From Haloterrigena salina JCM 13891 (GTDB lineage: Archaea; Halobacteriota; Halobacteria; Halobacteriales; Natrialbaceae), in contig NZ_AOIS01000057.1 in the NCBI RefSeq assembly GCF_000337495.1, positions 84,664 to 148,663 of the forward strand: DNA of 64,000 nucleotides, in the 5' to 3' direction. A program made the translations under genes and the position numbers. Position 1 is the stretch's first letter, and each line of letters opens with the position of its first letter. This document shows, piece after piece, positions 1 through 64,000 of this stretch. The notes under the pieces are model-generated. The model ran no database searches. It was not told the DNA's origin and worked only from the letters and a program-made list of their open reading frames with translations.

Positions 1-1
1 A

Positions 2-457
2 GACGTCGACATCGCGAACGGCATGGGCTTTACCGCCGATCTCGAGACGTTCTACTTCACCGAGTCGGAGGCTCGTCGGATCTACGCGTTCGACTACGAC
101 CGGGAGACCGGCGGGCTCTCGAACCGACGGACGTTCGTCGAGACGCCCGCTGCCGACGGGATTCCGGACGGGCTGACCGTCGACGGGGACGACTACGTCT
201 GGTCGGCGCGGTGGAACGGCGGTCGCGCGGTTCGGTACGATCCGACCGGCGACCCGGTCGACCGGCTCACCGTTCCCGCACGCAAAGTCTCCTCGGTCAC
301 CTTCGCCGGCCCCGAATACGACGACCTGTACCTGACGACGGCGCTCGAGGGCGGCGACCGGGAGGCAGAAGGCGACGGCGCCGGCGCGCTCTTCCGAGCG
401 ACGGGGCTCGAGACCGGCGGCAGCGAGGCGTTCCGGTCGCGAATCAAAACGGAGTAA
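2..457 (+). CDS. SMP-30/gluconolactonase-family sugar lactonase, C-terminal part
   Basis: The reading frame is already open at the left edge, so the N-terminus is outside the window; about 151 residues are visible. The fragment shows the six-bladed beta-propeller signatures of the SMP-30/gluconolactonase/LRE family: an NGMGF segment with the metal-ligand Asn, then a PDGLTVDG segment with a metal-ligand Asp, then a TTA-containing last blade. Family members hydrolyse aldono-lactones to aldonates in the cytoplasm with a divalent metal. That would fit here as the step between the sugar dehydrogenase and the XacD-type dehydratase encoded downstream, but the substrate is inference. The gene ends 19 bases before the convergent SDR stop codon. 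Confidence 0.82.
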   Translation, partial: DVDIANGMGFTADLETFYFTESEARRIYAFDYDRETGGLSNRRTFVETPAADGIPDGLTVDGDDYVWSARWNGGRAVRYDPTGDPVDRLTVPARKVSSVTFAGPEYDDLYLTTALEGGDREAEGDGAGALFRATGLETGGSEAFRSRIKTE

Positions 458-476
458 ATCGAAGGGCCGGACGCGG

Positions 477-1250
477 TCAGAACGCGCTGTCGGCGAAGCC
501 GCCGTCGATCGTGACGATCTCGCCGGTCACGAACGAACTGGCGTCGCTGCCGAGGTAGATCGCCGCGCCGACGATCTCCTCGCGCTCGGCGACCCGACCG
601 AGCGGGGTTCGCTCGTCGATGCGCTCGCGCTTCTCGGTTCCTTCGGCGTACGTTTCCGCGTTCTGTGGCGTGATGACGAAGCCCGGCGCGATCGCGTTGA
701 CTCTGATGTCGGGCGACAGTTCCTTCGCGGACGCGCGGGTGAAGGCCTCGACGCCGCCCTTAGCGGCGGTGTACGCCGGCAGGTTCGCCATCGAGAGCCG
801 AGCCGTCAGCGAGGAGATATTGATGATCGACCCGCCCTCGTCCATCGCCGGCGCGAAGGCCTGGGTCACCCGGCGGACGCCGTCGAGCGCGACGTCGGTG
901 ACGAAATCCCAGTCCTCGTCGGAGATATCCTGGACCGACTCCCGGGAAATTGCTCCCTGCGAGGCGACGACGACGTCGACGCCGCCGAGTTCGTCGACGG
1001 CCGTCTCGCGGACGGCCTCGAGCGAGCCGGCGTCGGTGACGTCGCAGGTGACCCGCGCCGTCTCGACGCCGCGGTCTTCGATCTCCGCCGCGGTTTCGTT
1101 GACTTTCTCCTCGCTGCGACTCGTCGCGATGACGTCGGCGCCCTCCTCGGCGAAGCCGAGGGCGATCGCCTGTCCGATCCCGCTCGTCCCGCCGATGACG
1201 ACGGCTCGTTTGCCACTGACGGTCACCGGGCTGTGTTGGTAATCGACCAT
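477..1250 (-). CDS. SDR-family oxidoreductase
   Basis: A 257-residue classical short-chain dehydrogenase/reductase. It has a TGxxxGIG-type cofactor motif (GGTSGIG, about residues 17-23), the catalytic Ser in NISS, and a YTAAK catalytic Tyr-Lys pair. The C-terminal IDGGF motif is also typical. The start at 1250 (MVDYQHSP) is chosen because homologous sequence begins there; the upstream in-frame extension to 1460 is low-complexity and Arg-rich. It probably oxidises a sugar or sugar acid (glucose/aldose 1-dehydrogenase or a 2-keto-3-deoxy acid dehydrogenase) with NAD(P). The substrate cannot be read from sequence. It converges on the SMP-30 lactonase fragment, and both could serve one oxidative sugar pathway. 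Confidence 0.88.
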   Translation of the reverse strand: MVDYQHSPVTVSGKRAVVIGGTSGIGQAIALGFAEEGADVIATSRSEEKVNETAAEIEDRGVETARVTCDVTDAGSLEAVRETAVDELGGVDVVVASQGAISRESVQDISDEDWDFVTDVALDGVRRVTQAFAPAMDEGGSIINISSLTARLSMANLPAYTAAKGGVEAFTRASAKELSPDIRVNAIAPGFVITPQNAETYAEGTEKRERIDERTPLGRVAEREEIVGAAIYLGSDASSFVTGEIVTIDGGFADSAF

Positions 1251-1495
1251 ACGGCAAGCGAGACCGTGCGCCCTCATTACGTTTACCCTCTCGAGCGAGC
1301 CCGGCGGTGAGCGCGGAGAGCGGACGGCCGATAGCGATCGACGGGAGCCGCCGATCGCATCCGTCGGCGATTCGTCGCCGAGGGATCGGGAACGGCGTCG
1401 TTCAGATAAGCGGGCTAAGACCGGAATAGAACGGACCCTTCCCCCTTTTCGCAAAAACACTTTTACGTCTCCTTAGCCTCAGGCCTGAGCAACAC

Positions 1496-1747
1496 ATGAG
1501 CAATGCATCCCGATCGATAGAGACTGCCGTGTCGACGAAAGTCATCCAGCGTGTTGCGGCAGTCACGGACCGAACGGTGACCGAGTTACCGCCCTTATAC
1601 GAGACGATCGATCCGGAGGCACTCGACGCCGTTATCGATTCGGCCGCGACGGACGAGTCAGCGCTGGAGTGCCAATTCACGTACTCGGGGTGTCAGGTTA
1701 GTATCACTGGATCCGGGGCCGTTCTCGTCGAAAGAGAGGGCTGTTAG
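1496..1747 (+). CDS. HalOD1 output-domain protein
   Basis: An 83-residue stand-alone HalOD1 (halobacterial output domain 1) protein. The core motif ELPPLYETIDPEALD and the later FTYSGCQVSI strand are the usual signature. The domain is restricted to haloarchaea. It occurs alone or fused to signalling receivers, and its biochemical role is unknown. A T-rich box lies about 30 bases upstream of the ATG. The protein is divergent from the SDR and precedes the zinc dehydrogenase, so it may be a local regulator or simply a neighbour. Confidence 0.8.
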   Translation: MSNASRSIETAVSTKVIQRVAAVTDRTVTELPPLYETIDPEALDAVIDSAATDESALECQFTYSGCQVSITGSGAVLVEREGC

Positions 1748-1850
1748 CACGAGCCGAGGTCGTCGTGACTGCTAGTCATCGGGAGCGCAGATCTCGATTT
1801 CAGCCGAACTCGTCACGTTCTCTGCGCAGGGTTGTCGGCAAACCCCACAG

Positions 1851-1860
1851 AATTATAACT
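1851..1860 (+). promoter_or_regulatory. TATA-like box for the zinc dehydrogenase
   Basis: AATTATAACT lies 22-31 bases before the ATG at 1882. This is the spacing expected for a leaderless haloarchaeal transcript and supports 1882 rather than 1765 as the start. Confidence 0.5.
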
Positions 1861-1881
1861 GCGGGCGAACGATGCGGTACC

Positions 1882-2925
1882 ATGCGTGGATTAGCCAAGA
1901 CTAGTCGCAGCCAGGGAGGCATGGAACTTATCGAGCGTGACCGTCCGGAACCGGAACCGGATGAGGCGCTGATCGAAGTCGATTACGCGGGTCTCTGTGG
2001 CAGCGACGCCGGTATCTACGAGTTCGAATCCGCCTTCGAGCGGATGACCATGCCGACCGTCATCGGCCACGAGTACTCGGGTCGCGTCGTTGAGGTCGGC
2101 GACGCCGTGACGAAGTTCTCGGTCGGCGACCGGGTCGTCGAGCGGCCGATCCGCGGCTGCGGCGACTGCTACCAGTGCGAGATCGGCGAGTCGAACGTCT
2201 GCCAGAACTCGGTCATCACGGGCGTGGACCACGACGGCGCCTACGAGCCCTACATCGCCGTCCCGGAGGACGCGCTCCACCCCGTTCCCGACGGCGTCGA
2301 ACAGCAACACGCGGCGATGGTCGAACCGACCAGCATCGCTACCCGCGCTGTCATCCAGAACTCCCGCGTGCGTGCCGGGACGCGAGTCCTCGTCGAGGGG
2401 CCCGGCCCGATCGGGCTCCTCACCGCCCAGGTCGCCCGCGCACAGGGCGGCGAGGTCGTCGTCAGCGGCGTCGGCCAGGACGCCGAGTACCGCCTCCCGC
2501 TCGCCGAAGAACTCGGCTTCGAGACGCTCAACATCGCCGACGATGATCTCGACGCCGCCCGCGAGGAACTGACCGACGGCATCGGCTACGACGTCGTCTT
2601 CGACACGACGGGCCACCCGTCGGGGCTACCGTCGGCCGTCGACGAGGTCCGGAAGGGCGGCCAGATCGTCCTCATCGGACAGACCGGCGAGACGACGATG
2701 CCCTACTCGCCGCTCGTCCGCTCGGAAATCGACCTGCAGTGTTCCTACGCGTCGAAATACGAGGACTTCGAGAACGCGCTGCGCCTGATCGACACGGGCG
2801 ACGTCGACGCCGAGACGTTCATCGACGACCGGTTCTCGCTGTTGGACGCCGACGAAGCCTTCGAGACGTTCGTCGGCGGCGGCACCTGCAAGCCCGTCTT
2901 CGACGTCTCAGTACTTCGCGACTGA
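1882..2925 (+). CDS. Zinc-dependent MDR-family polyol/sugar dehydrogenase
   Basis: A 347-residue medium-chain (MDR) zinc alcohol dehydrogenase. Visible features are the catalytic-zinc Cys in LCGSDAG, the GHEYSG motif with its His and Glu ligands, the four-Cys structural-zinc lobe (CGDCYQC followed by NVC), and a Rossmann GPGPIG motif near residue 177. The closest recognisable groups are sorbitol/threonine 3-dehydrogenase-like enzymes and archaeal glucose or L-arabinose dehydrogenases. The start follows the promoter at 1851-1860. It sits directly upstream of the XacD-type dehydratase and may supply the aldonate or act on a polyol; that is inference. An alternative upstream start at 1765 is disfavoured. 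Confidence 0.88.
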   Translation: MRGLAKTSRSQGGMELIERDRPEPEPDEALIEVDYAGLCGSDAGIYEFESAFERMTMPTVIGHEYSGRVVEVGDAVTKFSVGDRVVERPIRGCGDCYQCEIGESNVCQNSVITGVDHDGAYEPYIAVPEDALHPVPDGVEQQHAAMVEPTSIATRAVIQNSRVRAGTRVLVEGPGPIGLLTAQVARAQGGEVVVSGVGQDAEYRLPLAEELGFETLNIADDDLDAAREELTDGIGYDVVFDTTGHPSGLPSAVDEVRKGGQIVLIGQTGETTMPYSPLVRSEIDLQCSYASKYEDFENALRLIDTGDVDAETFIDDRFSLLDADEAFETFVGGGTCKPVFDVSVLRD

Positions 2926-2929
2926 GAAC

Positions 2930-2945
2930 CCCTCGGGATTTTTTC
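2930..2945 (+). terminator. T-rich transcription terminator
   Basis: A short GC-rich stretch (CCCCTCGGG) runs into six T residues (2939-2944) just after the dehydrogenase stop. This is the usual archaeal oligo-T signal. Confidence 0.45.
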
Positions 2946-2966
2946 TCGTCGGACGCGACCGTCCGA

Positions 2967-2982
2967 GACGGAAGTTTTAGTA
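2967..2982 (+). promoter_or_regulatory. Promoter of the XacD-type dehydratase gene
   Basis: GACGGAAGTTTTAGTA ends 26 bases before the ATG at 3009. It matches 14 of 16 bases with 7914-7929, the promoter of the XacE-type gene, which suggests shared control. Confidence 0.5.
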
Positions 2983-3008
2983 GTGCCTGTTGTAATCTAC
3001 CACTGTAG

Positions 3009-4238
3009 ATGGATTACAGACAGCTGTCCGATCCGAACGCAGAGTACACGATGCGAGACCTCTCCTCGGAGACGATGGAGATTACCAACTCTCGCGGGCC
3101 GCGCGACGTCGAGATCACGGACGTTCAGACGACCATCGTCGACGGGAACTACCCGTGGACGCTGGTCCGCGTGTACACCGACGCCGGCATCGTCGGCAAC
3201 GGCGAATCCTACTGGGGCGCGGGCGAACGGGAGATCATCGAGCGCATGGCGCCGTTCCTCGAGGGCGAAAACCCGCTCGACATCGACCGACTCTACGAGC
3301 ACCTCGTCCAGAAGCTCTCCGGCGAGGGATCGATCTCCGGCAAGGCGATTTCCGCGATTTCGGGCATCGAACTCGCGCTGCACGACGTCGCCGGCAAGAT
3401 CCTCGAGGTGCCGGCCTACCAGCTGCTGGGCGGCAAGTACCGCGACGAGATGCGGATGTACTGCGACTGCCACACTGAGGAGGAGGCCGACCCCGACGCC
3501 TGCGCCGACGAGGCTGAACGCGTCGTCGAGGACCTGGGTTACGACTCCCTGAAGTTCGACCTCGACGTTCCCTCGGGCCACGAGAAGGACCGCGCGAACC
3601 GCCACCTCCGGAACCCGGAGATCGAACACAAGGCCGAAATCGTCGAGAAGGTCACCGAGCGCGTCGGCGACCGCGCCGACGTCGCCTTCGACTGTCACTG
3701 GTCGTTCAGCGCCGGCAGCGCACACCGCCTCGCCGAGCGCTTAGAGGAGTACGACGTCTGGTGGCTCGAAGACCCGATCCCGCCGGAGAACCACGACGTG
3801 CAGGAGGAGGTCACCAAGCGGACGTCGACGCCGATCACGGTCGGCGAGAACGTCTACCGCAACCACGGCAACCGTCGCCTCCTCGAGAACCAGGCCGTCG
3901 ACATCGTCGCGCCCGACGTGCCTCGCGTCGGCGGCATGCGCCAGACGCGGAAGATCGCCGACCTCGCGGACATGTACTACGTGCCGGTCGCGATGCACAA
4001 CGTCTCCTCGCCGATCGGGACGATGGCGAGCATCCACGTCGGCGCGGCGATCCCGAACTCGCTGGCCGTCGAGTACCACTCCTACGAACTCGGCTGGTGG
4101 TCGGACCTCGTCGAGGAGGACATTATCGAGAACGGCTACGCCGAAGTGCCGGAGAAGCCGGGCCTCGGCCTCACGCTCGACCTCGACGCCGTCGAGGAGC
4201 ATCTGGCTGACGGCGCCGAGATGTTCGACGAGGCGTGA
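3009..4238 (+). CDS. xacD: Pentonate (xylonate/arabinonate) dehydratase, enolase superfamily, XacD-like
   Basis: A 409-residue mandelate racemase/muconate-lactonising enzyme homologue. The three barrel metal ligands are visible in VAFDCHW (Asp), WWLEDP (Glu) and TVGENVY (Glu), and the catalytic His is in AMHNVSS. The N-terminus (MDYRQLSDPNAEYTMRDLSSET) and much of the body match my recollection of Haloferax volcanii D-xylonate dehydratase XacD, which also fixes the start at 3009. The reaction is dehydration of D-xylonate or L-arabinonate to 2-keto-3-deoxypentonate in the cytoplasm. In Haloferax this is followed by XacE and XacF, both encoded within 5 kb here. It is preceded by the zinc dehydrogenase. 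Exact substrate preference is inference. Confidence 0.9.
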   Translation: MDYRQLSDPNAEYTMRDLSSETMEITNSRGPRDVEITDVQTTIVDGNYPWTLVRVYTDAGIVGNGESYWGAGEREIIERMAPFLEGENPLDIDRLYEHLVQKLSGEGSISGKAISAISGIELALHDVAGKILEVPAYQLLGGKYRDEMRMYCDCHTEEEADPDACADEAERVVEDLGYDSLKFDLDVPSGHEKDRANRHLRNPEIEHKAEIVEKVTERVGDRADVAFDCHWSFSAGSAHRLAERLEEYDVWWLEDPIPPENHDVQEEVTKRTSTPITVGENVYRNHGNRRLLENQAVDIVAPDVPRVGGMRQTRKIADLADMYYVPVAMHNVSSPIGTMASIHVGAAIPNSLAVEYHSYELGWWSDLVEEDIIENGYAEVPEKPGLGLTLDLDAVEEHLADGAEMFDEA

Positions 4239-4589
4239 GCTTCGTCGAACTCGCTGAGATTCACTCAGCAGTTGGCTGACGCGGTGTGAGCCGTCGTCGA
4301 ACTCTCCGAGCGTTGTCTCACGCTGTCCCATAGCAACATCGTGTCCGCAACGCTTCGATCCGGTGGGCCGAGAGAACGCGGGAGCGGGACGAAGTGAGGT
4401 GGTAGTCGAGAATCGACGACTCCCGTCGACGGCGGCTTCCGCTGTCTCTGACGTTTTCTGGCGCTTGTTCGTCTGCCAGCGACTGCTCGAGCGCTCCGCT
4501 GTGTCGATTCGGTACGCGATCGGCTAGTCACGTCGATCGCACGATCGGCAACGACGGTACGACGAAAGACGGCGAAAACGAGTCGGTGC
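4239..4589. other. Intergenic region between convergent genes
   Basis: This stretch separates the XacD-type gene from the convergently oriented GntP permease. It holds only a weak minus-strand ORF (4265-4531) rich in Arg and Ser with no recognisable domain. No repeat or RNA gene was seen. Confidence 0.5.
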
Positions 4590-5981
4590 TTACGCCAGCG
4601 GAAGGATCGTCGAGAACACGAGCGTGCTCAGCAGGCCGACGATCCCGATGAGGGTGGTCGCGACGGTCCACGTCTTCAGCGTCTCGGCTTGCGTGAGACC
4701 GCCGATTTCCTTGACGATCCAGAAGCCGCTGTCGTTGTACCACGAACAGAACGACGCCCCGGCACCGATGGACATGACGAGGTACGCGGTGTTAACGTCG
4801 AGTCCGCTCGCTAGCGGCCCCATGATGCCGGCGGTCGTGACGATCGCGACCGTCGCCGACCCCTGAACGAGACGGACGCCCGCGGCGATCACCCACGCCG
4901 TCACGAGCAGTCCGAGACCGATCCCTTCCAGCCCGTTCGCGATGTACTCGCCGGCGCCGGCCGCCTGGAGCATCGCACCGAATGCGCCGCCGGCGGCGGT
5001 GATGGCGGCGATGTTACCGCCGCTCTTGAGCGCGTCCGTGAGTTCGTCGGAGAACGTATCGCTGTCGAGATCGCTCATCCGGTAGTACGTAAACGCCGCC
5101 GCGAGTGCGGCCACCGTGAGCGCGAGGTTCGGGTCTCCGAAGAAGCCCGTGATACCGCCTACCGCCGCGTCCTCTCCGAGGACCGTCTGCGTCGTCGTGT
5201 CCGCGGTCACGAGGAGGACGGCGAGCAGAATCGGGAGCAGTGACTCGAGCAATCCGGGGAGCTGACTCGTTTCGACCTCGTTTTGCTCCTCGAGTTCTTC
5301 GACCGTCGTCCCCATCGTGTCTCGGAGCGGGATTTCGATTCGCTTGTTGATCCAGTACCCGTAGCCCAGTCCCGAGATGAGCGCGGTCGGAAAACCGACG
5401 AGGACGCCGACCGCAATAGTGCTTCCGAGGTTGGCGCCCACCTCGTCGACGGCGAGCAGCGGTCCGGGGGTCGGCGGAACGAAGCCGTGCGTGACCACGC
5501 CGGCGGCGCCCATGGCGACGATGTACAGCGCGTAGTTCTTGCCGTCGCGTGCGCGAGCGGATCGCGCCAGCGGCGCGAGCAGGTAGAAGACGTTGTCGAA
5601 GAACACGGGAATGGACATGATGAAACTGCTGCCGAACAGCGAAATCTCCGTGTTGTCCTTGCCGAAGACGCTCGTGAACGCCCGAACGATCCGATTGGCG
5701 GCGCCGCTTTCGACCATCGCTTTGCCGATGATCGCCGCCATCAGGATGGGAATACCGATGCCGGCCATGTTGTTACCGAACGCCGTCGCGAACTCTCCGG
5801 GCACGTCGGCGAACGCGATCGCCGGCGCGACGATGCCGACCGTAAATCCGGCGACGACGAGCGAAACGAACGCCGGGAGGTCGAGGACGACCAGCAGTAG
5901 GAGGATCGCAACGATTCCTACGATAACTGCGACCAGTGGCGCGTGCCCACCGAGCTGTAATACCGTATTGTTTATCATCAT
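4590..5981 (-). CDS. GntP-family sugar-acid:proton symporter
   Basis: A roughly 463-residue polytopic membrane protein with about 12-14 hydrophobic segments. It carries GntP-family landmarks: the early LPAFVSLVVAG helix, GIGIPILMAAIIGKAMVESGAA, FFDNVFYLLAPLA, and the HGFVPPTPGPL motif with its Pro-rich break. Family members import gluconate or related aldonates with protons. Here it would bring in external sugar acids to feed the XacD/XacF route, which is inferred. The start at 5981 (MMINNTVLQ) is preferred over 5999 because a poly-A/T box (6003-6016) then lies at the normal promoter distance. Confidence 0.92.
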   Translation of the reverse strand: MMINNTVLQLGGHAPLVAVIVGIVAILLLLVVLDLPAFVSLVVAGFTVGIVAPAIAFADVPGEFATAFGNNMAGIGIPILMAAIIGKAMVESGAANRIVRAFTSVFGKDNTEISLFGSSFIMSIPVFFDNVFYLLAPLARSARARDGKNYALYIVAMGAAGVVTHGFVPPTPGPLLAVDEVGANLGSTIAVGVLVGFPTALISGLGYGYWINKRIEIPLRDTMGTTVEELEEQNEVETSQLPGLLESLLPILLAVLLVTADTTTQTVLGEDAAVGGITGFFGDPNLALTVAALAAAFTYYRMSDLDSDTFSDELTDALKSGGNIAAITAAGGAFGAMLQAAGAGEYIANGLEGIGLGLLVTAWVIAAGVRLVQGSATVAIVTTAGIMGPLASGLDVNTAYLVMSIGAGASFCSWYNDSGFWIVKEIGGLTQAETLKTWTVATTLIGIVGLLSTLVFSTILPLA

Positions 5982-6402
5982 GATACGGTCTCTCATCATC
6001 CTTCTTTATTTTTTTGTGTGTTTCAGATTCAATTCGCTGTGACATAATCAGCGAGCATGAGCGAATTTCCGACAGTAGAGCGACGTTCGGACGTAATCGC
6101 GGTGGTTTCGGTCGATCACGAGGGCTCATCTCCGAGTGGCGACGATAGCAGTGGGCTCGAGGAGACGGCGTCGAGGAGACGGCGGAACGAGCCGTCGTCG
6201 CGATTAGTGGTCAGTACGCAGTCCTCGCAGCGCCATCGTTCGATCGTCGAAATACGGTTCAGTCGGTGCTACAGCACTGATTCGGGGAAATAGGTATCGA
6301 ACGTCGAGCCCGTTCGCAGCCGACGTCAGTCGCAAGTTGCATCGTTCGACTGAGAGTACATCGGTCCACGCGGATGACGCGGCGTTGCGCCCCGTCAGCC
6401 GG
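5982..6402. other. Intergenic region, promoter side of the permease gene
   Basis: It contains the AT-rich promoter of the GntP gene (about 6003-6016). A plus-strand ORF at 6057-6293 has low complexity and no recognisable domain. Nothing else was seen. Confidence 0.45.
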
Positions 6403-7842
6403 TCAGTAGTTGTCGTAGACCGTCTTGCTGATCTGGTAGAAGTCCAGTCCGGCGTCGCCCTGCTCGCGGTAGGTCTCGCTCGAGGAGTCCTTCATGCCGC
6501 CGAAGGGGACGTGCAGCTCGAGGCCGGTGGTCTTCTCGTTGATCTTGACGACGCCCGCTTCGACCTCCTCGACGAAGCGGTTCGCCTCGGTGTGGTCGTC
6601 CGTGACGACGCTGGCCGAGAGGCCGAAGTCGACGTCGTTGGCAACCTCGACGCCCTCGTCGAAGTCGCTCACGGGGATCACTGCGAGGACCGGCCCGAAG
6701 ACCTCCTCCTGGGCGAGGCGCATGTCGTTGTCCACGTCGGAGAAGACAGCGGGCTCGACAAAGTAGCCCTCGCGGTCGAGTTCGTTCCCGCCGCACTCGA
6801 GGGTCGCGCCTTCGTCCTCGGCGATGTCGACGTACTCGAGGGTGCTCTCGAGTTCGGACTCGCTGACGTGGGGCCCCATGCCGGGATCGTCCAGCCCGTG
6901 GCCGTGGTCGATGGCCTCGGCTCGCTCGACGATCGCCTCGACGAACTCGTCGTAGACGTCCTCGTGGACGATCGCGCGGGACGCGGCCGTACACGCCTGC
7001 CCGGTGACGCCGAACGCGCCCGCGGAGACGATATCGGCCGCTTCCTCGACGTCCGCGCTGTCGGTGACGAGGGTGGGGTTCTTGCCGCCCATCTCCAGCT
7101 GGACGCGCTTGCCGTCTTCGGTCGCGGTGTCGTAGACCGCGTTGCCGACCTGCGTGCTGCCGGTAAAGGAGACGGCGTCGACCGCGGAGTGACCGGCGAT
7201 CGCGTCGCCGACCGTGCTGCCCGGGCCGGTGACGACGTTGATGACGCCGTCGGGGAGGCCGGCCTCCTCGAGGGCGGACGCCATCTCGTGGACGACGCCG
7301 GGTGCCAGCGTCGCCGGCTTGATGACGATCGTGTTACCCGCGGCCAGCGCGGGCGCGATCTTCCAGGCCGGGATGGCGATGGGGTAGTTCCACGGCGTGA
7401 TCAGTCCGGCGACGCCGAGCGGTTCGTTCTTCGTGTAGAGGTTGGTGTTGCGGGCGCTGGAGCTTTTGACCGTGCCGCCGAGGTCGCTGGCTTTGGCGCC
7501 GTAGTAGTGGAAGATGTCGATCGCTCGCTGTACCTCGCCGGCGGCCTCGCTCCAGGTCTTGCCCTCCTCGCGGACGAGGAGTTCGGTGAGGTCATCCTTG
7601 CGGTCGGCGAGCAGCGAGCCGGTTTCGGTGAGGATTCGCCCGCGCTCGGGGCCGGGGGTCGTCCCCCAGTCGTCGCTCGCCGCGTCGGCGGCCTCGATGG
7701 CGCGCTCCGTGTCCTCGGCGTCGGACTGGGGATAGGTCGCCACGACTTCCTCCGGGCTCGCCGGATCCGTCGTTTCGAAGGTTTCGCCGGTGTGCGATTC
7801 GGTCCACTCGCCGTCGATGTAATTCTGGCGGTCGTCAGGCAT
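6403..7842 (-). CDS. xacF: Aldehyde dehydrogenase, 2-oxoglutarate semialdehyde dehydrogenase type (XacF-like)
   Basis: A 479-residue ALDH-superfamily enzyme. Landmarks are the substrate-channel TPWNYPI, the NAD(P)-binding Rossmann region with FTGSTQVG, the general-base Glu in LEMGGKNP, the catalytic Cys in GQACTA, and the C-terminal PFGGMKDS. In haloarchaeal pentose oxidation XacF oxidises 2-oxoglutarate semialdehyde to 2-oxoglutarate. The divergent neighbour is the XacE-type dehydratase that produces this semialdehyde, which supports the assignment. The start at 7842 (MPDDRQNYIDGEW) matches the usual N-terminus; the extension to 7905 would overlap the promoter. A general aldehyde dehydrogenase remains possible. 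Confidence 0.85.
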   Translation of the reverse strand: MPDDRQNYIDGEWTESHTGETFETTDPASPEEVVATYPQSDAEDTERAIEAADAASDDWGTTPGPERGRILTETGSLLADRKDDLTELLVREEGKTWSEAAGEVQRAIDIFHYYGAKASDLGGTVKSSSARNTNLYTKNEPLGVAGLITPWNYPIAIPAWKIAPALAAGNTIVIKPATLAPGVVHEMASALEEAGLPDGVINVVTGPGSTVGDAIAGHSAVDAVSFTGSTQVGNAVYDTATEDGKRVQLEMGGKNPTLVTDSADVEEAADIVSAGAFGVTGQACTAASRAIVHEDVYDEFVEAIVERAEAIDHGHGLDDPGMGPHVSESELESTLEYVDIAEDEGATLECGGNELDREGYFVEPAVFSDVDNDMRLAQEEVFGPVLAVIPVSDFDEGVEVANDVDFGLSASVVTDDHTEANRFVEEVEAGVVKINEKTTGLELHVPFGGMKDSSSETYREQGDAGLDFYQISKTVYDNY

Positions 7843-7913
7843 ACACCCGTAGTTCGGACTATGGTCTGATAACGTTTTGTGATTCGACGAGAGCCGTCCC
7901 GACATCTGCCACG

Positions 7914-7929
7914 GACGGGAGTTTTATTA
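7914..7929 (+). promoter_or_regulatory. Promoter of the first XacE-type gene
   Basis: GACGGGAGTTTTATTA ends 23 bases before the ATG at 7953. It is nearly identical to the XacD promoter at 2967-2982. Confidence 0.5.
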
Positions 7930-7952
7930 CCAAGAAGCAACTTTGACTGCTC

Positions 7953-8819
7953 ATGCGGTATCATCGCCTTCCCGATGGAGACGGGTATAGACTGATTGCC
8001 GACGATGGAGACGCTGCCTACGATCTGACGGCGGTTAAGCCTCGTCTCGATGAATTTACTGAACTCGCCGCGGCGGCGAACGTCGCCGATACGGACGTCG
8101 ACGAGCTCGCGGAAACGCTCGTGGAAACCGCGCCGACGGTCGACCGCGAGGCCTTAGCCGACAGCGCGCTGCCGATCGTCCCCGACGAGGTCTGGGCGGC
8201 CGGCGTCACCTACGAGATCAGCGAGGAGGCCCGCGAGGCCGAAAGCGGCATGCCGGAGATGTACGTGCAGGTCTACGAGGCCGAGCGACCGGAGATCTTC
8301 TTCAAGGCGACGCCGAGTCGAACCGTCGGGCCCGACGAACCGGTCGGCATCCGCGCTGACTCGGCCTGGGACGTTCCGGAGCCGGAGCTGGGGATCGTCC
8401 TCTACGACGGCGAGATCGTCGGCTACACGATCGGCAACGACATGAGCAGCCGCTCGATCGAGGGTGAGAACCCGCTCTACCTCCCGCAGGCGAAGGTGTA
8501 CGACAAGTGCTGTTCGATCGGCCCCTGCATCGCGTCGGCCGAAAGCGTCGGCGACCCCCACGAGCTGACGATGACGATGGAGATCAGCCGCGACGGGGAG
8601 ACGCTCTACGAGGGCGAAACCTCGACCGGCGAGATGGACCGCTCCTGCGAGGAGCTCGTCGAGTACTGGTGCGATCACAACTCTGTCCCGCAGAACGGCG
8701 TTCTCCTCACCGGAACGTCGCTCGTCCCGGACGACGGGTTCACGCTCCGTCCGGACGACGAGGTGCGCATCGAGATCGACCGGATCGGCGAACTCGTGAA
8801 CACGGTCGTCGAAGTATGA
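7953..8819 (+). CDS. xacE: 2-keto-3-deoxypentonate dehydratase, FAH superfamily (XacE-like), copy 1
   Basis: A 288-residue fumarylacetoacetate-hydrolase-fold protein. It contains the PSRTVGP segment, the metal ligand Glu pair in WDVPEPELGI, and YLPQAKVYDKCCSIGPC. These agree closely with recalled haloarchaeal 2-keto-3-deoxyxylonate dehydratase (XacE, also called KdxD). The reaction is dehydration of 2-keto-3-deoxypentonate to 2-oxoglutarate semialdehyde. The N-terminal 70 residues are the less conserved small domain. It is divergent from the XacF-type gene, with 110 bases between starts. A homologous second copy is at 37047-37919; which copy handles which epimer is unknown. An alternative is a diketo-deoxy-acid hydrolase of a rhamnose-type pathway. 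Confidence 0.87.
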   Translation: MRYHRLPDGDGYRLIADDGDAAYDLTAVKPRLDEFTELAAAANVADTDVDELAETLVETAPTVDREALADSALPIVPDEVWAAGVTYEISEEAREAESGMPEMYVQVYEAERPEIFFKATPSRTVGPDEPVGIRADSAWDVPEPELGIVLYDGEIVGYTIGNDMSSRSIEGENPLYLPQAKVYDKCCSIGPCIASAESVGDPHELTMTMEISRDGETLYEGETSTGEMDRSCEELVEYWCDHNSVPQNGVLLTGTSLVPDDGFTLRPDDEVRIEIDRIGELVNTVVEV

Positions 8820-8911
8820 ATCGCCTCGAGGGCACGTCGGCGAACCGACTCGACGGGATCTGAACGAGCCGAGAAAGCGCGTACAAGCGACCGCAAACAT
8901 CGTTTTGGACA

Positions 8912-10231
8912 ATGGTAACTATCACATTCATCGGCGCCGGGAGTGTCGTGTTCGCGAAGAACCTGATGACGGATATCTTCTCGTTCGAGCGCCTGCGAGA
9001 CAGCACGATCACGTTGATGGATATCGATCCACAGCGGTTGGATCGGGCCGCCGAGATCGGCGAGGCCATCGTCGATTCCCACGACCTCCCGGGGGAGATC
9101 CGCGCGACGACCGATCGGCGCGAGGCCCTCGAGGGCGCCGACTACGTCTTCAACATGATCAACGTCGGCGGCGAGGAACCGTTCGAGAACGAGATCAGGA
9201 TTCCCGAGGAGTACGGGGTCGAGCAGGCCGTCGGCGACACGCTCGGTCCCGGCGGCGTCTTCCGTTCGCTGCGAACCGCTCCGACGGTGCTCGATATCGC
9301 TCGGGATATGGAGGAACTCTGTCCCGACGCGCTCTTGCTGAACTACACGAACCCGATGGCGATCCTCTGTTGGGCGGTCGACGAGGCGACCGATACCGAC
9401 GTGGTGGGGCTCTGTCACAGCGTCCAGCACACGACCGCGGCCATCGGCCGGTATCTCGACGTCCCGAGCGAGGAGCTCCAACACTGGGTCGCCGGCATCA
9501 ACCACATGGCGTGGTACCTCGAGCTGGAACACGAGGGCGAGGACTGTTACCCGGCCCTGCGCGACGCCGCGGACGATCCCGACATCTACGCGCAGGACCC
9601 GGTCCGGTTCGACGTGATGGACCACTTCGGGGCGTTCATCACGGAATCGAGCCACCACCTGAGCGAGTACCTCCCGTACTTCCGGACGGACCGGGACGTC
9701 ATCGACGAGCTGACGCCCGAAGAGGAGTTCGGCCACTACACGATCGAGTGGATGCCGACGGGACGGTATCTTGAGCACTGGCGCTCCTACCAGCCGGACC
9801 TCGAGGGGGAACTCGAGATCGACGAGGACGACGTCGCGCTCGAGCGCTCCCCCGAGTACGGCTCGCGACTCGTCCACTCGATCGAGACCGACGAGGAGCG
9901 ACGCATGAATCTCAACGTCCGGAACGACACCGGCGCGATTGCGAACCTCCCGGACGAATCGTGCGTTGAGGTGCCGTGTCTGATCGACGGACGGGGGATC
10001 CACCCCTGCTCCGTCGGCGACCTGCCGTCCCAGCTCGCGGCGCTGAACCGGACGAACATCGCCGTTCAGGAACGGGCGGTGACCGCGATACTCGAGCGAG
10101 ACGAGACCGCGCTGCGCCAGGCCGTGAAGCTCGATCCGCTCACGGCGGCCGCGCTCGATCTCGAGGCGATCGACGAGATGGTCGACGATCTGCTGGCCGC
10201 GAACGCTGAGTATCTGCCCGACCTGAACTGA
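8912..10231 (+). CDS. GH4 family glycosidase, alpha-galactosidase (MelA) type
   Basis: A 439-residue GH4 enzyme. It opens with the NAD-binding GAGSVVFAKNLM motif, followed by the NYTNPM segment, the Mn-ligand CHSVQ motif and the NHMAW motif with a second metal ligand. GH4 enzymes cleave glycosides by an NAD-assisted oxidation/elimination mechanism in the cytoplasm. CHSVQ and the early GGEE motif resemble alpha-galactosidases rather than 6-phospho-beta-glucosidases. No signal peptide is present, so it acts on imported oligosaccharides such as galactosyl side chains. It follows the XacE-type gene by 92 bases in the same direction and may be cotranscribed. Confidence 0.9.
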   Translation: MVTITFIGAGSVVFAKNLMTDIFSFERLRDSTITLMDIDPQRLDRAAEIGEAIVDSHDLPGEIRATTDRREALEGADYVFNMINVGGEEPFENEIRIPEEYGVEQAVGDTLGPGGVFRSLRTAPTVLDIARDMEELCPDALLLNYTNPMAILCWAVDEATDTDVVGLCHSVQHTTAAIGRYLDVPSEELQHWVAGINHMAWYLELEHEGEDCYPALRDAADDPDIYAQDPVRFDVMDHFGAFITESSHHLSEYLPYFRTDRDVIDELTPEEEFGHYTIEWMPTGRYLEHWRSYQPDLEGELEIDEDDVALERSPEYGSRLVHSIETDEERRMNLNVRNDTGAIANLPDESCVEVPCLIDGRGIHPCSVGDLPSQLAALNRTNIAVQERAVTAILERDETALRQAVKLDPLTAAALDLEAIDEMVDDLLAANAEYLPDLN

Positions 10232-10590
10232 ACTGACGCTCCCGATCGGTCGCCTCTCGACGATTCTGCGGCCGTTCACCGATTGAGGCCCGCTCGTACG
10301 TCGATACGGACGTCAGTAACGAGCGGCTCCCGAGAAGAACGCGGCCACCGCGCGACCGACCGGGTGCCGACGGGACGGTAACACTCATTACGGGCAACTC
10401 GAGTCTAGTACAAAATGCACGCTCGACGAAGGTCCGACGGGACGGCGAACCGGTCGAGCCGCTGGACCGACCGACCGCAGTCGCGTCACTGCCGGCCGGG
10501 CGGTCAGTCAGCGACTCGTATCGGAGACGGTGAGACGACTGCGACCGCCTGTTGGAAACCGACGCGACCGTTCGCCTCACGGGTGCGACG
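10232..10590. other. Intergenic region
   Basis: A GC-rich spacer between GH4 and the DUF624-like gene. ORFs here are shadows without recognisable domains. No RNA gene or repeat was seen. Confidence 0.4.
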
Positions 10591-11196
10591 ATGAACACGT
10601 CGGACGACATCCGTTCGGTCCACCACGGGCTCGGGGTCGCGTTCAGATCCGCGTACGACAACAGCAGTACGATGGTCGTCGTCAGCCTCCTCTGGGTCGT
10701 CGCATCCCTCCCGCTCATCACCATCGGGCCGGCCACGCTCGCCGCCTACAAGGCCGTGCTGACGCTCCGCGAAGAGGGCGAGATCGACCGCGACGCGGTC
10801 TCCTCTACCCTTTCACAGCACTGGCACAACTCGGTGCTGCTCAGCGGCGTGCTCGTCGCCTTCGCGGCCGTCACCGTCGGCTACGCCACCAACTACATTC
10901 TGACGGGAGCCGTGCAGTCGGGCGCCCTCGCGGTCGTCGCGTGCTACTTGACCGCTCACCTCAGCGCCGTGCTCGTCGTGGCGTTCGTCCGTTTAGCGGA
11001 GGGAAATGCGGTCTACGACGCGGTTACGAGCGGCTACTCTTGGACCGCCACCCACCCGTTCGACACCGTGCTCCTCGGCTTCGTCAGCATCGGGTTATTC
11101 GTCGTCAGCGTCGTTCTCACCGTTACCGTGTGTCTGGCGTTCCCGTTCCTGTTGTTCACGTTTCACGTCGCCGTCGTCGCCGAGCGTGAGCGGTGA
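10591..11196 (+). CDS. YesL/DUF624-like membrane protein
   Basis: A roughly 201-residue protein with four to five strongly hydrophobic segments. The first is ASLPLITIGPAT. The arrangement (an N-terminal helix with a 'P-x-x-T-x-G-P' loop, a short cytoplasmic stretch, then paired helices) resembles DUF624/YesL proteins, which in bacteria sit beside carbohydrate ABC transporters and rhamnogalacturonan genes. The molecular role is unknown. The start at 10591 (MNTSDDIRS) is chosen because the stretch from 10552 adds polar, unconserved residues. It lies downstream of GH4 in a sugar-utilisation context, consistent with that association. Confidence 0.65.
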   Translation: MNTSDDIRSVHHGLGVAFRSAYDNSSTMVVVSLLWVVASLPLITIGPATLAAYKAVLTLREEGEIDRDAVSSTLSQHWHNSVLLSGVLVAFAAVTVGYATNYILTGAVQSGALAVVACYLTAHLSAVLVVAFVRLAEGNAVYDAVTSGYSWTATHPFDTVLLGFVSIGLFVVSVVLTVTVCLAFPFLLFTFHVAVVAERER

Positions 11197-11309
11197 CGAA
11201 GAACGGCGCTGCGTAACGGGCCGTCGCGATCGGACGGCGTTGTCCTCGTGTTCTCGAAACGACGCGCGTTGCGCGTGTGGGGTGTCGACTTCGGTAGGAT
11301 ACCTACCGA

Positions 11310-11771
11310 TCAGTCGTCCAGTTCGTGGCGGACGAACGTCACTGGACACGGCGAGGAGAGCATCACCGCTTGCGAGACGCTCCCGAAGACCGCTTTCCCA
11401 GTCGGGCTTCGGTTCCGGCCGCCGACGAATACGCGGTCGGCGTCGATCGATTCGGCGACCCTGACGATCTCCTCCTCCGCCTTCCCGATTTCGCCGCGAA
11501 TCGTGTAGTCGACGCCGGCCTGCTCGAACTTCTCGATGAACTCGTGAATTGTCATATTCCGTCGAGCAACCACGTCCGCGTCGACGTCCTCTTCGGACGG
11601 GTCGAACTCCAGTTTCCGAGCCGTGTCGTCGAACTCGTCCGCCGAAAACACCTGCAGCAGGACGATCGTCGCGCCGGTTGGCTTCGCGACATCTATCGTC
11701 TCGCTCGCGAGGCGAGTCATTCGATCGCGGTCACCGGGACCGATTCCGATCAGTATCGTATTGAACGACAT
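11310..11771 (-). CDS. Universal stress protein, UspA family
   Basis: A 153-residue UspA-fold protein. It begins MSFNTILIGIGPGDR, has a central helix and ends with the ATP-binding loop GGRNRSPTGKAVFGSVSQAVM (a G-x2-G-x9-G-[ST]-type motif), then CPVTFVR. Family members bind ATP and are induced by stress, and the partner is unknown. The start at 11771 follows a TATA-like stretch just upstream (about 11795-11806, AT-rich). It lies alone between the membrane protein and the GH93-like gene. Confidence 0.9.
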   Translation of the reverse strand: MSFNTILIGIGPGDRDRMTRLASETIDVAKPTGATIVLLQVFSADEFDDTARKLEFDPSEEDVDADVVARRNMTIHEFIEKFEQAGVDYTIRGEIGKAEEEIVRVAESIDADRVFVGGRNRSPTGKAVFGSVSQAVMLSSPCPVTFVRHELDD

Positions 11772-12009
11772 ACGATACCATTTGTACAGGTATTCATAAA
11801 TATTGCTCCAGAACCGGGTGACTCCGCTGTGATATGTGGCACTCCGCGATGCAGTTCGGAGCGACGAGCGAGATCGATCCGCCTCGACTCGAGTCGGTCT
11901 CAATCCACCCGATTAGGCCGTGATTCGTTCGGGTGACAACTGGACGCCGTCGCCGACCGCCAGCAGCGTTGACGGCCGATGCGGTTCGGCTACTTCGGTG
12001 AAAGACTAT

Positions 12010-12027
12010 TGTATACAAATATTAATG
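12010..12027 (+). promoter_or_regulatory. Palindrome plus TATA box before the exported GH93-like gene
   Basis: A perfect 10-bp palindrome TTGTATACAA (12010-12019) abuts an AT-rich TATA-like box (12018-12027). That box lies 23-32 bases before the ATG at 12050, an operator-like layout. Confidence 0.45.
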
Positions 12028-12049
12028 GTGATACTGCGGTGACGAATGT

Positions 12050-13381
12050 ATGAAGAATCCAGCGACCGGCGACGACTGTACGCGTAGAGAGCACCTGCAA
12101 GCGATCGGAGCGCTCGGTGCCGTCGGCCTCGGCACGGCCGGCGGCGTCCGCGTAACGAAAGCCCGCCAGAGTTCGGGTGATAAACACCGCGGAGACACGC
12201 TCTATTCTCCGCCGGAGGGAGCGCCGGCGCCGGGTGCGATGTACCCGCGCGTTGAACGCCTCGAGTTCAGTCCGGGCGGCAACGAGACGCTGCTCGCGAC
12301 GTTCGAGTACTATCCGTCGATGAGCGGCGGTTCGGAACCGTACTTCCCGGTCTATCGGAGCACGGACGGAGGCCAGACGTGGTCGAAATTCTCGGAAATT
12401 CACGATCAGAGCGGCAAAGACTGGGGACTGCGGTACCAGCCGACGCTGTACGAACTCCCCGAGGAAACCGGACCGTGGCCGGCCGGGACGGTCCTCGCCG
12501 CCGGGAACGCGATTCCGACCCTCGACGATCCCGACCACGTCGAGGAGGGTGAAACCGGCGAACTCGGCGACACGAGTATCGACCTGTACGCGAGTACTGA
12601 CCACGGGGAGTCGTGGGAGTACGTCAGCACCGTCGTAACCGGCGGCCCGGCGTACCCGCACGCGGGCCACAGCCCCGTGTGGGAGCCCGAACTACAGCTA
12701 GACGCGGACGGAAACCTCGTCTGTTACTTCGCCGACGAACGACAGGCGGACGACGACGGCTACAACCAACTCGTCGGCCTCAAGGCGTCGACCGACGGCG
12801 GTCGGACGTGGGAAGACGAGGAGTTCGTGACCGCGGTTCCGAACGGAACCGATCGGCCCGGTATGCCGGGCGTCGTCGAACTACCGAACGGCACCTACAT
12901 GGCCGTCTACGAGGTCGTCGGCTCCGACACCGTGAACGGCGAAGTGAGGGTTAAAACGTCGCCTGACGGTCGCGACTGGGGCGACCCGACGGATCTCGGG
13001 CAACAGGTCCTCACCGACGACGGGCGGCGCTTCATCAACGGCCCGACGATCACGTGGACGTCGAGAGGCGGACCCGACGGGACGATTCTCGTCTCCGCCA
13101 AGCAACTGGTCGACGGGAACCGGGAACTGGCCGACGGCAACGGTGAGGTCCTCCTCGCCAACACGAACCTCGACGGGAGCGGCAGTTGGACCCCGGTCGA
13201 GGCGCCGCTGACCTTCGAAACGGAGAGCGAACTCGGCGGCCGGATTTTCGTCGGGTGGACGACGCCTATTCTCCCGTCCCCGAACGGCAAACAACTCCTC
13301 CAGATGACCTCGACCGCGATGAACGAGGACCTCTGCGAGATTCGGTACGCGGAGCGTCCGTTGAAGTTGAACAAGCTCTGA
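12050..13381 (+). CDS. Tat-exported BNR-repeat glycosidase, GH93-like (exo-arabinanase candidate)
   Basis: A 443-residue protein with a twin-Arg-like leader (TRREHLQAIGALGAVGLG, about residues 11-28), then a sialidase-type six-bladed propeller. Asp-box (BNR) motifs are visible as STDGGQTWS, STDHGESWE, STDGGRTWE and SPDGRDWG. The first half, with a WGLRYQP core and the later AGNAIP, resembles GH93 exo-1,5-alpha-L-arabinanases more than true neuraminidases. The surrounding GH43/GH51 arabinan genes support that reading, but it is inference. The protein would act outside the cell. A non-exported paralogue is at 22490-23647. Confidence 0.78.
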   Translation: MKNPATGDDCTRREHLQAIGALGAVGLGTAGGVRVTKARQSSGDKHRGDTLYSPPEGAPAPGAMYPRVERLEFSPGGNETLLATFEYYPSMSGGSEPYFPVYRSTDGGQTWSKFSEIHDQSGKDWGLRYQPTLYELPEETGPWPAGTVLAAGNAIPTLDDPDHVEEGETGELGDTSIDLYASTDHGESWEYVSTVVTGGPAYPHAGHSPVWEPELQLDADGNLVCYFADERQADDDGYNQLVGLKASTDGGRTWEDEEFVTAVPNGTDRPGMPGVVELPNGTYMAVYEVVGSDTVNGEVRVKTSPDGRDWGDPTDLGQQVLTDDGRRFINGPTITWTSRGGPDGTILVSAKQLVDGNRELADGNGEVLLANTNLDGSGSWTPVEAPLTFETESELGGRIFVGWTTPILPSPNGKQLLQMTSTAMNEDLCEIRYAERPLKLNKL

Positions 13382-13657
13382 GAACGCGGGCTGGCTAGGC
13401 AACTGTTAGCATATCATTTATTTTCGGTCGTCAAGACGCCGGTTCGCGTTGCATTTCTCATTAGACTCTCGCCGATTCGCCGGCATCGCAACTGTCTCCG
13501 TGTGGCGCGAGGAAGAAGTGCCTCTCCTTGAGGTCGATCGTCTTTTACCGAATACCGTCCGTCGTAGAATCGAACACCCGCTCCCGTCGCGTTCCGGTTC
13601 GATCGAGGGAGAATCCGCCCAGTTCGTCGCTGCCGACTGACCGTGCCAACCGCCGAG

Positions 13658-14800
13658 TTACGCGGTGACTTCCTGCTTCTCGCGTTCCTCCGCTAGGATG
13701 TTTCGACCGTCGGATTTTCGGAACAGGTGGATGTCGTCCTCGTCGAAGGAGATGGTCAGCGAATCGTTCTCCTCGGGTTTCACGTCGCCGGGAACCCGGA
13801 CTCGGCACTCGTCGATGCCCGCCATGTCGAGGTAGAGGTAGTTGTCCGAGCCCACGGGTTCGAGCACGTCGAGGAAGGCCTCGATGGCGTTCCGATCGGA
13901 GGGATCTGCGATGTAGATATCTTCGGGTCGAATCCCGAGCACGAGCGATTCCCCGTCCGAGGTCCGTTCTCGTACTCGCTCCGCGTACTCTTCGGAAATC
14001 TCGTATTGGAAGTCGGCTCCGACGAGCGTCGTTCCCTCGAGTTCGACGTCGAACGGGTTCATCGCGGGGCTGCCGACGAAGTCGGCAACGAAGAGGTTCT
14101 TGGGTTCGTTGTAGACTTCGTCGGGCGTCCCGATCTGTTGAACGTTCCCCTGATCGAGGATGGCGACGCGGTCGGACATCGTCATCGCTTCCTCTTGGTC
14201 GTGGGTGACGTAGATGAACGTAGTTCCGAGGTCCTCGTGGATGCGCTGGATTTCCGTCCGCATGTGGGCGCGGAGTTTCGCGTCCAGGTTCGACAGCGGC
14301 TCGTCCATGAGGAAGACTTCCGGATCGCGGACGATGGCGCGGCCGGTGGCAACCCGCTGCTGCTGGCCGCCGGAGAGGCTGCCGGGTTTCTTGTCGAGTT
14401 GGCCTTCGATGCCCATCATCTCGGCGGCGTCCTCGACGCGTTTTTGAACCTCGTCGTTGCTGAGGTCCGAGGTTAGCTTCAGCCCGTAGGCCATGTTATC
14501 CCGAACGGTCATGTGCGGGTAGAGCGCGTAGTTTTGGAACACCATGGCGACACCGCGGTCCTGGGGCTGGATGTTGTTGACGACGCGGTCGCCGATACGG
14601 ATCTGGCCTTCGCTGATATCCTCGAGACCCGCGACCATCCGCAGCAGCGTCGACTTGCCCGACCCGGAGGGGCCGACGATGGTGAGGAATTCGCCATCCT
14701 TGATGTCGAAACTTACATCGTCGACTGCCACAATTTTCCCTTCGCCGTCGCTACTCCCGTCATAGAACTTTGACACGTTCTCAATACTAACACGACCCAT
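13658..14800 (-). CDS. Sugar ABC importer ATPase, MalK/UgpC type
   Basis: A 380-residue CUT1-type ATPase. It has Walker A GPSGSGKST (about residue 38), Q-loop VFQNYALYPHM, signature LSGGQQQR, Walker B VFLMDEPLSNLD, and the switch His in VTHDQEEAM. The C-terminal regulatory TOBE/OB domain carries the usual GIRPEDI motif. It energises sugar import. It is divergent from the substrate-binding and permease genes at 15120-18216, 320 bases away, and is most likely their ATPase. It could also serve other importers, as MsmX-type ATPases do. The start is well placed behind a TATA box at 14821-14830. Confidence 0.93.
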   Translation of the reverse strand: MGRVSIENVSKFYDGSSDGEGKIVAVDDVSFDIKDGEFLTIVGPSGSGKSTLLRMVAGLEDISEGQIRIGDRVVNNIQPQDRGVAMVFQNYALYPHMTVRDNMAYGLKLTSDLSNDEVQKRVEDAAEMMGIEGQLDKKPGSLSGGQQQRVATGRAIVRDPEVFLMDEPLSNLDAKLRAHMRTEIQRIHEDLGTTFIYVTHDQEEAMTMSDRVAILDQGNVQQIGTPDEVYNEPKNLFVADFVGSPAMNPFDVELEGTTLVGADFQYEISEEYAERVRERTSDGESLVLGIRPEDIYIADPSDRNAIEAFLDVLEPVGSDNYLYLDMAGIDECRVRVPGDVKPEENDSLTISFDEDDIHLFRKSDGRNILAEEREKQEVTA

Positions 14801-15119
14801 GGGGTAGGATTACTTCTAACGTATAATAACCCTTTGGATAGGTCGGGTTTCGAGAACGGGCGGTGGCGAAAAGAGACGATACGTCGGGTCGTGAGCCGTC
14901 TCTACCGGATGCAGTACAGCCCGCGCGACGAACGCTGTAGCGTACCGACGCAACAGCGGGCCGTTCCGAGGCTCGTGCTCGGTGTGTGGCGATGAAAACT
15001 CCGTACTACTCATCGAAATTTACTATTCAGTGGATGATTGTCGGTCTCAGTGATACAACCATCCCCTCAATCACGAACATTTATCATGATGCAGCTATCC
15101 ATGACTACTGGGAACAAGC
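14801..15119. promoter_or_regulatory. Divergent promoter region of a CUT1 importer
   Basis: It contains TATA-like boxes for both directions: 14821-14830 (minus strand, for the ATPase) and around 15081-15088 (TTTATCAT, plus strand, about 32-39 bases before the binding-protein ATG). No clear palindromic operator was recognised. Confidence 0.5.
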
Positions 15120-16424
15120 ATGACGAGTAACCGAATATCGTCGAAATCACGTCGTAGATTCATCAAATCTGCCGGTGTCGCGGGCACCGCCTCGATCGCT
15201 GGCTGTATCGGCGGCGGCTCCAGCGGCTACACCATCTCGTTCTGGGAACTATTCAGCGGTGGCGAAGGCCCCGTGATGGAGGATATCGTTCAGAAGTTCA
15301 ACGATGAACAGCCGCTCGACGTGGACGAGGAGGTGACGATCGACCGCCAGCGGACGCCGTGGGATCAGTACTACAATAACCTGTACACGACGCTCGCTGG
15401 CGGTAGCGGACCTGATCTGGCGGTCATGCACGCAGCGTACCTGCGCGCGTGGAACAAAACCATTGTGCCGATGGACGACTACATCGATACCGGTGAAATC
15501 GAGGGCGATTACCTCGACAACCACTGGGACCTCGTGTCCGTTGAAGATGAGACTCGAGCGCTTCCGATGGACCTGCATCCGGTCGGGATGTACTACAACA
15601 AGGCGATCTTCGAGGAAGCGGGCCTCGATCCCGAATCCCCGCCAACGAACTGGGAGGAGTTCGAAGCCGCGGGGAACGCCATCGCCGAAGAAACCGATAA
15701 GTGGGCGTTCAGCCAGACCCCGTACAACGACGGCTTCGGGACGTGGCGAACGTGGAGTACGTTCGTCAAGCAGCAGGGCGGAGAGCTCTTCGACAGCGAC
15801 TGGAACCCGACGTTCGACGGCCAGGCAGGCCAGAATACCTCCGAACTGTTCTGGGATATGACCGGCGATATGGAGTGGTCCCCCCAGACGACCGAGGCGG
15901 ACTGGGGTGCAAACGCCTTCGAGAACGGGGATCTGGGCATGACGATGAACGGGACGTGGTACGTGGCCACCCTCGAGGAGTCGGACATCGATTGGGGCTT
16001 CTTCAAGCCGACCATCGCTCCCAACAAGACCCAAGATCAGGTCTGGACGGACGGGCACACGATCGTGATGCCCCGGAGCCAGGACCGCGACGACAAAAAA
16101 TCCGAAATCGCGGCGGAGGTCGCCCACTGGTTGACGACGGAAAACCCCGAGTGGGGTGCCCGAGCAGGTCACCTGCCCGCCGCTGCCGACATCCGGGAAT
16201 CTGAGGTGTTCCAAAACGCGTCGTTCTACGACAAAACCCTCAGTAAATACCTCGAGATGGCGGAAGAGGACATGTATTTCTACCACCCGAAGGTGCCGAA
16301 CGGCGACCCCAACTCGGAGAGTTGGTACCAGTGGCTGCTCGACATGTGGGGCCACAACTACGCGAGCCCCGGAGAGGCGCTCGACGACGGCATCTCGATG
16401 GTCAATAAGGGCCTCGAGGAGTAA
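15120..16424 (+). CDS. Sugar ABC importer substrate-binding lipoprotein (CUT1)
   Basis: A 434-residue extracytoplasmic solute-binding protein family 1 member. The N-terminus has a Tat motif (SRRRFIKSAG, residues 10-19) and a lipobox ending in SIAGC (about residue 29), as expected for a Tat-exported haloarchaeal lipoprotein. Downstream segments such as FWELFSGGEG, LPMDLHPVGMYYNKA and a Trp-rich ligand pocket are typical of sugar-binding proteins. It delivers an oligosaccharide or sugar to the permeases encoded immediately downstream. The ligand is not readable, but the surrounding glycosidase genes suggest arabino- or galacto-oligosaccharides. Confidence 0.93.
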   Translation: MTSNRISSKSRRRFIKSAGVAGTASIAGCIGGGSSGYTISFWELFSGGEGPVMEDIVQKFNDEQPLDVDEEVTIDRQRTPWDQYYNNLYTTLAGGSGPDLAVMHAAYLRAWNKTIVPMDDYIDTGEIEGDYLDNHWDLVSVEDETRALPMDLHPVGMYYNKAIFEEAGLDPESPPTNWEEFEAAGNAIAEETDKWAFSQTPYNDGFGTWRTWSTFVKQQGGELFDSDWNPTFDGQAGQNTSELFWDMTGDMEWSPQTTEADWGANAFENGDLGMTMNGTWYVATLEESDIDWGFFKPTIAPNKTQDQVWTDGHTIVMPRSQDRDDKKSEIAAEVAHWLTTENPEWGARAGHLPAAADIRESEVFQNASFYDKTLSKYLEMAEEDMYFYHPKVPNGDPNSESWYQWLLDMWGHNYASPGEALDDGISMVNKGLEE

Positions 16425-16433
16425 CTGACGACC

Positions 16434-17360
16434 ATGGGACTACGAAATCGTTTCACGACCGGTGAAAACGAACGCGCCCAGCAGACCGTATTCGGCGTTC
16501 GGAAAGAGACGGTCGAGGGAATCGCATGGTCGCTTCCGTATCTGGCGGTGTTCTCGGTGTTCCTCGTTTGGCCGGCGCTGAAGGGCTTCTACATGAGCCT
16601 TCATAACTGGGACCCGTTCGTTCCCTCCGAGTCCGAGTTCATCGGGCTCGAGAACTACATCGAGCTGTTCAACGATCCCGTCTTCTGGGACGCGATGAAG
16701 GGGACGATATACTTCGTCGCACTTTCCGTCCCGCTGCTCGTCCTCCTCGGACTGGGACTGGCGCTCGGCGTCAACAAGAACGTCAAGGGAAAAACCGTCC
16801 TCCGGGCGATTTACTTCAGTCCGTATATCCTTACCGTCGCGGTCGTCACGCTCATCTGGTCGGAAGTCTACTCCGAGGGATACGGCCTCATCAACTACTA
16901 CCTCGGATTCGTCATGTCGGATCCGCCCGGCTGGCTGACGTCGACGAATTTAGCGATGCCGGCGCTCGCGTTCATGACCGTCTGGTGGCTGGTCGGGTTC
17001 AACTTCGTGATCTTCCTGGCTGCTCGCCAGGGCGTTCCGGAACGCCTCTACGAAGCGGCCAGACTCGACGGTGCGAGCACGTGGCGCGCGTTCAAAGACG
17101 TCACGCTCCCGCAGATGCGAAACTCCATTCTCTTCGTCGTCATCATTCAGTTCATTCTCCAGTTCCAGGTGTTCGCGCAGCCGTTCGTGTTGACCTCGGG
17201 TGGTCCGAGGGGCTCGACGGACACGCTGGTCTACTACCTCTACCGGAGCGCCTTCTCCCAGCACCAGTACGGCTACGGCGCCGCGATCGGCTACGTTCTC
17301 GTCATGATCCTCGTGGTCATCGCGCTTATCAACTTCAAGGTGATCGGAACCAATGACTGA
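16434..17360 (+). CDS. Sugar ABC importer permease, MalF/UgpA type
   Basis: A 308-residue membrane protein with six predicted helices. It carries the EAA motif (EAARLDGASTWRAFKDVTLPQM, around residues 205-226) that docks the ATPase, and the usual IGLENYIELFNDPVFW segment after the first helix. It starts nine bases after the binding-protein stop, and its stop overlaps the next permease start by eight bases, so the three genes form an operon. Confidence 0.94.
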   Translation: MGLRNRFTTGENERAQQTVFGVRKETVEGIAWSLPYLAVFSVFLVWPALKGFYMSLHNWDPFVPSESEFIGLENYIELFNDPVFWDAMKGTIYFVALSVPLLVLLGLGLALGVNKNVKGKTVLRAIYFSPYILTVAVVTLIWSEVYSEGYGLINYYLGFVMSDPPGWLTSTNLAMPALAFMTVWWLVGFNFVIFLAARQGVPERLYEAARLDGASTWRAFKDVTLPQMRNSILFVVIIQFILQFQVFAQPFVLTSGGPRGSTDTLVYYLYRSAFSQHQYGYGAAIGYVLVMILVVIALINFKVIGTND

Positions 17361-18216
17361 CGCTACCACAGAACAGACGAGCCGATTCGACGACGTTTCG
17401 CTACGGTCGCTTGGCACCCACGCGGTGCTGTACGGGGTCGCCCTCCTGATGGCGATTCCGTATCTGTACACGATCTCGCGGTCGTTCCAGCCGCGGCGGT
17501 ACCTGACGGACCCGCAGCCGTATTGGATCCCGCCGGAAATCACGTTCGACCACTACCAGTACCTCCTGACGGAGTCATTGTTCGTCCAGTGGACGATCAA
17601 CACGTTCGTTATCGCCGGCGGGGCGACGATCATCATCCTGGTCATCGACTCGATGATCGCGTTCTCGCTCACGCGACTCGACTGGCCCGGCCAGTCGATC
17701 GTCATGGGCGTTATCCTCGCGAGCTTCATGGTGCCGTACTACATGAACATCGTCCCGCTGTACACGGTCGTCTCCGATCTCGGCCTGGTGAACTCCTACT
17801 GGGGCGTGATCCTGCCGGCGGTCGCGAGTCCGCTCGGCGTCTTCCTCCTGTACCAGTTCTTCCGGGACATCCCCGATGAGTACGAGGAGGCCGCGCGCCT
17901 CGACGGGTTCTCGACGTTCCAGATCTACTACCGCATCATCCTGCCGCTGGCCAGACCTATCCTCGCCTCGCTGGCGCTGTTCATGTTCGTCTACAACTGG
18001 AACGCGTTCCTCTGGCCGCTGATCGTCCTCTCGGACGAGTCGGCGTACACGCTTCCCATCGGGCTGGTGAACCTCTACCAAGGGAACATCACGACGCCCG
18101 GCCTCCACATGGCCGTGACGGTGCTGGCGTCGCTTCCCCTGTTCGTCGTCTACCTCTTCTTCCAGGGGGAGATCGTCCGCGCCGTCCAAATTCAGGGGAC
18201 CGGCACGACAGGGTAA
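17353..18216 (+). CDS. Sugar ABC importer permease, MalG/UgpE type
   Basis: A 287-residue six-helix permease. It has an EAA loop (EEAARLDGFSTFQIYYRIILPL, around residues 176-197) and the WNAFLWPL motif typical of MalG-type partners. It overlaps the preceding permease gene by eight bases, showing translational coupling. With 13658-14800, 15120-16424 and 16434-17360 it makes a complete CUT1 importer. Confidence 0.94.
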   Translation: MTDATTEQTSRFDDVSLRSLGTHAVLYGVALLMAIPYLYTISRSFQPRRYLTDPQPYWIPPEITFDHYQYLLTESLFVQWTINTFVIAGGATIIILVIDSMIAFSLTRLDWPGQSIVMGVILASFMVPYYMNIVPLYTVVSDLGLVNSYWGVILPAVASPLGVFLLYQFFRDIPDEYEEAARLDGFSTFQIYYRIILPLARPILASLALFMFVYNWNAFLWPLIVLSDESAYTLPIGLVNLYQGNITTPGLHMAVTVLASLPLFVVYLFFQGEIVRAVQIQGTGTTG

Positions 18217-18390
18217 GTGGTACCACCCAGACGTTCACTGGCTCCTGTTCCCGTTTTCACGCGGTGCCCGAACTGAACCGACGTTCCCGATCGGACCGTC
18301 ACTCGACGCATTTTCCGTCCGTAAAACGTGACTCGCAGCGTCGTTACGCGACGCCGGAACCGCTTATAATCGCGCCGTGAGCGCCGCGGC

Positions 18391-19494
18391 TTATCTGGAG
18401 AGGGGCGTCGGCAACTCGAGGCGCAGCTCCTCGTCGACGGCCGCGTACTCCGCGGTGGGCCACGAGCCGGTATCGGTGACCACGTCGACGTCAGTCGGCG
18501 AGATCAGGGCGGTGTCCTCGGTCTTCGCCCCCTGGACGGTCGGGTTCCATGCGTACGGTGCGGGCGCTTCGACGGGCGCGTCGTCTTCCGGTGTTGCGAT
18601 CCACTCCCGGCTCTCGAACCCGATCGAGCCGCCCTGGTGGTGGTGGTGCCACTCGCCCTCCCAGCCGACGGCCGCGTACGCCCGCTCGATCGCGGCGAAG
18701 ACGTCGCTGGCGGTGCCGTCGTCGGCCGTCGCAGCGTCCCGCGTCGCCGCCATCGCCGTCGCCGCGACGCGGCTCGCGTCGTCGTGGCGCTCGCGCAGCC
18801 ACGAGGGCGCGTCGAAGTTGACGGTTCGAGTGACGGCGATGTTGACGCCGCGCTCGACCGCGACGACGGTGAGCAGCGCGTAGTCGCCAAGCGGCTCGTC
18901 CGTCGGCGTGAAGTGACGGTGGCGCTGGGAGCGCTCGGCGCCGCCGACGAGGACGACGGGCGACTCGAGGCCCCGCTCCCAGAGTTCGTCCCGAAGGCGT
19001 CCCGCCGCGGTGCGCTCGGTGTCGTCCGGCGAGATCTCGCGGGCGACCGTTTCGACAGCGTCGGCGGTGGCTCGGCCGGCCCGCTCGAGGACCTGTCGGT
19101 CGCGATCGGTAAAGGGAAGCCGCAGCTGCGAGGCGTCGATCGACTCGAGCCCCGGCACCGTCGGGACGTCCGCACCGGCTCCGTCGCCGCTCGCACGTGC
19201 CACCGCCTCACCGAGCGAGGACTCGTGCCAGTCGAACGTCTCCACGGGCACTCCCGACGGGAGCTCCTCCTCGCGGAATCGATCGGCCTCGTTGTTCGAC
19301 GTGAGCGCTCGCACCGCGTCGCCGTCGTAGCCGAGCGCGGCCACGCCGACGTCGGCCGCGCGATCGACGGTCGAGTTCCTGCCGTCGGTCAGCCACGCGA
19401 AGTTCGCCGGCCTGAGGAACCAGAGTTCGGACAGTTCCCGCTCGGTCATGTACTCGTCTAGGCGCGTCAGTTTCTGATCGCGTACCGCCGTCAT
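18391..19494 (-). CDS. M24 'pita-bread' family protein with degenerate metal site
   Basis: A 367-residue protein with the two-domain layout of Xaa-Pro aminopeptidase/creatinase. An N-terminal creatinase-like domain (YMTERELSELWFLRPANFAWLTDGR) is followed by a C-terminal pita-bread domain. The segment where M24 metallopeptidases carry two Asp ligands reads LTVVAVERGVNIAVTRTV, so both Asp positions appear to be Val and Ala. A His-rich HHHHQGGSIGF motif and the C-terminal TED are retained. A metal-dependent peptidase activity is therefore doubtful; a creatinase-like, metal-free C-N hydrolase or a binding protein is possible. It lies between the importer operon and GH2, and its role in sugar use is unknown. 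Confidence 0.78.
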   Translation of the reverse strand: MTAVRDQKLTRLDEYMTERELSELWFLRPANFAWLTDGRNSTVDRAADVGVAALGYDGDAVRALTSNNEADRFREEELPSGVPVETFDWHESSLGEAVARASGDGAGADVPTVPGLESIDASQLRLPFTDRDRQVLERAGRATADAVETVAREISPDDTERTAAGRLRDELWERGLESPVVLVGGAERSQRHRHFTPTDEPLGDYALLTVVAVERGVNIAVTRTVNFDAPSWLRERHDDASRVAATAMAATRDAATADDGTASDVFAAIERAYAAVGWEGEWHHHHQGGSIGFESREWIATPEDDAPVEAPAPYAWNPTVQGAKTEDTALISPTDVDVVTDTGSWPTAEYAAVDEELRLELPTPLSR

Positions 19495-19773
19495 ATCCCT
19501 CGCAACGAGGGGCGGCCAATAAATCGTTGCGGATACAACTCGTTCGGGCCGCGGTCGACCAATCGGCCTCGAGGACGTACTGCGGGCCTGATCCGATCGC
19601 GATACCGCGGCTTCTCAGTACGGACGGCGGAGGAAGAGATATATGTGACCGTGGCGCAAACGATTATCGTGAATGATAGATTGTAACACGCGGTCCTCCC
19701 GGTGGACGAACTGCCCGCCCGAGCGTCGGATAACCACCCGCAGCCGGTTCGATAGTACGGACGCAGACCACCG

Positions 19774-22449
19774 ATGACAGCTAGTTACCGGGAAACGAGA
19801 ACGCTAAACGGACCGTGGGAGTTCGTCACCGACCCGACGTCCGACGGACGCGCCGATAACTGGGACGCTCCGGACGCGACCTGGCCCGATCGGCGTTGCA
19901 CCGTCGACGTCCCCCACAGCTGGCAAGAGCGCGACGAGTACCGCGAGTACACCGGGACCGCCTGGTACCGCCGGTACACTGACCTTCCGCAACCCGACGG
20001 CGATCGAACGATCCTCCGGTTCGGCGCCGTCGACTACGAGGCGACGGTGTGGGTAAACGGCGAGCGAGTCGGGAAGCACCGCGGCGGCTATCTGCCCTTC
20101 GAGCTGGATATCACGGAGGCGGTGACCGACGGCGAGGACGCGATCGTCGTCGCGGTGACCGATCCCGACGATATCAGCGAGATCCCCCACGGCAAGCAGG
20201 GTGCACCGTGGTACCAGCGCGTCAGCGGGATCTGGCAGGACGTGACGGTGGCGACCGTCCCGACGCGGCGTGTCACCGACGTTCGCGCGACGCCGAATCT
20301 CGACGACGACACGGTACGGATCGATCTCGAGGCGGCGCCCGAGGACGCGGCCGACCTGACCGCCGCCGTGACGATCGAACGAGACGGAGCGGTAGTCGCG
20401 AGATCGAAGGTCGACGTAGACACGGGTTCGGGAACCGCGGTGCTGGCCATCGACGACCCCGAGTACTGGACGCCGGAGACGCCGGCGCTGTACGACATCG
20501 CCGTGGAACTGTCCCGCGACGGCGCGGTCGTCGATCGGTACGAGGACTACTTCGGCATGCGGAGCGTCGAGTCCCGCGACGGTCGCCTGTACCTCAACGG
20601 CGACCCGTTCTCCGTGCGAGGGGCGCTCGATCAGGGATATTACCCGGAGACGCTGTACCGGCTGTTCGACGACGACCTGTTCGAAGCCGAGATCCGCACG
20701 GCGAAGGACCTCGGGTTCAACCTGCTTCGCAAACACATCAAGCCGGCCCACCCCGACTTTCTGGAACTCGCGGACCGGCTCGGCCTCCTCGTCTGGGAGG
20801 AGCCCGCGAACCCGACGGTGCACACCGATCGCTCGAGGCGGGAGGTCCGCGAGCAGATCCGCGGCCTGATCGATCGGGACTACAATCGGCCCAGCGTGAT
20901 CGTCTGGAGCCTCTACAACGAGGAGTGGGGGATCGGGAACCCACAGGGGCTCGACGACGAGACGTCGTTGTGGGAGGACGAAGCGAAACAGCGGTACCTC
21001 GCAGAGCTCTACGAATCGACCCGGGAACGGGATCCCACGCGGCTCGTCTGCGACAACTCCGGCTGGGCCCACGTCGCGACCGACGTGAACGACTACCACC
21101 GGTACTTCGTCAGCCCGGACCGCGCGGCCGCGTGGGAAGACGACCTCGAGTCGATGGCGTCCGCGCCGGCGGACAACTACGGCGCGACGGAGACCGATCC
21201 AGTGGACGCGCCCCGAATCGTCTCCGAGTTCGGAACGTGGGGGATGTGCGATCTGCCGGCGATCGAGGAGTACTACGGCGGCGAACCGCCGTGGTTCGAC
21301 TACGAGTTCTTCGACGACCCGATCAAGCGTCCCGCAGGTGCGTACGATCGGTTCGAGGAATCGGCCCTCTCGGACGTCTTCGACGATTGGTCGGCGATGG
21401 CCGAGGCCTGGCAGCGTCGCGAGTTCCGCTCGATCAAGGACGTCATCGAACGGATGCGCGCCCGCGAGGACGTCGACGGATACGTACTCACGGAGCTCTC
21501 CGACATCGAGTGGGAGTTCAACGGAGTCCTGGACTACCGCCGCGAGGAGAAGGCATTCCACGACGATTTCGCTCGGATAAACGACGCGGTCCTCGTCAGC
21601 GTCGAGCCGAACGCTCACGCCATCGCGTCGGGCGGGACGCTGACCGCCGACGTAGTCGTCAGCAACGACACCACCGGCCCCGTTGAGGGGCCGCTCGAGT
21701 GGTCGGTCTTCGGAGAATCGGACACGGTCGACGTGGCACTCGACGGGTTCGGCGTCGAACGCATCGAAAACGCGATTGAGATCGATGTTCCGACCGTCGA
21801 CGGCGTCCGCGAGGACGAACTGACGGTCTCGCTGCCGAGCGCGCCGACGAACAGGGAATCGATCACCGTCGTTCCCGACGCCGACCCCAGCGTCGACGGC
21901 GAGACGACGGTGTACACCGACGCCGAGGGGCTCGTTTCTGGACTGTCCGAAACCGGCTTCGAGGTCGCATCGAGCCTCGACGAGACCGTCGACGTGGCGC
22001 TGGTAATCCGTCCCGACGCCGCTGTTCGAGCGTACGTCGAAAGCGGTGGAACCGCCGTGGTCCTCCCCGACGAGAGCGGCCATATGGCGGACGAGGAGTT
22101 CTTCGAGTACCGAAGTTTGCCGGAGACGGAGAGCTGGAACCTCGTGGCGTCGCTGTTCTACTGCGCCGACGAGACCCTCGCCGAGTACGTGGGTACCGTC
22201 CCCGGCTGGGAACTGGACGGGCTCTACCCCTACGACGTGGTCGCCGACGTCTCGCCGGACGAGGTGTCGATCGGCTACGTCGAAGGCTGGATTGCAAACC
22301 GATCGGCGGCGGTCGCCGTTCGCGAGGTCGGCGACGGCCGCGTCGGTGCGTTCACGTTCCGGATCACGGACGCGTACGGCGCACAGCCCGTCGGGACGGC
22401 GACTCTCGCCGCACTCCTCGAGGACCTCGCGGCCGAGGAGCGCAGCTGA
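19774..22449 (+). CDS. GH2 family glycosidase (beta-galactosidase/glucuronidase type)
   Basis: An 891-residue GH2 enzyme. An N-terminal sugar-binding jelly roll (VPHSWQE, TAWYRR, VWVNGERVGKHRGGYLPFE) is followed by an immunoglobulin-like domain and a TIM barrel. The acid/base Glu is E383 in VWSLYNEEWG, and the likely nucleophile is E485 in VSEFGTWG. The C-terminal roughly 280 residues are extra beta-rich domains. No signal peptide is seen, so it acts in the cytoplasm on imported oligosaccharides. Beta-galactosidase, beta-glucuronidase or arabinopyranosidase activity cannot be separated by sequence inspection alone. It lies beside the GH93-like and GH51 genes. Confidence 0.92.
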   Translation: MTASYRETRTLNGPWEFVTDPTSDGRADNWDAPDATWPDRRCTVDVPHSWQERDEYREYTGTAWYRRYTDLPQPDGDRTILRFGAVDYEATVWVNGERVGKHRGGYLPFELDITEAVTDGEDAIVVAVTDPDDISEIPHGKQGAPWYQRVSGIWQDVTVATVPTRRVTDVRATPNLDDDTVRIDLEAAPEDAADLTAAVTIERDGAVVARSKVDVDTGSGTAVLAIDDPEYWTPETPALYDIAVELSRDGAVVDRYEDYFGMRSVESRDGRLYLNGDPFSVRGALDQGYYPETLYRLFDDDLFEAEIRTAKDLGFNLLRKHIKPAHPDFLELADRLGLLVWEEPANPTVHTDRSRREVREQIRGLIDRDYNRPSVIVWSLYNEEWGIGNPQGLDDETSLWEDEAKQRYLAELYESTRERDPTRLVCDNSGWAHVATDVNDYHRYFVSPDRAAAWEDDLESMASAPADNYGATETDPVDAPRIVSEFGTWGMCDLPAIEEYYGGEPPWFDYEFFDDPIKRPAGAYDRFEESALSDVFDDWSAMAEAWQRREFRSIKDVIERMRAREDVDGYVLTELSDIEWEFNGVLDYRREEKAFHDDFARINDAVLVSVEPNAHAIASGGTLTADVVVSNDTTGPVEGPLEWSVFGESDTVDVALDGFGVERIENAIEIDVPTVDGVREDELTVSLPSAPTNRESITVVPDADPSVDGETTVYTDAEGLVSGLSETGFEVASSLDETVDVALVIRPDAAVRAYVESGGTAVVLPDESGHMADEEFFEYRSLPETESWNLVASLFYCADETLAEYVGTVPGWELDGLYPYDVVADVSPDEVSIGYVEGWIANRSAAVAVREVGDGRVGAFTFRITDAYGAQPVGTATLAALLEDLAAEERS

Positions 22450-22489
22450 GGCCGCCCCTGTTTCCGTTCTAACCCCGAACGCTCGAGCG

Positions 22490-23647
22490 TCAGAGCTCGA
22501 GCGACTCGGCGGCGTAGCTGATCTCGCAGTGTTCGCCCTCGACGGACGTCGAGGTCAGCTGCAGGAGCCGGTCGCCGTCCGGCGACGGCAGTAACGGCGT
22601 CGTCCACCCAACCGTCTCGTGGCCGACGTCGATCGCATCCTCGAACCGGAGCGGCGCGGACACAGCCTCCCACGAGTCGAATTCGGAGAAATCGGTCGTT
22701 GCGAGGAGCGTCCGGCCGCTTCCAGGAGCCTGGTTCCCATCCGAATCGCGCAGCGTCTTCCCCGAGACGAGCACGGTCCCCTCGTCGCCGCCGGCAGGCG
22801 TCCACGTGATGTAGGGACCGTTCGTAAGCTGGTACCCCTCTTCCGTCCGCACCGGGGAGCCGATATCGGCCGGATCGCCCCAGTCGCGGCCGTCCGGCGA
22901 CGTCTTGAGGAAGATCCCGCCCCCGTACTCCGGCCCGACGATCTCGAAGACCATCGCGTAGCGGCCGTCGGGGAGTTTCGTCACGACGGGCATGCCCGGG
23001 CGCTGCTCGCCGTCGGGTATCGCCGCGTCGAACGTCTCCTCGCCCCACGTTCGGCCGCCGTCGCCGGAGACGCGGTGGCCGACGAGTTGGTTGTACCCCT
23101 CCTCGCGGTGGCGTTCGTCGGCGAAGTAGCAGACGAGGTCCCCGTCGGCGTCGATCGCGAACTCGGGCTCCCAGACCGGCGTCGCGCCGACCCGCGGGAC
23201 GGCTTTCCCGCCCGTCGCGACCGTGCTCACGTACGACCAGTTCCGGCCGCCGTCCTCGCTCGCGTAGACGTCGATTTTCGTCCGCGATCGGTCCTCCGGG
23301 ATGGCGTTCCCCGCGGCCAGTATCGTCCCCGCCGACCAGGGTCCGATCGACTCGGGGAGTTCGAACAGCGTCGGCTGAAACCGGAGCCCCCACCCGTTCT
23401 GCGTGTCGCGGATCGCGGAGAACCGCGACCACGTTCGACCGCCGTCTTCGCTGCGGTAGAGCGGGAAGTACGGCTGCCCCGACTCGTCGTCGCCGGTCCC
23501 GTACTGCTCGAAGGTCGCGAGCAGCGTCTCGCCCTCGGCGCCGTCGCAGTCCAAGCGAACGACGCGAGGGTACATCGCGCCGGCGCCGGGAGCGTCCGGC
23601 GGTGGCGTGTAGAGCGCGTTCTCAGTTCGGTCCCCGTCGGTCGTCAT
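22490..23647 (-). CDS. Non-exported BNR-repeat GH93-like hydrolase
   Basis: A 385-residue paralogue of 12050-13381. It shares MYPRVVRL, LLATFEQY, YFPLYRSEDGGRTWS, WGLRFQPTLFELPE and AGNAIPED. Asp boxes recur as SEDGGRNWS, SGDGGRTWG and SPDGRDWG, and both proteins end with a similar EHCEI/DLCEI segment. It begins at the mature-domain motif LYTPPPDAPGAGAMYP without any Tat or Sec leader, so it should be cytoplasmic. A GH93-like exo-arabinanase or other exo-glycosidase on imported oligosaccharides is the best guess. It converges on GH2 with a 40-base gap. Confidence 0.76.
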   Translation of the reverse strand: MTTDGDRTENALYTPPPDAPGAGAMYPRVVRLDCDGAEGETLLATFEQYGTGDDESGQPYFPLYRSEDGGRTWSRFSAIRDTQNGWGLRFQPTLFELPESIGPWSAGTILAAGNAIPEDRSRTKIDVYASEDGGRNWSYVSTVATGGKAVPRVGATPVWEPEFAIDADGDLVCYFADERHREEGYNQLVGHRVSGDGGRTWGEETFDAAIPDGEQRPGMPVVTKLPDGRYAMVFEIVGPEYGGGIFLKTSPDGRDWGDPADIGSPVRTEEGYQLTNGPYITWTPAGGDEGTVLVSGKTLRDSDGNQAPGSGRTLLATTDFSEFDSWEAVSAPLRFEDAIDVGHETVGWTTPLLPSPDGDRLLQLTSTSVEGEHCEISYAAESLEL

Positions 23648-23851
23648 CTGGTTCCCACCCGTCCCCTCGCAGTCGGTACTGCCGGATCGGTTCCGATCCG
23701 TTTACTCGGTTGACTCACGACATCTACATTCGTCTCCGATTACATAAATTCGCGTGATCTCGGCGACGGCTACCGACGATCGGGACTCGAGTCCGGGAGC
23801 CCTCGATCGGTCGAAGCAACAATTAAGTAACTGGTAACGACAGCATAGGAT

Positions 23852-24679
23852 ATGGGAAAAATTACGTACGACTTCTCCGACGAGACCGTGATCGTGACCG
23901 GCGGAACGTCCGGTATCGGCCGCGAAGTCGCTCGCCGATTCGGCGAGGCCGGCGCGACGGTGATCGTCGCGGACATCCGCGAAGAACCGAAGGAGGACGG
24001 CGAGTCGGCGCCGACCCACGAACTCGTCGAGGACAACGGCGGCCGAGCCGAGTTCGTCGAGACCGACGTCTCCGATCCGGAGGACGTCGGCGCGGTCGTC
24101 GAGGCCGCAAGGGAGTTCGGCGGCGTCGACGTGATGGTCAACAACGCCGGCATCTACCGCGAGGCGTCGCTCATCGAAACCGACGCCGACGCGTTCGATC
24201 AGGTGTTCGCGATCAACGTCCGCGGCGTCTTTGCCGGCTGTCGGGCGGCGGCTCGAGACATGCTCGACCGGGGGGAGCCGGGCTCGATCGTGAACACGGC
24301 CTCGATCAGCTCCGAGTACGCGCAGGTCGGCCACTCGATGTACGACGCCTCGAAGGGCGCGGTCATGATGCTCACCCGCGTCGCGGCACTCGAGCTCGCC
24401 CGCCACGACATCCGGGTCAACGCCGTCGCGCCGGGGATCATCGAAACGACGTTCGGCGCCGGCAACCCCGATTTCGACCGGGAGCTCGGCGACGGATTCA
24501 TCCTCAACGACGCGGAGCTCCCGGATCTCAACGCCCAGGAGATCGATCCCGAGATTCCGATGGGCCACATGGGGACTCCCGAAGACCTCGCGGGATCGTA
24601 CCTGTTCCTGGCCTCCGACGAGGCCGACTACATCACCGGCCACCTCCTGTACGTGGATGGCGGCTACCAGATCCTGTAA
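23852..24679 (+). CDS. SDR-family sugar/sugar-acid dehydrogenase
   Basis: A 275-residue classical SDR. It has a TGGTSGIG cofactor loop (about residues 17-24), an Asp-rich acidic loop after beta-2 (VADIREEP) favouring NAD, NNAG, catalytic Ser in ASISS, and YDASK for the Tyr-Lys pair. The C-terminal DGGY motif is present. It probably oxidises an aldose such as arabinose or galactose, or a deoxy-keto acid; the context is the arabinan locus. It is divergent from the GH93-like gene, 204 bases between starts, with an AT-rich box (TTAAGTAA) about 25-30 bases before the ATG. Confidence 0.88.
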   Translation: MGKITYDFSDETVIVTGGTSGIGREVARRFGEAGATVIVADIREEPKEDGESAPTHELVEDNGGRAEFVETDVSDPEDVGAVVEAAREFGGVDVMVNNAGIYREASLIETDADAFDQVFAINVRGVFAGCRAAARDMLDRGEPGSIVNTASISSEYAQVGHSMYDASKGAVMMLTRVAALELARHDIRVNAVAPGIIETTFGAGNPDFDRELGDGFILNDAELPDLNAQEIDPEIPMGHMGTPEDLAGSYLFLASDEADYITGHLLYVDGGYQIL

Positions 24680-24834
24680 TCGGTTCTTCTAGTCGATTCT
24701 GCGGACCGGAACGGGATTCCGAGCAGCCACCGTTCGCCGTCAGCCGAGGCGTGCGCCGTTCACAGGTCGTGTGACCCTCGGCCTCGAGACCAGGCTCCAT
24801 CGAGCAGGTCGGACAGTGACGGCCCGCGACCCAG

Positions 24835-27246
24835 TCACTTTCGGGGACGGCGATCGCACTCGTTACCGTTGAGCCCCGACCACACGCCGTCGTCGCCGAT
24901 CGTCGCGGGACGTCCGTGGTCGTTATCGACGAGTAACCGGACGACCGAGGCAGGGCCGACCTCGAGCGTGAGCGAGCCGTCACGGTCGACTGATTCGATG
25001 GCGGTGTCTACCGCGTAGACGTCCGGTTCCTCCCACGAGTCCTGGAAGTCGTGCGGAAGCGGTCGCTCGGACGCGGTCGCGCGGTGGCGGGTGATCGCCA
25101 CCGACTTGCCGGCGTACTTCTCGGGGAGGTCGATCGTGACCTCGCTGTGGGTCCGAAGGTTTCGGTTCGTGAGGAAGACGCACAGTTCCTTGCCGCGCTT
25201 GTTCTGCATAGCGGCGGCGTCAACGTAGGGAACGTCCTCCATGCGGTCGATGCGCGGGCCGGTGTCGGGAATGGTCCGGCCGGCACCGTCGACGTCGGCG
25301 TCGACCGCGTGCCACTCGGCGTTGGTCTCGAACACCGCCGAGTAGAGGCCGAACACCGATCCCGCCGGCGCCAGCGGGTTCGGATCCGGCGGCGACTCGG
25401 TGAACTCCGGCGGGAACATGCGCACGGGGACCCACGTCTGAGAGGCCTCGACGACGGTCTCGCTCTGGCGGATGAACGAGTTGAGCATGCCCGCGATGTA
25501 GGAGCCGCCCGGCATCGTCTCCGGGCCGGGATACGGAGCGTCCTCGTCGACCGACGGGAAGAGCCCGTACTCGCCGACGTTGATCCGGAAGTCCTCGATG
25601 CCCGCCTCGGCGGCTTCGGTGCTGAGTTCGTCCATCAGGACGCCGAACTGGGTCGGGAACATGACCAGCACCTCGTTGTAGTCGATGGCGTCCGCGTCGT
25701 TCTCGTCGAACCACGCGTCCCGTGCCTCCTGGTCCTCGATCCCCCAGTTGTAGCGGTGCAGGTCCAACCCGTCGAGGCGGTCGCCCGACTCCTCGAACAG
25801 CGTGCTGTTCCACTCAGCCGGGTCCGGCGTGTTCGCCTCGTCGTAGCCCGGATCCATCCCGTCCGCGAGGATCGTTATCGAGTCGTCGACCGCCATCATC
25901 GCGTCGTAGTACTCGTTGAACCCGATGCGCTCCTCGGAGCCGCTCGCGTACTCCGAGGGGTCGGCCGTGTGTCCGCGCTGCCACGGTCCCCATACCTCGT
26001 TGCCGACCTCCCAGTGTTCGACGTCGTACGGCGACGGATGGCCGTTCTCGGCGCGCAGTGCTCCCATCTCCGTGTCCGTCGACCCGTTACAGTACTCGAC
26101 CCAGTCGGCGGCGTCTTCGGGAAGGATCTGACGCTCCGAGGCCCACTCACCCGGATTATCCCACCAGCCGATGGTGAGCCGCGGCGTGAGATCGGCGATC
26201 TCGCATAGCTCGAGGTACTCGTCGAGGCCGAAGTAGTTCGGATCGACGCCGCCCCACGCGTGATTGAAGCGCATCGGCCGTTCGTCGAGCGGGCCGATCC
26301 CGTCGCGCCAGTTGTACTGGCTCGTGAAGTTCCCGCCCGGCCACTTCAGCCAGGTCGCGTTCTGCTCTCGCATCAGCTCGACGGTCGACGGGTTGAACTT
26401 CCCGTTGATCGCGTCGTCGGCCCCGAGCATGATCCAGTCGAGGTCGACGTGACCGCTTCCCTCAGCAGTGAACTCGAGGACGTACTCTCCGTAGGGGGTC
26501 TCGACGTCCGCGACCGATCCGGCGACGTATTGATCGCCGCTGGCCTCGGCCAGTTCGAGCGCGACCTCATGGCGGGTCCAGCCGTCGGTGACGTCGACGT
26601 CGGTGGTCGCGAGGGTCTCGCCGTCCAGCGTCGTGATGGCGGCGGTGACCGACTCGAGACCGTCGCCGCGCACCGAAAACGAGAGGTCGTAGCCCAGCGT
26701 GCGGAAGTCCGGGAGGACGATCTTCTGTGAGATCCCCCCGCGGGCGTCCTCGAGGGAGACCCGCTGGTAGTTCGTCGTATCGACGGCGGCGACGCCGCCC
26801 TCGCGCTGCTCGAAGGAGACGCCGGAGCCGTCAACGGGTTCCCACGGGAACGGGACGTTCTCGTGGCGGACGATCGAGTCGGGATCGAAGCGCGTCTTCG
26901 GCCCGAAGTGATCGTCTTCCGACCACGTTCTGGGATAGAACGAGTTGTTCTTGACGTGCTCGGAGTAGACGCCGGGGTAGATCGTGCCCGACTCGTAGTG
27001 CTCGCAGAGCCGGCCGAACAACTGGTCGGAAACCGCGTCTTCGGTTCGTTCCGAAAGATCCAGCGAGACGGTGTTCTGAATTCCCTCGCCGGACTCGGTG
27101 TGAGAATCGGCCGCCGCCGTTCCGGTCGCGGCACCGGCTACGACCATCGACTGGATCGTCAGGAAGCGTCGACGGGAGACGATCCCGCTACTGTCATCGG
27201 CGTCGGTACGACTGCCAGCGGACCTGTGGTTGTTACCACGAACCAT
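24835..27246 (-). CDS. GH51 alpha-L-arabinofuranosidase, Tat-exported
   Basis: An 803-residue secreted enzyme. A twin-Arg signal (SRRRFLTIQSMVVAGAATG, about residues 24-42) is followed by an N-terminal carbohydrate-binding-like beta domain (roughly residues 90-260). The GH51 TIM barrel has acid/base E417 in WEVGNEVWGPW and probable nucleophile E559 in NVGEYGLFP. A C-terminal beta domain ends with VVRLLVD. It releases arabinofuranose from arabinan or arabinoxylan side chains outside the cell. The start at 27246 (MVRGNNHRS) is preferred over 27267 because a TATA-like box at 27267-27278 then sits at the usual distance. It faces GH43 divergently. Confidence 0.92.
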   Translation of the reverse strand: MVRGNNHRSAGSRTDADDSSGIVSRRRFLTIQSMVVAGAATGTAAADSHTESGEGIQNTVSLDLSERTEDAVSDQLFGRLCEHYESGTIYPGVYSEHVKNNSFYPRTWSEDDHFGPKTRFDPDSIVRHENVPFPWEPVDGSGVSFEQREGGVAAVDTTNYQRVSLEDARGGISQKIVLPDFRTLGYDLSFSVRGDGLESVTAAITTLDGETLATTDVDVTDGWTRHEVALELAEASGDQYVAGSVADVETPYGEYVLEFTAEGSGHVDLDWIMLGADDAINGKFNPSTVELMREQNATWLKWPGGNFTSQYNWRDGIGPLDERPMRFNHAWGGVDPNYFGLDEYLELCEIADLTPRLTIGWWDNPGEWASERQILPEDAADWVEYCNGSTDTEMGALRAENGHPSPYDVEHWEVGNEVWGPWQRGHTADPSEYASGSEERIGFNEYYDAMMAVDDSITILADGMDPGYDEANTPDPAEWNSTLFEESGDRLDGLDLHRYNWGIEDQEARDAWFDENDADAIDYNEVLVMFPTQFGVLMDELSTEAAEAGIEDFRINVGEYGLFPSVDEDAPYPGPETMPGGSYIAGMLNSFIRQSETVVEASQTWVPVRMFPPEFTESPPDPNPLAPAGSVFGLYSAVFETNAEWHAVDADVDGAGRTIPDTGPRIDRMEDVPYVDAAAMQNKRGKELCVFLTNRNLRTHSEVTIDLPEKYAGKSVAITRHRATASERPLPHDFQDSWEEPDVYAVDTAIESVDRDGSLTLEVGPASVVRLLVDNDHGRPATIGDDGVWSGLNGNECDRRPRK

Positions 27247-27762
27247 GAAAACATTCTCCATTGCCATTCATTAAGTATTCTTCGAAAGTATCTGTTTTAG
27301 ATATCATCGGGAGAAATAGTATCGAAGATACACGTCTTTGCCGTCGGTTTCCATCGGTTGTACACCCCTTCCGGCTGCGTGTTCCGATGACTACCATACG
27401 TATTCTGAACAGTCAGCATGTGATTGAAATATTCGAGCCGAGTCGTGAAATTGATTCGTTCTATCGAACGCTGTTCTCTCCGTACCCGCGTCGCGGCGAT
27501 CGCGGTCGATCGAACGAAAAACGTCCCCTACGGCCGTCTAACCGACTGTGGGGCGAAACTAGCCGTTCTGAATTCGAGAGTGTTTCTCGAGGAGAGCGGA
27601 ACGTCGCCATCGGCCTGGCCGACGTCGACCGACTGAAGACGGTCGCAGATCGCCGCGAGGTCTGCGGATTTCGACGATGGACCGTCAGATCTCTCGTCAG
27701 TTCTCGTTGTCGATACTATGAACAAAAAATTATTATGGACAGGTTCGAATGCCTAGTCCTGC
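27247..27762. other. Divergent intergenic region GH51/GH43
   Basis: It contains the GH51 promoter (minus, about 27267-27278) and the GH43 promoter (plus, AT-rich run at 27724-27735, 28-39 bases before the ATG). ORFs inside are short and Arg/Ser-rich, with no recognisable domain. Confidence 0.5.
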
Positions 27763-29274
27763 ATGGTTGATAGTCATGATCACGCAGGATTGAATCGACG
27801 AAACGTGTTGAAGACGATCGGCGCCGGTGCGCTCGGCGCGGGCGTCGTCGCGACGAGCGAGACGGCCGTCGCCGACGAGAGTTCGACTCATTACCACAAT
27901 CCGGTCGGGCCGGTCGGGTTCGGCGACGTGACCGTTATTCAGGCCGGCGACGGTACCTACTACGCGTACGGGACCGAGACGCCCGAGGACATCGTTCCGA
28001 TAGCGACTTCGGACGACCTGGTGAACTGGACGTACATCGATTCGGCGTTCGACAGCTACCCCGACTGGCGGGACGATCCGGACGCGGGGGTCTGGGCGCC
28101 CGACATCAACTACTACAACGGCCAGTACTACCTCTACTACTCCTACTCGACGTGGGGGAGTCAGAACAACCCCGGGATCGGCGTCGCGCTCTCGGACACG
28201 CCGGACGGCCCGTTCGTCGATCAGGGGCCGGTGTTCAGGGCCGAGGACCTCGGGATGACCAACTGCATCGACTCGGAGTTCCGCGTCGTCGACGGCACTC
28301 CCTACATGATCTGGGGGAGCTTCTACGGGTTCTACGGCGTCGAACTCACGAGCGACGGGATGGATTACGTCCCGGGGACGACGTTCCACCTGGCCGGTGA
28401 CAACCGCGAAGGTCCGATGGTCATCGAAGAGAACGGCTACTACTACCTGTTCTACTCGACCGGCCACTGCTGCGAGGGGTACGACAGCACCTACGAGGTC
28501 GAGGTCGGCCGCTCCGAGTCGTTCTTCGGTCCCTACTACAACCAGAACGGGACCGACCTGCGCGACCTGAACGAGCACCGAAGCGGCGTGTCGGTCCTCA
28601 ACGGAACGGACGAGTTCACCGGTCCGGGTCACAACACCGCGATTCGGGACGAGAACGGCGACTGGTGGATGCTCTACCACGTCGAGGCCACGGCGGACCG
28701 GGAGACACGAACCATGATGATCGATCGAATCCAGTGGGAGAACGGCTGGCCGGTCGTCGCCTGCGACGGGACGCCGAGCACGCAGAGCCCGATGCCGAGC
28801 ACCGGCAGCTACGACTGCGGCAATGTCACCAGCGGCATCGGTATCAGCGAAGGAACCTACGCGATCACGAACGTCAACAGCGGCAAGCGCCTCGAAGTCG
28901 CCGGCGCCGGGACGAGCGACGGCGACAACGTCCAGCAGTACGCCGACACCGGCCACGCCTGCCAGCAGTGGGACGTGATCGAGACGGACGACCACGAGAC
29001 GTTCCACCTTCGAAACGTCAACAGCGGCAAGCTCATGGAAGTGGCCGGCGCCGACACGAGCGACGGGGCGACCGTCCAACAGTACGCCGACACCGGGAAC
29101 GCGACCCAGGACTGGCACATCATCGACAACGGCGACGGCACCTACCGCATCGAGAACGCGAACAGCGGAAAGGTCGCCGAGGTCAACGGTGCCTCGACCG
29201 ACGACGGCGCCGACGTCATCCAGTGGTCGTGGAACGGCGGTGCGAACCAGCGGTGGACGTTCGATCTGGTGTAA
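27763..29274 (+). CDS. GH43 arabinanase/arabinofuranosidase with RICIN domain, Tat-exported, copy 1
   Basis: A 503-residue secreted enzyme. Twin-Arg leader NRRNVLKTIGAG (residues 11-22). The GH43 five-bladed propeller spans roughly residues 40-345, with catalytic candidates in the first strand (FGDVTVI), the IDSEF segment and the EGPMVIEENGYYYLFYS strand. The C-terminal 150 residues form a ricin-type lectin (CBM13-like) trefoil with three repeats, each with N-x-NSGK and a QxW/QDW core (QQWDVIE, QDWHIID, QRWTFDL). It binds and cleaves arabinan or xylan outside the cell. A paralogue with the same architecture is at 38204-39736. Confidence 0.92.
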   Translation: MVDSHDHAGLNRRNVLKTIGAGALGAGVVATSETAVADESSTHYHNPVGPVGFGDVTVIQAGDGTYYAYGTETPEDIVPIATSDDLVNWTYIDSAFDSYPDWRDDPDAGVWAPDINYYNGQYYLYYSYSTWGSQNNPGIGVALSDTPDGPFVDQGPVFRAEDLGMTNCIDSEFRVVDGTPYMIWGSFYGFYGVELTSDGMDYVPGTTFHLAGDNREGPMVIEENGYYYLFYSTGHCCEGYDSTYEVEVGRSESFFGPYYNQNGTDLRDLNEHRSGVSVLNGTDEFTGPGHNTAIRDENGDWWMLYHVEATADRETRTMMIDRIQWENGWPVVACDGTPSTQSPMPSTGSYDCGNVTSGIGISEGTYAITNVNSGKRLEVAGAGTSDGDNVQQYADTGHACQQWDVIETDDHETFHLRNVNSGKLMEVAGADTSDGATVQQYADTGNATQDWHIIDNGDGTYRIENANSGKVAEVNGASTDDGADVIQWSWNGGANQRWTFDLV

Positions 29275-29472
29275 CGGCACCGATTCCGCGGACCCCGCGA
29301 CGTCGCCGCGGATAGTCGTTTCCCGGCCTTGAGCCCTCTCCCTCCTCGAGACGCGTTCGTCTGACCGCGAGAACGGAAGAGACTCCCGAGCGCGACGAGG
29401 CGAGACGGCGTCCCGCCGCCGACCGCCGACCGGCCGGCTACCGCCGTCTTCCGGCCGCCGTGGCGCGTACGT

Positions 29473-30546
29473 TCACTCGATGTCGACCGGTTCGCCCCGC
29501 TCGGCGGACTCGTGGACGGCTTCGATGATCCGCATGTCCTGTAGGCCGTGGCGGCCGTCGGGGTAGATCTCGGCGTCGCCGAGGAGTCGGTCGGCGAAGT
29601 AGTCGAACTCCTCTTCCATCTCGCGTTCGGCGTCGAAGCTCTCGTGGTCGATCGTGACCGAGACGTCGCCCCGCGAGAGGTGCAGCGAACACTCGCCGTG
29701 GAAGGCGGGCCGGAGATCGATCTGTCCCTCCGTGCCCGTGATCTTGAGGTGGGTGTCCTCGTGGGCGTGCTGGCTCGACGTCGAGATCATCTGGACGTCG
29801 TCCTCGAAGACGAACAGCGACGAGGAGCGCTCGTCCGGCACGTCGTCGAACGCCTCGTGGTTCGAGACCATCTGGGACTGCACGCTGACGGGATCCCGGC
29901 GGAGCAGGAATCTGGTCGTGTTGATCGAGTAGATGCCGAGATCCATCACCGACGTCCCGTACCCGCTCAGGTCGGGATCGAGGCGCCACTGGTCCGGATC
30001 GGGGATCATCTCGAGCAGCGGTTGGCTGTTGTGCCCATAGACGGACACCGGCTCGCCGATAAAGCCGTCAGCGATCAGTTCGCGCGCCCGCTGGACCGCC
30101 GGATCGGTGTGCATTCGGTAGGCGATCATCAGTGGCACGTCCGCCGACTCGCAGGTCTCGACCAGCGACTCGGCGCGATCGACGGTCGCTTCCATCGGTT
30201 TCTCGCACAGAATCGCCTTGTCCAGTTCGGCCGCGGTCTCGGCGTACTCGAGGTGGTAGGCGTTCGGCGTCCCGATGTAGACGGCGTCGTACTCGTCGCT
30301 GGCCGCGCCGTCGTGGAACTCGTCGTAGCTGATCCCCTCCTGAACGTCGTTCTCCTCGGCGAGTCGCGAGGCCTTCTCCGTCGAACTGCTGACGAGGACC
30401 GTGACCTCGCCCAGATCGGAGGATTCGATCGCCGGAAGCGCGACGTCGATCGTCCACCAGCCCAGTCCGATGAGGGCGTATCTGACGGTTCCGTCGTCGG
30501 TCGTTTGCCACGTGCGGTCTTCGTAACTATCGATCCAATCGATCAT
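29473..30546 (-). CDS. xacA: D-xylose/L-arabinose 1-dehydrogenase, Gfo6/XacA type
   Basis: A 357-residue Gfo/Idh/MocA-family oxidoreductase. It has a GLGWW cofactor loop (about residue 28), the catalytic EKPM motif, and an AYRMHTDPA segment. These match the haloarchaeal NADP-dependent pentose dehydrogenase group (Gfo6/XacA). The reaction is oxidation of xylose or arabinose to the lactone, the first step before XacD, XacE and XacF. The start at 30546 (MIDWIDSYEDRTW) is favoured because a T-rich box (30571-30579) then lies 25-33 bases upstream, while the extension to 30621 would include it. It lies just downstream of the XacGHIJK-like genes in the same direction. Confidence 0.87.
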   Translation of the reverse strand: MIDWIDSYEDRTWQTTDDGTVRYALIGLGWWTIDVALPAIESSDLGEVTVLVSSSTEKASRLAEENDVQEGISYDEFHDGAASDEYDAVYIGTPNAYHLEYAETAAELDKAILCEKPMEATVDRAESLVETCESADVPLMIAYRMHTDPAVQRARELIADGFIGEPVSVYGHNSQPLLEMIPDPDQWRLDPDLSGYGTSVMDLGIYSINTTRFLLRRDPVSVQSQMVSNHEAFDDVPDERSSSLFVFEDDVQMISTSSQHAHEDTHLKITGTEGQIDLRPAFHGECSLHLSRGDVSVTIDHESFDAEREMEEEFDYFADRLLGDAEIYPDGRHGLQDMRIIEAVHESAERGEPVDIE

Positions 30547-30758
30547 GGCACACGGTAGTTCCCGATCCGATAAAAAACGCCCGGTAGGGCTGTGTAGCGG
30601 GGCACACAGCGATATCGTCACACCGGTCTCGACGACACCGACTCGAGAACGGTGGGTGCGTCTCGAGACTCCTGACCGAGACGCCGATCAGCGCCGGCGG
30701 TCCCCGCGCAGCGTCTGGAACCGAACGCACAATCGAAACGGCGTGTAGGACTCCAGTA

Positions 30759-30783
30759 GTTCTATCATATAGAACAGTGTTCT
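30759..30783. repeat. Overlapping GTTCT/AGAAC palindromes
   Basis: GTTCTAT-CAT-ATAGAAC (30759-30775) overlaps AGAACA-G-TGTTCT (30771-30783), giving three alternating half-sites. This is operator-like, but the nearest recognised promoter (30571-30579) is about 180 bases away. Confidence 0.6.
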
Positions 30784-30907
30784 GCTAGCATGGGTGGTGG
30801 TTCTCTTTCGAAAATCGTGGGGGTAGTGGCGCTCTCAGGGCGGAACGATCGCAGTACGAAGACAACTGCCAGTATATACAGCAGTACTACTGTAAATAAA
30901 TGCCCTC

Positions 30908-30945
30908 AGTAGACGGTTGGACCGACACTACCGGAACCGTCTACT
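30908..30945. repeat. 11-bp perfect inverted repeat
   Basis: AGTAGACGGTT at 30908-30918 is the exact reverse complement of 30935-30945, with a 16-base loop. Read on the minus strand it is followed by an A/T-rich stretch and could end the importer operon transcript. Confidence 0.6.
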
Positions 30946-31296
30946 AGATGGTACCAAGAGCCACAGACCAGTTATAGAGAACGGAATCTGAAAGTAGCTG
31001 ACTACAGTTCTGTTACCCACTCATCGATCATTACAAATCGTTCCGTCTGGGTTTCTACAGAAGCCATGGCTGAACCGACAACGGTGATCTCTGAGATAAC
31101 TGACCAATTGCTGTAGCCCCCGCTATCAGAACCCGGTGACGAAATTCCGCTCGACTGCCCCATTCCTCCTGGCAACTCGAGCGGTCGCGCCGCTCGAGTT
31201 CGGTCATCGAGGTGAACTGCGGAAGAATAGCTACCTATTGTGCGTGCACGCTAACCGGCGAGGGGCTCGCCAAACGAGCGTCTCGAGGATCCAGCG

Positions 31297-32442
31297 CTAC
31301 GGCAGCACCGCGTCCGGGGTCCCGGTAAACGAGAGGTCCCGGTTCTTGATCGCGTCGCCGCCGGCGCCGTCGAAGAGGTGGATCGCCGGTTCGGGAAACT
31401 CGACGCCGACGCGGTCGCCGGCGCTCACGTTCGGAACGCCCTCGGTCGTCACGACGAACTCGTCGTCGACTGCCATGCCGTCGAACTGCAGGTGGATGAT
31501 GTTCTCGTTCCCCATCGGTTCGACGACGAGGACCTCGGCCTCGAACCGCCGGTCGCTCTGCTGGGCGTCGCCGATTCGGGCGTCCTCCGGCCGGATGCCG
31601 AGGACGAGATCGCCTCCCGACTCGAGGTCGCGGCGCGACTCCTGGGATAACGGATACTCGAAGTAGTCGGTGACGAGCGCGTCGTTCTCGAGCGTTCCGT
31701 CGAAGAAGTTCATCGACGGCTCACCGATGAAGCTCGCGACGAACAGGTTGTTCGGCTCGTGGTAACACTCGAGCGGGGTACCGACCTGCTGGAGTTCGCC
31801 CTCGTCGAGGACGGCGATCCGGTCGCCCATCGTCATCGCCTCCGTCTGATCGTGGGTCACGTAGACCGTCGTCACGTCCAGCTGTTCCTGCAGGTGCTGG
31901 AGCTCCGTTCGCATCTCGGCGCGCAGCTTCGCGTCGAGATTGGAGAGGGGCTCGTCCATGAGGAAGACGTCCGGGTCCCGAACGATGGCCCGGCCGAGTG
32001 CGACCCGCTGTTGCTGGCCGCCCGAGAGCTCGCCCGGTTTGCGGTCGAGCAAGTCCTCGATCCCCATCATCGCTGCCGTCTCTTCGACCGTCTCGGCGAT
32101 CGCGGAATCGGAGAGCTCCGTCGATTCCTCGAGCCCGAAGGACATGTTCGACCGGACGGTTTTGTGGGGGTACAGCGCGTATGACTGGAAGACCATCGCG
32201 ATGTCCCGCTCCTGTGCCGAGACGTCGTTTATCGTTCGGCCGCCGAGTCTGATCTCCCCCTCGGTGATCTCCTCGAGGCCGGCGATCATCCGCAGCGTCG
32301 TCGACTTCCCGCAGCCGGAGGGGCCGACGAGGACGAGGAAGTCCCCGTCGGGAACCTCGACGGCGATGTCCTGAACGGCAACGACGCTCGACTCTCCGCT
32401 CCGGTACTCCTTGGTTACGTCGTCGATTTCTAAGCGTGCCAT
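31297..32442 (-). CDS. xacK: Sugar ABC importer ATPase, XacK-like
   Basis: A 381-residue CUT1-type ATPase. Walker A GPSGCGKST, Q-loop VFQSYALYPHK, signature LSGGQQQR, Walker B VFLMDEPLSNLD and switch region VTHDQTEAM are all intact; a C-terminal TOBE domain carries GIRPEDA. It lies one base downstream of a second, homologous ATPase gene. Two adjacent ATPases in one importer operon is the organisation of the Haloferax XacGHIJK xylose/arabinose importer, where XacJ and XacK are the nucleotide-binding subunits. Which copy is J or K is assigned only by order. Confidence 0.86.
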   Translation of the reverse strand: MARLEIDDVTKEYRSGESSVVAVQDIAVEVPDGDFLVLVGPSGCGKSTTLRMIAGLEEITEGEIRLGGRTINDVSAQERDIAMVFQSYALYPHKTVRSNMSFGLEESTELSDSAIAETVEETAAMMGIEDLLDRKPGELSGGQQQRVALGRAIVRDPDVFLMDEPLSNLDAKLRAEMRTELQHLQEQLDVTTVYVTHDQTEAMTMGDRIAVLDEGELQQVGTPLECYHEPNNLFVASFIGEPSMNFFDGTLENDALVTDYFEYPLSQESRRDLESGGDLVLGIRPEDARIGDAQQSDRRFEAEVLVVEPMGNENIIHLQFDGMAVDDEFVVTTEGVPNVSAGDRVGVEFPEPAIHLFDGAGGDAIKNRDLSFTGTPDAVLP

Positions 32443-32443
32443 G

Positions 32444-33589
32444 TTAGATCGTGAGTTCGCGCGCGGTTTCGAGCCGCCGGTTGCAAAGCGCTTCGCCGGT
32501 TTCGCCGTCGAAGACGTGAACGGCGTCCGGTTCGACGGTGACGATGACCGACTCGCCGGCGTTGACGATGTGCATCCCGTCAGTGACGGCGCGGATGGTG
32601 TCGTGGCTGGCCTCGTCCTCGGCGTGCGTGAGGGTCACGACGTTCTGGTCGCCGTGGGTTTCGGTGACGGTGACGGTCATCCGGAACTCGTGCGGGCCGA
32701 GGCTCTGTGACGCCGATTCGCCGGCGTGGCGAACGTCGATCGCTTCGGGTCGAATCCCGAGGACGAGATCGGCGGCATCGCCGACGGCCCGCTCGAGTCG
32801 TTCGTCGAACGGATACTCGATGTATTCGCCGACGAACCCCTCCTCGGAACGATCCCCGTGGAGGAAGTTCATCATGGGCTCGCCGATGAAGCCGGCCACG
32901 AACTGGTTTTCGGGCGCGTGATAGAGCTCGAGCGGCTCGCCCACCTGCTGGAGCCGACCGTCGTTCAACACGGCGATCCGATCGCCCATCGTCATCGCTT
33001 CCGTCTGGTTGTGGGTCACGTAGACCGTCGTCACGTCCAGTTCCTCCTGCAGGCGCTGGAGTTCCGTCCGCATCTGGGTCCGGAGTTTGGCGTCGAGATT
33101 CGCGAGCGGCTCGTCCATCAGGAAAACCTCGGGATCGCGCACGATCGCTCGCCCGAGCGCGACCCGCTGTTGCTGGCCGCCCGAAAGCTCGCCCGGCTTG
33201 CGATCCAGCAGGTCGTCGATGCCAAGTGTCTCGGCGACGTCCTCGACTCGCTCGTCCCGCTCGGCCTCGGTGTACCCCGGTTCCTCTTCCAGACCGAACC
33301 GGATGTTCTCGCGGATAGTCATGTGCGGATAGAGGGCGTAATCCTGGAACACCATCGCGATATCGCGGTTCTGCGGAACGCGATAGTTCATGTGCTCGTC
33401 GGCGATGTAGAGGTCCCCGGACGTCGGCGTCTCGAGCCCTGCTAACATCCGCAGCGTCGTCGACTTCCCGCAGCCGGAGGGGCCGACCAACACGAGGAAT
33501 TCGCTGTCTTCGATGTCGAACGTCAGGTCTTCGACGGCGACCGTCTCGCCGAACTGCTTCGTCAGGTGGTCGAATTGGATTCGTCCCAT
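32444..33589 (-). CDS. xacJ: Sugar ABC importer ATPase, XacJ-like
   Basis: A 381-residue ATPase. Walker A GPSGCGKST, Q-loop VFQDYALYPHM, signature LSGGQQQR, Walker B VFLMDEPLANLD, a variant switch region VTHNQTEAM (Asn where most have Asp) and a C-terminal TOBE domain. The start at 33589 lies three bases after the preceding permease stop, so the genes are tightly packed. With the XacK-like neighbour it probably forms a heterodimeric ATPase for pentose import. Confidence 0.86.
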   Translation of the reverse strand: MGRIQFDHLTKQFGETVAVEDLTFDIEDSEFLVLVGPSGCGKSTTLRMLAGLETPTSGDLYIADEHMNYRVPQNRDIAMVFQDYALYPHMTIRENIRFGLEEEPGYTEAERDERVEDVAETLGIDDLLDRKPGELSGGQQQRVALGRAIVRDPEVFLMDEPLANLDAKLRTQMRTELQRLQEELDVTTVYVTHNQTEAMTMGDRIAVLNDGRLQQVGEPLELYHAPENQFVAGFIGEPMMNFLHGDRSEEGFVGEYIEYPFDERLERAVGDAADLVLGIRPEAIDVRHAGESASQSLGPHEFRMTVTVTETHGDQNVVTLTHAEDEASHDTIRAVTDGMHIVNAGESVIVTVEPDAVHVFDGETGEALCNRRLETARELTI

Positions 33590-33592
33590 GGA

Positions 33593-34525
33593 TTATGCAC
33601 TCTCCGTTTCCAGTCCTTTCGCGAACTGCTCGGCGAACGCGACGTACAGGATGATCGTCGGCAGCGCCGCGAGGAACGCCGCCGCCATCCGAATCCCGAA
33701 GTCGATGCCGGACGTCGACGTCCCGATCGTCGGAATGATCAGCGTGATCGGCGCCTCCGACGAGTTCGCACTCGTGACCAGGGTAAACGAGAACAGGAAC
33801 TCGTTGTAAATCTGCGTGAACTGGTAGATGAAGACGACGCCGAACATCGGTTTCGAGATCGGCAGGATAATGCGTCGGTAGATCTTCGTGATGCTCGCAC
33901 CGTCGATTTTGGCCGCCTCGACCAGCGAGTTCGGGAGGCTCTGGTAATACGACCGGAACAGGAGCATACAGATCGGGATCCCGTAGGCGACGTGCGTGAT
34001 GATCAGCGGCACGAGAGCCGAGTGGTAGCCCTGAATCAGCGGCACGACGGAAAACACCGGCTCCAGCATGTCCGCGATCGGGAAGATGTTGTTCCAGAAC
34101 CGCGCCAGCGGCACCAGCACGGCCTGATACGGGACGAAGATCCCGATCAGGAACAGGACCAGAATTCCCATCTGGCCGCGCCATCGGACCATCGTGAGTC
34201 CGAACGCCGCCATGCTCGCGAGCAAGACGTTGATGATCGTCGCCGGGATCGCCATCAGCAGCGAGTTGACGAACGCATACGAGAGGCGGTTGAACGCGTA
34301 CTCGAGGTTCGCCAGCGTGAAGCCATCGCCCAGCGGCGGCATGAACGGGAGCGTATTGGCGACGGCGGTGCTCGTTTTCAACGCCGTCATGATCCCCGTT
34401 ATCAGCGGGAGGAGGAAGAACCCGAGGAAGAGGATGACTATCGTGTAGTGGCCGATCCGTCTGAGATTGACGTCTTCGACGACCGATGCGACGTCGATGT
34501 TCGTGTCGGATGTTGATTGTGACAT
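33593..34525 (-). CDS. xacI: Sugar ABC importer permease, MalG type (XacI-like)
   Basis: A 310-residue six-helix permease. It has an EAA loop (VEAAKIDGASITKIYRRIILP, around residues 206-226) and the N-terminal FLGFFLLPLITG helix. The start at 34525 (MSQSTSDTN) lies two bases after the upstream permease stop; the in-frame extension to 34627 would overlap that gene deeply. It partners the permease at 34528-35490. Confidence 0.87.
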   Translation of the reverse strand: MSQSTSDTNIDVASVVEDVNLRRIGHYTIVILFLGFFLLPLITGIMTALKTSTAVANTLPFMPPLGDGFTLANLEYAFNRLSYAFVNSLLMAIPATIINVLLASMAAFGLTMVRWRGQMGILVLFLIGIFVPYQAVLVPLARFWNNIFPIADMLEPVFSVVPLIQGYHSALVPLIITHVAYGIPICMLLFRSYYQSLPNSLVEAAKIDGASITKIYRRIILPISKPMFGVVFIYQFTQIYNEFLFSFTLVTSANSSEAPITLIIPTIGTSTSGIDFGIRMAAAFLAALPTIILYVAFAEQFAKGLETESA

Positions 34526-34527
34526 TG

Positions 34528-35490
34528 TCAGAGCGACCCCTGTCGGTGCTGGAAGATGAGATACGGCGCGATGACGGCGAGCGACAGTAAGAGCAGCATC
34601 GTCGCGATAGCTGCCCCGTAGGCCCACTGTCCGTACTGGAACGCCTCGCGAACCATCAGCGTCGCCAGGATGTCAGTCCCGTTCGGCGGTCGGTAGTTGC
34701 CGGTGATCGCGTACAGGAAGTCGAACGCCTTGAGGGCGAACAGCATCAGGACGACGGCGGCGCCGACGGACGCCTGCTTGAGTTGGGGAACGATGATCCG
34801 AACGTACGTCTTGGTCGTGCTCGCGCCGTCGACTTTCGCCGCCTCGAACTGGTCGTCGGGAAGCGACTGGAGTCCGGCCAGGAAGACGACCATCGCGTAC
34901 CCGCTGAACTGCCAGACCAGCGCGAAGATCACGGCTGCGAGCGCGATCCGCGGGTCTCCCAACCAGTCGATCGAGTCGAATCCGAGCGCCGTGACGAAGA
35001 TGTTCAACACACCGTTCCCGGGGCTGTACATCCACAACCAGAGCTGTGCCGTCACGACGAACGAGAGCGCCATCGGGAGGAGATAGATCGTCTGGATCGT
35101 CTCCTTGTACCGAATCCCGTAATCGAGGAGGACCGCGAGGAACAGTCCAAGCCCCAGTGAAATCGACGTGAAACCGACGAGCAGGACGAAGTTTTGGAAC
35201 GCTGCGGCCCGGAACGATTCGTCCGCAAGCGCTCTCCGGTACATCTCCAGATCGAGGCTGGAAAACGACGGTCGGGCGATTCCTGCGTAGTCCGTAAAGG
35301 AAATCGCGAGGTTGTAGCCGATCCCGCCGTACACGGCAATCCCCATGATAATAAACGGGATCCCCCAGTACGGCGACGACCGAACGAAGTCGCTGTTGAG
35401 GAAATACCGGAGTTTCGTCTGCCAGTCGATCCCCTCCTCAGACGGATCCACTGCCGATTCCGTCGTTTCAGTTGTATCGTGTGTTGTCAT
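34528..35490 (-). CDS. xacH: Sugar ABC importer permease, MalF type (XacH-like)
   Basis: A 320-residue six-helix permease. It has an EAA loop (FEAAKVDGASTTKTYVRIIVPQ, around residues 215-236) and an acidic N-terminal tail before the first helix. It is transcribed with the binding protein upstream (68-base gap) and the MalG-type partner downstream. Confidence 0.87.
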   Translation of the reverse strand: MTTHDTTETTESAVDPSEEGIDWQTKLRYFLNSDFVRSSPYWGIPFIIMGIAVYGGIGYNLAISFTDYAGIARPSFSSLDLEMYRRALADESFRAAAFQNFVLLVGFTSISLGLGLFLAVLLDYGIRYKETIQTIYLLPMALSFVVTAQLWLWMYSPGNGVLNIFVTALGFDSIDWLGDPRIALAAVIFALVWQFSGYAMVVFLAGLQSLPDDQFEAAKVDGASTTKTYVRIIVPQLKQASVGAAVVLMLFALKAFDFLYAITGNYRPPNGTDILATLMVREAFQYGQWAYGAAIATMLLLLSLAVIAPYLIFQHRQGSL

Positions 35491-35558
35491 CTGTCGTTCT
35501 CCTTCGGTTTATTAATACGGTTGTTGTGGCGTGTCGGTCTCATAGCGGACGAATTCCG

Positions 35559-36854
35559 TTATTTGGAGACGGCATCAAGCAGGGCGTCCGCCGCTGCGTC
35601 GGCGTCGTACGGATCCATGAAGTGGTCGCCGATCGCCCCCTCGCAGTCGTTTTGCTGTTTAGGCTCGACAGCGAGACCGTGTGCGAGCGTCGGCGGATAC
35701 TCCTCGGAGTCGAGAAGGTCCTCGTAGGTCATCGCCAGGAAGTCCGTCAACTCGTCCGGTTCGATGTCCGTCCGAAGCGGCACCGATCCCTTGAGGTTGT
35801 TGAACTCGACTTGCGCCTCCGCCGTGCCGATGAATTTCTGCCACTCGATCGTCTCCTCCGAGCTCGGATTGTCGTCGGGGACGACGAAGGAGTCGAGGTG
35901 GTAGAAGTACGTTCCCTCGGTTCCGGGGAAGGGGATCCAGTCCCAGTCCTCGCCGAACTCGAAGTCGTAGTCGTCGGACCGGTACATCCCGTACTGCCAG
36001 TTCCCGCCGTGAATACACGCGGCCTCGCCGGCGATCAGTTTCTGGGCGGCCTGCGTGTAGCCGATCGACGACGCGTCGTCGGAGATGTAGTTCTGCTGAA
36101 TCTCCCGGAGCGTTTCCAGCGCGTCGATCACGGCGTCTCTGTCGCCGTCGCCCTCGATGAAGTCCGTGTAGGCGTCGACTCCAGACTGGCTCGAGAGGAT
36201 CTGAACCCACGTCTGCAAGCCGAGGAACGCCGACCGCATCCCGTGAGCGAACGGGATGTAATCGGTGTCCTGATCGATCGTCTCGAGGGCGTCCATGAGG
36301 TCGGACATGCTCTCGAGGCTCTCCGCATCGATCCCCGCCTCGTCGAAGGCGGCCGTGTTGTAGAACAGGTTGTTCATCCGGTGGGAGCCGATCGGCACCG
36401 CCGGCATCTTGTCGTTGTACGTACAGAGTTCGACGGCGCGCTCCTGCATGTCCTCCTTCAGTCCCTCCGCCTCCCAGACGTCCTCCTCGAGATCCATGAG
36501 GACGCCCTCGTACCGCTTGAGGTTGTTGCCCGGCCAGTTGGCGAAGGAACTCATCGGGTTCTCGTTCGTCAACCGCTGCAGGACGGCCGTGTTCAGTTCG
36601 ACGTTCCCGTCGCCGCCGACGGGTTCGAAGGTCCCGTCGATATCGGAGTGTTCCTCCTCGAAGGCCTCGATTAGCGTCTCGATTGCAGCCGCTCCGTCGC
36701 CGCCGGTCCAGCCGTGGAGCACCTCGAGTCCGTCGTCTTCGCTATCCGTACAGCCCGCTAATCCGGCCACAGCACCCGCCGCAATCCCACCGAGATACGT
36801 TCGTCTATCGAGTCCGTTAGTCAGTTTGTCATTCTCGACCATGCTAATCGACAT
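35559..36854 (-). CDS. xacG: Sugar ABC importer substrate-binding lipoprotein (XacG-like)
   Basis: A 431-residue binding protein. It has a Tat-type DRRTYLGG motif (residues 16-23) and a lipobox ending VAGLAGC (about residue 35). A mature domain follows with LHGWTGGDG and a Trp-rich pocket (GGNWQYGMY). It is the first gene of the XacGHIJK-like operon and probably binds xylose or arabinose. The start at 36854 fits a TATA-like box at 36869-36879 (minus strand), giving a leaderless mRNA. Confidence 0.88.
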   Translation of the reverse strand: MSISMVENDKLTNGLDRRTYLGGIAAGAVAGLAGCTDSEDDGLEVLHGWTGGDGAAAIETLIEAFEEEHSDIDGTFEPVGGDGNVELNTAVLQRLTNENPMSSFANWPGNNLKRYEGVLMDLEEDVWEAEGLKEDMQERAVELCTYNDKMPAVPIGSHRMNNLFYNTAAFDEAGIDAESLESMSDLMDALETIDQDTDYIPFAHGMRSAFLGLQTWVQILSSQSGVDAYTDFIEGDGDRDAVIDALETLREIQQNYISDDASSIGYTQAAQKLIAGEAACIHGGNWQYGMYRSDDYDFEFGEDWDWIPFPGTEGTYFYHLDSFVVPDDNPSSEETIEWQKFIGTAEAQVEFNNLKGSVPLRTDIEPDELTDFLAMTYEDLLDSEEYPPTLAHGLAVEPKQQNDCEGAIGDHFMDPYDADAAADALLDAVSK

Positions 36855-36868
36855 GTTCTCACATACAT

Positions 36869-36901
36869 TAATAAAATTATCGGGCCAAGAGTATTCTACT
36901 C
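36869..36901 (-). promoter_or_regulatory. Importer promoter with upstream palindrome
   Basis: The TATA-like box (36869-36879) is preceded on the minus strand by the palindrome GAGTA-GAA-TACTC (36889-36901), about nine bases away. A similar layout is found at 53126-53149 before another importer operon. Confidence 0.5.
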
Positions 36902-37046
36902 AGTCAAAGTCGCAAATAAGAGCACCTCATCGGCGGCGTTTCGCGGATTTCAGATTGAAACGCGCAAGGGCACGACCGATCTCACGACGGTGCACTCCGC
37001 CGATTCGATCGGCTGGGCAACTCATTCGACGTTCGACGTCATTCGT

Positions 37047-37919
37047 TCAGACCTCGACGACGGTGTTCGAGAGCGTGCCGATCTCCTCGAGACCGATACT
37101 AACCTCGTCGCCTTCCTGGAGCGTGAACTCCTCGTCGGGAACCAGCGACGTCCCGGTGAGTAAGACCGAAACGTCGGGGACGGCGTCGTGTGCGACGTGA
37201 CAGTCCACCAGTTCCTCGACGGAGCGCTCCATCTCGTTCGTCCGCGTCGACTCGTCGTACAGCACCTCGCCGTCGCGGCTGATCGTCATCCACATCTCGA
37301 GATCGTGCGGATCGTCGATCGATTCGGCCGAACGGACACAGGGCCCGATCGAACAGCACTTGTCGTACACCTTCGCCTGCGGGAGGTAGAGCGGGTTCTC
37401 GCCCTCGATCGATCGACTGCTCACGTCGTTGCCGACCGTGTAGCCGACGATCTCGCCCTCGAAGAGGACGACCCCCAGCTCCGGTTCGGGGACGTCCCAC
37501 TCGGAGTCGCCGCGGATGCCGATCGACTCGTCGGGGCCGACGGTTCGACTCGGCGTCGCCTTGAAGAACACCTCCGGCCGGTCGCTCTCGTAGACGTCGA
37601 GATACATCTCCGGCATGCCGCTTTCGGCTTTGCGCGCCTCCTCGCTGATACGGTACGTGACGCCCGCCGCCCACACCTCGCCCGACGAAACGGGCGCTGA
37701 CGGAGCGGTTTCGTCCAAGACGTCCGACGAGAGAACGGTTGCATCCCCGCGCAGTCGGTCGGCGATCGCGTCGATCGATTCCTTCGCGATCGCCGCTGCC
37801 CGAAGGAGATCCTCGAACGTCCGTAGCTGGTCCGTTGCGGCGGTGAGATCGTACAGCGACCCCTCCGTTTTCGCGACGAGACGAGGGGCGCTCCCCTCGC
37901 GGAGCTGGTAGTAACGCAT
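37047..37919 (-). CDS. xacE: 2-keto-3-deoxypentonate dehydratase, FAH superfamily (XacE-like), copy 2
   Basis: A 290-residue paralogue of 7953-8819. It shares GEVWAAGVTYRIS, the FFKATPSRTVGP motif, metal-site Glu residues in DVPEPELGV, and YLPQAKVYDKCCSIGPC. Differences cluster in the N-terminal 80 residues and near the C-terminus. It converts 2-keto-3-deoxypentonate to 2-oxoglutarate semialdehyde. It sits just upstream of the XacGHIJK-like operon on the same strand, an arrangement recalling the Haloferax xac cluster, so this copy may be the true orthologue. Confidence 0.87.
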   Translation of the reverse strand: MRYYQLREGSAPRLVAKTEGSLYDLTAATDQLRTFEDLLRAAAIAKESIDAIADRLRGDATVLSSDVLDETAPSAPVSSGEVWAAGVTYRISEEARKAESGMPEMYLDVYESDRPEVFFKATPSRTVGPDESIGIRGDSEWDVPEPELGVVLFEGEIVGYTVGNDVSSRSIEGENPLYLPQAKVYDKCCSIGPCVRSAESIDDPHDLEMWMTISRDGEVLYDESTRTNEMERSVEELVDCHVAHDAVPDVSVLLTGTSLVPDEEFTLQEGDEVSIGLEEIGTLSNTVVEV

Positions 37920-38203
37920 GTCGCTACGTCCTTTCTACCCGACGGTATTAGCTCTGGTGCCGGGATCCTCGAGTTGAGACTATCCGCGTACGACACGGGT
38001 ACGTGGAAAACGACCCTCTCCCGCCATCGTGCCTCAGCTTCCCCATTCGACGGCGTCCGCCTCGAGTCGCCGTGTGAGACGTACGGAGTGGTTCTGCGGG
38101 CCGCTGACCGTCCGAAGCCGCACTACTCTTCCAGATCACGGCGTTCCGGATCGCACGGAAGACCGATGGGGTGGGAACAGTTGAGCCGAGAGCCGCCGAT
38201 CGG

Positions 38204-39736
38204 TCAGATCGGATCGAACATCCACCGCTGATTATCGCCGCCCAGCCGACTCCACTGAATGACGTCGGCGCCGTTCTCGGTCGATGCCTCCAGCACGTCC
38301 GCGACGTATCCGCTGGCGTCGTTCTCGAGTCGATACGAGCCGTCGCCCTCGATAAGACGCCAGCGCTGATCGGCGGCGTCCCCCCAGGCCCGCTGGACCA
38401 GATTGGCCCCCTCGCTCGTCGAACCGTCCGCGACCGACAGCACGTGTCCGGAGTGGACGTTCTCCAGTCGGTAGGTCCCGTCGCCGTGCTCGATGAGCTC
38501 CCACTCCTGGCACGGATGACCGGTATCCGACCACTGGTTGACGGTCGCTCCCTCGGAGGTGTCTGCGTCCCCCACCTCCAACAGTAGACCGCTATTGACG
38601 TTCGAGATCCGGTACGTTCCCGCGGGAAGCGTTCCGTCACCACCGTTATCGCCGCAGTGTGTGCCGCTACCCGGTACCGGAGAGACCTCGCTCGGCGTCC
38701 CGTCGCAGCCGATCACCGGCCAGCCATTCTCCCAGTCGATCCGATCCATCATGAGTACGCGCCGCGGGACGCCGTCGATAAACTCCGGGTCGTCCGCGTC
38801 GTACGCGTGATAGAGCAGCCATTCCGAGCCGTCGTCGTACGTCGTAATGTCCCCGTGGGCTGCGCCCGGGAACCGATCGGTACCGGTGAGGACCGGTGTC
38901 CCCTGGTTGTGCTCGTTGTACTCCATCAGGTCGACGCCGTTCTGGTCGACGTACGGACCGAAGAACGACTCGGAGCGACCGACTTCGTACTCGTACGTGC
39001 TGCTGTGGCCTTCACAGCAGGTCCCCGTCGAAACGAACAGGTAATGATAGCCGTTGCGCTCGTGGTGAATCGTCCCCTCGTAGGCCTCGCCGGCAACCTG
39101 CGTGACCGTCGTCATATCGACGTCCCGCAGGTCGGGCGTAAGCTCCGCGACGTAGATTCCCTGAAAGCTCCCCCAGAAGAGGTACGGTGTCCCCTGGTAC
39201 TCGACGAAGTAGGCGTCGATGGTTCCGCCGCCCGTATCACTGTCCCCGATGACCTGTCCGTGATCGGTAAACGGCCCCCTCGGCGTCTCGGACGTCGCGA
39301 GGCCGATACCGAACTCGCCGCTCTCCCACGGCCGCGGCTCGAGCGAGTAGAACAGGATCCACTCGTCGTTGTAGTAGTGGATGTTTGGTGCCCAGATCGA
39401 GCCGTCCGTCCAACCGGGTCGCGCGTCGAATGCCTCGCCCACGTAGGTCCAGTTTACCAGATCCGTCGAGGAGAGGATCGGAACGAGCAACTCGTCGTCG
39501 GTGTTCTCTCGATTCATGTTCGTTCCGTACGCCCACCACGTCCCGTCGGCGGCGCGGTGGACTTCCGGATCCGGAAAGTGTGGCTCGTGCAGCGGGTTGT
39601 AGTAGTGGTCTCCGCCATGATCGGCACTCCCTAATCCACTCGATCCGAGGATGCCCGCGGTGCCGATCGCTCCGGCGCCGAGTGTTCGTAGCACACTGCG
39701 TCGATTCGGTTCACTGCAACCGTTATTCTCCACCAT
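38204..39736 (-). CDS. GH43 enzyme with RICIN domain, Tat-exported, copy 2
   Basis: A 510-residue paralogue of 27763-29274. Twin-Arg leader NRRSVLRTLGAGAIG near residue 11. The GH43 propeller has FPDPEVH, IDAYF and EGTIHHERNGYHYLFVS. A C-terminal ricin trefoil has three repeats (N-x-NSG, then CQEWELIE, QRWRLIE, QRWMFDP). It should act outside the cell on arabinan or xylan. The start at 39736 (MVENNGCSE) is favoured by an AT-rich box at 39762-39775; the 39751 start is too close to it. It is the last clear catabolic gene before the AT-rich island. Confidence 0.9.
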   Translation of the reverse strand: MVENNGCSEPNRRSVLRTLGAGAIGTAGILGSSGLGSADHGGDHYYNPLHEPHFPDPEVHRAADGTWWAYGTNMNRENTDDELLVPILSSTDLVNWTYVGEAFDARPGWTDGSIWAPNIHYYNDEWILFYSLEPRPWESGEFGIGLATSETPRGPFTDHGQVIGDSDTGGGTIDAYFVEYQGTPYLFWGSFQGIYVAELTPDLRDVDMTTVTQVAGEAYEGTIHHERNGYHYLFVSTGTCCEGHSSTYEYEVGRSESFFGPYVDQNGVDLMEYNEHNQGTPVLTGTDRFPGAAHGDITTYDDGSEWLLYHAYDADDPEFIDGVPRRVLMMDRIDWENGWPVIGCDGTPSEVSPVPGSGTHCGDNGGDGTLPAGTYRISNVNSGLLLEVGDADTSEGATVNQWSDTGHPCQEWELIEHGDGTYRLENVHSGHVLSVADGSTSEGANLVQRAWGDAADQRWRLIEGDGSYRLENDASGYVADVLEASTENGADVIQWSRLGGDNQRWMFDPI

Positions 39737-40211
39737 GCGAACAAACATCATATGCCTGGATACTTATAGATTTTATAATAATATAATAATTTATTTAGTG
39801 TAGATATCATCTGAAAAGCTAGAGTAGATATTTTAAGATATTCGACCTATTCGGAAAGATAGTCCTTTCGAACGAGAGCCAAGAGATTCTCTATCAGAGT
39901 GAAGTATTCTTCTACAAAGAACAGAAGCGAGTACTATGCCACGGTGAGTGTTACCTGTCGACAATCAATTTGAGTACACGGTCATCAACTACGCGGTCGG
40001 TCAAGCGCTTCACAGTCCGCTGGGGGTGGAGGCGGCCCGAACTCGGCGAAGTCCGATTGCGATATTCAGTGAAAGCCGGCGCTCATCGCGATACGTACTT
40101 CTTTACAACTGTATTGATGTAATGATCTGATACCGATTGGCCGTTGTCTCACTGTGAGAGGGGGGGTGTCCGTGTTAACATTTTTATGCGCCCATATGAG
40201 ATGCGTTGTGG

Positions 40212-40236
40212 TATTCCGAACAATAGCTTCGGAATA
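40212..40236. repeat. 9-bp perfect inverted repeat
   Basis: TATTCCGAA (40212-40220) and TTCGGAATA (40228-40236) form a perfect stem with a 7-base loop. There is no T-run downstream, so an operator is as likely as a hairpin. Confidence 0.55.
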
Positions 40237-40823
40237 TAGAACGCTATTCACAATATAACCTGTATCGATACGATGAACGGAGAGGCAACCGGAAGAGGAG
40301 TATGAGCGAGAATACCCAGGATAGACGAACTAACCCAACGAAATCGTCGCGCATACTCGATCACGTCGCATCGATCGATCCCGACCGACTGTTCTCGGAC
40401 GACTAGCTCGAGTCGGCCCATCGCCATCGAAACGAGATGCACCGAGAATCGTCATGTTCATAGGTATTCGCTGATCCCCTACAGTAGGGTCGTCGAAGAT
40501 CGGTGCACATCTCATCGTACTCGCGAACAACACGCAGTCGTAGCTCATCGAACCGATGTTCTGACGACCCAATTCGCTGACCGGGCTCATCGATCGCTAC
40601 CGAACGCGTCGAATCCAGTCCGGACAGATACCATCACGACGTCGCAACTCGCTCGCGGTGCACTACCGACGCGCACTATTTGTCGGTTCGGACACGGATA
40701 TTCACGCTGCGCTCAGTCGCTACGCTGCGTCACTATCGGTTCGTTCCGAGAGGTGCTATCGACGGGCGGAAATCGGGTCCGAACACTGGTCAATCGACCT
40801 GAATACGACGATTGTCGTAGCAA

Positions 40824-40831
40824 TACTTTAG
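40824..40831 (+). promoter_or_regulatory. TATA-like box for the zinc-ribbon gene
   Basis: TACTTTAG lies 24-31 bases before the ATG at 40855, as expected for a leaderless small gene. A 6-bp hairpin (TACGAC...GTCGTA, 40803-40818) lies immediately upstream. Confidence 0.45.
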
Positions 40832-40854
40832 TGATTGCCGATGTTTCTGCCGAT

Positions 40855-40956
40855 ATGGAGTACAAGTGCTCCCGATGTTCCCAACCGATCGTGCTCCGAC
40901 AGCACCCCTTGAGTTGCCCGCACTGCGGACATCCGCCACGACGCGGTGCCGACTAG
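40855..40956 (+). CDS. Small CPxCG zinc-ribbon protein, Rpo12(RpoP)-like
   Basis: A 33-residue protein made almost entirely of a zinc ribbon: MEYKCSRC, then CPHCGH. The Cys-x2-Cys...CPxCG pattern and spacing resemble RNA polymerase subunit Rpo12/RpoP and the many small CPxCG-related zinc fingers of haloarchaea. It lacks the basic tail seen in genuine Rpo12. It may be a stand-alone small regulator or a shortened paralogue. The promoter at 40824-40831 supports expression; the longer in-frame extension to 40753 is not conserved-looking. Confidence 0.5.
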   Translation: MEYKCSRCSQPIVLRQHPLSCPHCGHPPRRGAD

Positions 40957-41282
40957 TGTTCGTCCATCTCGACATCGCGTATCTGACGACGAAGCGTCAA
41001 GAACAGTACGGCGAGATCACCGAAGACAGTAGTGTTCCCGTTGCGTTCGTTCCAGACCGGTCGAACTGATCGATAACGGCCGATTTTCGGATCCGCTGCG
41101 ATGGCTACCGTTCGAGCCGCCATTTCGACAACGACCGAAGCGATATCCGTCTGATCCACGGATCGGAGAAAACGCTCGAGCGGGTCGAAGCAGCCGTATT
41201 CAAGCGCGGATAGCGACGAGGCTCCGCTGTCGCAGTCGTCTCGAGACATCCTGTCATGTGTCTTGTGAGTGGCGCCGTCCAC
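40953..41282 (-). CDS. Hypothetical protein (doubtful)
   Basis: A 109-residue ORF, possibly starting at the internal Met of MSRDDCDSG. It is acidic at the N-terminus and has a plausible alpha-helical segment DIASVVVEMAARTVAIAADP. No family was recognised. It overlaps the zinc-ribbon stop by four bases tail to tail. Codon usage is less GC-biased than real neighbours, so it may be a relic. Confidence 0.3.
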   Translation of the reverse strand: MDGATHKTHDRMSRDDCDSGASSLSALEYGCFDPLERFLRSVDQTDIASVVVEMAARTVAIAADPKIGRYRSVRPVWNERNGNTTVFGDLAVLFLTLRRQIRDVEMDEH

Positions 41283-42082
41283 TTTCGATTCGGTTAGAGT
41301 TTGTAGCGCATGGGTGACACCGTGCGAGTTGAGGCAATTGGGTATTCATGAAACTACCATATCCGAATACTAGATACATGTTCGACATGTCGGTGTCGAA
41401 CGAGCACGGTCGATAGATCATAACTGCTGCGGAAAGCTAATTCGTAGCCGACGGGTGGTAGACGGCAGGCTCACGTAGCGCCCGATAAAACCGTGATTCG
41501 ACACACCGATCGGTTCTACTGGCAGTATACCCTCTTGATCTAAACTAAATGATTTCCACTATATTTATCTCTAATCGATTCAATCGACAGTATATCCCGC
41601 AACAGTTCCCAGTGCTTCACGAGAAACACGACACCAGTGACGCAGCGTTCTCGTCAACTCAACTCCGCGGTTCAACGCTGTACTTCACGATCGCGACCGT
41701 CAATTTCGATACGAAAACGTGGGAATCAGAACGCTGTCGAATGTTGTTCGAGAGCGGTATAATAATACATATAACAGATTTGGAATAGTTTCCGGAATGT
41801 CGATCCATCAACTGCCGAGATGTGATCGCAAAGCTACGTGTACTGTTGGAATCGGTCGACCTAACTAATACAGCACAAGACTCACCGATGTCTCGAGGGA
41901 TGATTTTAACTGAGTGCTTAGGATCTCATATGTGTGTTTTCCAATATATCTACAAAGATGTCCTTCTATGCTACCTCAGGTGTTGGATGATTATGGGAAC
42001 TACCCATCAGAAAAGGATCAGCTTTGATGGTTCAAGGAATGGCCGTCGTCGTTTCGCTTTCTATCAAGGCAAATCGTCATGA

Positions 42083-42090
42083 TTATTTTT
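42083..42090 (+). promoter_or_regulatory. TATA-like box for the shikimate dehydrogenase gene
   Basis: TTATTTTT lies 21-28 bases before the ATG at 42111 and supports that start over the longer ORF from 42024. Confidence 0.5.
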
Positions 42091-42110
42091 CTCGCCATAG
42101 CAGGGGTCGT

Positions 42111-42911
42111 ATGGACGTCTACGGTATCATCGGGAATCCCGTTGAGCACTCACTGTCGCCGCCGATGCACGAAGCCGCCTTTCGCGAGCGCGGAATCGAC
42201 GCCACGTACGTCACCTTCGAGGCCGATCCGGATCGGATCAAAGAGGCGTTCCGCGGCGCGGAAGCGCTCGGTGTCGACGGTCTGACCGTCACGCTGCCGT
42301 TCAAACACGACGCCTTCGAATTCGCCGAACCGGACGAACAGATCCGCCGAGTCGGGGCGGTCAACACGATCGATTTCACCGAGAGCGGCCCCGTCGGGTA
42401 CAACACCGACATGACCGGGACGCTCCGCGCCTTCGAGCATCACGACGTGGCCCTCGAGGGCACTCGTGCGGTCGTCGTCGGTGCCGGCGGCGCCGCCCGG
42501 GCGCTGGCCTTCGGATTCGAAGAAGCGGGCGCCGACGTACAGATCGCCAACCGGACGGCGTCGAAGGCTCGCGACCTCGCCGACGAGGTTCCGGGGGCGA
42601 CCGGTCACGGACTCGAGGCCCTTCCCGACCTGATGGCCGACGCCGACGTCGTCGCCAACGCGACCAGCGTCGGGCTGGAGTCCGACGAGTCGGTCGCGCC
42701 GGCCGACGCCTGGCACGGGGATCTCGTGGCCTTCGACGCGGTGTACAAGCCACTCGAGACGCGGTTCCTGAAGGATGCGGCGGCCGCCGACGCTCGGACG
42801 ATCGACGGCGCCTGGATGCTGCTGTTCCAGGGCGTCGACGCCTTCGAGACGTGGACGGGCGAGGACGCGCCGGTCGAGACGATGAACGAGGCGCTTCGCA
42901 GTCACCTGTAA
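42111..42911 (+). CDS. aroE: Shikimate dehydrogenase
   Basis: A 266-residue enzyme. The N-terminal substrate domain has IGNPVEHSLSPPMHEAAF with the shikimate-binding Ser pair. The catalytic Lys is in VTLPFKHD, the catalytic Asp in NTDMTG, and the NADP loop is GAGGAARA with NRT after it. It reduces 3-dehydroshikimate to shikimate in aromatic amino acid synthesis. Its position between AT-rich spacer and a pectin-degrading enzyme is unusual for this housekeeping gene; a catabolic quinate/shikimate dehydrogenase cannot be excluded. Confidence 0.87.
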   Translation: MDVYGIIGNPVEHSLSPPMHEAAFRERGIDATYVTFEADPDRIKEAFRGAEALGVDGLTVTLPFKHDAFEFAEPDEQIRRVGAVNTIDFTESGPVGYNTDMTGTLRAFEHHDVALEGTRAVVVGAGGAARALAFGFEEAGADVQIANRTASKARDLADEVPGATGHGLEALPDLMADADVVANATSVGLESDESVAPADAWHGDLVAFDAVYKPLETRFLKDAAAADARTIDGAWMLLFQGVDAFETWTGEDAPVETMNEALRSHL

Positions 42912-43089
42912 TTCGCGCTCGGCCGACGACTGCGAACTGCGAACTGACCGTTCGAGCCCCTAATTTCGCTTTTTGCGCTGGTCGCCGGAAAACGTGACTC
43001 GTCGACGGACGGCAACTCGAGACCGTTGTTCGGACGCGTCAGCGATCGTCGCGACGGTGATAGCGAGCAGACGCGAGCTTCTGACTTGC

Positions 43090-44139
43090 TCAGACGTCAG
43101 CGTTCGACTCGAGGATCCGCTTGCCGGCGATCAGGAACCAGCCCTGTCCGTAGAGGTTGATCGCCTGCGGGGCTTCCGGGCCGCCGGGCATCGCCGCGTT
43201 GCGCTGGACCGCGCCGTCGGGGGTTACGACCGTCTTGGCCGCGCCGATCGCCTTCTCGGCGACTTCGCGGTACTCCTCTTCGAGCAGGCCGCGATCGACG
43301 GCCTCGGTGAAGGCGTAGGCGTACTGGAGGGTCCCCGACGTCTCCAGATACATCGTGTCGTCGTCGATGAGGTGGTGCCAGAAGCCGCTGGCGTCCTGGT
43401 ACTCGGTCATGCTCAGGAGGTGGTCTCGGACGAGTTCCTCGAGGCGGTCGCGCTCGGGATGGTCTTCGGGCACGTAGTCGAGCGTGTCGAGGACGCCCGT
43501 AGCGAACCAGCCGTTGCCCCGTAGCCAGAGCGAGCCGTCGGGGTAACTGTTCGGCGTCTCGCGCCAGATGTGCCGGTAGAGGTCGGTCTGCGGATCGCGG
43601 AGGTGCTTCGCGTGGACCAGGATCTGGTCGACGGCCTCGTCGATCGCTTCGGGCGTGTCCGTGAGCTGACCGTAGCGAGCCATGAACGGACACATCATGT
43701 AGATGGCGTCGATCCACAGTTCGATGTCGTCCATGTGGTGGGTGATCCCGCCGTCCTCGCTTCGGGGCGCATCCTCGTGGAGGTACTCGAACTGTCGCCG
43801 GCAGGCCTCGAGGTAGGAATCGGGGCCGCCGTTCTCGTAGGCCTCGAGGGCGAGGACGGCGACCGCTCCGGCGTCCGGAATGGGACGGAAGATGCGGTGT
43901 TCGTCCCACTCCGGGACGACGTCGATCGATCCGTAGGCCATCAGCCCGTCGCTCGACTGTGATCGGACGGCCCAGTCGATATACCGCTCGGCGATCTCGG
44001 TGTGTTCGCCGTCGTCCGTCGCCAGCAGGCCGCGGAGCACCATCGGTCGTTCACCCTGGATGAAATCCTCGAAATCGAGATCGAGCGTGTACTCGGCGAC
44101 GGTCGGGAGCAGTTCCGCTAACGGTCGTTCCATGGACAT
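43090..44139 (-). CDS. GH105 unsaturated rhamnogalacturonyl hydrolase
   Basis: A 349-residue (alpha/alpha)6-barrel enzyme of the YteR/YesR group. Recognisable segments are the catalytic-Asp strand WIDAIYMMCPFMARYG, SLWLRGNGWFATG, and the C-terminal SGTLQYAYAF. GH105 enzymes hydrate and cleave the unsaturated galacturonyl residue left by pectate or rhamnogalacturonan lyases. No signal peptide is visible, so it works on imported disaccharides. It implies that pectin fragments are used; no lyase gene was seen in the window. An AT-rich box at 44155-44168 supports the start at 44139. Confidence 0.9.
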   Translation of the reverse strand: MSMERPLAELLPTVAEYTLDLDFEDFIQGERPMVLRGLLATDDGEHTEIAERYIDWAVRSQSSDGLMAYGSIDVVPEWDEHRIFRPIPDAGAVAVLALEAYENGGPDSYLEACRRQFEYLHEDAPRSEDGGITHHMDDIELWIDAIYMMCPFMARYGQLTDTPEAIDEAVDQILVHAKHLRDPQTDLYRHIWRETPNSYPDGSLWLRGNGWFATGVLDTLDYVPEDHPERDRLEELVRDHLLSMTEYQDASGFWHHLIDDDTMYLETSGTLQYAYAFTEAVDRGLLEEEYREVAEKAIGAAKTVVTPDGAVQRNAAMPGGPEAPQAINLYGQGWFLIAGKRILESNADV

Positions 44140-44176
44140 ACGGGGATATGTGACGGATTATCACTTAAGGTTATAG

Positions 44177-44383
44177 ATGTCGATCAGTCAACGATCATCG
44201 AATCGATCCCTTATGTCGTTCGGACGTGAATCGACACACTCCACGCTGACGAGGGGAGCTATTGCAGCTATTGCAGCTATTGTACTTATTGAAGCTATTC
44301 TCCCTACTGTGCCGATTCTATCGATGGTACAGATCGTTTCCGAAAAAGTTTCAGCGGGAATTCTCGAGCGCTCCGCCATGTAA
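44177..44383 (+). CDS. Small single-helix membrane protein (doubtful)
   Basis: A 68-residue ORF with a polar Ser/Arg-rich N-terminus, then a hydrophobic segment (AIAAIAAIVLIEAILPTVPIL) and a short tail. The helix is encoded by imperfect 9-bp repeats (44261-44305). No family recognised. It is divergent from GH105. Confidence 0.3.
   Translation: MSISQRSSNRSLMSFGRESTHSTLTRGAIAAIAAIVLIEAILPTVPILSMVQIVSEKVSAGILERSAM
44261..44305 (+). repeat. 9-bp tandem repeats
   Basis: Five consecutive 9-bp units related to ATTGCAGCT; the first two are identical and the next three diverge. Confidence 0.7.
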
Positions 44384-45216
44384 TCGATCGAAGAGTCGAT
44401 CATCCCTACGACAGCGACGACTACGTGGCCGGCCGAGAGACCTCGAACGTGCTGATCCCCGGTGGCGAACGCGGGAGCCGGGAATATCGAACAACAACGG
44501 ATCTCGCTACCGAAAGAACGGCTATTGGCGCCGTAAATCGATAGAACTGCTCGGAGATATCCGGTTAGAGGATCCGCGTCTCGGCACACGCCATGCTGTT
44601 TATTACATGCGTATGTCTGTAATGGTTCGTGAGCAGGGAACCACTCGTACTCGACGGTCTCGACGTGATGAAAGGGCTACCAGCGGCGTCACCTCACGCG
44701 AGCTGGTGCGAGCGGCGGGCGAGAACTCCGCACGTTCGGCCGTGGCGACCGCAACTCGAGGTTCCCTCTTTTGTCAGTCGGAAGTGACGGACGCCTGCAC
44801 TGCTGAGGGAGTCACCGATCGCCTGCTCTCGTTCGACGGATTGCAGTCGGGACCGGTGGATGTTCCCCTTCTGAGGGTAGAGTGCAAATCACATTGTAGA
44901 CGGAACGGCGATCTGAACGATATTTCGGTAGCGTTCCTTTCGGTTGAATAGCGCCGCTACCTTCGCTACCAGCGTGACGCTCTAAATTGGACTTACGGTC
45001 GTACTCGTTCAAGTGGGGAACGTAGCGAGTTCGGACGATTGCTTGAGAGTCGATCGAAAGGAGCTCGCTCGCCAGAGATCACGTACCATAGCCCTGCTAC
45101 CCTACTGTCGGCTCAACTTCCAGGTGTCCATATTCCGTATAGCACTATGTGGTTTATTTAGATAGGTCTTCTACCGATAGCGTCTGGAACGCCCGATATC
45201 CCAGGTATCGTCGAAA

Positions 45217-45453
45217 TTAGAGCAAACATACGATCCTTCGGGAACGGACGATTGCTCCGCCGTCGATCACCAAGGAAGCCGACCGGCAAATCCTGAGACA
45301 ATTCACGAACGAGGCCGGTATCGAGGTCGACGGCGAGACGACGCGACTGATCTTCGACGTCGCGTTGTTTGGTCGGAATGGCACAGTGACACCACAAGCT
45401 CACTATGTGCCACTCCCGGATAGCGGCAGGAGCGTTGGAGATAGTAGCAGTTA
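45217..45453 (+). pseudogene. Open frame without start codon, possible gene remnant
   Basis: After an in-frame TAG the frame stays open to the TAA at 45451-45453. It encodes an orderly-looking stretch (ITKEADRQILRQFTNEAGIE... RLIFDVALFGRNG). There is no ATG or GTG near its beginning. The family was not recognised, so this may be chance. Confidence 0.3.
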
Positions 45454-45480
45454 ACCCGCTACCGCCCTCTATTTTAGTTG

Positions 45481-45873
45481 ATGTCTGATTCCGACTCTCT
45501 CGACGAGAGCCCACCGTCGTTGCTCGGTCGACTCCTCTTCGGGAGTGGACTTGCAGCACTCGCACTCCGCAACTTGACGAATCTCGACGGAAGAATTGCC
45601 TATGCAGAGGCCAAAGGCGTCCCCCTCGCAGACAAACTCGTTCCAGCCTCGAGTGGTCTCCTCCTCGGTGGCAGCCTTGGCGTCGGCCTCTGGAAACTCC
45701 CCAAACTGTCTACAGCCAGTATCGCCACGTTCTTCATTGGTGTAACTCCGGTCATGCACGATTTCTGGGCCGTCGACGAGGAGTCATACGACCAAGAACT
45801 CACCTCGTTCCTTCAGAATCTCGTGCTCCTCGGCGCTGCAATCGCTTTCTTCAAGCGAGCACGGCAAAACTAA
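45481..45873 (+). CDS. DoxX-family membrane protein
   Basis: A 130-residue protein with four hydrophobic helices. The N-terminal LLGRLLFGSGLAALALRNL, then YAEAKGVPLADKLVPASSGLLLGGSLGVGLW, and a TPVMHDFW motif match the haloarchaeal DoxX group. DoxX relates to a quinol-oxidase subunit, but most family members have unknown roles. It lies between the GH105 block and the integrase. Confidence 0.82.
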   Translation: MSDSDSLDESPPSLLGRLLFGSGLAALALRNLTNLDGRIAYAEAKGVPLADKLVPASSGLLLGGSLGVGLWKLPKLSTASIATFFIGVTPVMHDFWAVDEESYDQELTSFLQNLVLLGAAIAFFKRARQN

Positions 45874-46030
45874 CAGCAAACGGTTTTACCTGGAGTAACC
45901 CGTCTCGGGCACCACTCTATCATTTTACGGAAGACACTGAGATACACAAGCTGTCAGCGGTCATCGCCGTACCTCCGTCCCTGCCCGGAAGCCCGTGACG
46001 TCGTCAATACGCTCTCTGAGTGCTTCGATT

Positions 46031-46324
46031 TCATGTCGCAGCCCCCGCTTCTGCCTCCTCGCTGGGGGCAAGTCGATCCTTCAAGCCCTGGAGGCGTGAC
46101 TCCTTGACATCGTCGTCGACTTCCGCCTTGCGAACGTATTCGCTCTTCTCGATCTCAGAAACATCGGACTCGGTGAACGCCGTCACCTCAAGTGTTCCGT
46201 CGACCTTCTGGCGGTCAACGCTCATGACGCGTTCACAGTCGATCCTTTCCGCCTCGAGTGCGAGCACGGCAGTCATCGCGAGCGTCGCGACGGCAAGCCA
46301 GAGGGCCGTTCGAGCGGCCGTCAC
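46031..46324 (-). CDS. Small signal-anchored hypothetical protein coupled to the integrase
   Basis: A 97-residue protein with an N-terminal hydrophobic anchor (ALWLAVATLAMTAVLALEA) followed by an acidic, charged, probably helical tail. Its ATG overlaps the integrase stop (ATGA, 46321-46324), so the two are translated together. No family recognised. Confidence 0.6.
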   Translation of the reverse strand: MTAARTALWLAVATLAMTAVLALEAERIDCERVMSVDRQKVDGTLEVTAFTESDVSEIEKSEYVRKAEVDDDVKESRLQGLKDRLAPSEEAEAGAAT

Positions 46325-47553
46325 TCGGTATTCTCGAAGGCCTCCTCGAGCCGGTCTCGCATGAACTCGCGTCGATACTTCCGTCGTTCGGCTTCCGAGA
46401 GGTAGTTTTTTAGGATCACGCTTGCGTCAGAACTCCCTTGGTCGCCCGCAATCACGTCGAGATTGCTTAGGAGGTCGTTCATCGCCTGATTGTACGTCGT
46501 ATACCAGAACCGCCGCCCCATTTTCGACGTCGGCCAGTCCCCACGAACGCGGACCTCCGCTCGTTCGGCCAGCCGTTTGAATCGGGCCTGTACCGTCTCA
46601 CCGGTGATGTGGCCGCTCGAGGACTTTCGCGACGGGAAGAGGTAACCGTTCCAGTCACGATCGTCGCTTCCGAGTGCGTCGACGCGGTCGGCGAGTTCAG
46701 GAACGCCGTAGATCAACGCGACCGTGCCCGGTCCGTTCTTCCGTTCGTCGAACGCGATGTGTGGGTCGTCGCCCTCGAGTACGAGCTGGGAGACGTGCAA
46801 CGATGCGACCTCGCTCCGGCGTAGCCCCCATGCGCACAGAGCAAGCACGAGGAGTTCCTCGTCCGGGCTCTCGACAGCGTTGTACAGTTTTCCGACTTGG
46901 TCGCTCGAGAGTGCAGGGTTATCCTTCTCGTCGTCGAGTTCTCCCCGCCAGATATCGTCGTGGTCGACGTTCTCGGCCGGGTTGAACGGCGCCCCGTGGC
47001 GTGTCTCGAGGTGCTCATACCACTGCCGAATGTCGCTCAGATACCGGAGTTTCGATTCGGGGCTCTCGAGTTCGTCGTCGAGTTCGTACAGGACGGCTTC
47101 GACACGCCGGAGTTCGTCGTACTCGTTCTCCTCGTCCATCACGCGGTCGGCGATCGCCGCCGTCCCGTGGACTGTCTCGTACAGCCGCACGTACGTCGCG
47201 AGTCGGTAGCGTTTCGAGTCTGCGGTCGTCTCGGCGCGCTTGCGCTCGACCCGTCGCAGGAATGCCTCGAGCGCGTCGACCGTCGTTTCGTCGTCGATAC
47301 CCCACTGGTAGGTATCGTCATCGTCAGGGTCTACGTAGCCGACGGTCGCGAGGAACTCGGTCAACGTCAGATCGTGGTGTTCGCGCAGCGCATACGCGAT
47401 CCCACCGTAGCCAGCGTCGGCGACCTCCTGGTAGGTCGGCCGGTCGTCGAGTTCGATGCCCTCGCGTTGGAGGTTGGGTTCGACCTCGATGTTCCACGTC
47501 GTCTGGAGTTCCTCGAGGGACATCCGAGACCAGTTGATTTGCTCGCTACTCAT
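46321..47553 (-). CDS. Tyrosine recombinase / phage-type integrase
   Basis: A 410-residue integrase. An N-terminal region (about 1-190) with a SAM-like core-binding domain is followed by a catalytic domain. The first active-site Arg is in ALCAWGLRRSEVASLH (around residue 246). The usual H-x-x-R box appears as SKMGRRFWY, with Lys in place of the canonical His. The nucleophile Tyr is probably in VILKNYLSEAERR. The start at 47553 (MSSEQINWS) is chosen because the extension to 47703 is not conserved-looking. It probably marks an integrated element, though no tRNA or clear att pair was found. Confidence 0.84.
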   Translation of the reverse strand: MSSEQINWSRMSLEELQTTWNIEVEPNLQREGIELDDRPTYQEVADAGYGGIAYALREHHDLTLTEFLATVGYVDPDDDDTYQWGIDDETTVDALEAFLRRVERKRAETTADSKRYRLATYVRLYETVHGTAAIADRVMDEENEYDELRRVEAVLYELDDELESPESKLRYLSDIRQWYEHLETRHGAPFNPAENVDHDDIWRGELDDEKDNPALSSDQVGKLYNAVESPDEELLVLALCAWGLRRSEVASLHVSQLVLEGDDPHIAFDERKNGPGTVALIYGVPELADRVDALGSDDRDWNGYLFPSRKSSSGHITGETVQARFKRLAERAEVRVRGDWPTSKMGRRFWYTTYNQAMNDLLSNLDVIAGDQGSSDASVILKNYLSEAERRKYRREFMRDRLEEAFENTE

Positions 47554-48318
47554 CGTTTGATCCGCTCGAGAAGGGCGTTTCCTCTGGGTTGCTGGTATTC
47601 TAAGACGCTCATTTTCGTAGGTTCTGCTACAATTGACAGTCACATAAAAATATTGTTTGGTCGTGTGTCGCCTGCAGGACACACGAGATAAACAATATTC
47701 CATCCATCTGGCACCGGGAGTTCATATATCGCATATCGCTATACCATTTGACAGTGAGAACTCAGACTCGACCCGCGAAGTGAGTCGTCCGAAAACGACG
47801 GTCTCGAGAACGAACGAGACGGTTCGCGCTACAGCGAATCCCCGTTGGGACAGCGCATCCACGAACGAGAGACCGTGACTCACGGCAATTTCCCGATCGA
47901 GCACCCACGCTCGAGTCGCGCGTTCGGGTCGTTCATCCTGTCGACGCCAACGGTAGTCGGCTAGCGCTTCAACGAGTAGCAGATCCTCCGTGGTTTTTGG
48001 CATAGGCACCACAAGATCGTGCCGCCTCACTTTTCACGCTTAACGAAACAGCACCTTGGTAACACCAATCAAATTCTACTTGGTCTCGAGTTCGAGAAGT
48101 CCGAAGGTGGCGTCACGCTGTGACTACCGTTTGTCACCGGTACCCGGCAAGATCCGTTCACACGCGATGAGAAGGCGGCACAGACACGAGGTTCCGTTCG
48201 CCGAACACAGCTCGGTTAAAGCAGTTCAAGTGGGGAGAGGGTAGCTGTAAACAACGAAACGCAATGAAAACGACTTCGAGTTCGTCTCGAGCGATGCGAA
48301 CACAGGGAGACGTTCGAG
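47554..48318. other. Intergenic region between integrase and IclR gene
   Basis: AT-rich stretches lie around 47641-47660 and 47720-47755. It holds a doubtful 93-codon minus ORF (47722-48003) and the second copy of the 13-base sequence (48224-48236). Confidence 0.4.
47722..48003 (-). CDS. Hypothetical protein (possible)
   Basis: A 93-residue ORF beginning MPKTTEDLLLVEALADYRWRR. The first 50 residues look like a compact helical protein with plausible codon use; the C-terminal half does not. No family was recognised. It is upstream of the integrase on the same strand. Confidence 0.38.
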   Translation of the reverse strand: MPKTTEDLLLVEALADYRWRRQDERPERATRAWVLDREIAVSHGLSFVDALSQRGFAVARTVSFVLETVVFGRLTSRVESEFSLSNGIAICDI

Positions 48319-49104
48319 TTAGGAATACGTGATGTTCAGTTCGATCACGTTCGTCGCCCGTTCGAGCAACGAGGGAATCTCCTCCTCGAGTCGCTCGTCC
48401 TGAATCCGCGTCGTCGGTCCCGATATTGAGAGCGCCCCGAGGACGCGGCCCGTGTTGCTGCAGATCGGCGCCGCCGCACAGCGGAGCCCCTCGACGCGTT
48501 CCTCCCTGTCGAAGGCGATGCCCCGCTCCCGGACGTCGGCGAGCGTCTCGCGTAATTCGTCGCGATCCGTGATCGTGTCGTCGGTGACCGCCGGCAGGCC
48601 GTGCCGGGTGATGATTTCGTCGACGCGCTCTTCCGGGAGGTGAGCGAGGATTGCTTTGCCGAGGGCCGTACAGTGGAGGTGAACGCGCGTTCCCACGTGG
48701 GCGTCGACCTGGACGGCGTCGTCGCCGGCGACCCGGTAGATGTAGGTCCCGCGGCCGTGTTCCTCGACGAGGAGGTTCACCAGTTCGCCCTCTTCGTCGG
48801 CGATCTTGTCCATCTCGGGGCGGGCGATGTCGTACAGATCGCGCCGATTCCGGGCGTGGGCGCCGAGTTCCAGAAACCGGATGCCGACGTGGAACGTCGT
48901 CCCTCGTTTCACCACGTACTCCGCTTCCTCGAGCGTACTGAGGTAGTTGTGAACGTTGCTCTTCGGGAGATCGAGGTGGTCGGCGACCGCCGTCACGCCC
49001 GCGCCGTCGAGTTCCACGAGCGCCTCGAGGATGCGAAACGTCGTCCGCGTCGATTTGATGGGGTTCCTCGCTGTGGGAGACATTGGCTTGCTAGTATTGT
49101 TCAT
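48319..49104 (-). CDS. IclR-family transcriptional regulator
   Basis: A 261-residue regulator. The N-terminal winged helix has the recognition-helix stretch AVADHLDLPKSNVHNYLSTL (about residues 36-55). The C-terminal effector domain has VDAHVGTRVHLHCTALGKAILA and CAAAPICSNTG. Haloarchaeal IclR proteins such as XacR control sugar catabolic genes, and this one probably controls the neighbouring SDR and CUT2 importer. The start could be 49104 or 49083. It is divergent from the SDR, with 106 bases between starts containing a near-palindrome at 49121-49134. Confidence 0.92.
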   Translation of the reverse strand: MNNTSKPMSPTARNPIKSTRTTFRILEALVELDGAGVTAVADHLDLPKSNVHNYLSTLEEAEYVVKRGTTFHVGIRFLELGAHARNRRDLYDIARPEMDKIADEEGELVNLLVEEHGRGTYIYRVAGDDAVQVDAHVGTRVHLHCTALGKAILAHLPEERVDEIITRHGLPAVTDDTITDRDELRETLADVRERGIAFDREERVEGLRCAAAPICSNTGRVLGALSISGPTTRIQDERLEEEIPSLLERATNVIELNITYS

Positions 49105-49120
49105 CACACAAAAACTTTGG

Positions 49121-49187
49121 TTCAAAATTGTGAAACGAAGGCTGAAACGAGTCGCCGTCGCGTCGCGACCCGAGCGTAATTATATAC
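49121..49187. promoter_or_regulatory. Divergent IclR/SDR control region
   Basis: It contains the near-palindrome TTCAAAATTGTGAA (12 of 14 positions symmetric, 49121-49134) and the plus-strand TATA box TAATTATATAC (49177-49187). That box lies 24-34 bases before the SDR ATG at 49211. Confidence 0.45.
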
Positions 49188-49210
49188 GTTCTCGGCTGGC
49201 AGTGGGCGGT

Positions 49211-50017
49211 ATGGTTGGACGCGCGACGTACGACTACAGCGGAGAGTCCGCCGTCGTAACCGGATCGACGAGCGGCATCGGGCGCGGAATCGCGACGGCG
49301 CTCGCCGAGGCGGACGCCGACGTCGTCGTCAACTCTCGAACGGCGTCGGACGTCGACGAGACGGCGGCCGAACTGGACGAGCTCGGCGACGGCTCCGTCG
49401 TCGGCGTGGCGGCGGATCTCTCGCGAACGGACGAGATCGACCGGTTGATCGACGAGGCGATCGACGCGTTCGGCGAGATCGGTATCCTCGTCAACAACGC
49501 CGCCGTCTGGCCGGAAGAAGCGTCGATGGTCGATGCGCCCCTCGAGGACTGGGACGCGGCGATGCACGTGAACGTGCGTGCCCAGTACTACGCGTCGAAA
49601 CTGGTCGCTCGACACATGATCGAGCGGGGTCTCGAGGGATCGATCGTCAACGTCACGAGCCAGACGGGCGACCGGCGGACCGGGGGACGCGGGCTGTACG
49701 GGACGTCCAAAACGGCGGTCAACGGACTCACGTGGCGGATGGCACACGAATTGGCCAACGAGGACATCCGGATGAACGCCGTCTCGACCGACGCGACTGA
49801 CTCGAGGCAACTTCGCCGCGAGGCCGGTCGAATCGCCGCCGATCGGTCCGGACAGACGACCGAGGACGTGCTCGAGGAGTGGGCGGCCGAGCGCCCGCTG
49901 GGCCGCCTCGGCCGGCCGGCGGACGTCGCCGACGCGGTGTTGTTCCTCTGCAGCGACGCCGCCACGTACGTCGTCGGCACGATCCTGCGGGTGAGCGGCG
50001 GCGGGAACCTGCAGTAA
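49211..50017 (+). CDS. SDR-family sugar dehydrogenase
   Basis: A 268-residue classical SDR with TGSTSGIGRG (about residues 16-25), NNAA, the catalytic Ser region NVTSQTG and YGTSK for the Tyr-Lys pair. It ends VSGGGNLQ. Proximity to IclR, GH29 and the mutarotase suggests L-fucose/L-rhamnose 1-dehydrogenase or 2-keto-3-deoxy-acid dehydrogenase, but this is inference. The start at 49211 (MVGRATYDYSG) follows the promoter at 49177-49187; the longer frame from 48956 is the antisense of IclR. Confidence 0.87.
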   Translation: MVGRATYDYSGESAVVTGSTSGIGRGIATALAEADADVVVNSRTASDVDETAAELDELGDGSVVGVAADLSRTDEIDRLIDEAIDAFGEIGILVNNAAVWPEEASMVDAPLEDWDAAMHVNVRAQYYASKLVARHMIERGLEGSIVNVTSQTGDRRTGGRGLYGTSKTAVNGLTWRMAHELANEDIRMNAVSTDATDSRQLRREAGRIAADRSGQTTEDVLEEWAAERPLGRLGRPADVADAVLFLCSDAATYVVGTILRVSGGGNLQ

Positions 50018-50180
50018 CGGATCCGGAACCGTCGGGTCGCGATATCGGCAGCGGTCCGCGAGAGCGGACGTCGCCGGCTCGGGTTCGGACGTGGAGAGCG
50101 GGACTCGAATCCGAGATGAGCGATCGGAACTCCAGTTGATCGCCGCGTTCGGAAGCCGGCAGTCAGGGGAAGGGATCGAT

Positions 50181-50971
<791 letters not shown>

Positions 50972-50975
<4 letters not shown>

Positions 50976-51976
50976 GAGCTGACCCCCGCCGACAGGACTC
51001 GTTCGCGGATGCTCTCTTTCGTGTTGTACAGCAGGATCGCGAACAGGAGGACGACTCCGTTGACGACTTCGATGAGCGTCGGATCGAACCCGCTGACGTT
51101 GAGCGCGGTCTCGACGAGGCTCAACAGCAACACGCCGCCGAGCGCGCCGAGCAGTTTGCCGCGACCGCCGAAGAGGCTGATCCCGCCGATGATGGCGGCG
51201 GCGAACGCGGAGAACACCATGTCGTCGGCGATGTCGGGCGAGACGATCCCCGTGTAGCCGGTCAACAGCCAGCCCGCGAGCGCACAGAAGAACCCGCTCA
51301 GCGTATAGACCGCGATGATCGTTCGATCGGTGCGGATTCCGACGGCGCGTGCGGCCTCCTCGTCGCTGCCGACCGCGTAGACGGCCTGTCCGAACGCCGT
51401 GTACCGGAAGACCACCGCCATGCACGCGAAGGACGCGAGAAGGATTCCGATGGCGACGTACTCGTTACCCCCGGGCGCGACGTACCCCTCCGGAAGGTCC
51501 GAGATCGGTCGGGTCGTCAGGGCCAACTTCCCGCCGCCGAAGATGATGAGGAACGCCAGCGTCTGCAGGAAGGGGTTCATTCCGAGCTTCGCGATCATGA
51601 TCCCGTTCGTGGCGCCGATCGCGGAGCCGACCGCGAGGACGATCGCGACGCCAAGGACGGGGTTCGAGACGAGATTCCACTCGGCGAGCACCATCGCGGT
51701 GAACACGGCGGAGAAGCCGGCGATGGCGCCGACCGAGAGATCGAAGTGGCCCGACAGCAGGCAGATGCTCTCGGCCAGCACGACGAGTCCGAGCGGCGCC
51801 GCCGCGAAGAGCATCAGTCTGAGCGCCATCGTGTTCGTAAAGACCCGCGGGACGGTCGCGAGTATCAGCAGCGAGATGACGGCCAGAATCGGCCAGATCA
51901 TGTTCTCGAGCAACACCAGTACCGTTCGTTCGGGAATCCGTTCGAACTGCCGTGTGACGATGTTCGACGTACTCAT
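50972..51976 (-). CDS. CUT2 ABC importer permease (RbsC/AraH/FrcC-like)
   Basis: A 334-residue permease with about 8-10 helices of the BPD_transp_2 fold. It contains ICLLSGHFDLSVGAIAGFSA and the later GSDEEAARAVGIRTDR coupling loop and AFAAAIIGGISLFGGRG. It overlaps the ATPase gene by four bases (ATGA) and follows the binding-protein gene by 13 bases, making an operon. Confidence 0.92.
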
Positions 51977-51989
51977 AACACAGCGCTCG

Positions 51990-53099
51990 TTAGCCCCAGA
52001 TATTCCCCCAGAGACCAGGGTTATCGACGTTTTCGGCGGTGACGACGACGCCGGCGGTCAGGACGTGCGTGTGCCCGTCCTGTTCGGTGACCTCGGCAGG
52101 CGCCCAGATCGGATCCGACCAGAGTTCGGCGCCATTGTGCTCGACAGGGTCGAACGAGTAGTCGTCCTCGGTGACGGTCTCGCCCGGTTGCGGGAGCGCC
52201 TCGTCGCCGTCCTCGAGGTAGTCGAGCAACTGTTTGATCGCCAGCGGAATGTAGAAGTGTACCGGCTGATCGACGGTCGCGTCGATGTAGCCGTCTTCGA
52301 TCAACGGGTTCACGTCCGGACCGGCATCCGGTTGCGTGTGGACGATATGGTCGTCGTCGCCGGCGGGAGCGGCGAGATCCAACTGCTCGAGCGCGTTCTG
52401 GACACCGATCCCACAGGTCATGTTCGTCGCGTAGATCCCGTCCGGCGGATCGTTCGCGCTCAGGTAGTCCGTCGTCGTCGACTGCGAATCGTCGATGCTC
52501 CAGTCGGTCTGGATCGTATCGACGACCTCGACGTGGTCCTGCTCGCCGATGTACTCGTCGAAGCCGTCGGTCCGCGCGTTCGACTGCTGGTTGAACGCGC
52601 CGCGGACGTGCAACACGGAGTACTCCTCCCGGTCCGGGTACTGCTCCTCGAGCGCGTCGACCATCAGTTCGGCGCACGTCTCGCCCGCTTCGGCGTTTCC
52701 GAACGCGGTGAACGTCTTGATCGAGTCGGTCGTTCCCGGGTCGTTGACCGTGAAGACGGGGATGTCTTCCGCCGCGGCCTCGTCGATCGCGTCGTCGACC
52801 GCCTCGTCGAACGGCGCGGCGATGATCGCGTCGTAACCCTCGGCGACGAACTGCCGAATGTCGGTCACCTGCTGGGCCGAATCCTGATCGTGGCTGACGA
52901 CGTCGTACTCGATCCCCTCCTCCTGAGCGTACAGTTTGCCCGCCTCGTAGAACGCGGTCACCCAGTCACCCCCCACGAGATGCTGTGAAACCCCGACCCG
53001 GAGCGAGCCGTCACCGTCGCCGCCCGTACACCCGGCGACCCCGAGCGCACCGACGGTACCTGCGGTGATCAGGCACTGGCGTCTGCTAGTGATGGGCAT
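51990..53099 (-). CDS. CUT2 ABC importer substrate-binding lipoprotein
   Basis: A 369-residue periplasmic-binding-protein-like (RbsB/LacI fold) protein. A short Tat-type N-terminus (SRRQCLIT) is followed by a lipobox ending LGVAGC. The mature part has LRVGVSQHLVGGDWV and AEGYDAIIAAPFDEAV, typical of monosaccharide-binding proteins. The start at 53099 (MPITSRRQ) matches the promoter at 53126-53134; 53117 is too close. The ligand may be fucose, rhamnose or another monosaccharide given GH29 next door. Confidence 0.91.
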   Translation of the reverse strand: MPITSRRQCLITAGTVGALGVAGCTGGDGDGSLRVGVSQHLVGGDWVTAFYEAGKLYAQEEGIEYDVVSHDQDSAQQVTDIRQFVAEGYDAIIAAPFDEAVDDAIDEAAAEDIPVFTVNDPGTTDSIKTFTAFGNAEAGETCAELMVDALEEQYPDREEYSVLHVRGAFNQQSNARTDGFDEYIGEQDHVEVVDTIQTDWSIDDSQSTTTDYLSANDPPDGIYATNMTCGIGVQNALEQLDLAAPAGDDDHIVHTQPDAGPDVNPLIEDGYIDATVDQPVHFYIPLAIKQLLDYLEDGDEALPQPGETVTEDDYSFDPVEHNGAELWSDPIWAPAEVTEQDGHTHVLTAGVVVTAENVDNPGLWGNIWG

Positions 53100-53125
53100 G
53101 CTACTCGATACAGTCACACCGACCC

Positions 53126-53149
53126 AGATAAATCTTGGTATTACATACC
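53126..53149 (-). promoter_or_regulatory. CUT2 importer promoter with upstream palindrome
   Basis: The TATA-like box (AGATAAATC on the plus strand, 53126-53134) lies 27-35 bases from the ATG. Next to it is the palindrome GGTAT-TAC-ATACC (53137-53149), the same layout as 36869-36901. Confidence 0.5.
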
Positions 53150-53271
53150 CCGGTTGTTGTTACATCGGACTAAACGGGATGAGAGTGACATTCGTACCGT
53201 CTTATTCATTCCTTCAGTCGTGAGAAAGTTTATTAATTGAGATGTTGATGCTGCGTGTATCGGGAGAGATA

Positions 53272-55107
53272 ATGACACACGAGGACCAGTCTGCGGACCG
53301 GGACGACGGCAGGGACGCGAGTAGCGAGTACGAGGACGGAACGCCGCGGCGTCGGTTTCTCGCGACCGGCGGAACGCTCGCGATAGCGGCGGCGCTCGGA
53401 ACCGGGTCGACGACCGCCCGGACGACATCGGAAACGACGGCCTCCCGAGCGCCGAAAACGATGGACCAGTTCGAGGACGCCGTCGAGAAGACGGTCGCGC
53501 GCGCTCGAGCGGTGATCGACGACGGCCCGTTCGATCCGGAGTGGGGCTCTCTCGCCGACGTGACGCAGGTCCCCGAGTGGTTCCGCGACGGCAAGTTCGG
53601 CATCTTCTGTCACTGGGGGCCGTACTCGGTGCCCGCGTACGCACACGAGTGGTACCCTCGCCAGATGTACAACACCGACAACGAGATCAACGACTACCAC
53701 CGCGAGACGTACGGCGAACCGGACGAACACCCCTACCAGGAGTTCGTCCCCGAGTTCACCGCCGAGGCGTTCGACGCCGACGAGTGGGCGGCGCTCTTCG
53801 AACGGGCGGGGGCCAGATACGCCGGACCGGTCGTCGAACACCACGACGGCTGGTCGCTGTGGGACTCCGACGTCACCCCGTGGAACGCCGCCGATACCGG
53901 GCCCGAACGGGATCTGGCCGGCGAACTCGAGTCGGCGATCCGGACGCAGGGCATGCGGTTCGTGACGACGTTCCACCACTCGTACAACCTGATCGGCGAG
54001 GACGGCTACTTCTCGTTCGCCTACGAGAACTACCCGTCGGTCACCGAGGGCTACCCCGACCGCGTGCTGTACGGCAACCTGCCCGAGACGCTGCAGTTCG
54101 ATACGTGGCTGGCGAAACTCGTCGAAGTGGTCGAGGGGTACGACCCCGACTTCGTCTGGTTCGACTGGGGGCTCCCCGAGATCCCCGAGGAGTACCAGCG
54201 ACAGTTCCTGGCGTACTACCACAACGTGGCCGCGAGGCGTGGGAAGGAGGTCGTCACGACGAACAAGGAGGACGCGTTGCCCCTCGAGTCGAGCGTCGCC
54301 GACTTCGAACTCGGACGGCCGCGTCACACCCAGGAACAGGCCTGGAACGCCGAGTTCAAGGTCGCCGACGAGGGCGGGTGGGGGTACGTCGAGGACCGCA
54401 CGTTCCACTCCCCGACGCGCCTGATTCACGTCCTGATCGACGTCGTCAGCAAGAACGGCCAGCTGCTGTTGAGCGTCGGACCGCGCGTCGACGGCACCGT
54501 CGAACGCGAGGAGCGCGAGCGACTGCTCGCGATCGGCGACTGGCTCGACATCCACGGCGAAGCGATCTACGAGACCCGTCCGTGGGACGCGTTCGGCGAG
54601 GGACCGACCCGCCTCGAGGAGGGCGGCGAGTTCATCGAGGACGTCGAGTACGGCCCGTCGGACGTGCGATACACCCGGTCGAAAGACGGGAGTACGGTGT
54701 ACGCCATCGTCATGGGCTGGCCCGGCGCCGGCGAATTCGTCCTCGAGGGGATGACCGTCGATCACCCTTCGGCGGCCCCCGGAACGCCGCCGGGCCACGG
54801 CGGCTCACTGCCGGGGTGTACTGAGCCATCGGGCCGCGATCAGGGACCGCCGGGCCACGGCGGCTCACTGCCGGGGTGTACTGAGCCATCGGGCCGCGAT
54901 CAGGGACCGCCGGGAAAGCGGCGGGGAACGGCGATCGGTTCGATTCGGCTGCTCGGGCACGGACCGGTCCCGTTCGCCGTCTCGGCGGACAGCCGCCCGG
55001 TGATCGACGTGCCAGACCTCGCCGAGTCGGCGCGCCCGAGCAACGTGGCCGTCGCGTTCGCGCTCGAGGGGTTCGACCTCGAGCCCTCAGAGAACGCCCA
55101 CCGATAA
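53272..55107 (+). CDS. GH29 alpha-L-fucosidase, Tat-exported, with internal tandem repeat
   Basis: A 611-residue secreted enzyme. Twin-Arg leader PRRRFLATGGTLAIAAALG (about residues 25-43). The GH29 barrel has WFRDGKFGIFCHWGPYSVPAYAHEWY, the HHDGWSLWDS strand, and the probable nucleophile Asp in DFVWFDWGLPE. It removes alpha-linked fucose from plant glycans outside the cell. The C-terminal domain contains two perfect copies of a 20-residue Pro/Gly-rich unit encoded at 54787-54914. The start at 53272 (MTHEDQ) fits a TATA box at 53227-53238; 53242 is too close. Confidence 0.9.
   Translation: MTHEDQSADRDDGRDASSEYEDGTPRRRFLATGGTLAIAAALGTGSTTARTTSETTASRAPKTMDQFEDAVEKTVARARAVIDDGPFDPEWGSLADVTQVPEWFRDGKFGIFCHWGPYSVPAYAHEWYPRQMYNTDNEINDYHRETYGEPDEHPYQEFVPEFTAEAFDADEWAALFERAGARYAGPVVEHHDGWSLWDSDVTPWNAADTGPERDLAGELESAIRTQGMRFVTTFHHSYNLIGEDGYFSFAYENYPSVTEGYPDRVLYGNLPETLQFDTWLAKLVEVVEGYDPDFVWFDWGLPEIPEEYQRQFLAYYHNVAARRGKEVVTTNKEDALPLESSVADFELGRPRHTQEQAWNAEFKVADEGGWGYVEDRTFHSPTRLIHVLIDVVSKNGQLLLSVGPRVDGTVEREERERLLAIGDWLDIHGEAIYETRPWDAFGEGPTRLEEGGEFIEDVEYGPSDVRYTRSKDGSTVYAIVMGWPGAGEFVLEGMTVDHPSAAPGTPPGHGGSLPGCTEPSGRDQGPPGHGGSLPGCTEPSGRDQGPPGKRRGTAIGSIRLLGHGPVPFAVSADSRPVIDVPDLAESARPSNVAVAFALEGFDLEPSENAHR
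54787..54914 (+). repeat. Perfect 60-bp tandem duplication inside GH29
   Basis: Two identical 60-base copies (54787-54846, 54847-54906) plus the first eight bases of a third, in frame. Each encodes PPGHGGSLPGCTEPSGRDQG. Each copy contains an inverted pair GGCTCA...TGAGCC. Confidence 0.95.
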
Positions 55108-55119
55108 GCCCCGCAGAGC

Positions 55120-55989
55120 ATGAAAACCGTCGATACGCACACCCACGTGTGGGGCGAGCCGACCGACGAACTCCCCTGGGTCGCGAACGTGTTGCCGCCC
55201 GGGTGGACGGGGGCGTACACGCACCGCGACCTCGTCGCGGACATGGACGCCGCGGGGGTCGACGAGGCCGTCGTCGTCACGACGCCGCTGTACGGCCGCG
55301 GCGTGCGGGCTAACGAGTACACGATGCGATCGATCGAGGCCCACCCCGACCGCCTCTACGGCGTCGGCCTGCTCGAGTTCTTCCGGTCGGACCCGGAAGC
55401 GATCGTCTCCGCCCTGAAACGCGTCACGGGCCACCCGCGGATGCTCGGCGTTCGCATGCACGCCGCCCACGAGTACGAGGCGATTCCGACGACCGTCGAT
55501 CGCTGCGGTGACTGGATCCTCGACGAGCGCCTCGAACCGGTCTGGCGGGCGGCCGGCGACCTCGAGACCTGCGTCTTCGTCTTCCCGAAGGCCCAGCAAC
55601 TCGGGCACCTCGCGACGCTCGCCGACCGCTATCCGGAGACGACCGTCGTCGTCGATCACATGGCCTGGCCCGACGAGACCACGGATCCCGACGAGGAGCC
55701 ATGGACCGAGTTCGAAACACTCGCCGAGTACGAGAACGTTGCCGTCAAGTTGAGTTCGCTGCCCCGATCGGCGACCGAGCCCTGGCCGTACGAGGACCTG
55801 CACGGTTACGTGACGAACCTCGTCGAGTGGTTCGGTCCCGAACGACTGCTACTCGGCTCGGACTACCCCTGGATGGACGACTGGGCCGCCTACGACGACT
55901 GCCTCTCGTGGCTCGAGACGGTCGAGACCCTCTCGCGGCGCGATCGGGCGTTCATCTCGCACCGGACGTTCGAGCGCCTCCGCGGCTGA
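55120..55989 (+). CDS. Amidohydrolase-family lactonase (fuconolactonase-like)
   Basis: A 289-residue TIM-barrel metal hydrolase of the amidohydrolase_2 family. It begins VDTHTHVWG (metal-ligand His pair), has the VVVDHMAWP strand and ends with LLLGSDYPW (catalytic Asp). The family contains L-fuconolactonase and 2-pyrone-4,6-dicarboxylate hydrolase. Twelve bases separate it from GH29, so cotranscription is likely and fuconolactone or rhamnonolactone hydrolysis is a reasonable inference. Other aldonolactones are possible. Confidence 0.82.
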   Translation: MKTVDTHTHVWGEPTDELPWVANVLPPGWTGAYTHRDLVADMDAAGVDEAVVVTTPLYGRGVRANEYTMRSIEAHPDRLYGVGLLEFFRSDPEAIVSALKRVTGHPRMLGVRMHAAHEYEAIPTTVDRCGDWILDERLEPVWRAAGDLETCVFVFPKAQQLGHLATLADRYPETTVVVDHMAWPDETTDPDEEPWTEFETLAEYENVAVKLSSLPRSATEPWPYEDLHGYVTNLVEWFGPERLLLGSDYPWMDDWAAYDDCLSWLETVETLSRRDRAFISHRTFERLRG

Positions 55990-55996
55990 TTAGGGG

Positions 55997-56335
55997 CTAC
56001 GGTTCGAACGACCAGATCTCCTCCATGTAGGGGATCTGGTCGCCGGCAGCGGCGTCGGCGTCAACGCCGTCGCGTTTGAACCGCGCCACGCGGCGCTCCC
56101 ACGCCTCGACGGCCGGATCGTTCGCCATCACCTCGTCGTAGGCGTCCACGTCCGGACACTCGAGGAGACAGACTGCGATATCGTCGCGAACGAACAGCTG
56201 AAACGTCTCGACGCCGGCGCGCTCCATCGCGTCGGTGACGCCGTCAGGCACGTCGTCGTGGGCCTCGACGTACTCCGCCGTTCGCTCCGGATCGATTCGC
56301 TGGACGTAGACCGCTCGCTCCAGTTCGTCGGCCAT
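55997..56335 (-). CDS. L-rhamnose/L-fucose mutarotase (RhaM-like)
   Basis: A 112-residue ferredoxin-like alpha/beta-barrel protein of the RhaM/FucU-related DUF718 family. It has AVYVQRIDPERTAEYVEAHD, the VETFQLFVRDDIAVCLLE strand and the C-terminal EEIWSFEP. It interconverts sugar anomers. The start at 56335 (MADELERAVYV) matches family N-termini; the extension to 56458 overlaps the next gene. Its presence supports a deoxy-hexose role for this block. Confidence 0.82.
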   Translation of the reverse strand: MADELERAVYVQRIDPERTAEYVEAHDDVPDGVTDAMERAGVETFQLFVRDDIAVCLLECPDVDAYDEVMANDPAVEAWERRVARFKRDGVDADAAAGDQIPYMEEIWSFEP

Positions 56336-56451
56336 ACGAAACGTCTCGACGGCTACCGACACAAAGCTTTGCCAGCGTCGTGAGAGCGACCGTCGGTCCC
56401 GCGGTCGGCACATCCGTTCTCCCGTCGCGGACGCGCGGTCGTCGGTCGGGC

Positions 56452-57549
56452 TTACCACGAAGTGACGCGGACGTCGCGGAGCGGCCGGGCCAGGGGAATC
56501 TCGACCTGCCCGCCAGTGTGGTGTGAGAGGTAGAGACCGATGATGATCTCGAGGCTACGCGTCGCCTCCTCGCCCGCCGACCGGTTCGCCGCGCGTCCCT
56601 CAAGGACGTCGACGACGTGTGCGGCCGCGTTGCTGAACGCCCGTTCGTAGTCGTCCTCCCAGGTCCACGCGCCGTCGATGCCGGGCAGCGGTTCCTCGAC
56701 GTGCTCGCCGTCGTCGAGTCGCCAGTAGCGCCACTCGCCGTCGTCGTTGTTCAGGTACAGTTTCCCCTCGCTGCCGATGAACTGGAGCGTCATCGACGAA
56801 CTGTCGCGGGGAATCGTACAGTCGACGGTGACGAACGTGCCGTCGTCCATGACGACGAAGCCGCCGCCGCCGGCGTCGTCGACCCGCGTGCCGGCCTCGA
56901 GGCTCTCGACCGCCTCGTTCTCGCCGGTGATGTGCCCCGAAACGGTCTCGGCGCGAGCGTCGAGGAGGTAGACGAGCGTATCGAGCAGGTGCGTGGCGTT
57001 TCGAAGCAACTCCATGCGGAACTGCATCGCCACCGACTGGGGGTCGCCGAGGAGCCGCTCCTCCTGGACGAGCGTTCGAAGCTGCCGGAGCTTGTCGGTA
57101 AACCGAAACGAGTGGTTGACGACCAGTTCCGTCCCCGTCTCCGCGCAAACGTCGACCATCTCGCGGGCGGCGGTGACGTCGGTCGCGATCGGTTTCTCAC
57201 ACCAGATCAGCTCGGGGTCCGCGGCCGATCGAGCGGCGTCGACGACGTGTCGGTGATGGAGGGACGACGGCGTACAGACCGAGACGACGTCGAGCGACTC
57301 CGACTCAAGCATCGCCTCGTGGCCGACGTACCGCCGGTCCGGATCGATCCCCCACGCCTCGCCGAACCGCTCGAGTTTCGCCGCCTCGACGTCGGCGCCG
57401 GCGACGAGATCGATCTCGGCTTGCGCGTCGAAGCCACCGGCGTGACTGGCCGTGATCTTCTCGCGGCCGATCCGCTCCTCGTCGTGCATCCCGAGGATCC
57501 CCATGCCGGCGATGCCGCCGGTTCCGATGATGCCTGCAGTGTACGTCAT
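56452..57549 (-). CDS. Gfo/Idh/MocA-family sugar dehydrogenase
   Basis: A 365-residue NAD(P)-dependent oxidoreductase with GTGGIAGMG (about residues 10-18), the catalytic EKPI motif and HSFRFTDKL. It is distinct from the XacA-type gene at 29473-30546. It probably oxidises a sugar or inositol-like substrate, perhaps fucose or rhamnose. Its ATG lies six bases after the stop of the deleted dehydratase gene, so both belong to one minus-strand unit with the mutarotase. Confidence 0.87.
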   Translation of the reverse strand: MTYTAGIIGTGGIAGMGILGMHDEERIGREKITASHAGGFDAQAEIDLVAGADVEAAKLERFGEAWGIDPDRRYVGHEAMLESESLDVVSVCTPSSLHHRHVVDAARSAADPELIWCEKPIATDVTAAREMVDVCAETGTELVVNHSFRFTDKLRQLRTLVQEERLLGDPQSVAMQFRMELLRNATHLLDTLVYLLDARAETVSGHITGENEAVESLEAGTRVDDAGGGGFVVMDDGTFVTVDCTIPRDSSSMTLQFIGSEGKLYLNNDDGEWRYWRLDDGEHVEEPLPGIDGAWTWEDDYERAFSNAAAHVVDVLEGRAANRSAGEEATRSLEIIIGLYLSHHTGGQVEIPLARPLRDVRVTSW

Positions 57550-57555
57550 CGGAGA

Positions 57556-57984
57556 TCACTCGTAGACGTGCAGGTCGCCGGTCCGATGCTCCTCGACGTA
57601 CACCCAGTCGTAGTCGACGCCGAGGCCCGGCCCGTCGTAGTGTTTCCCCGCGAAGTCCCACAGCGCGATGTCGATCGGTCCGATGCCCATCCGGTCGTCC
57701 TTCCGGAGCGCCCGCTTGATCTCGCTCCAGTGTTTCTCGCGCTCGAGCAGGTTCTCGCCGACGAGGTAGTCGGCGAACATGTTGATCTGGGCCGCGCCGG
57801 GCGAGTTCCCCCCGACGTACTCGCCGGTGAGTCCGGCGTCGGTGTGGATTTTGATCCCGAACAGCTTCCGCCGCGTCGTCTCCCCGGGTTCGGAGACGAG
57901 ATTGAAACCCTTCCGATCGGTCCCGACATCCTCGAGCGGGTACTGAAACTCGCAGCTCTCGATTCGCGTTATCGTCGGCGCCAT
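57556..57984 (-). pseudogene. Internally deleted enolase-superfamily sugar-acid dehydratase
   Basis: Only 142 codons in one frame. Residues 1 to about 117 form the complete N-terminal capping domain (MAPTITRIESCEFQYPLEDV... PIDIALWDFAGKHYD). The last ~25 residues (PGLGVDYDWVYVEEHRTGDL) match the extreme C-terminus of the same family. The barrel between them, about 260-270 residues with all metal ligands and catalytic bases, is missing. Full homologues, recalled as L-fuconate/galactonate-type dehydratases, have about 400 residues. The in-frame join means no frameshift or stop, but the product cannot be a dehydratase. It is the first of the genes sharing a strand with the Gfo/Idh gene. Confidence 0.82.
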
Positions 57985-58651
57985 ACGAGCCGTCCAACGA
58001 CCAGCACCATAAGTTTCCCTGAGACGGAACGCTCACGGAAAGAATGGCGCACTGCGGGGTAGTGAACGCTCGCGTTACGTAGTGATGAACGTCCCCACCC
58101 GCGGATTCGCGCGACCGAGAGGGGACGAACCGGTCAACGTACGCGCTCGGCCTGCAGAAACGCCGCTCGGCAATCCGTTCGTCCCTCGGGATCGTAAATC
58201 GATTCCCAGTACGAGAGCCGTTAGCGCGGCCGATGAGAGAGATCCGTGAACCAGAGCCATTCAACGATGATGAACGCATCGTACAACCCAGTGCTAGGAT
58301 CGAACGCGTCGCTCCGTCCGTGCGCTTTGCGACGCCTGCCGAGTATCGGCGCATCTGTTACAACAGTATGGTTGTAATAGTGTGCGAAAAGGTACCGAGA
58401 CTTCGGGCGAGGAACCGACGTGATCCCGTCGTCGCACCGACGATCGACGAACCGGCGAGACGACCGCGTTTATCGATGATGAACGCCGGGGCTCGCAGTT
58501 CGTTGACCGGTACTCGACGCGGCCGTATTCGGTCTCGTCGCCGGAAACGGGCCGAGAACCGGATAGGGCGGGAGACAAGACGAGATCAGATAAGACGAGT
58601 CGGGACGAAACGAGACCTCGTCCCGTCGGCCGCGACGAGATCGGTTCGACG
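57985..58651. other. Intergenic region
   Basis: 667 bases with no convincing gene; the ORF at 58233-58784 is Arg/Ser-rich and has no domain. A short AT-rich stretch at 58355-58385 could be a promoter. Nothing else seen. Confidence 0.45.
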
Positions 58652-59620
58652 CTACTCCGCCCAGAAGGCGTCGTCCGGCGTCGACTCGAAGATCGCGCGG
58701 TCGAGAACGTCGATCCCCTTCCCGAGTCCCTCTCTGGCCGACGTGAGCGAGTCCTCGTGTTCGATCGAGAGCGCGCCGTCGTAGTCGACCAGTCGAAGGG
58801 CGGAGACGACGTCCTTCCAGAAGTTCTCGCCGTGGCCGTAGCCGATCGACCGGAAAAGCCACGAGCGCTCGGCTTCCTCGGTGTACGGTGCCGTATCGAG
58901 GACGCCCTTCTCGCGGGCGTTGTGATCGTAGACTTTCGTGTCCTTCGCGTGGACGTGGTGGATCGCGTCGCGGTTCCCGAGCAGTCGGATCGCCTCGGTG
59001 ACGGAGATCCCCTGCCAGAGCAGATGCGACGGGTCGAAGTTCGCGCCGATCCGGTCGTCGGTCAGTTCGCGCAGTCGGAGCAGCCCGCGGGGTTCGTACA
59101 CGAGCATGTTTGGATGCATCTCGATCGCGACGTTCACGTCGTGATCGTCGGCGAAACCAGCCATCTCGGTCCAGTACGCCTCGGCGACGTCCCATTGATA
59201 CTCGTGAGCGTCCCGGTGTTCGCCCGGCCACGGCGCGGTGATCCAGTTCGGAACCTCGTCGTTCGGTCCGCCGGCCGGAAGCCCCGAGAACGTCGTCACG
59301 GTGTCGACGCCGAGTTGCGACGCGAGGCGGATCGCGCCGCGGAGTTCCCGGTCGGCCCCCCGTGAGCGGTCGTCGACGGGGTGAAGCGGGTTGTTGTGGG
59401 TGGCGAGCGCCGAGATGTACAACCCGTGTTCCTCGAGGCGGTCCTGCAGTTCCGCTTGCGCGTCGGGATCGTCGAGGTACTCGTCCTGCGGGAGGTGATC
59501 GTCGCCGACGAAGCCGCCGCAGGCCAGTTCGACCGCGTCGACGCCCCGCTCCGAGAGGTACGCGAACGCGTCCGCGAGCGATTCGTCCGAAATCGACGTC
59601 GTGAGGACTCCGGTGTCCAT
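58652..59620 (-). CDS. Sugar phosphate isomerase/epimerase-like TIM-barrel protein
   Basis: A 322-residue xylose-isomerase-like (AP endonuclease 2 fold) protein. Metal-ligand-type motifs are VNVAIEMHPN (Glu, His), NFDPSHLLWQG (Asp, His), HHVHAKDTKV (His) and LSIEHED (Glu). Family members isomerise or epimerise keto sugars, or act in inositol and sugar catabolism. It is the last gene of the right-hand importer operon (64 bases after the permease stop), so it probably acts on the imported sugar. Confidence 0.87.
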   Translation of the reverse strand: MDTGVLTTSISDESLADAFAYLSERGVDAVELACGGFVGDDHLPQDEYLDDPDAQAELQDRLEEHGLYISALATHNNPLHPVDDRSRGADRELRGAIRLASQLGVDTVTTFSGLPAGGPNDEVPNWITAPWPGEHRDAHEYQWDVAEAYWTEMAGFADDHDVNVAIEMHPNMLVYEPRGLLRLRELTDDRIGANFDPSHLLWQGISVTEAIRLLGNRDAIHHVHAKDTKVYDHNAREKGVLDTAPYTEEAERSWLFRSIGYGHGENFWKDVVSALRLVDYDGALSIEHEDSLTSAREGLGKGIDVLDRAIFESTPDDAFWAE

Positions 59621-59684
59621 GCGAGACGGTCACCGGAGACGACCAAAGTTCTTGGGGAGGAGATAGAACGGTGAGCGCGCGGGC

Positions 59685-60602
59685 TTATTCCTTGAGCGCC
59701 CCCTGGGTGAGTCCGCTGACGATCCGTTCCTGAGCGATCATGACGAGTATCGCCATCGGAATCACGCCGATGATGCTCGCGGCGGCCATCAGGTTGTACG
59801 CGACCTGCTGTGACCCCTGGAAGGCGAAGATCCCGTGGAGGACCGGCGACCAGCCCTCGACCGTCCCGTTCACCATGAGATACGAGAAGAAGAACTCGTT
59901 GTAGACGATGATGAACGTGAGGATGCCCGCCGTCGCCACGCCGGGCGCGGACAGCGGAACGATGACGCGGCGGAGGGCGCCGATCCGCGTCGATCCCTCG
60001 ATGCGTGCGGCGTCCTCGAGACCGTCGGGAATCTGTCGGTAAAACGTCGTCAGCAGGAAGATAATCAGCGGCATGGTGATCGCGCTCAACGGCATGACGA
60101 TCCCCCACGGCGTGTTGTAGAGCTCCGGCGACTCGAGCCCGATGAGCGTCACCTGGCCCGTGAACAGGCGAAAGAGGGGGATCAGGAAGGCGACCGGCGG
60201 GAAGTAGGAGATGACGAGGATCCCGAGCAGGAGCGGCGTCCGACCGGGGAAGTCGTAGCGACCGAAGACGTAGCCGGCGATGCTGCCCACCGTCAGGACG
60301 ATGATCGTCGACAGCGAGGCGATGATCACGCTGTTGAGCATGTAGAGGTGGAACGGCACGACCTCGAAGACCTCGAGGAACGCGCCGGGGTTGAACCCCT
60401 TCGGGACCACGCCCATATCGGCGATCGCCCGGTTCGGCGTAAGCGCGAGGACGACCAGCCAGTAGAACGGGAACAGCGAGATGGTGAGGAAGAACCCGAT
60501 CCCGGCGTAGGTCAACCACTGGTAGACGGTGTCGGGATCGCGGATCGCTCGGTGGGCTGTGCGGTCGATCACGGACTCGGTATCGCTGGTTGCGTCGCTC
60601 AC
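59685..60602 (-). CDS. Sugar ABC importer permease, MalG type
   Basis: A 305-residue six-helix permease. It has an EAA-like loop (LEDAARIEGSTRIGALRRVIVPL) and the FFLTISLFPFYWLVVLALTP first helix. No ATG fits; a GTG at 60602 one base after the upstream permease stop is the probable start, and an ATG at 60609 is out of frame. The extension to 60785 overlaps the MalF-type gene and is unlikely. Confidence 0.88.
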   Translation of the reverse strand: MSDATSDTESVIDRTAHRAIRDPDTVYQWLTYAGIGFFLTISLFPFYWLVVLALTPNRAIADMGVVPKGFNPGAFLEVFEVVPFHLYMLNSVIIASLSTIIVLTVGSIAGYVFGRYDFPGRTPLLLGILVISYFPPVAFLIPLFRLFTGQVTLIGLESPELYNTPWGIVMPLSAITMPLIIFLLTTFYRQIPDGLEDAARIEGSTRIGALRRVIVPLSAPGVATAGILTFIIVYNEFFFSYLMVNGTVEGWSPVLHGIFAFQGSQQVAYNLMAAASIIGVIPMAILVMIAQERIVSGLTQGALKE

Positions 60603-60603
60603 G

Positions 60604-61590
60604 TCACATCTCACCCCGTTCGTGGCGCCGTAGCTGGGCCAAGTATCCCAACAACAGGACACCGATGACGGCGGCGATGATGAACGCGACCGCCGCCGCG
60701 GAGCCGTACCTGTTCCCGTTCCAGAGCCCGATGACGAGACAGCTGAGCGTCGGCACCGTGTTACACCCCGACGTCGCCTCGACAAGTCCGTACACCTTGA
60801 GCGCCCCGATCGTCCGGAACAGCAGCGCCACGAGGAGCGCCGGGAGCACGAGCGGGAACGTGATCGTCCGGAACTGCTGGAGTTTCGACGCGCCCGCGAC
60901 GTCGGCGACGTCGTAGAGGCTCCGATCGATACTCTGCAGGCCCGCGAGGATGAGCAGCGCCATGAACGCCGACTGCTTCCAGACGTCAGCCAGGATGGCG
61001 ATCAACAGCCCGTCTCGGCTGGTCGCGAGCGGCGTCGTCGAGATCAGCCCGAGTTCGTTGAGCGGGCCGACGGCGAACCCGATCGACGGCTGGAACATGA
61101 GATAGAAGATCATCCCCTGAATGACGATCGGGACGGCCCACGGGAGGATCATCGCGACGCGCGCCCACCGTCGGCCGCGGAACTCTTTATTCAGGATCAG
61201 CGCCATCGCGAGCCCGAACACCGTTTCGACGGCGACCGCGCCGACCGTAAACAGCAGCGTCACCGGAACGGCGCTCGTGAAGGGGGTCTCGAGGCTGAAA
61301 AACGGCCGCTGGAGGTTCGCCTGGCCGGTGAGGATGTCGACGTAGTTCCCCAGGCCGACGAACTCGCCGACCGGGTTCGTGGCAACGATATTGTCCGCGT
61401 GCAGCGAGATGTTGGCCGTGTAGAGCAACGGCCAGATGGCCATCGTTCCGAGCAGCGCGAAGACGGGGAGCAACATCACGTAGACGAACTGCGTGTCGCT
61501 CAGTCGCTCGATCCAGTCGAGCACCGCGAGGTCGAGACGATACCGGGATCGATCACCGGTGATCGTCGCCGAGCGGTCGTCCGTGCTCAT
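60604..61590 (-). CDS. Sugar ABC importer permease, MalF type
   Basis: A 328-residue permease with six helices and an EAA-like loop (LYDVADVAGASKLQQFRTITFPL), in which the usual Glu-Ala-Ala is replaced by Asp-Val-Ala. It overlaps the binding-protein stop by four bases (ATGA at 61587-61590), so the two are coupled. The longer ORF to 61716 lies inside the binding-protein gene. Confidence 0.9.
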   Translation of the reverse strand: MSTDDRSATITGDRSRYRLDLAVLDWIERLSDTQFVYVMLLPVFALLGTMAIWPLLYTANISLHADNIVATNPVGEFVGLGNYVDILTGQANLQRPFFSLETPFTSAVPVTLLFTVGAVAVETVFGLAMALILNKEFRGRRWARVAMILPWAVPIVIQGMIFYLMFQPSIGFAVGPLNELGLISTTPLATSRDGLLIAILADVWKQSAFMALLILAGLQSIDRSLYDVADVAGASKLQQFRTITFPLVLPALLVALLFRTIGALKVYGLVEATSGCNTVPTLSCLVIGLWNGNRYGSAAAVAFIIAAVIGVLLLGYLAQLRRHERGEM

Positions 61591-63026
61591 GATTCGAACG
61601 ATTCCTCGAGGTCGGTCAGCCGCGAGGCGAGCTCCGACATCGCGTCCTCGACGCCGGCGTCGCCCATCAGCGCGGCGTTGGCCTCCTGGGCGACGGGGTC
61701 CGACTGCTGGCTCCACACCGCCGTCGCCGGGCGGGCCATCGTGTGATCGCCGGCGAACGAGAGGGGCTCGAGGTACCGACCCATGATCGACACGTCGGTC
61801 GCGTCCTCGAGGATGTCCGGGTTCGGCGGGATGTGGCCGACGAGTTCGAAGTTCGCCCGCTGGAACTCCGGCGACGTCAGCGTCTCCAGGAACGCGAGGG
61901 CGTCGTCGAGCCGGTCCGTGTTCGGGTTCACGCAGTAGTTCCAGCCGCCGAGGGCGCCGATCGAGCCGCCGGTGCCGGGATACTCGCCTTCGCCCTCAGG
62001 GACGCCGTACGGCATCGGCATCACGCCCATGTCCTCGCCGAGCGCGTCGTCGGCGCCGTTGATGTTGATCGAGTACGGCCAGTTGCGCAACGCGACGGCG
62101 TCCCCGTCGGTAAACGGCTGCATCGAGGGCGACAGTCCCCACTGAAACGCCTCCTCGGAGGTGATGCCGCCGGCAAATTCGTCGAGCGTGTCCGGCGCGT
62201 CCGTCCCGTGGATGAACGTCCGCGCCATCCGAAGCGACTGGAGGACCGGCTCCTCGTCGATCGTCACGGGTCGATCGCCGATCGGCCCGTAGAGGTACTC
62301 CTCGGGGTTGCCGAAGTACGCCCCGCCCCACGAGGTGACGAACTCGTTGAACACGCAGCAGGCCAGCTGGATCTCGGAGGCGGCCTGCCAGTTGTAGCCG
62401 TACGCGACGTCCGCCTGCTCGTAGACGTCCTGTAGTTCGTGGGAGAACTGTTCCCACGACAGCGGATCGGTCCGGTGCTGTTCCCAGTCGTAGCCCGCGT
62501 CTTCGACCAGATCCTTCCGGTACTGGATCGTCGGAAAGTCGGGGTACAGCGGAACGCCGTAGAGCTCCGCGTTCGAGTCGGTGGCGGTGTTGACGCTCTG
62601 CTCGAAGTAGTCCTCGTGGACGGTGTCGAGGACGTCCGACGGCAGCTCCCCCTCGAGGTTCTGGAGCTGCCCCCGGACGATAAACGGCAGCGTCCACCCG
62701 CTGTCGAACGCCAGCAGGTCCGGCTTCTCCTGTCTGGACGAGAGCCACTGGGAGTACTGGTTTTGCATCTCGTCGGTCGACTGTCCGCCGCTGATCAGTT
62801 CCAGCTCGATGTCTTCGGAGAGGCCCGCGTCGTACAGCGCCTGCGTTATCTCGTCGCTGTTGTTCCGCCACTCGTTCGTGGCCGTGAGTTGGAGCGCGTC
62901 GTCACTCCCCCCGCCGTAACAGCCGGCGAGGCCGGCGGTGGCGGTCGCACTCGCTGTGATTACGAACCGTCGTCGACGGAGCACACTGCCAGCGCTAGCA
63001 GCGTCCGTGCTGCGGCTGTCATGCAT
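61587..63026 (-). CDS. Sugar ABC importer substrate-binding lipoprotein (CUT1)
   Basis: A 479-residue binding protein. A Tat-type RRRRFVITASATATAGLAGC leader with a lipobox Cys lies near residue 36. The mature part has LTATNEWRNNSDEITQALYD and a GGWNYCVNPNTDRLDDALAF segment. The start at 63026 (MHDSRSTDAAS) fits a TATA-like box at 63047-63057 (minus strand). The ligand is unknown; the operon context (isomerase/epimerase) suggests a monosaccharide or short oligosaccharide. Confidence 0.91.
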   Translation of the reverse strand: MHDSRSTDAASAGSVLRRRRFVITASATATAGLAGCYGGGSDDALQLTATNEWRNNSDEITQALYDAGLSEDIELELISGGQSTDEMQNQYSQWLSSRQEKPDLLAFDSGWTLPFIVRGQLQNLEGELPSDVLDTVHEDYFEQSVNTATDSNAELYGVPLYPDFPTIQYRKDLVEDAGYDWEQHRTDPLSWEQFSHELQDVYEQADVAYGYNWQAASEIQLACCVFNEFVTSWGGAYFGNPEEYLYGPIGDRPVTIDEEPVLQSLRMARTFIHGTDAPDTLDEFAGGITSEEAFQWGLSPSMQPFTDGDAVALRNWPYSININGADDALGEDMGVMPMPYGVPEGEGEYPGTGGSIGALGGWNYCVNPNTDRLDDALAFLETLTSPEFQRANFELVGHIPPNPDILEDATDVSIMGRYLEPLSFAGDHTMARPATAVWSQQSDPVAQEANAALMGDAGVEDAMSELASRLTDLEESFES

Positions 63027-63046
63027 AAACACAACAACCGTAAACA

Positions 63047-63057
63047 AGTATAAATAC
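63047..63057 (-). promoter_or_regulatory. TATA-like box for the right-hand importer operon
   Basis: AGTATAAATAC (plus-strand reading) lies 21-31 bases upstream of the minus-strand start at 63026. Confidence 0.5.
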
Positions 63058-63258
63058 GTTTTCCTCAGGTGAACGTTAGCGTCAATTATCGTCGCCGGTG
63101 CGGTTGCTCGCGACCGATCAGCTGTCCAGGTGTGGACTGTTCCGCTTCTTTGGGGCCATAATGTCGCCAGTCTCGCGTGCTCCGTTGGAGTGCGCCAGTC
63201 TCTCCCAGTTCAGTGGCCGTCTAGGTCTCGTTCAGGCCATCGACATCTCTGGTCTCGC

Positions 63259-64000
63259 TCAGGTTGTCGGGGTCGGCTCCCGTTCCAGACCGTGGACGAG
63301 GGCGTTTCCGGACGCCGCGTCGAACAGGTGGATGCTGGACTGATCGAAGGCGACCTCGATCGCCTCGTCCTCCGCGAGTTCCGTCTCCGGACTGACGCTC
63401 ATGAGCAGGGAGTCGCGTTCCGCGCGGCCCCGTTCCTCGACCGGCGAATCGGCCGCCTCCGGACGGAGGTAGACGAACATCTTCTCCCCGATCGGTTCGA
63501 TCACGTCGACTTCAGCGCGCACGGTGCCGACCGTCGTCGGGGCGCGGTGATCGTCGACGGGATAGATGTCTTCCGGCCGGATCCCGAGCGTGACGTCGGT
63601 CGACGCATCTACGCCGGGCGCGTCGAGGGAGACGATCTCCGACTCGAAGCGGCCGTCCGCGACCGTCCCCTCGAGGAAGTTCATCGACGGCGAGCCGATG
63701 AAGCCGGCGACGAAGACGTTCGTCGGCTCCTCGTAGCACGTCAGGGGCGGCGCGATCTGCTGGAGTTCGCCGTCGTTGATGATCGCCACCCGATCGGACA
63801 TCGTCATCGCCTCCTCCTGATCGTGGGTGACGTAGATCGCCGTTACCCCCAGTTTGCGCTGAATCCGCTGGAGCTCCGTTCGCATGTGCACCCGCAGCTT
63901 CGCGTCCAGGTTCGCCAGGGGCTCGTCCATGAGGAACACCTCGGGATCGCGAACGATGGCGCGACCGATGGCGACGCGCTGGCGCTGCCCGCCGGACAGC
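63259..64000 (-). CDS. Sugar ABC importer ATPase, MalK type, 5' end beyond the window
   Basis: The visible 247 codons begin inside the ABC signature (LSGGQRQRVAIGRAIVRD) and continue through Walker B VFLMDEPLANLD, switch VTHDQEEAM, and the C-terminal TOBE domain with GIRPEDI. Walker A lies to the right of the window. It is oriented with the binding-protein and permease genes to its left (about 230 bases apart, with a separate promoter between) and most likely energises that importer. Confidence 0.9.
   Translation of the reverse strand, partial: LSGGQRQRVAIGRAIVRDPEVFLMDEPLANLDAKLRVHMRTELQRIQRKLGVTAIYVTHDQEEAMTMSDRVAIINDGELQQIAPPLTCYEEPTNVFVAGFIGSPSMNFLEGTVADGRFESEIVSLDAPGVDASTDVTLGIRPEDIYPVDDHRAPTTVGTVRAEVDVIEPIGEKMFVYLRPEAADSPVEERGRAERDSLLMSVSPETELAEDEAIEVAFDQSSIHLFDAASGNALVHGLEREPTPTT

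What the first reader, a model, noticed from the sequence alone, without database searches (positions are those of the whole stretch)
57556..57984. In-frame deletion joins both ends of an enolase-superfamily dehydratase and removes its whole catalytic barrel
The 142-codon frame has the family N-terminal capping domain up to ALWDFAGKHYD and then jumps to a C-terminal PGLGVDYDWVYVEEH ending, with about 260-270 residues missing and no frameshift. It sits in an intact unit with a Gfo/Idh dehydrogenase and a RhaM-like mutarotase, so the fuconate/rhamnonate dehydration step may be lost or rerouted to another dehydratase, or the cap domain may have been kept for another use. Short GACG/GG identities at the likely junction suggest microhomology deletion.
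Basis: partly seen in the sequence, partly recalled or inferred. Interest (0 to 1): 0.72.

Follow-up and report, generated by a model that had tools for sequence, protein, structure and literature searches.

The report
Sugar-acid dehydratase gutted in frame
A sugar-degradation enzyme gene in a salt-loving archaeon has lost its whole catalytic core, its sister lineage lost the same gene through different deletions, and each time the reading frame survived, most likely so that the next gene on the same messenger can still be translated.

Summary
The 142-codon frame (minus strand, 57984-57556) is an internal in-frame remnant of a 391-residue mandelate-racemase/muconate-lactonizing (MR/MLE, enolase-superfamily) dehydratase. 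Codons 118-366 are missing (249 codons, 747 bp, not 260-270). Intact orthologues sit in the same gene order in Natrialba asiatica and on a Halosolutus plasmid. The missing barrel is nowhere else in the assembly.

All three deletions keep frame. No other short form was seen among the listed matches from 392 genomes of the order, so this is parallel loss, not a conserved 140-residue family.

Best mechanism: the dehydratase was lost twice while its neighbours stayed under selection. The frame survived because the remnant is the first, probably leaderless cistron and its stop lies 6 nt before the Gfo/Idh start, a spacing that permits termination-reinitiation coupling in Haloferax. The coupling step is inferred. 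Chance frame retention is a serious rival; a retained cap-only protein is less likely. A chromosomal paralogue has an 81%-identical barrel but a different cap loop, so redundancy is unproven.

The parts
57556..57984 (-). 142-codon remnant of an MR/MLE-family dehydratase: codons 1-117 and 367-391 of a 391-residue protein
57633..57637 (-). deletion junction with CGACG microhomology; 747 bp missing
   Evidence: alignment to Halosolutus L088 and Natrialba L014
58008..58013 (-). TATA-like element (CTTATG here; TTTATG in G001/BOL5-1; TTTATA in Halosolutus and Natrialba) 24-29 nt before the remnant's ATG
   Evidence: TTTAW starts at -31 to -29 in 27 of 49 intact homologues and almost nowhere else in the 120 nt upstream
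57550..57555 (-). 6-nt gap between the remnant's stop codon and the Gfo/Idh start codon
   Evidence: same spacing in BOL5-1, Halosolutus and Natrialba
56452..57549 (-). Gfo/Idh/MocA dehydrogenase, intact, strongly conserved (dN/dS 0.07 against G001); proposed beneficiary of the kept frame
55997..56338 (-). L-rhamnose-mutarotase-like protein (rhaM), intact
55120..55989 (+). amidohydrolase; weak similarity to L-fucono-1,5-lactonase, below its cut-off
53242..55107 (+). alpha-L-fucosidase
58652..59620 (-). xylose-isomerase-like TIM-barrel protein (sugar phosphate isomerase/epimerase), neighbour upstream
57985..58651 (.). spacer used as the neutral comparison: five single-base indels and 73/662 substitutions against G001

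Best explanation
The frame is what is left of a cluster-encoded sugar-acid dehydratase whose catalytic barrel was cut out by an in-frame deletion, so this protein cannot be a dehydratase (shown). The same gene was lost in the sister lineage through two other in-frame deletions (different breakpoints shown; independence inferred from them). The rest of the sugar cluster stays under selection (shown). The reading frame most likely survived because the remnant is the first cistron of the Gfo/Idh messenger, probably leaderless, and ribosomes that finish it re-initiate at the Gfo/Idh start 6 nt further on. Losses that shift the frame or end it early would have silenced that neighbour; in-frame losses do not (inferred). 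The dehydration step, if still needed, is probably taken by another MR/MLE enzyme of the genome, with the C34 paralogue as first candidate (inferred).
For: Intact orthologue in the same gene order in two other genera. Offset of exactly 747 bp; sister remnant with 231 and 495 bp offsets, present in two assemblies, one a complete plasmid. Three of three deletions in frame, and no frameshift in the shared parts against five single-base indels in the adjacent spacer (combined p about 0.02). Raised N:S in the remnant, 8:4 against 93:271 in nine neighbours (Fisher p=0.004), and dN/dS 0.08 for the same codons between intact genes. Stop-start gap of +6 nt, inside the -8 to +6 range held to allow efficient termination-reinitiation in Haloferax (PMC10666635); premature upstream stops abolished downstream translation in nine of nine pairs there (PMC6728339). 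TATA-like element at fixed distance from the dehydratase start across homologues. Missing barrel absent from the genome, paralogue barrel present.
Against: The frame statistics rest on three deletions and five indels. Coupling was measured in Haloferax on gene pairs that overlap or are 1 nt apart, not on this pair; whether Gfo/Idh can also start on its own is unknown. Total divergence of the remnant is lower than that of the spacer (12/345 vs 73/662, p=2e-5), and G001 vs BOL5-1 shows little sign of relaxed constraint, so some constraint on the protein itself is not excluded. The paralogue differs in its cap loop, so it may not act on the same substrate.
Confidence: 0.55

Rival explanations
1. 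An ordinary decaying pseudogene: the dehydratase became dispensable twice, the three deletions are in frame by luck, and the frame has no role.
For: Chance of three in-frame deletions is 1 in 27, not tiny. N:S is raised, and the window remnant has changes at otherwise nearly invariant sites (Y31S, P79L, Y96D, I379V).
Against: No frameshift or stop in either remnant while the adjacent spacer has five single-base indels. Remnant divergence is well below that of the spacer, although recent loss would explain that too.
Confidence: 0.3
2. A retained small protein: the cap domain, with both of its sequence segments joined, is kept for a new role such as binding or regulation.
For: The window deletion leaves both segments of the cap, and AlphaFold with the family alignment predicts a cap fold (pLDDT 80). 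Divergence is lower than in the spacer.
Against: The sister remnant lacks the last cap helix and keeps a barrel segment instead, so no shared architecture. No such short form was seen elsewhere in the order. N:S is raised. Invariant residues are lost. The fold prediction is driven by the intact relatives in the alignment.
Confidence: 0.12
3. An assembly error that dropped the middle of an intact gene.
For: The window's genome is a 71-contig draft; reads are not available here.
Against: The missing barrel is on no other contig. The two parental sites share only 5-10 bp. The retained part has its own changes at nearly invariant sites. The sister lineage shows loss of the same gene in two assemblies, one a complete plasmid.
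Confidence: 0.03

Closest known systems
MR/MLE-family sugar-acid dehydratases of the enolase superfamily (PF02746 + PF13378); nearest solved structures by sequence 1RVK, 4HCD, 4MMW; intact orthologue WP_247004382.1 of Halosolutus
   Same: Cap-domain sequence, C-terminal segment, gene neighbourhood and promoter position
   Different: The whole barrel with all metal-binding and catalytic residues is missing, so it is a relic of the family and not a working member
Termination-reinitiation-coupled gene pairs of Haloferax volcanii (PMC6728339, PMC10666635)
   Same: Co-directed pair with a stop-start gap (+6 nt) in the permissive range, in a haloarchaeon
   Different: The upstream partner is a broken gene, and coupling has not been measured here
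Pseudogenes made by microhomology deletion
   Same: Short identity at the junction, loss of the catalytic part, raised amino-acid change
   Different: Frame kept in three of three deletions in two lineages, next to a gene under selection

Membership tests
MR/MLE-family dehydratase | N-terminal capping domain (PF02746) | tested here: met
   27 bits against a cut-off of 22
MR/MLE-family dehydratase | (beta/alpha)-barrel with metal ligands and catalytic residues (PF13378) | tested here: not met
   codons 118-366 deleted; model of the intact protein places the barrel there
L-fuconate / L-rhamnonate dehydratase (intact ancestor) | passes a curated equivalog model | tested here: not met
   best NCBIfam hits far below cut-offs, e.g. 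L-rhamnonate dehydratase 75 vs 393 bits
L-fuconate / L-rhamnonate dehydratase (intact ancestor) | activity on that substrate | not testable with these tools
   neighbourhood only
Termination-reinitiation-coupled pair | stop-start distance in the range that permits coupling (-8 to +6 nt in H. volcanii) | tested here: met
   +6 nt (PMC10666635)
Termination-reinitiation-coupled pair | downstream translation depends on upstream translation | not testable with these tools
   needs a reporter assay
Termination-reinitiation-coupled pair | Shine-Dalgarno motif near the end of the upstream gene | tested here: inconclusive
   GTGATC overlaps the stop codon (sequence) and could pair with the 16S 3' end as known from haloarchaea; that rRNA was not checked in this genome
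Conserved stand-alone small protein family | same short architecture in several lineages | tested here: not met
   sister remnant built differently; no others of this length among listed matches in 392 genomes
Conserved stand-alone small protein family | purifying selection on the protein | tested here: inconclusive
   constraint weaker than in intact genes but divergence below the spacer

The most novel reading that the evidence does not exclude
Dead enzyme genes in haloarchaeal operons are kept as open frames because ribosomes must run through them to reach the next gene. Gene loss is then channelled into in-frame deletions, and this locus, hit by different deletions in two sister lineages, is a natural example.
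Probability: 0.4. Interest if true: 0.55.

Novelty: new member of a known kind. Interest (0 to 1): 0.36.

Why it matters
It shows parallel loss of one step in an otherwise conserved, selected sugar cluster. It also offers a small natural test of whether translational coupling, so far shown with reporters in Haloferax, shapes how genes are lost. If frame-keeping loss proves general upstream of coupled genes, annotation should read such short fusions as cis-acting leaders rather than as new small proteins. The cluster without its dehydratase also points to an enzyme elsewhere in the genome that may have taken over.

Tried and rejected
Conserved 140-residue family: not found. Missing barrel on another contig: absent. 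Gene conversion from the paralogue as source of the sister remnant's middle: that segment aligns about as well to cluster-type orthologues, so not pursued. One ancestral deletion shared by both lineages: not excluded for codons about 194-358, but the breakpoints differ, and the branch to H. salifodinae has 0-1 amino-acid changes where about 9 are expected under neutrality; two losses preferred. Sigma-70 promoter scan: uninformative for archaea. Junction search in viral contigs: no match. Paper searches for haloarchaeal L-fucose or L-rhamnose pathways gave nothing directly on this cluster. The first alignment for folding had its reference one codon off; it was remade and not used.

Full report
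CHECK OF THE OBSERVATION. The ORF 57984-57556 (minus strand) is 142 codons with the MR_MLE N-terminal domain over Pfam's cut-off and no barrel domain. The same cluster with a full-length dehydratase exists in Natrialba asiatica (L014: binding protein, two permeases, TIM barrel, dehydratase, Gfo/Idh, rhaM, amidohydrolase, fucosidase in the same order) and on a Halosolutus gelatinilyticus plasmid (L088). Aligned to these, the window frame keeps codons 1-117 and 367-391 of 391 and lacks 249 codons, 747 bp. The junction falls in CGACG, common to both parental sites. The AlphaFold model of the intact protein puts the barrel inside the deleted stretch; the kept segments belong to the capping domain. 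Modelled with the family alignment, the remnant still predicts as a cap (pLDDT 80) and matches caps of solved enolase-superfamily enzymes. That is expected from the alignment and is no evidence of function.

IS IT AN ASSEMBLY ERROR? Unlikely. The missing barrel is nowhere else in the 4.84-Mb draft; the only close barrel is the C34 paralogue at 81%. The retained part has its own changes at sites that are otherwise nearly invariant (Y31S, P79L, Y96D, I379V: 4 of 59 such sites, where most intact homologues have 0-2). Reads were not available.

A SECOND, DIFFERENT REMNANT. Genome G001 of the same genus holds a 149-codon remnant at the syntenic place (16 kb aligned at 94.5%). It joins codons 1-89, about 168-193 and about 359-391, through deletions of 231 and 495 bp. 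The complete plasmid pHTS280.6 of Haloterrigena salifodinae BOL5-1 has the same junctions and is 98.5% identical to G001 there. No CDS is listed at that place in the PLSDB gene table, which omits pseudogenes. Each remnant holds segments the other lacks, so at least part of the loss was independent. The other four genomes of the genus have no match to this Gfo/Idh gene at the stringency used. Among the listed matches from 392 genomes of the order only these two have frames this short (the list was cut, so weaker matches were not seen).

SELECTION. Between the window and G001, nine neighbouring genes have dN/dS of 0.03-0.23. In the 114 codons shared by both remnants there are 8 nonsynonymous and 4 synonymous changes, against 93 and 271 in those neighbours (Fisher p=0.004). 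The same codons give 0.08 between the intact Halosolutus and Natrialba genes. Constraint is therefore weaker than in an intact gene. But it was not absent for the whole period: total divergence is 12/345 against 73/662 in the adjacent spacer (p=2e-5), and G001 and BOL5-1 differ at 7/450 against 30/680 (p=0.01). I read this as loss well after the species split, with more decay in the window's lineage; residual constraint on the protein is the alternative. The branch to H. salifodinae shows 0-1 amino-acid changes where about 9 would be expected without constraint, which favours a working gene at the split and two losses. These estimates use few changes and a neutral rate borrowed from neighbours.

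WHY IN FRAME? Deletions of 747, 231 and 495 bp are all multiples of three (1/27 by chance). The shared parts have no frameshift, although the next 667 bp of spacer carry five single-base indels between the same genomes. Together p is about 0.02: suggestive, no more. A cis reason is at hand. The remnant's stop is 6 nt before the Gfo/Idh start, as in Natrialba, Halosolutus and BOL5-1. In Haloferax volcanii, gaps from -8 to +6 nt are held to allow efficient termination-reinitiation; 13-14 nt already lowered it to 40-60% or so, and 22-23 nt abolished it (PMC10666635). Premature stops upstream abolished downstream translation in nine of nine pairs (PMC6728339). A TATA-like element at a fixed place about 24-31 nt before the dehydratase start is conserved among homologues whose upstream DNA otherwise differs. 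That fits a leaderless transcript, the kind that makes up 72% of protein-coding transcripts in Haloferax (PMC4983044). So the remnant is probably the first cistron, and Gfo/Idh is fed by ribosomes leaving it. A frame-breaking loss would also silence Gfo/Idh, which is under strong selection; an in-frame loss would not. The coupling itself is inferred, not shown.

WHAT REPLACES THE ENZYME? The genome has 13 matches to the MR/MLE C-terminal domain. The closest to this one is on C34, in a different setting near an FtsZ-like gene (neighbours judged by eye from translations), with the barrel motifs intact. Its cap loop (EYVLVTSTAPDQ) differs from that of cluster-type enzymes (EYVGGNSPGAAQ). In this superfamily the cap loops help set substrate choice (general knowledge, not tested here), so replacement is plausible but unproven. 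The substrate is not established either: the intact orthologue passes no NCBIfam equivalog cut-off. Fucosidase, lactonase-like and mutarotase neighbours only suggest a deoxyhexonate.

VERDICT. It is a real, twice-evolved gene loss, ordinary in kind, with a testable and moderately interesting reason for the preserved frame.

Noticed in passing
54787-54906: Exact 60-bp tandem duplication, in frame, in a Gly/Pro-rich stretch of the alpha-L-fucosidase; G001, BOL5-1 and Halosolutus have one copy.
   Followed up: partly
58008-58013: The TATA-like element is CTTATG in the window but TTTATG in G001/BOL5-1 and TTTATA in Halosolutus and Natrialba: possible weakening of the remnant's promoter.
   Followed up: partly
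L080:9601-10776 (G000 contig C34): Paralogous dehydratase with a barrel like the cluster type but a very different cap loop (EYVLVTSTAPDQ, 38% over residues 35-66 against 80% in the barrel); the same loop type occurs in L051, L070 and L077. Possible cap exchange between subfamilies.
   Followed up: partly
3009-4238: Another, intact MR/MLE-family dehydratase in the window, next to a zinc-alcohol-dehydrogenase-like gene and a GntP-type transporter: a separate sugar-acid cluster.
   Followed up: partly
48181: Synteny with G001 stops near here on the left side of the cluster: possible edge of a rearrangement or island.
   Followed up: no
31297-33589: Two tandem 381-aa ORFs whose DNA resembles the cluster's ABC-transporter ATPase gene of G001 (70-72% identity): a tandem duplicate of sugar-ABC ATPases.
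   Followed up: no
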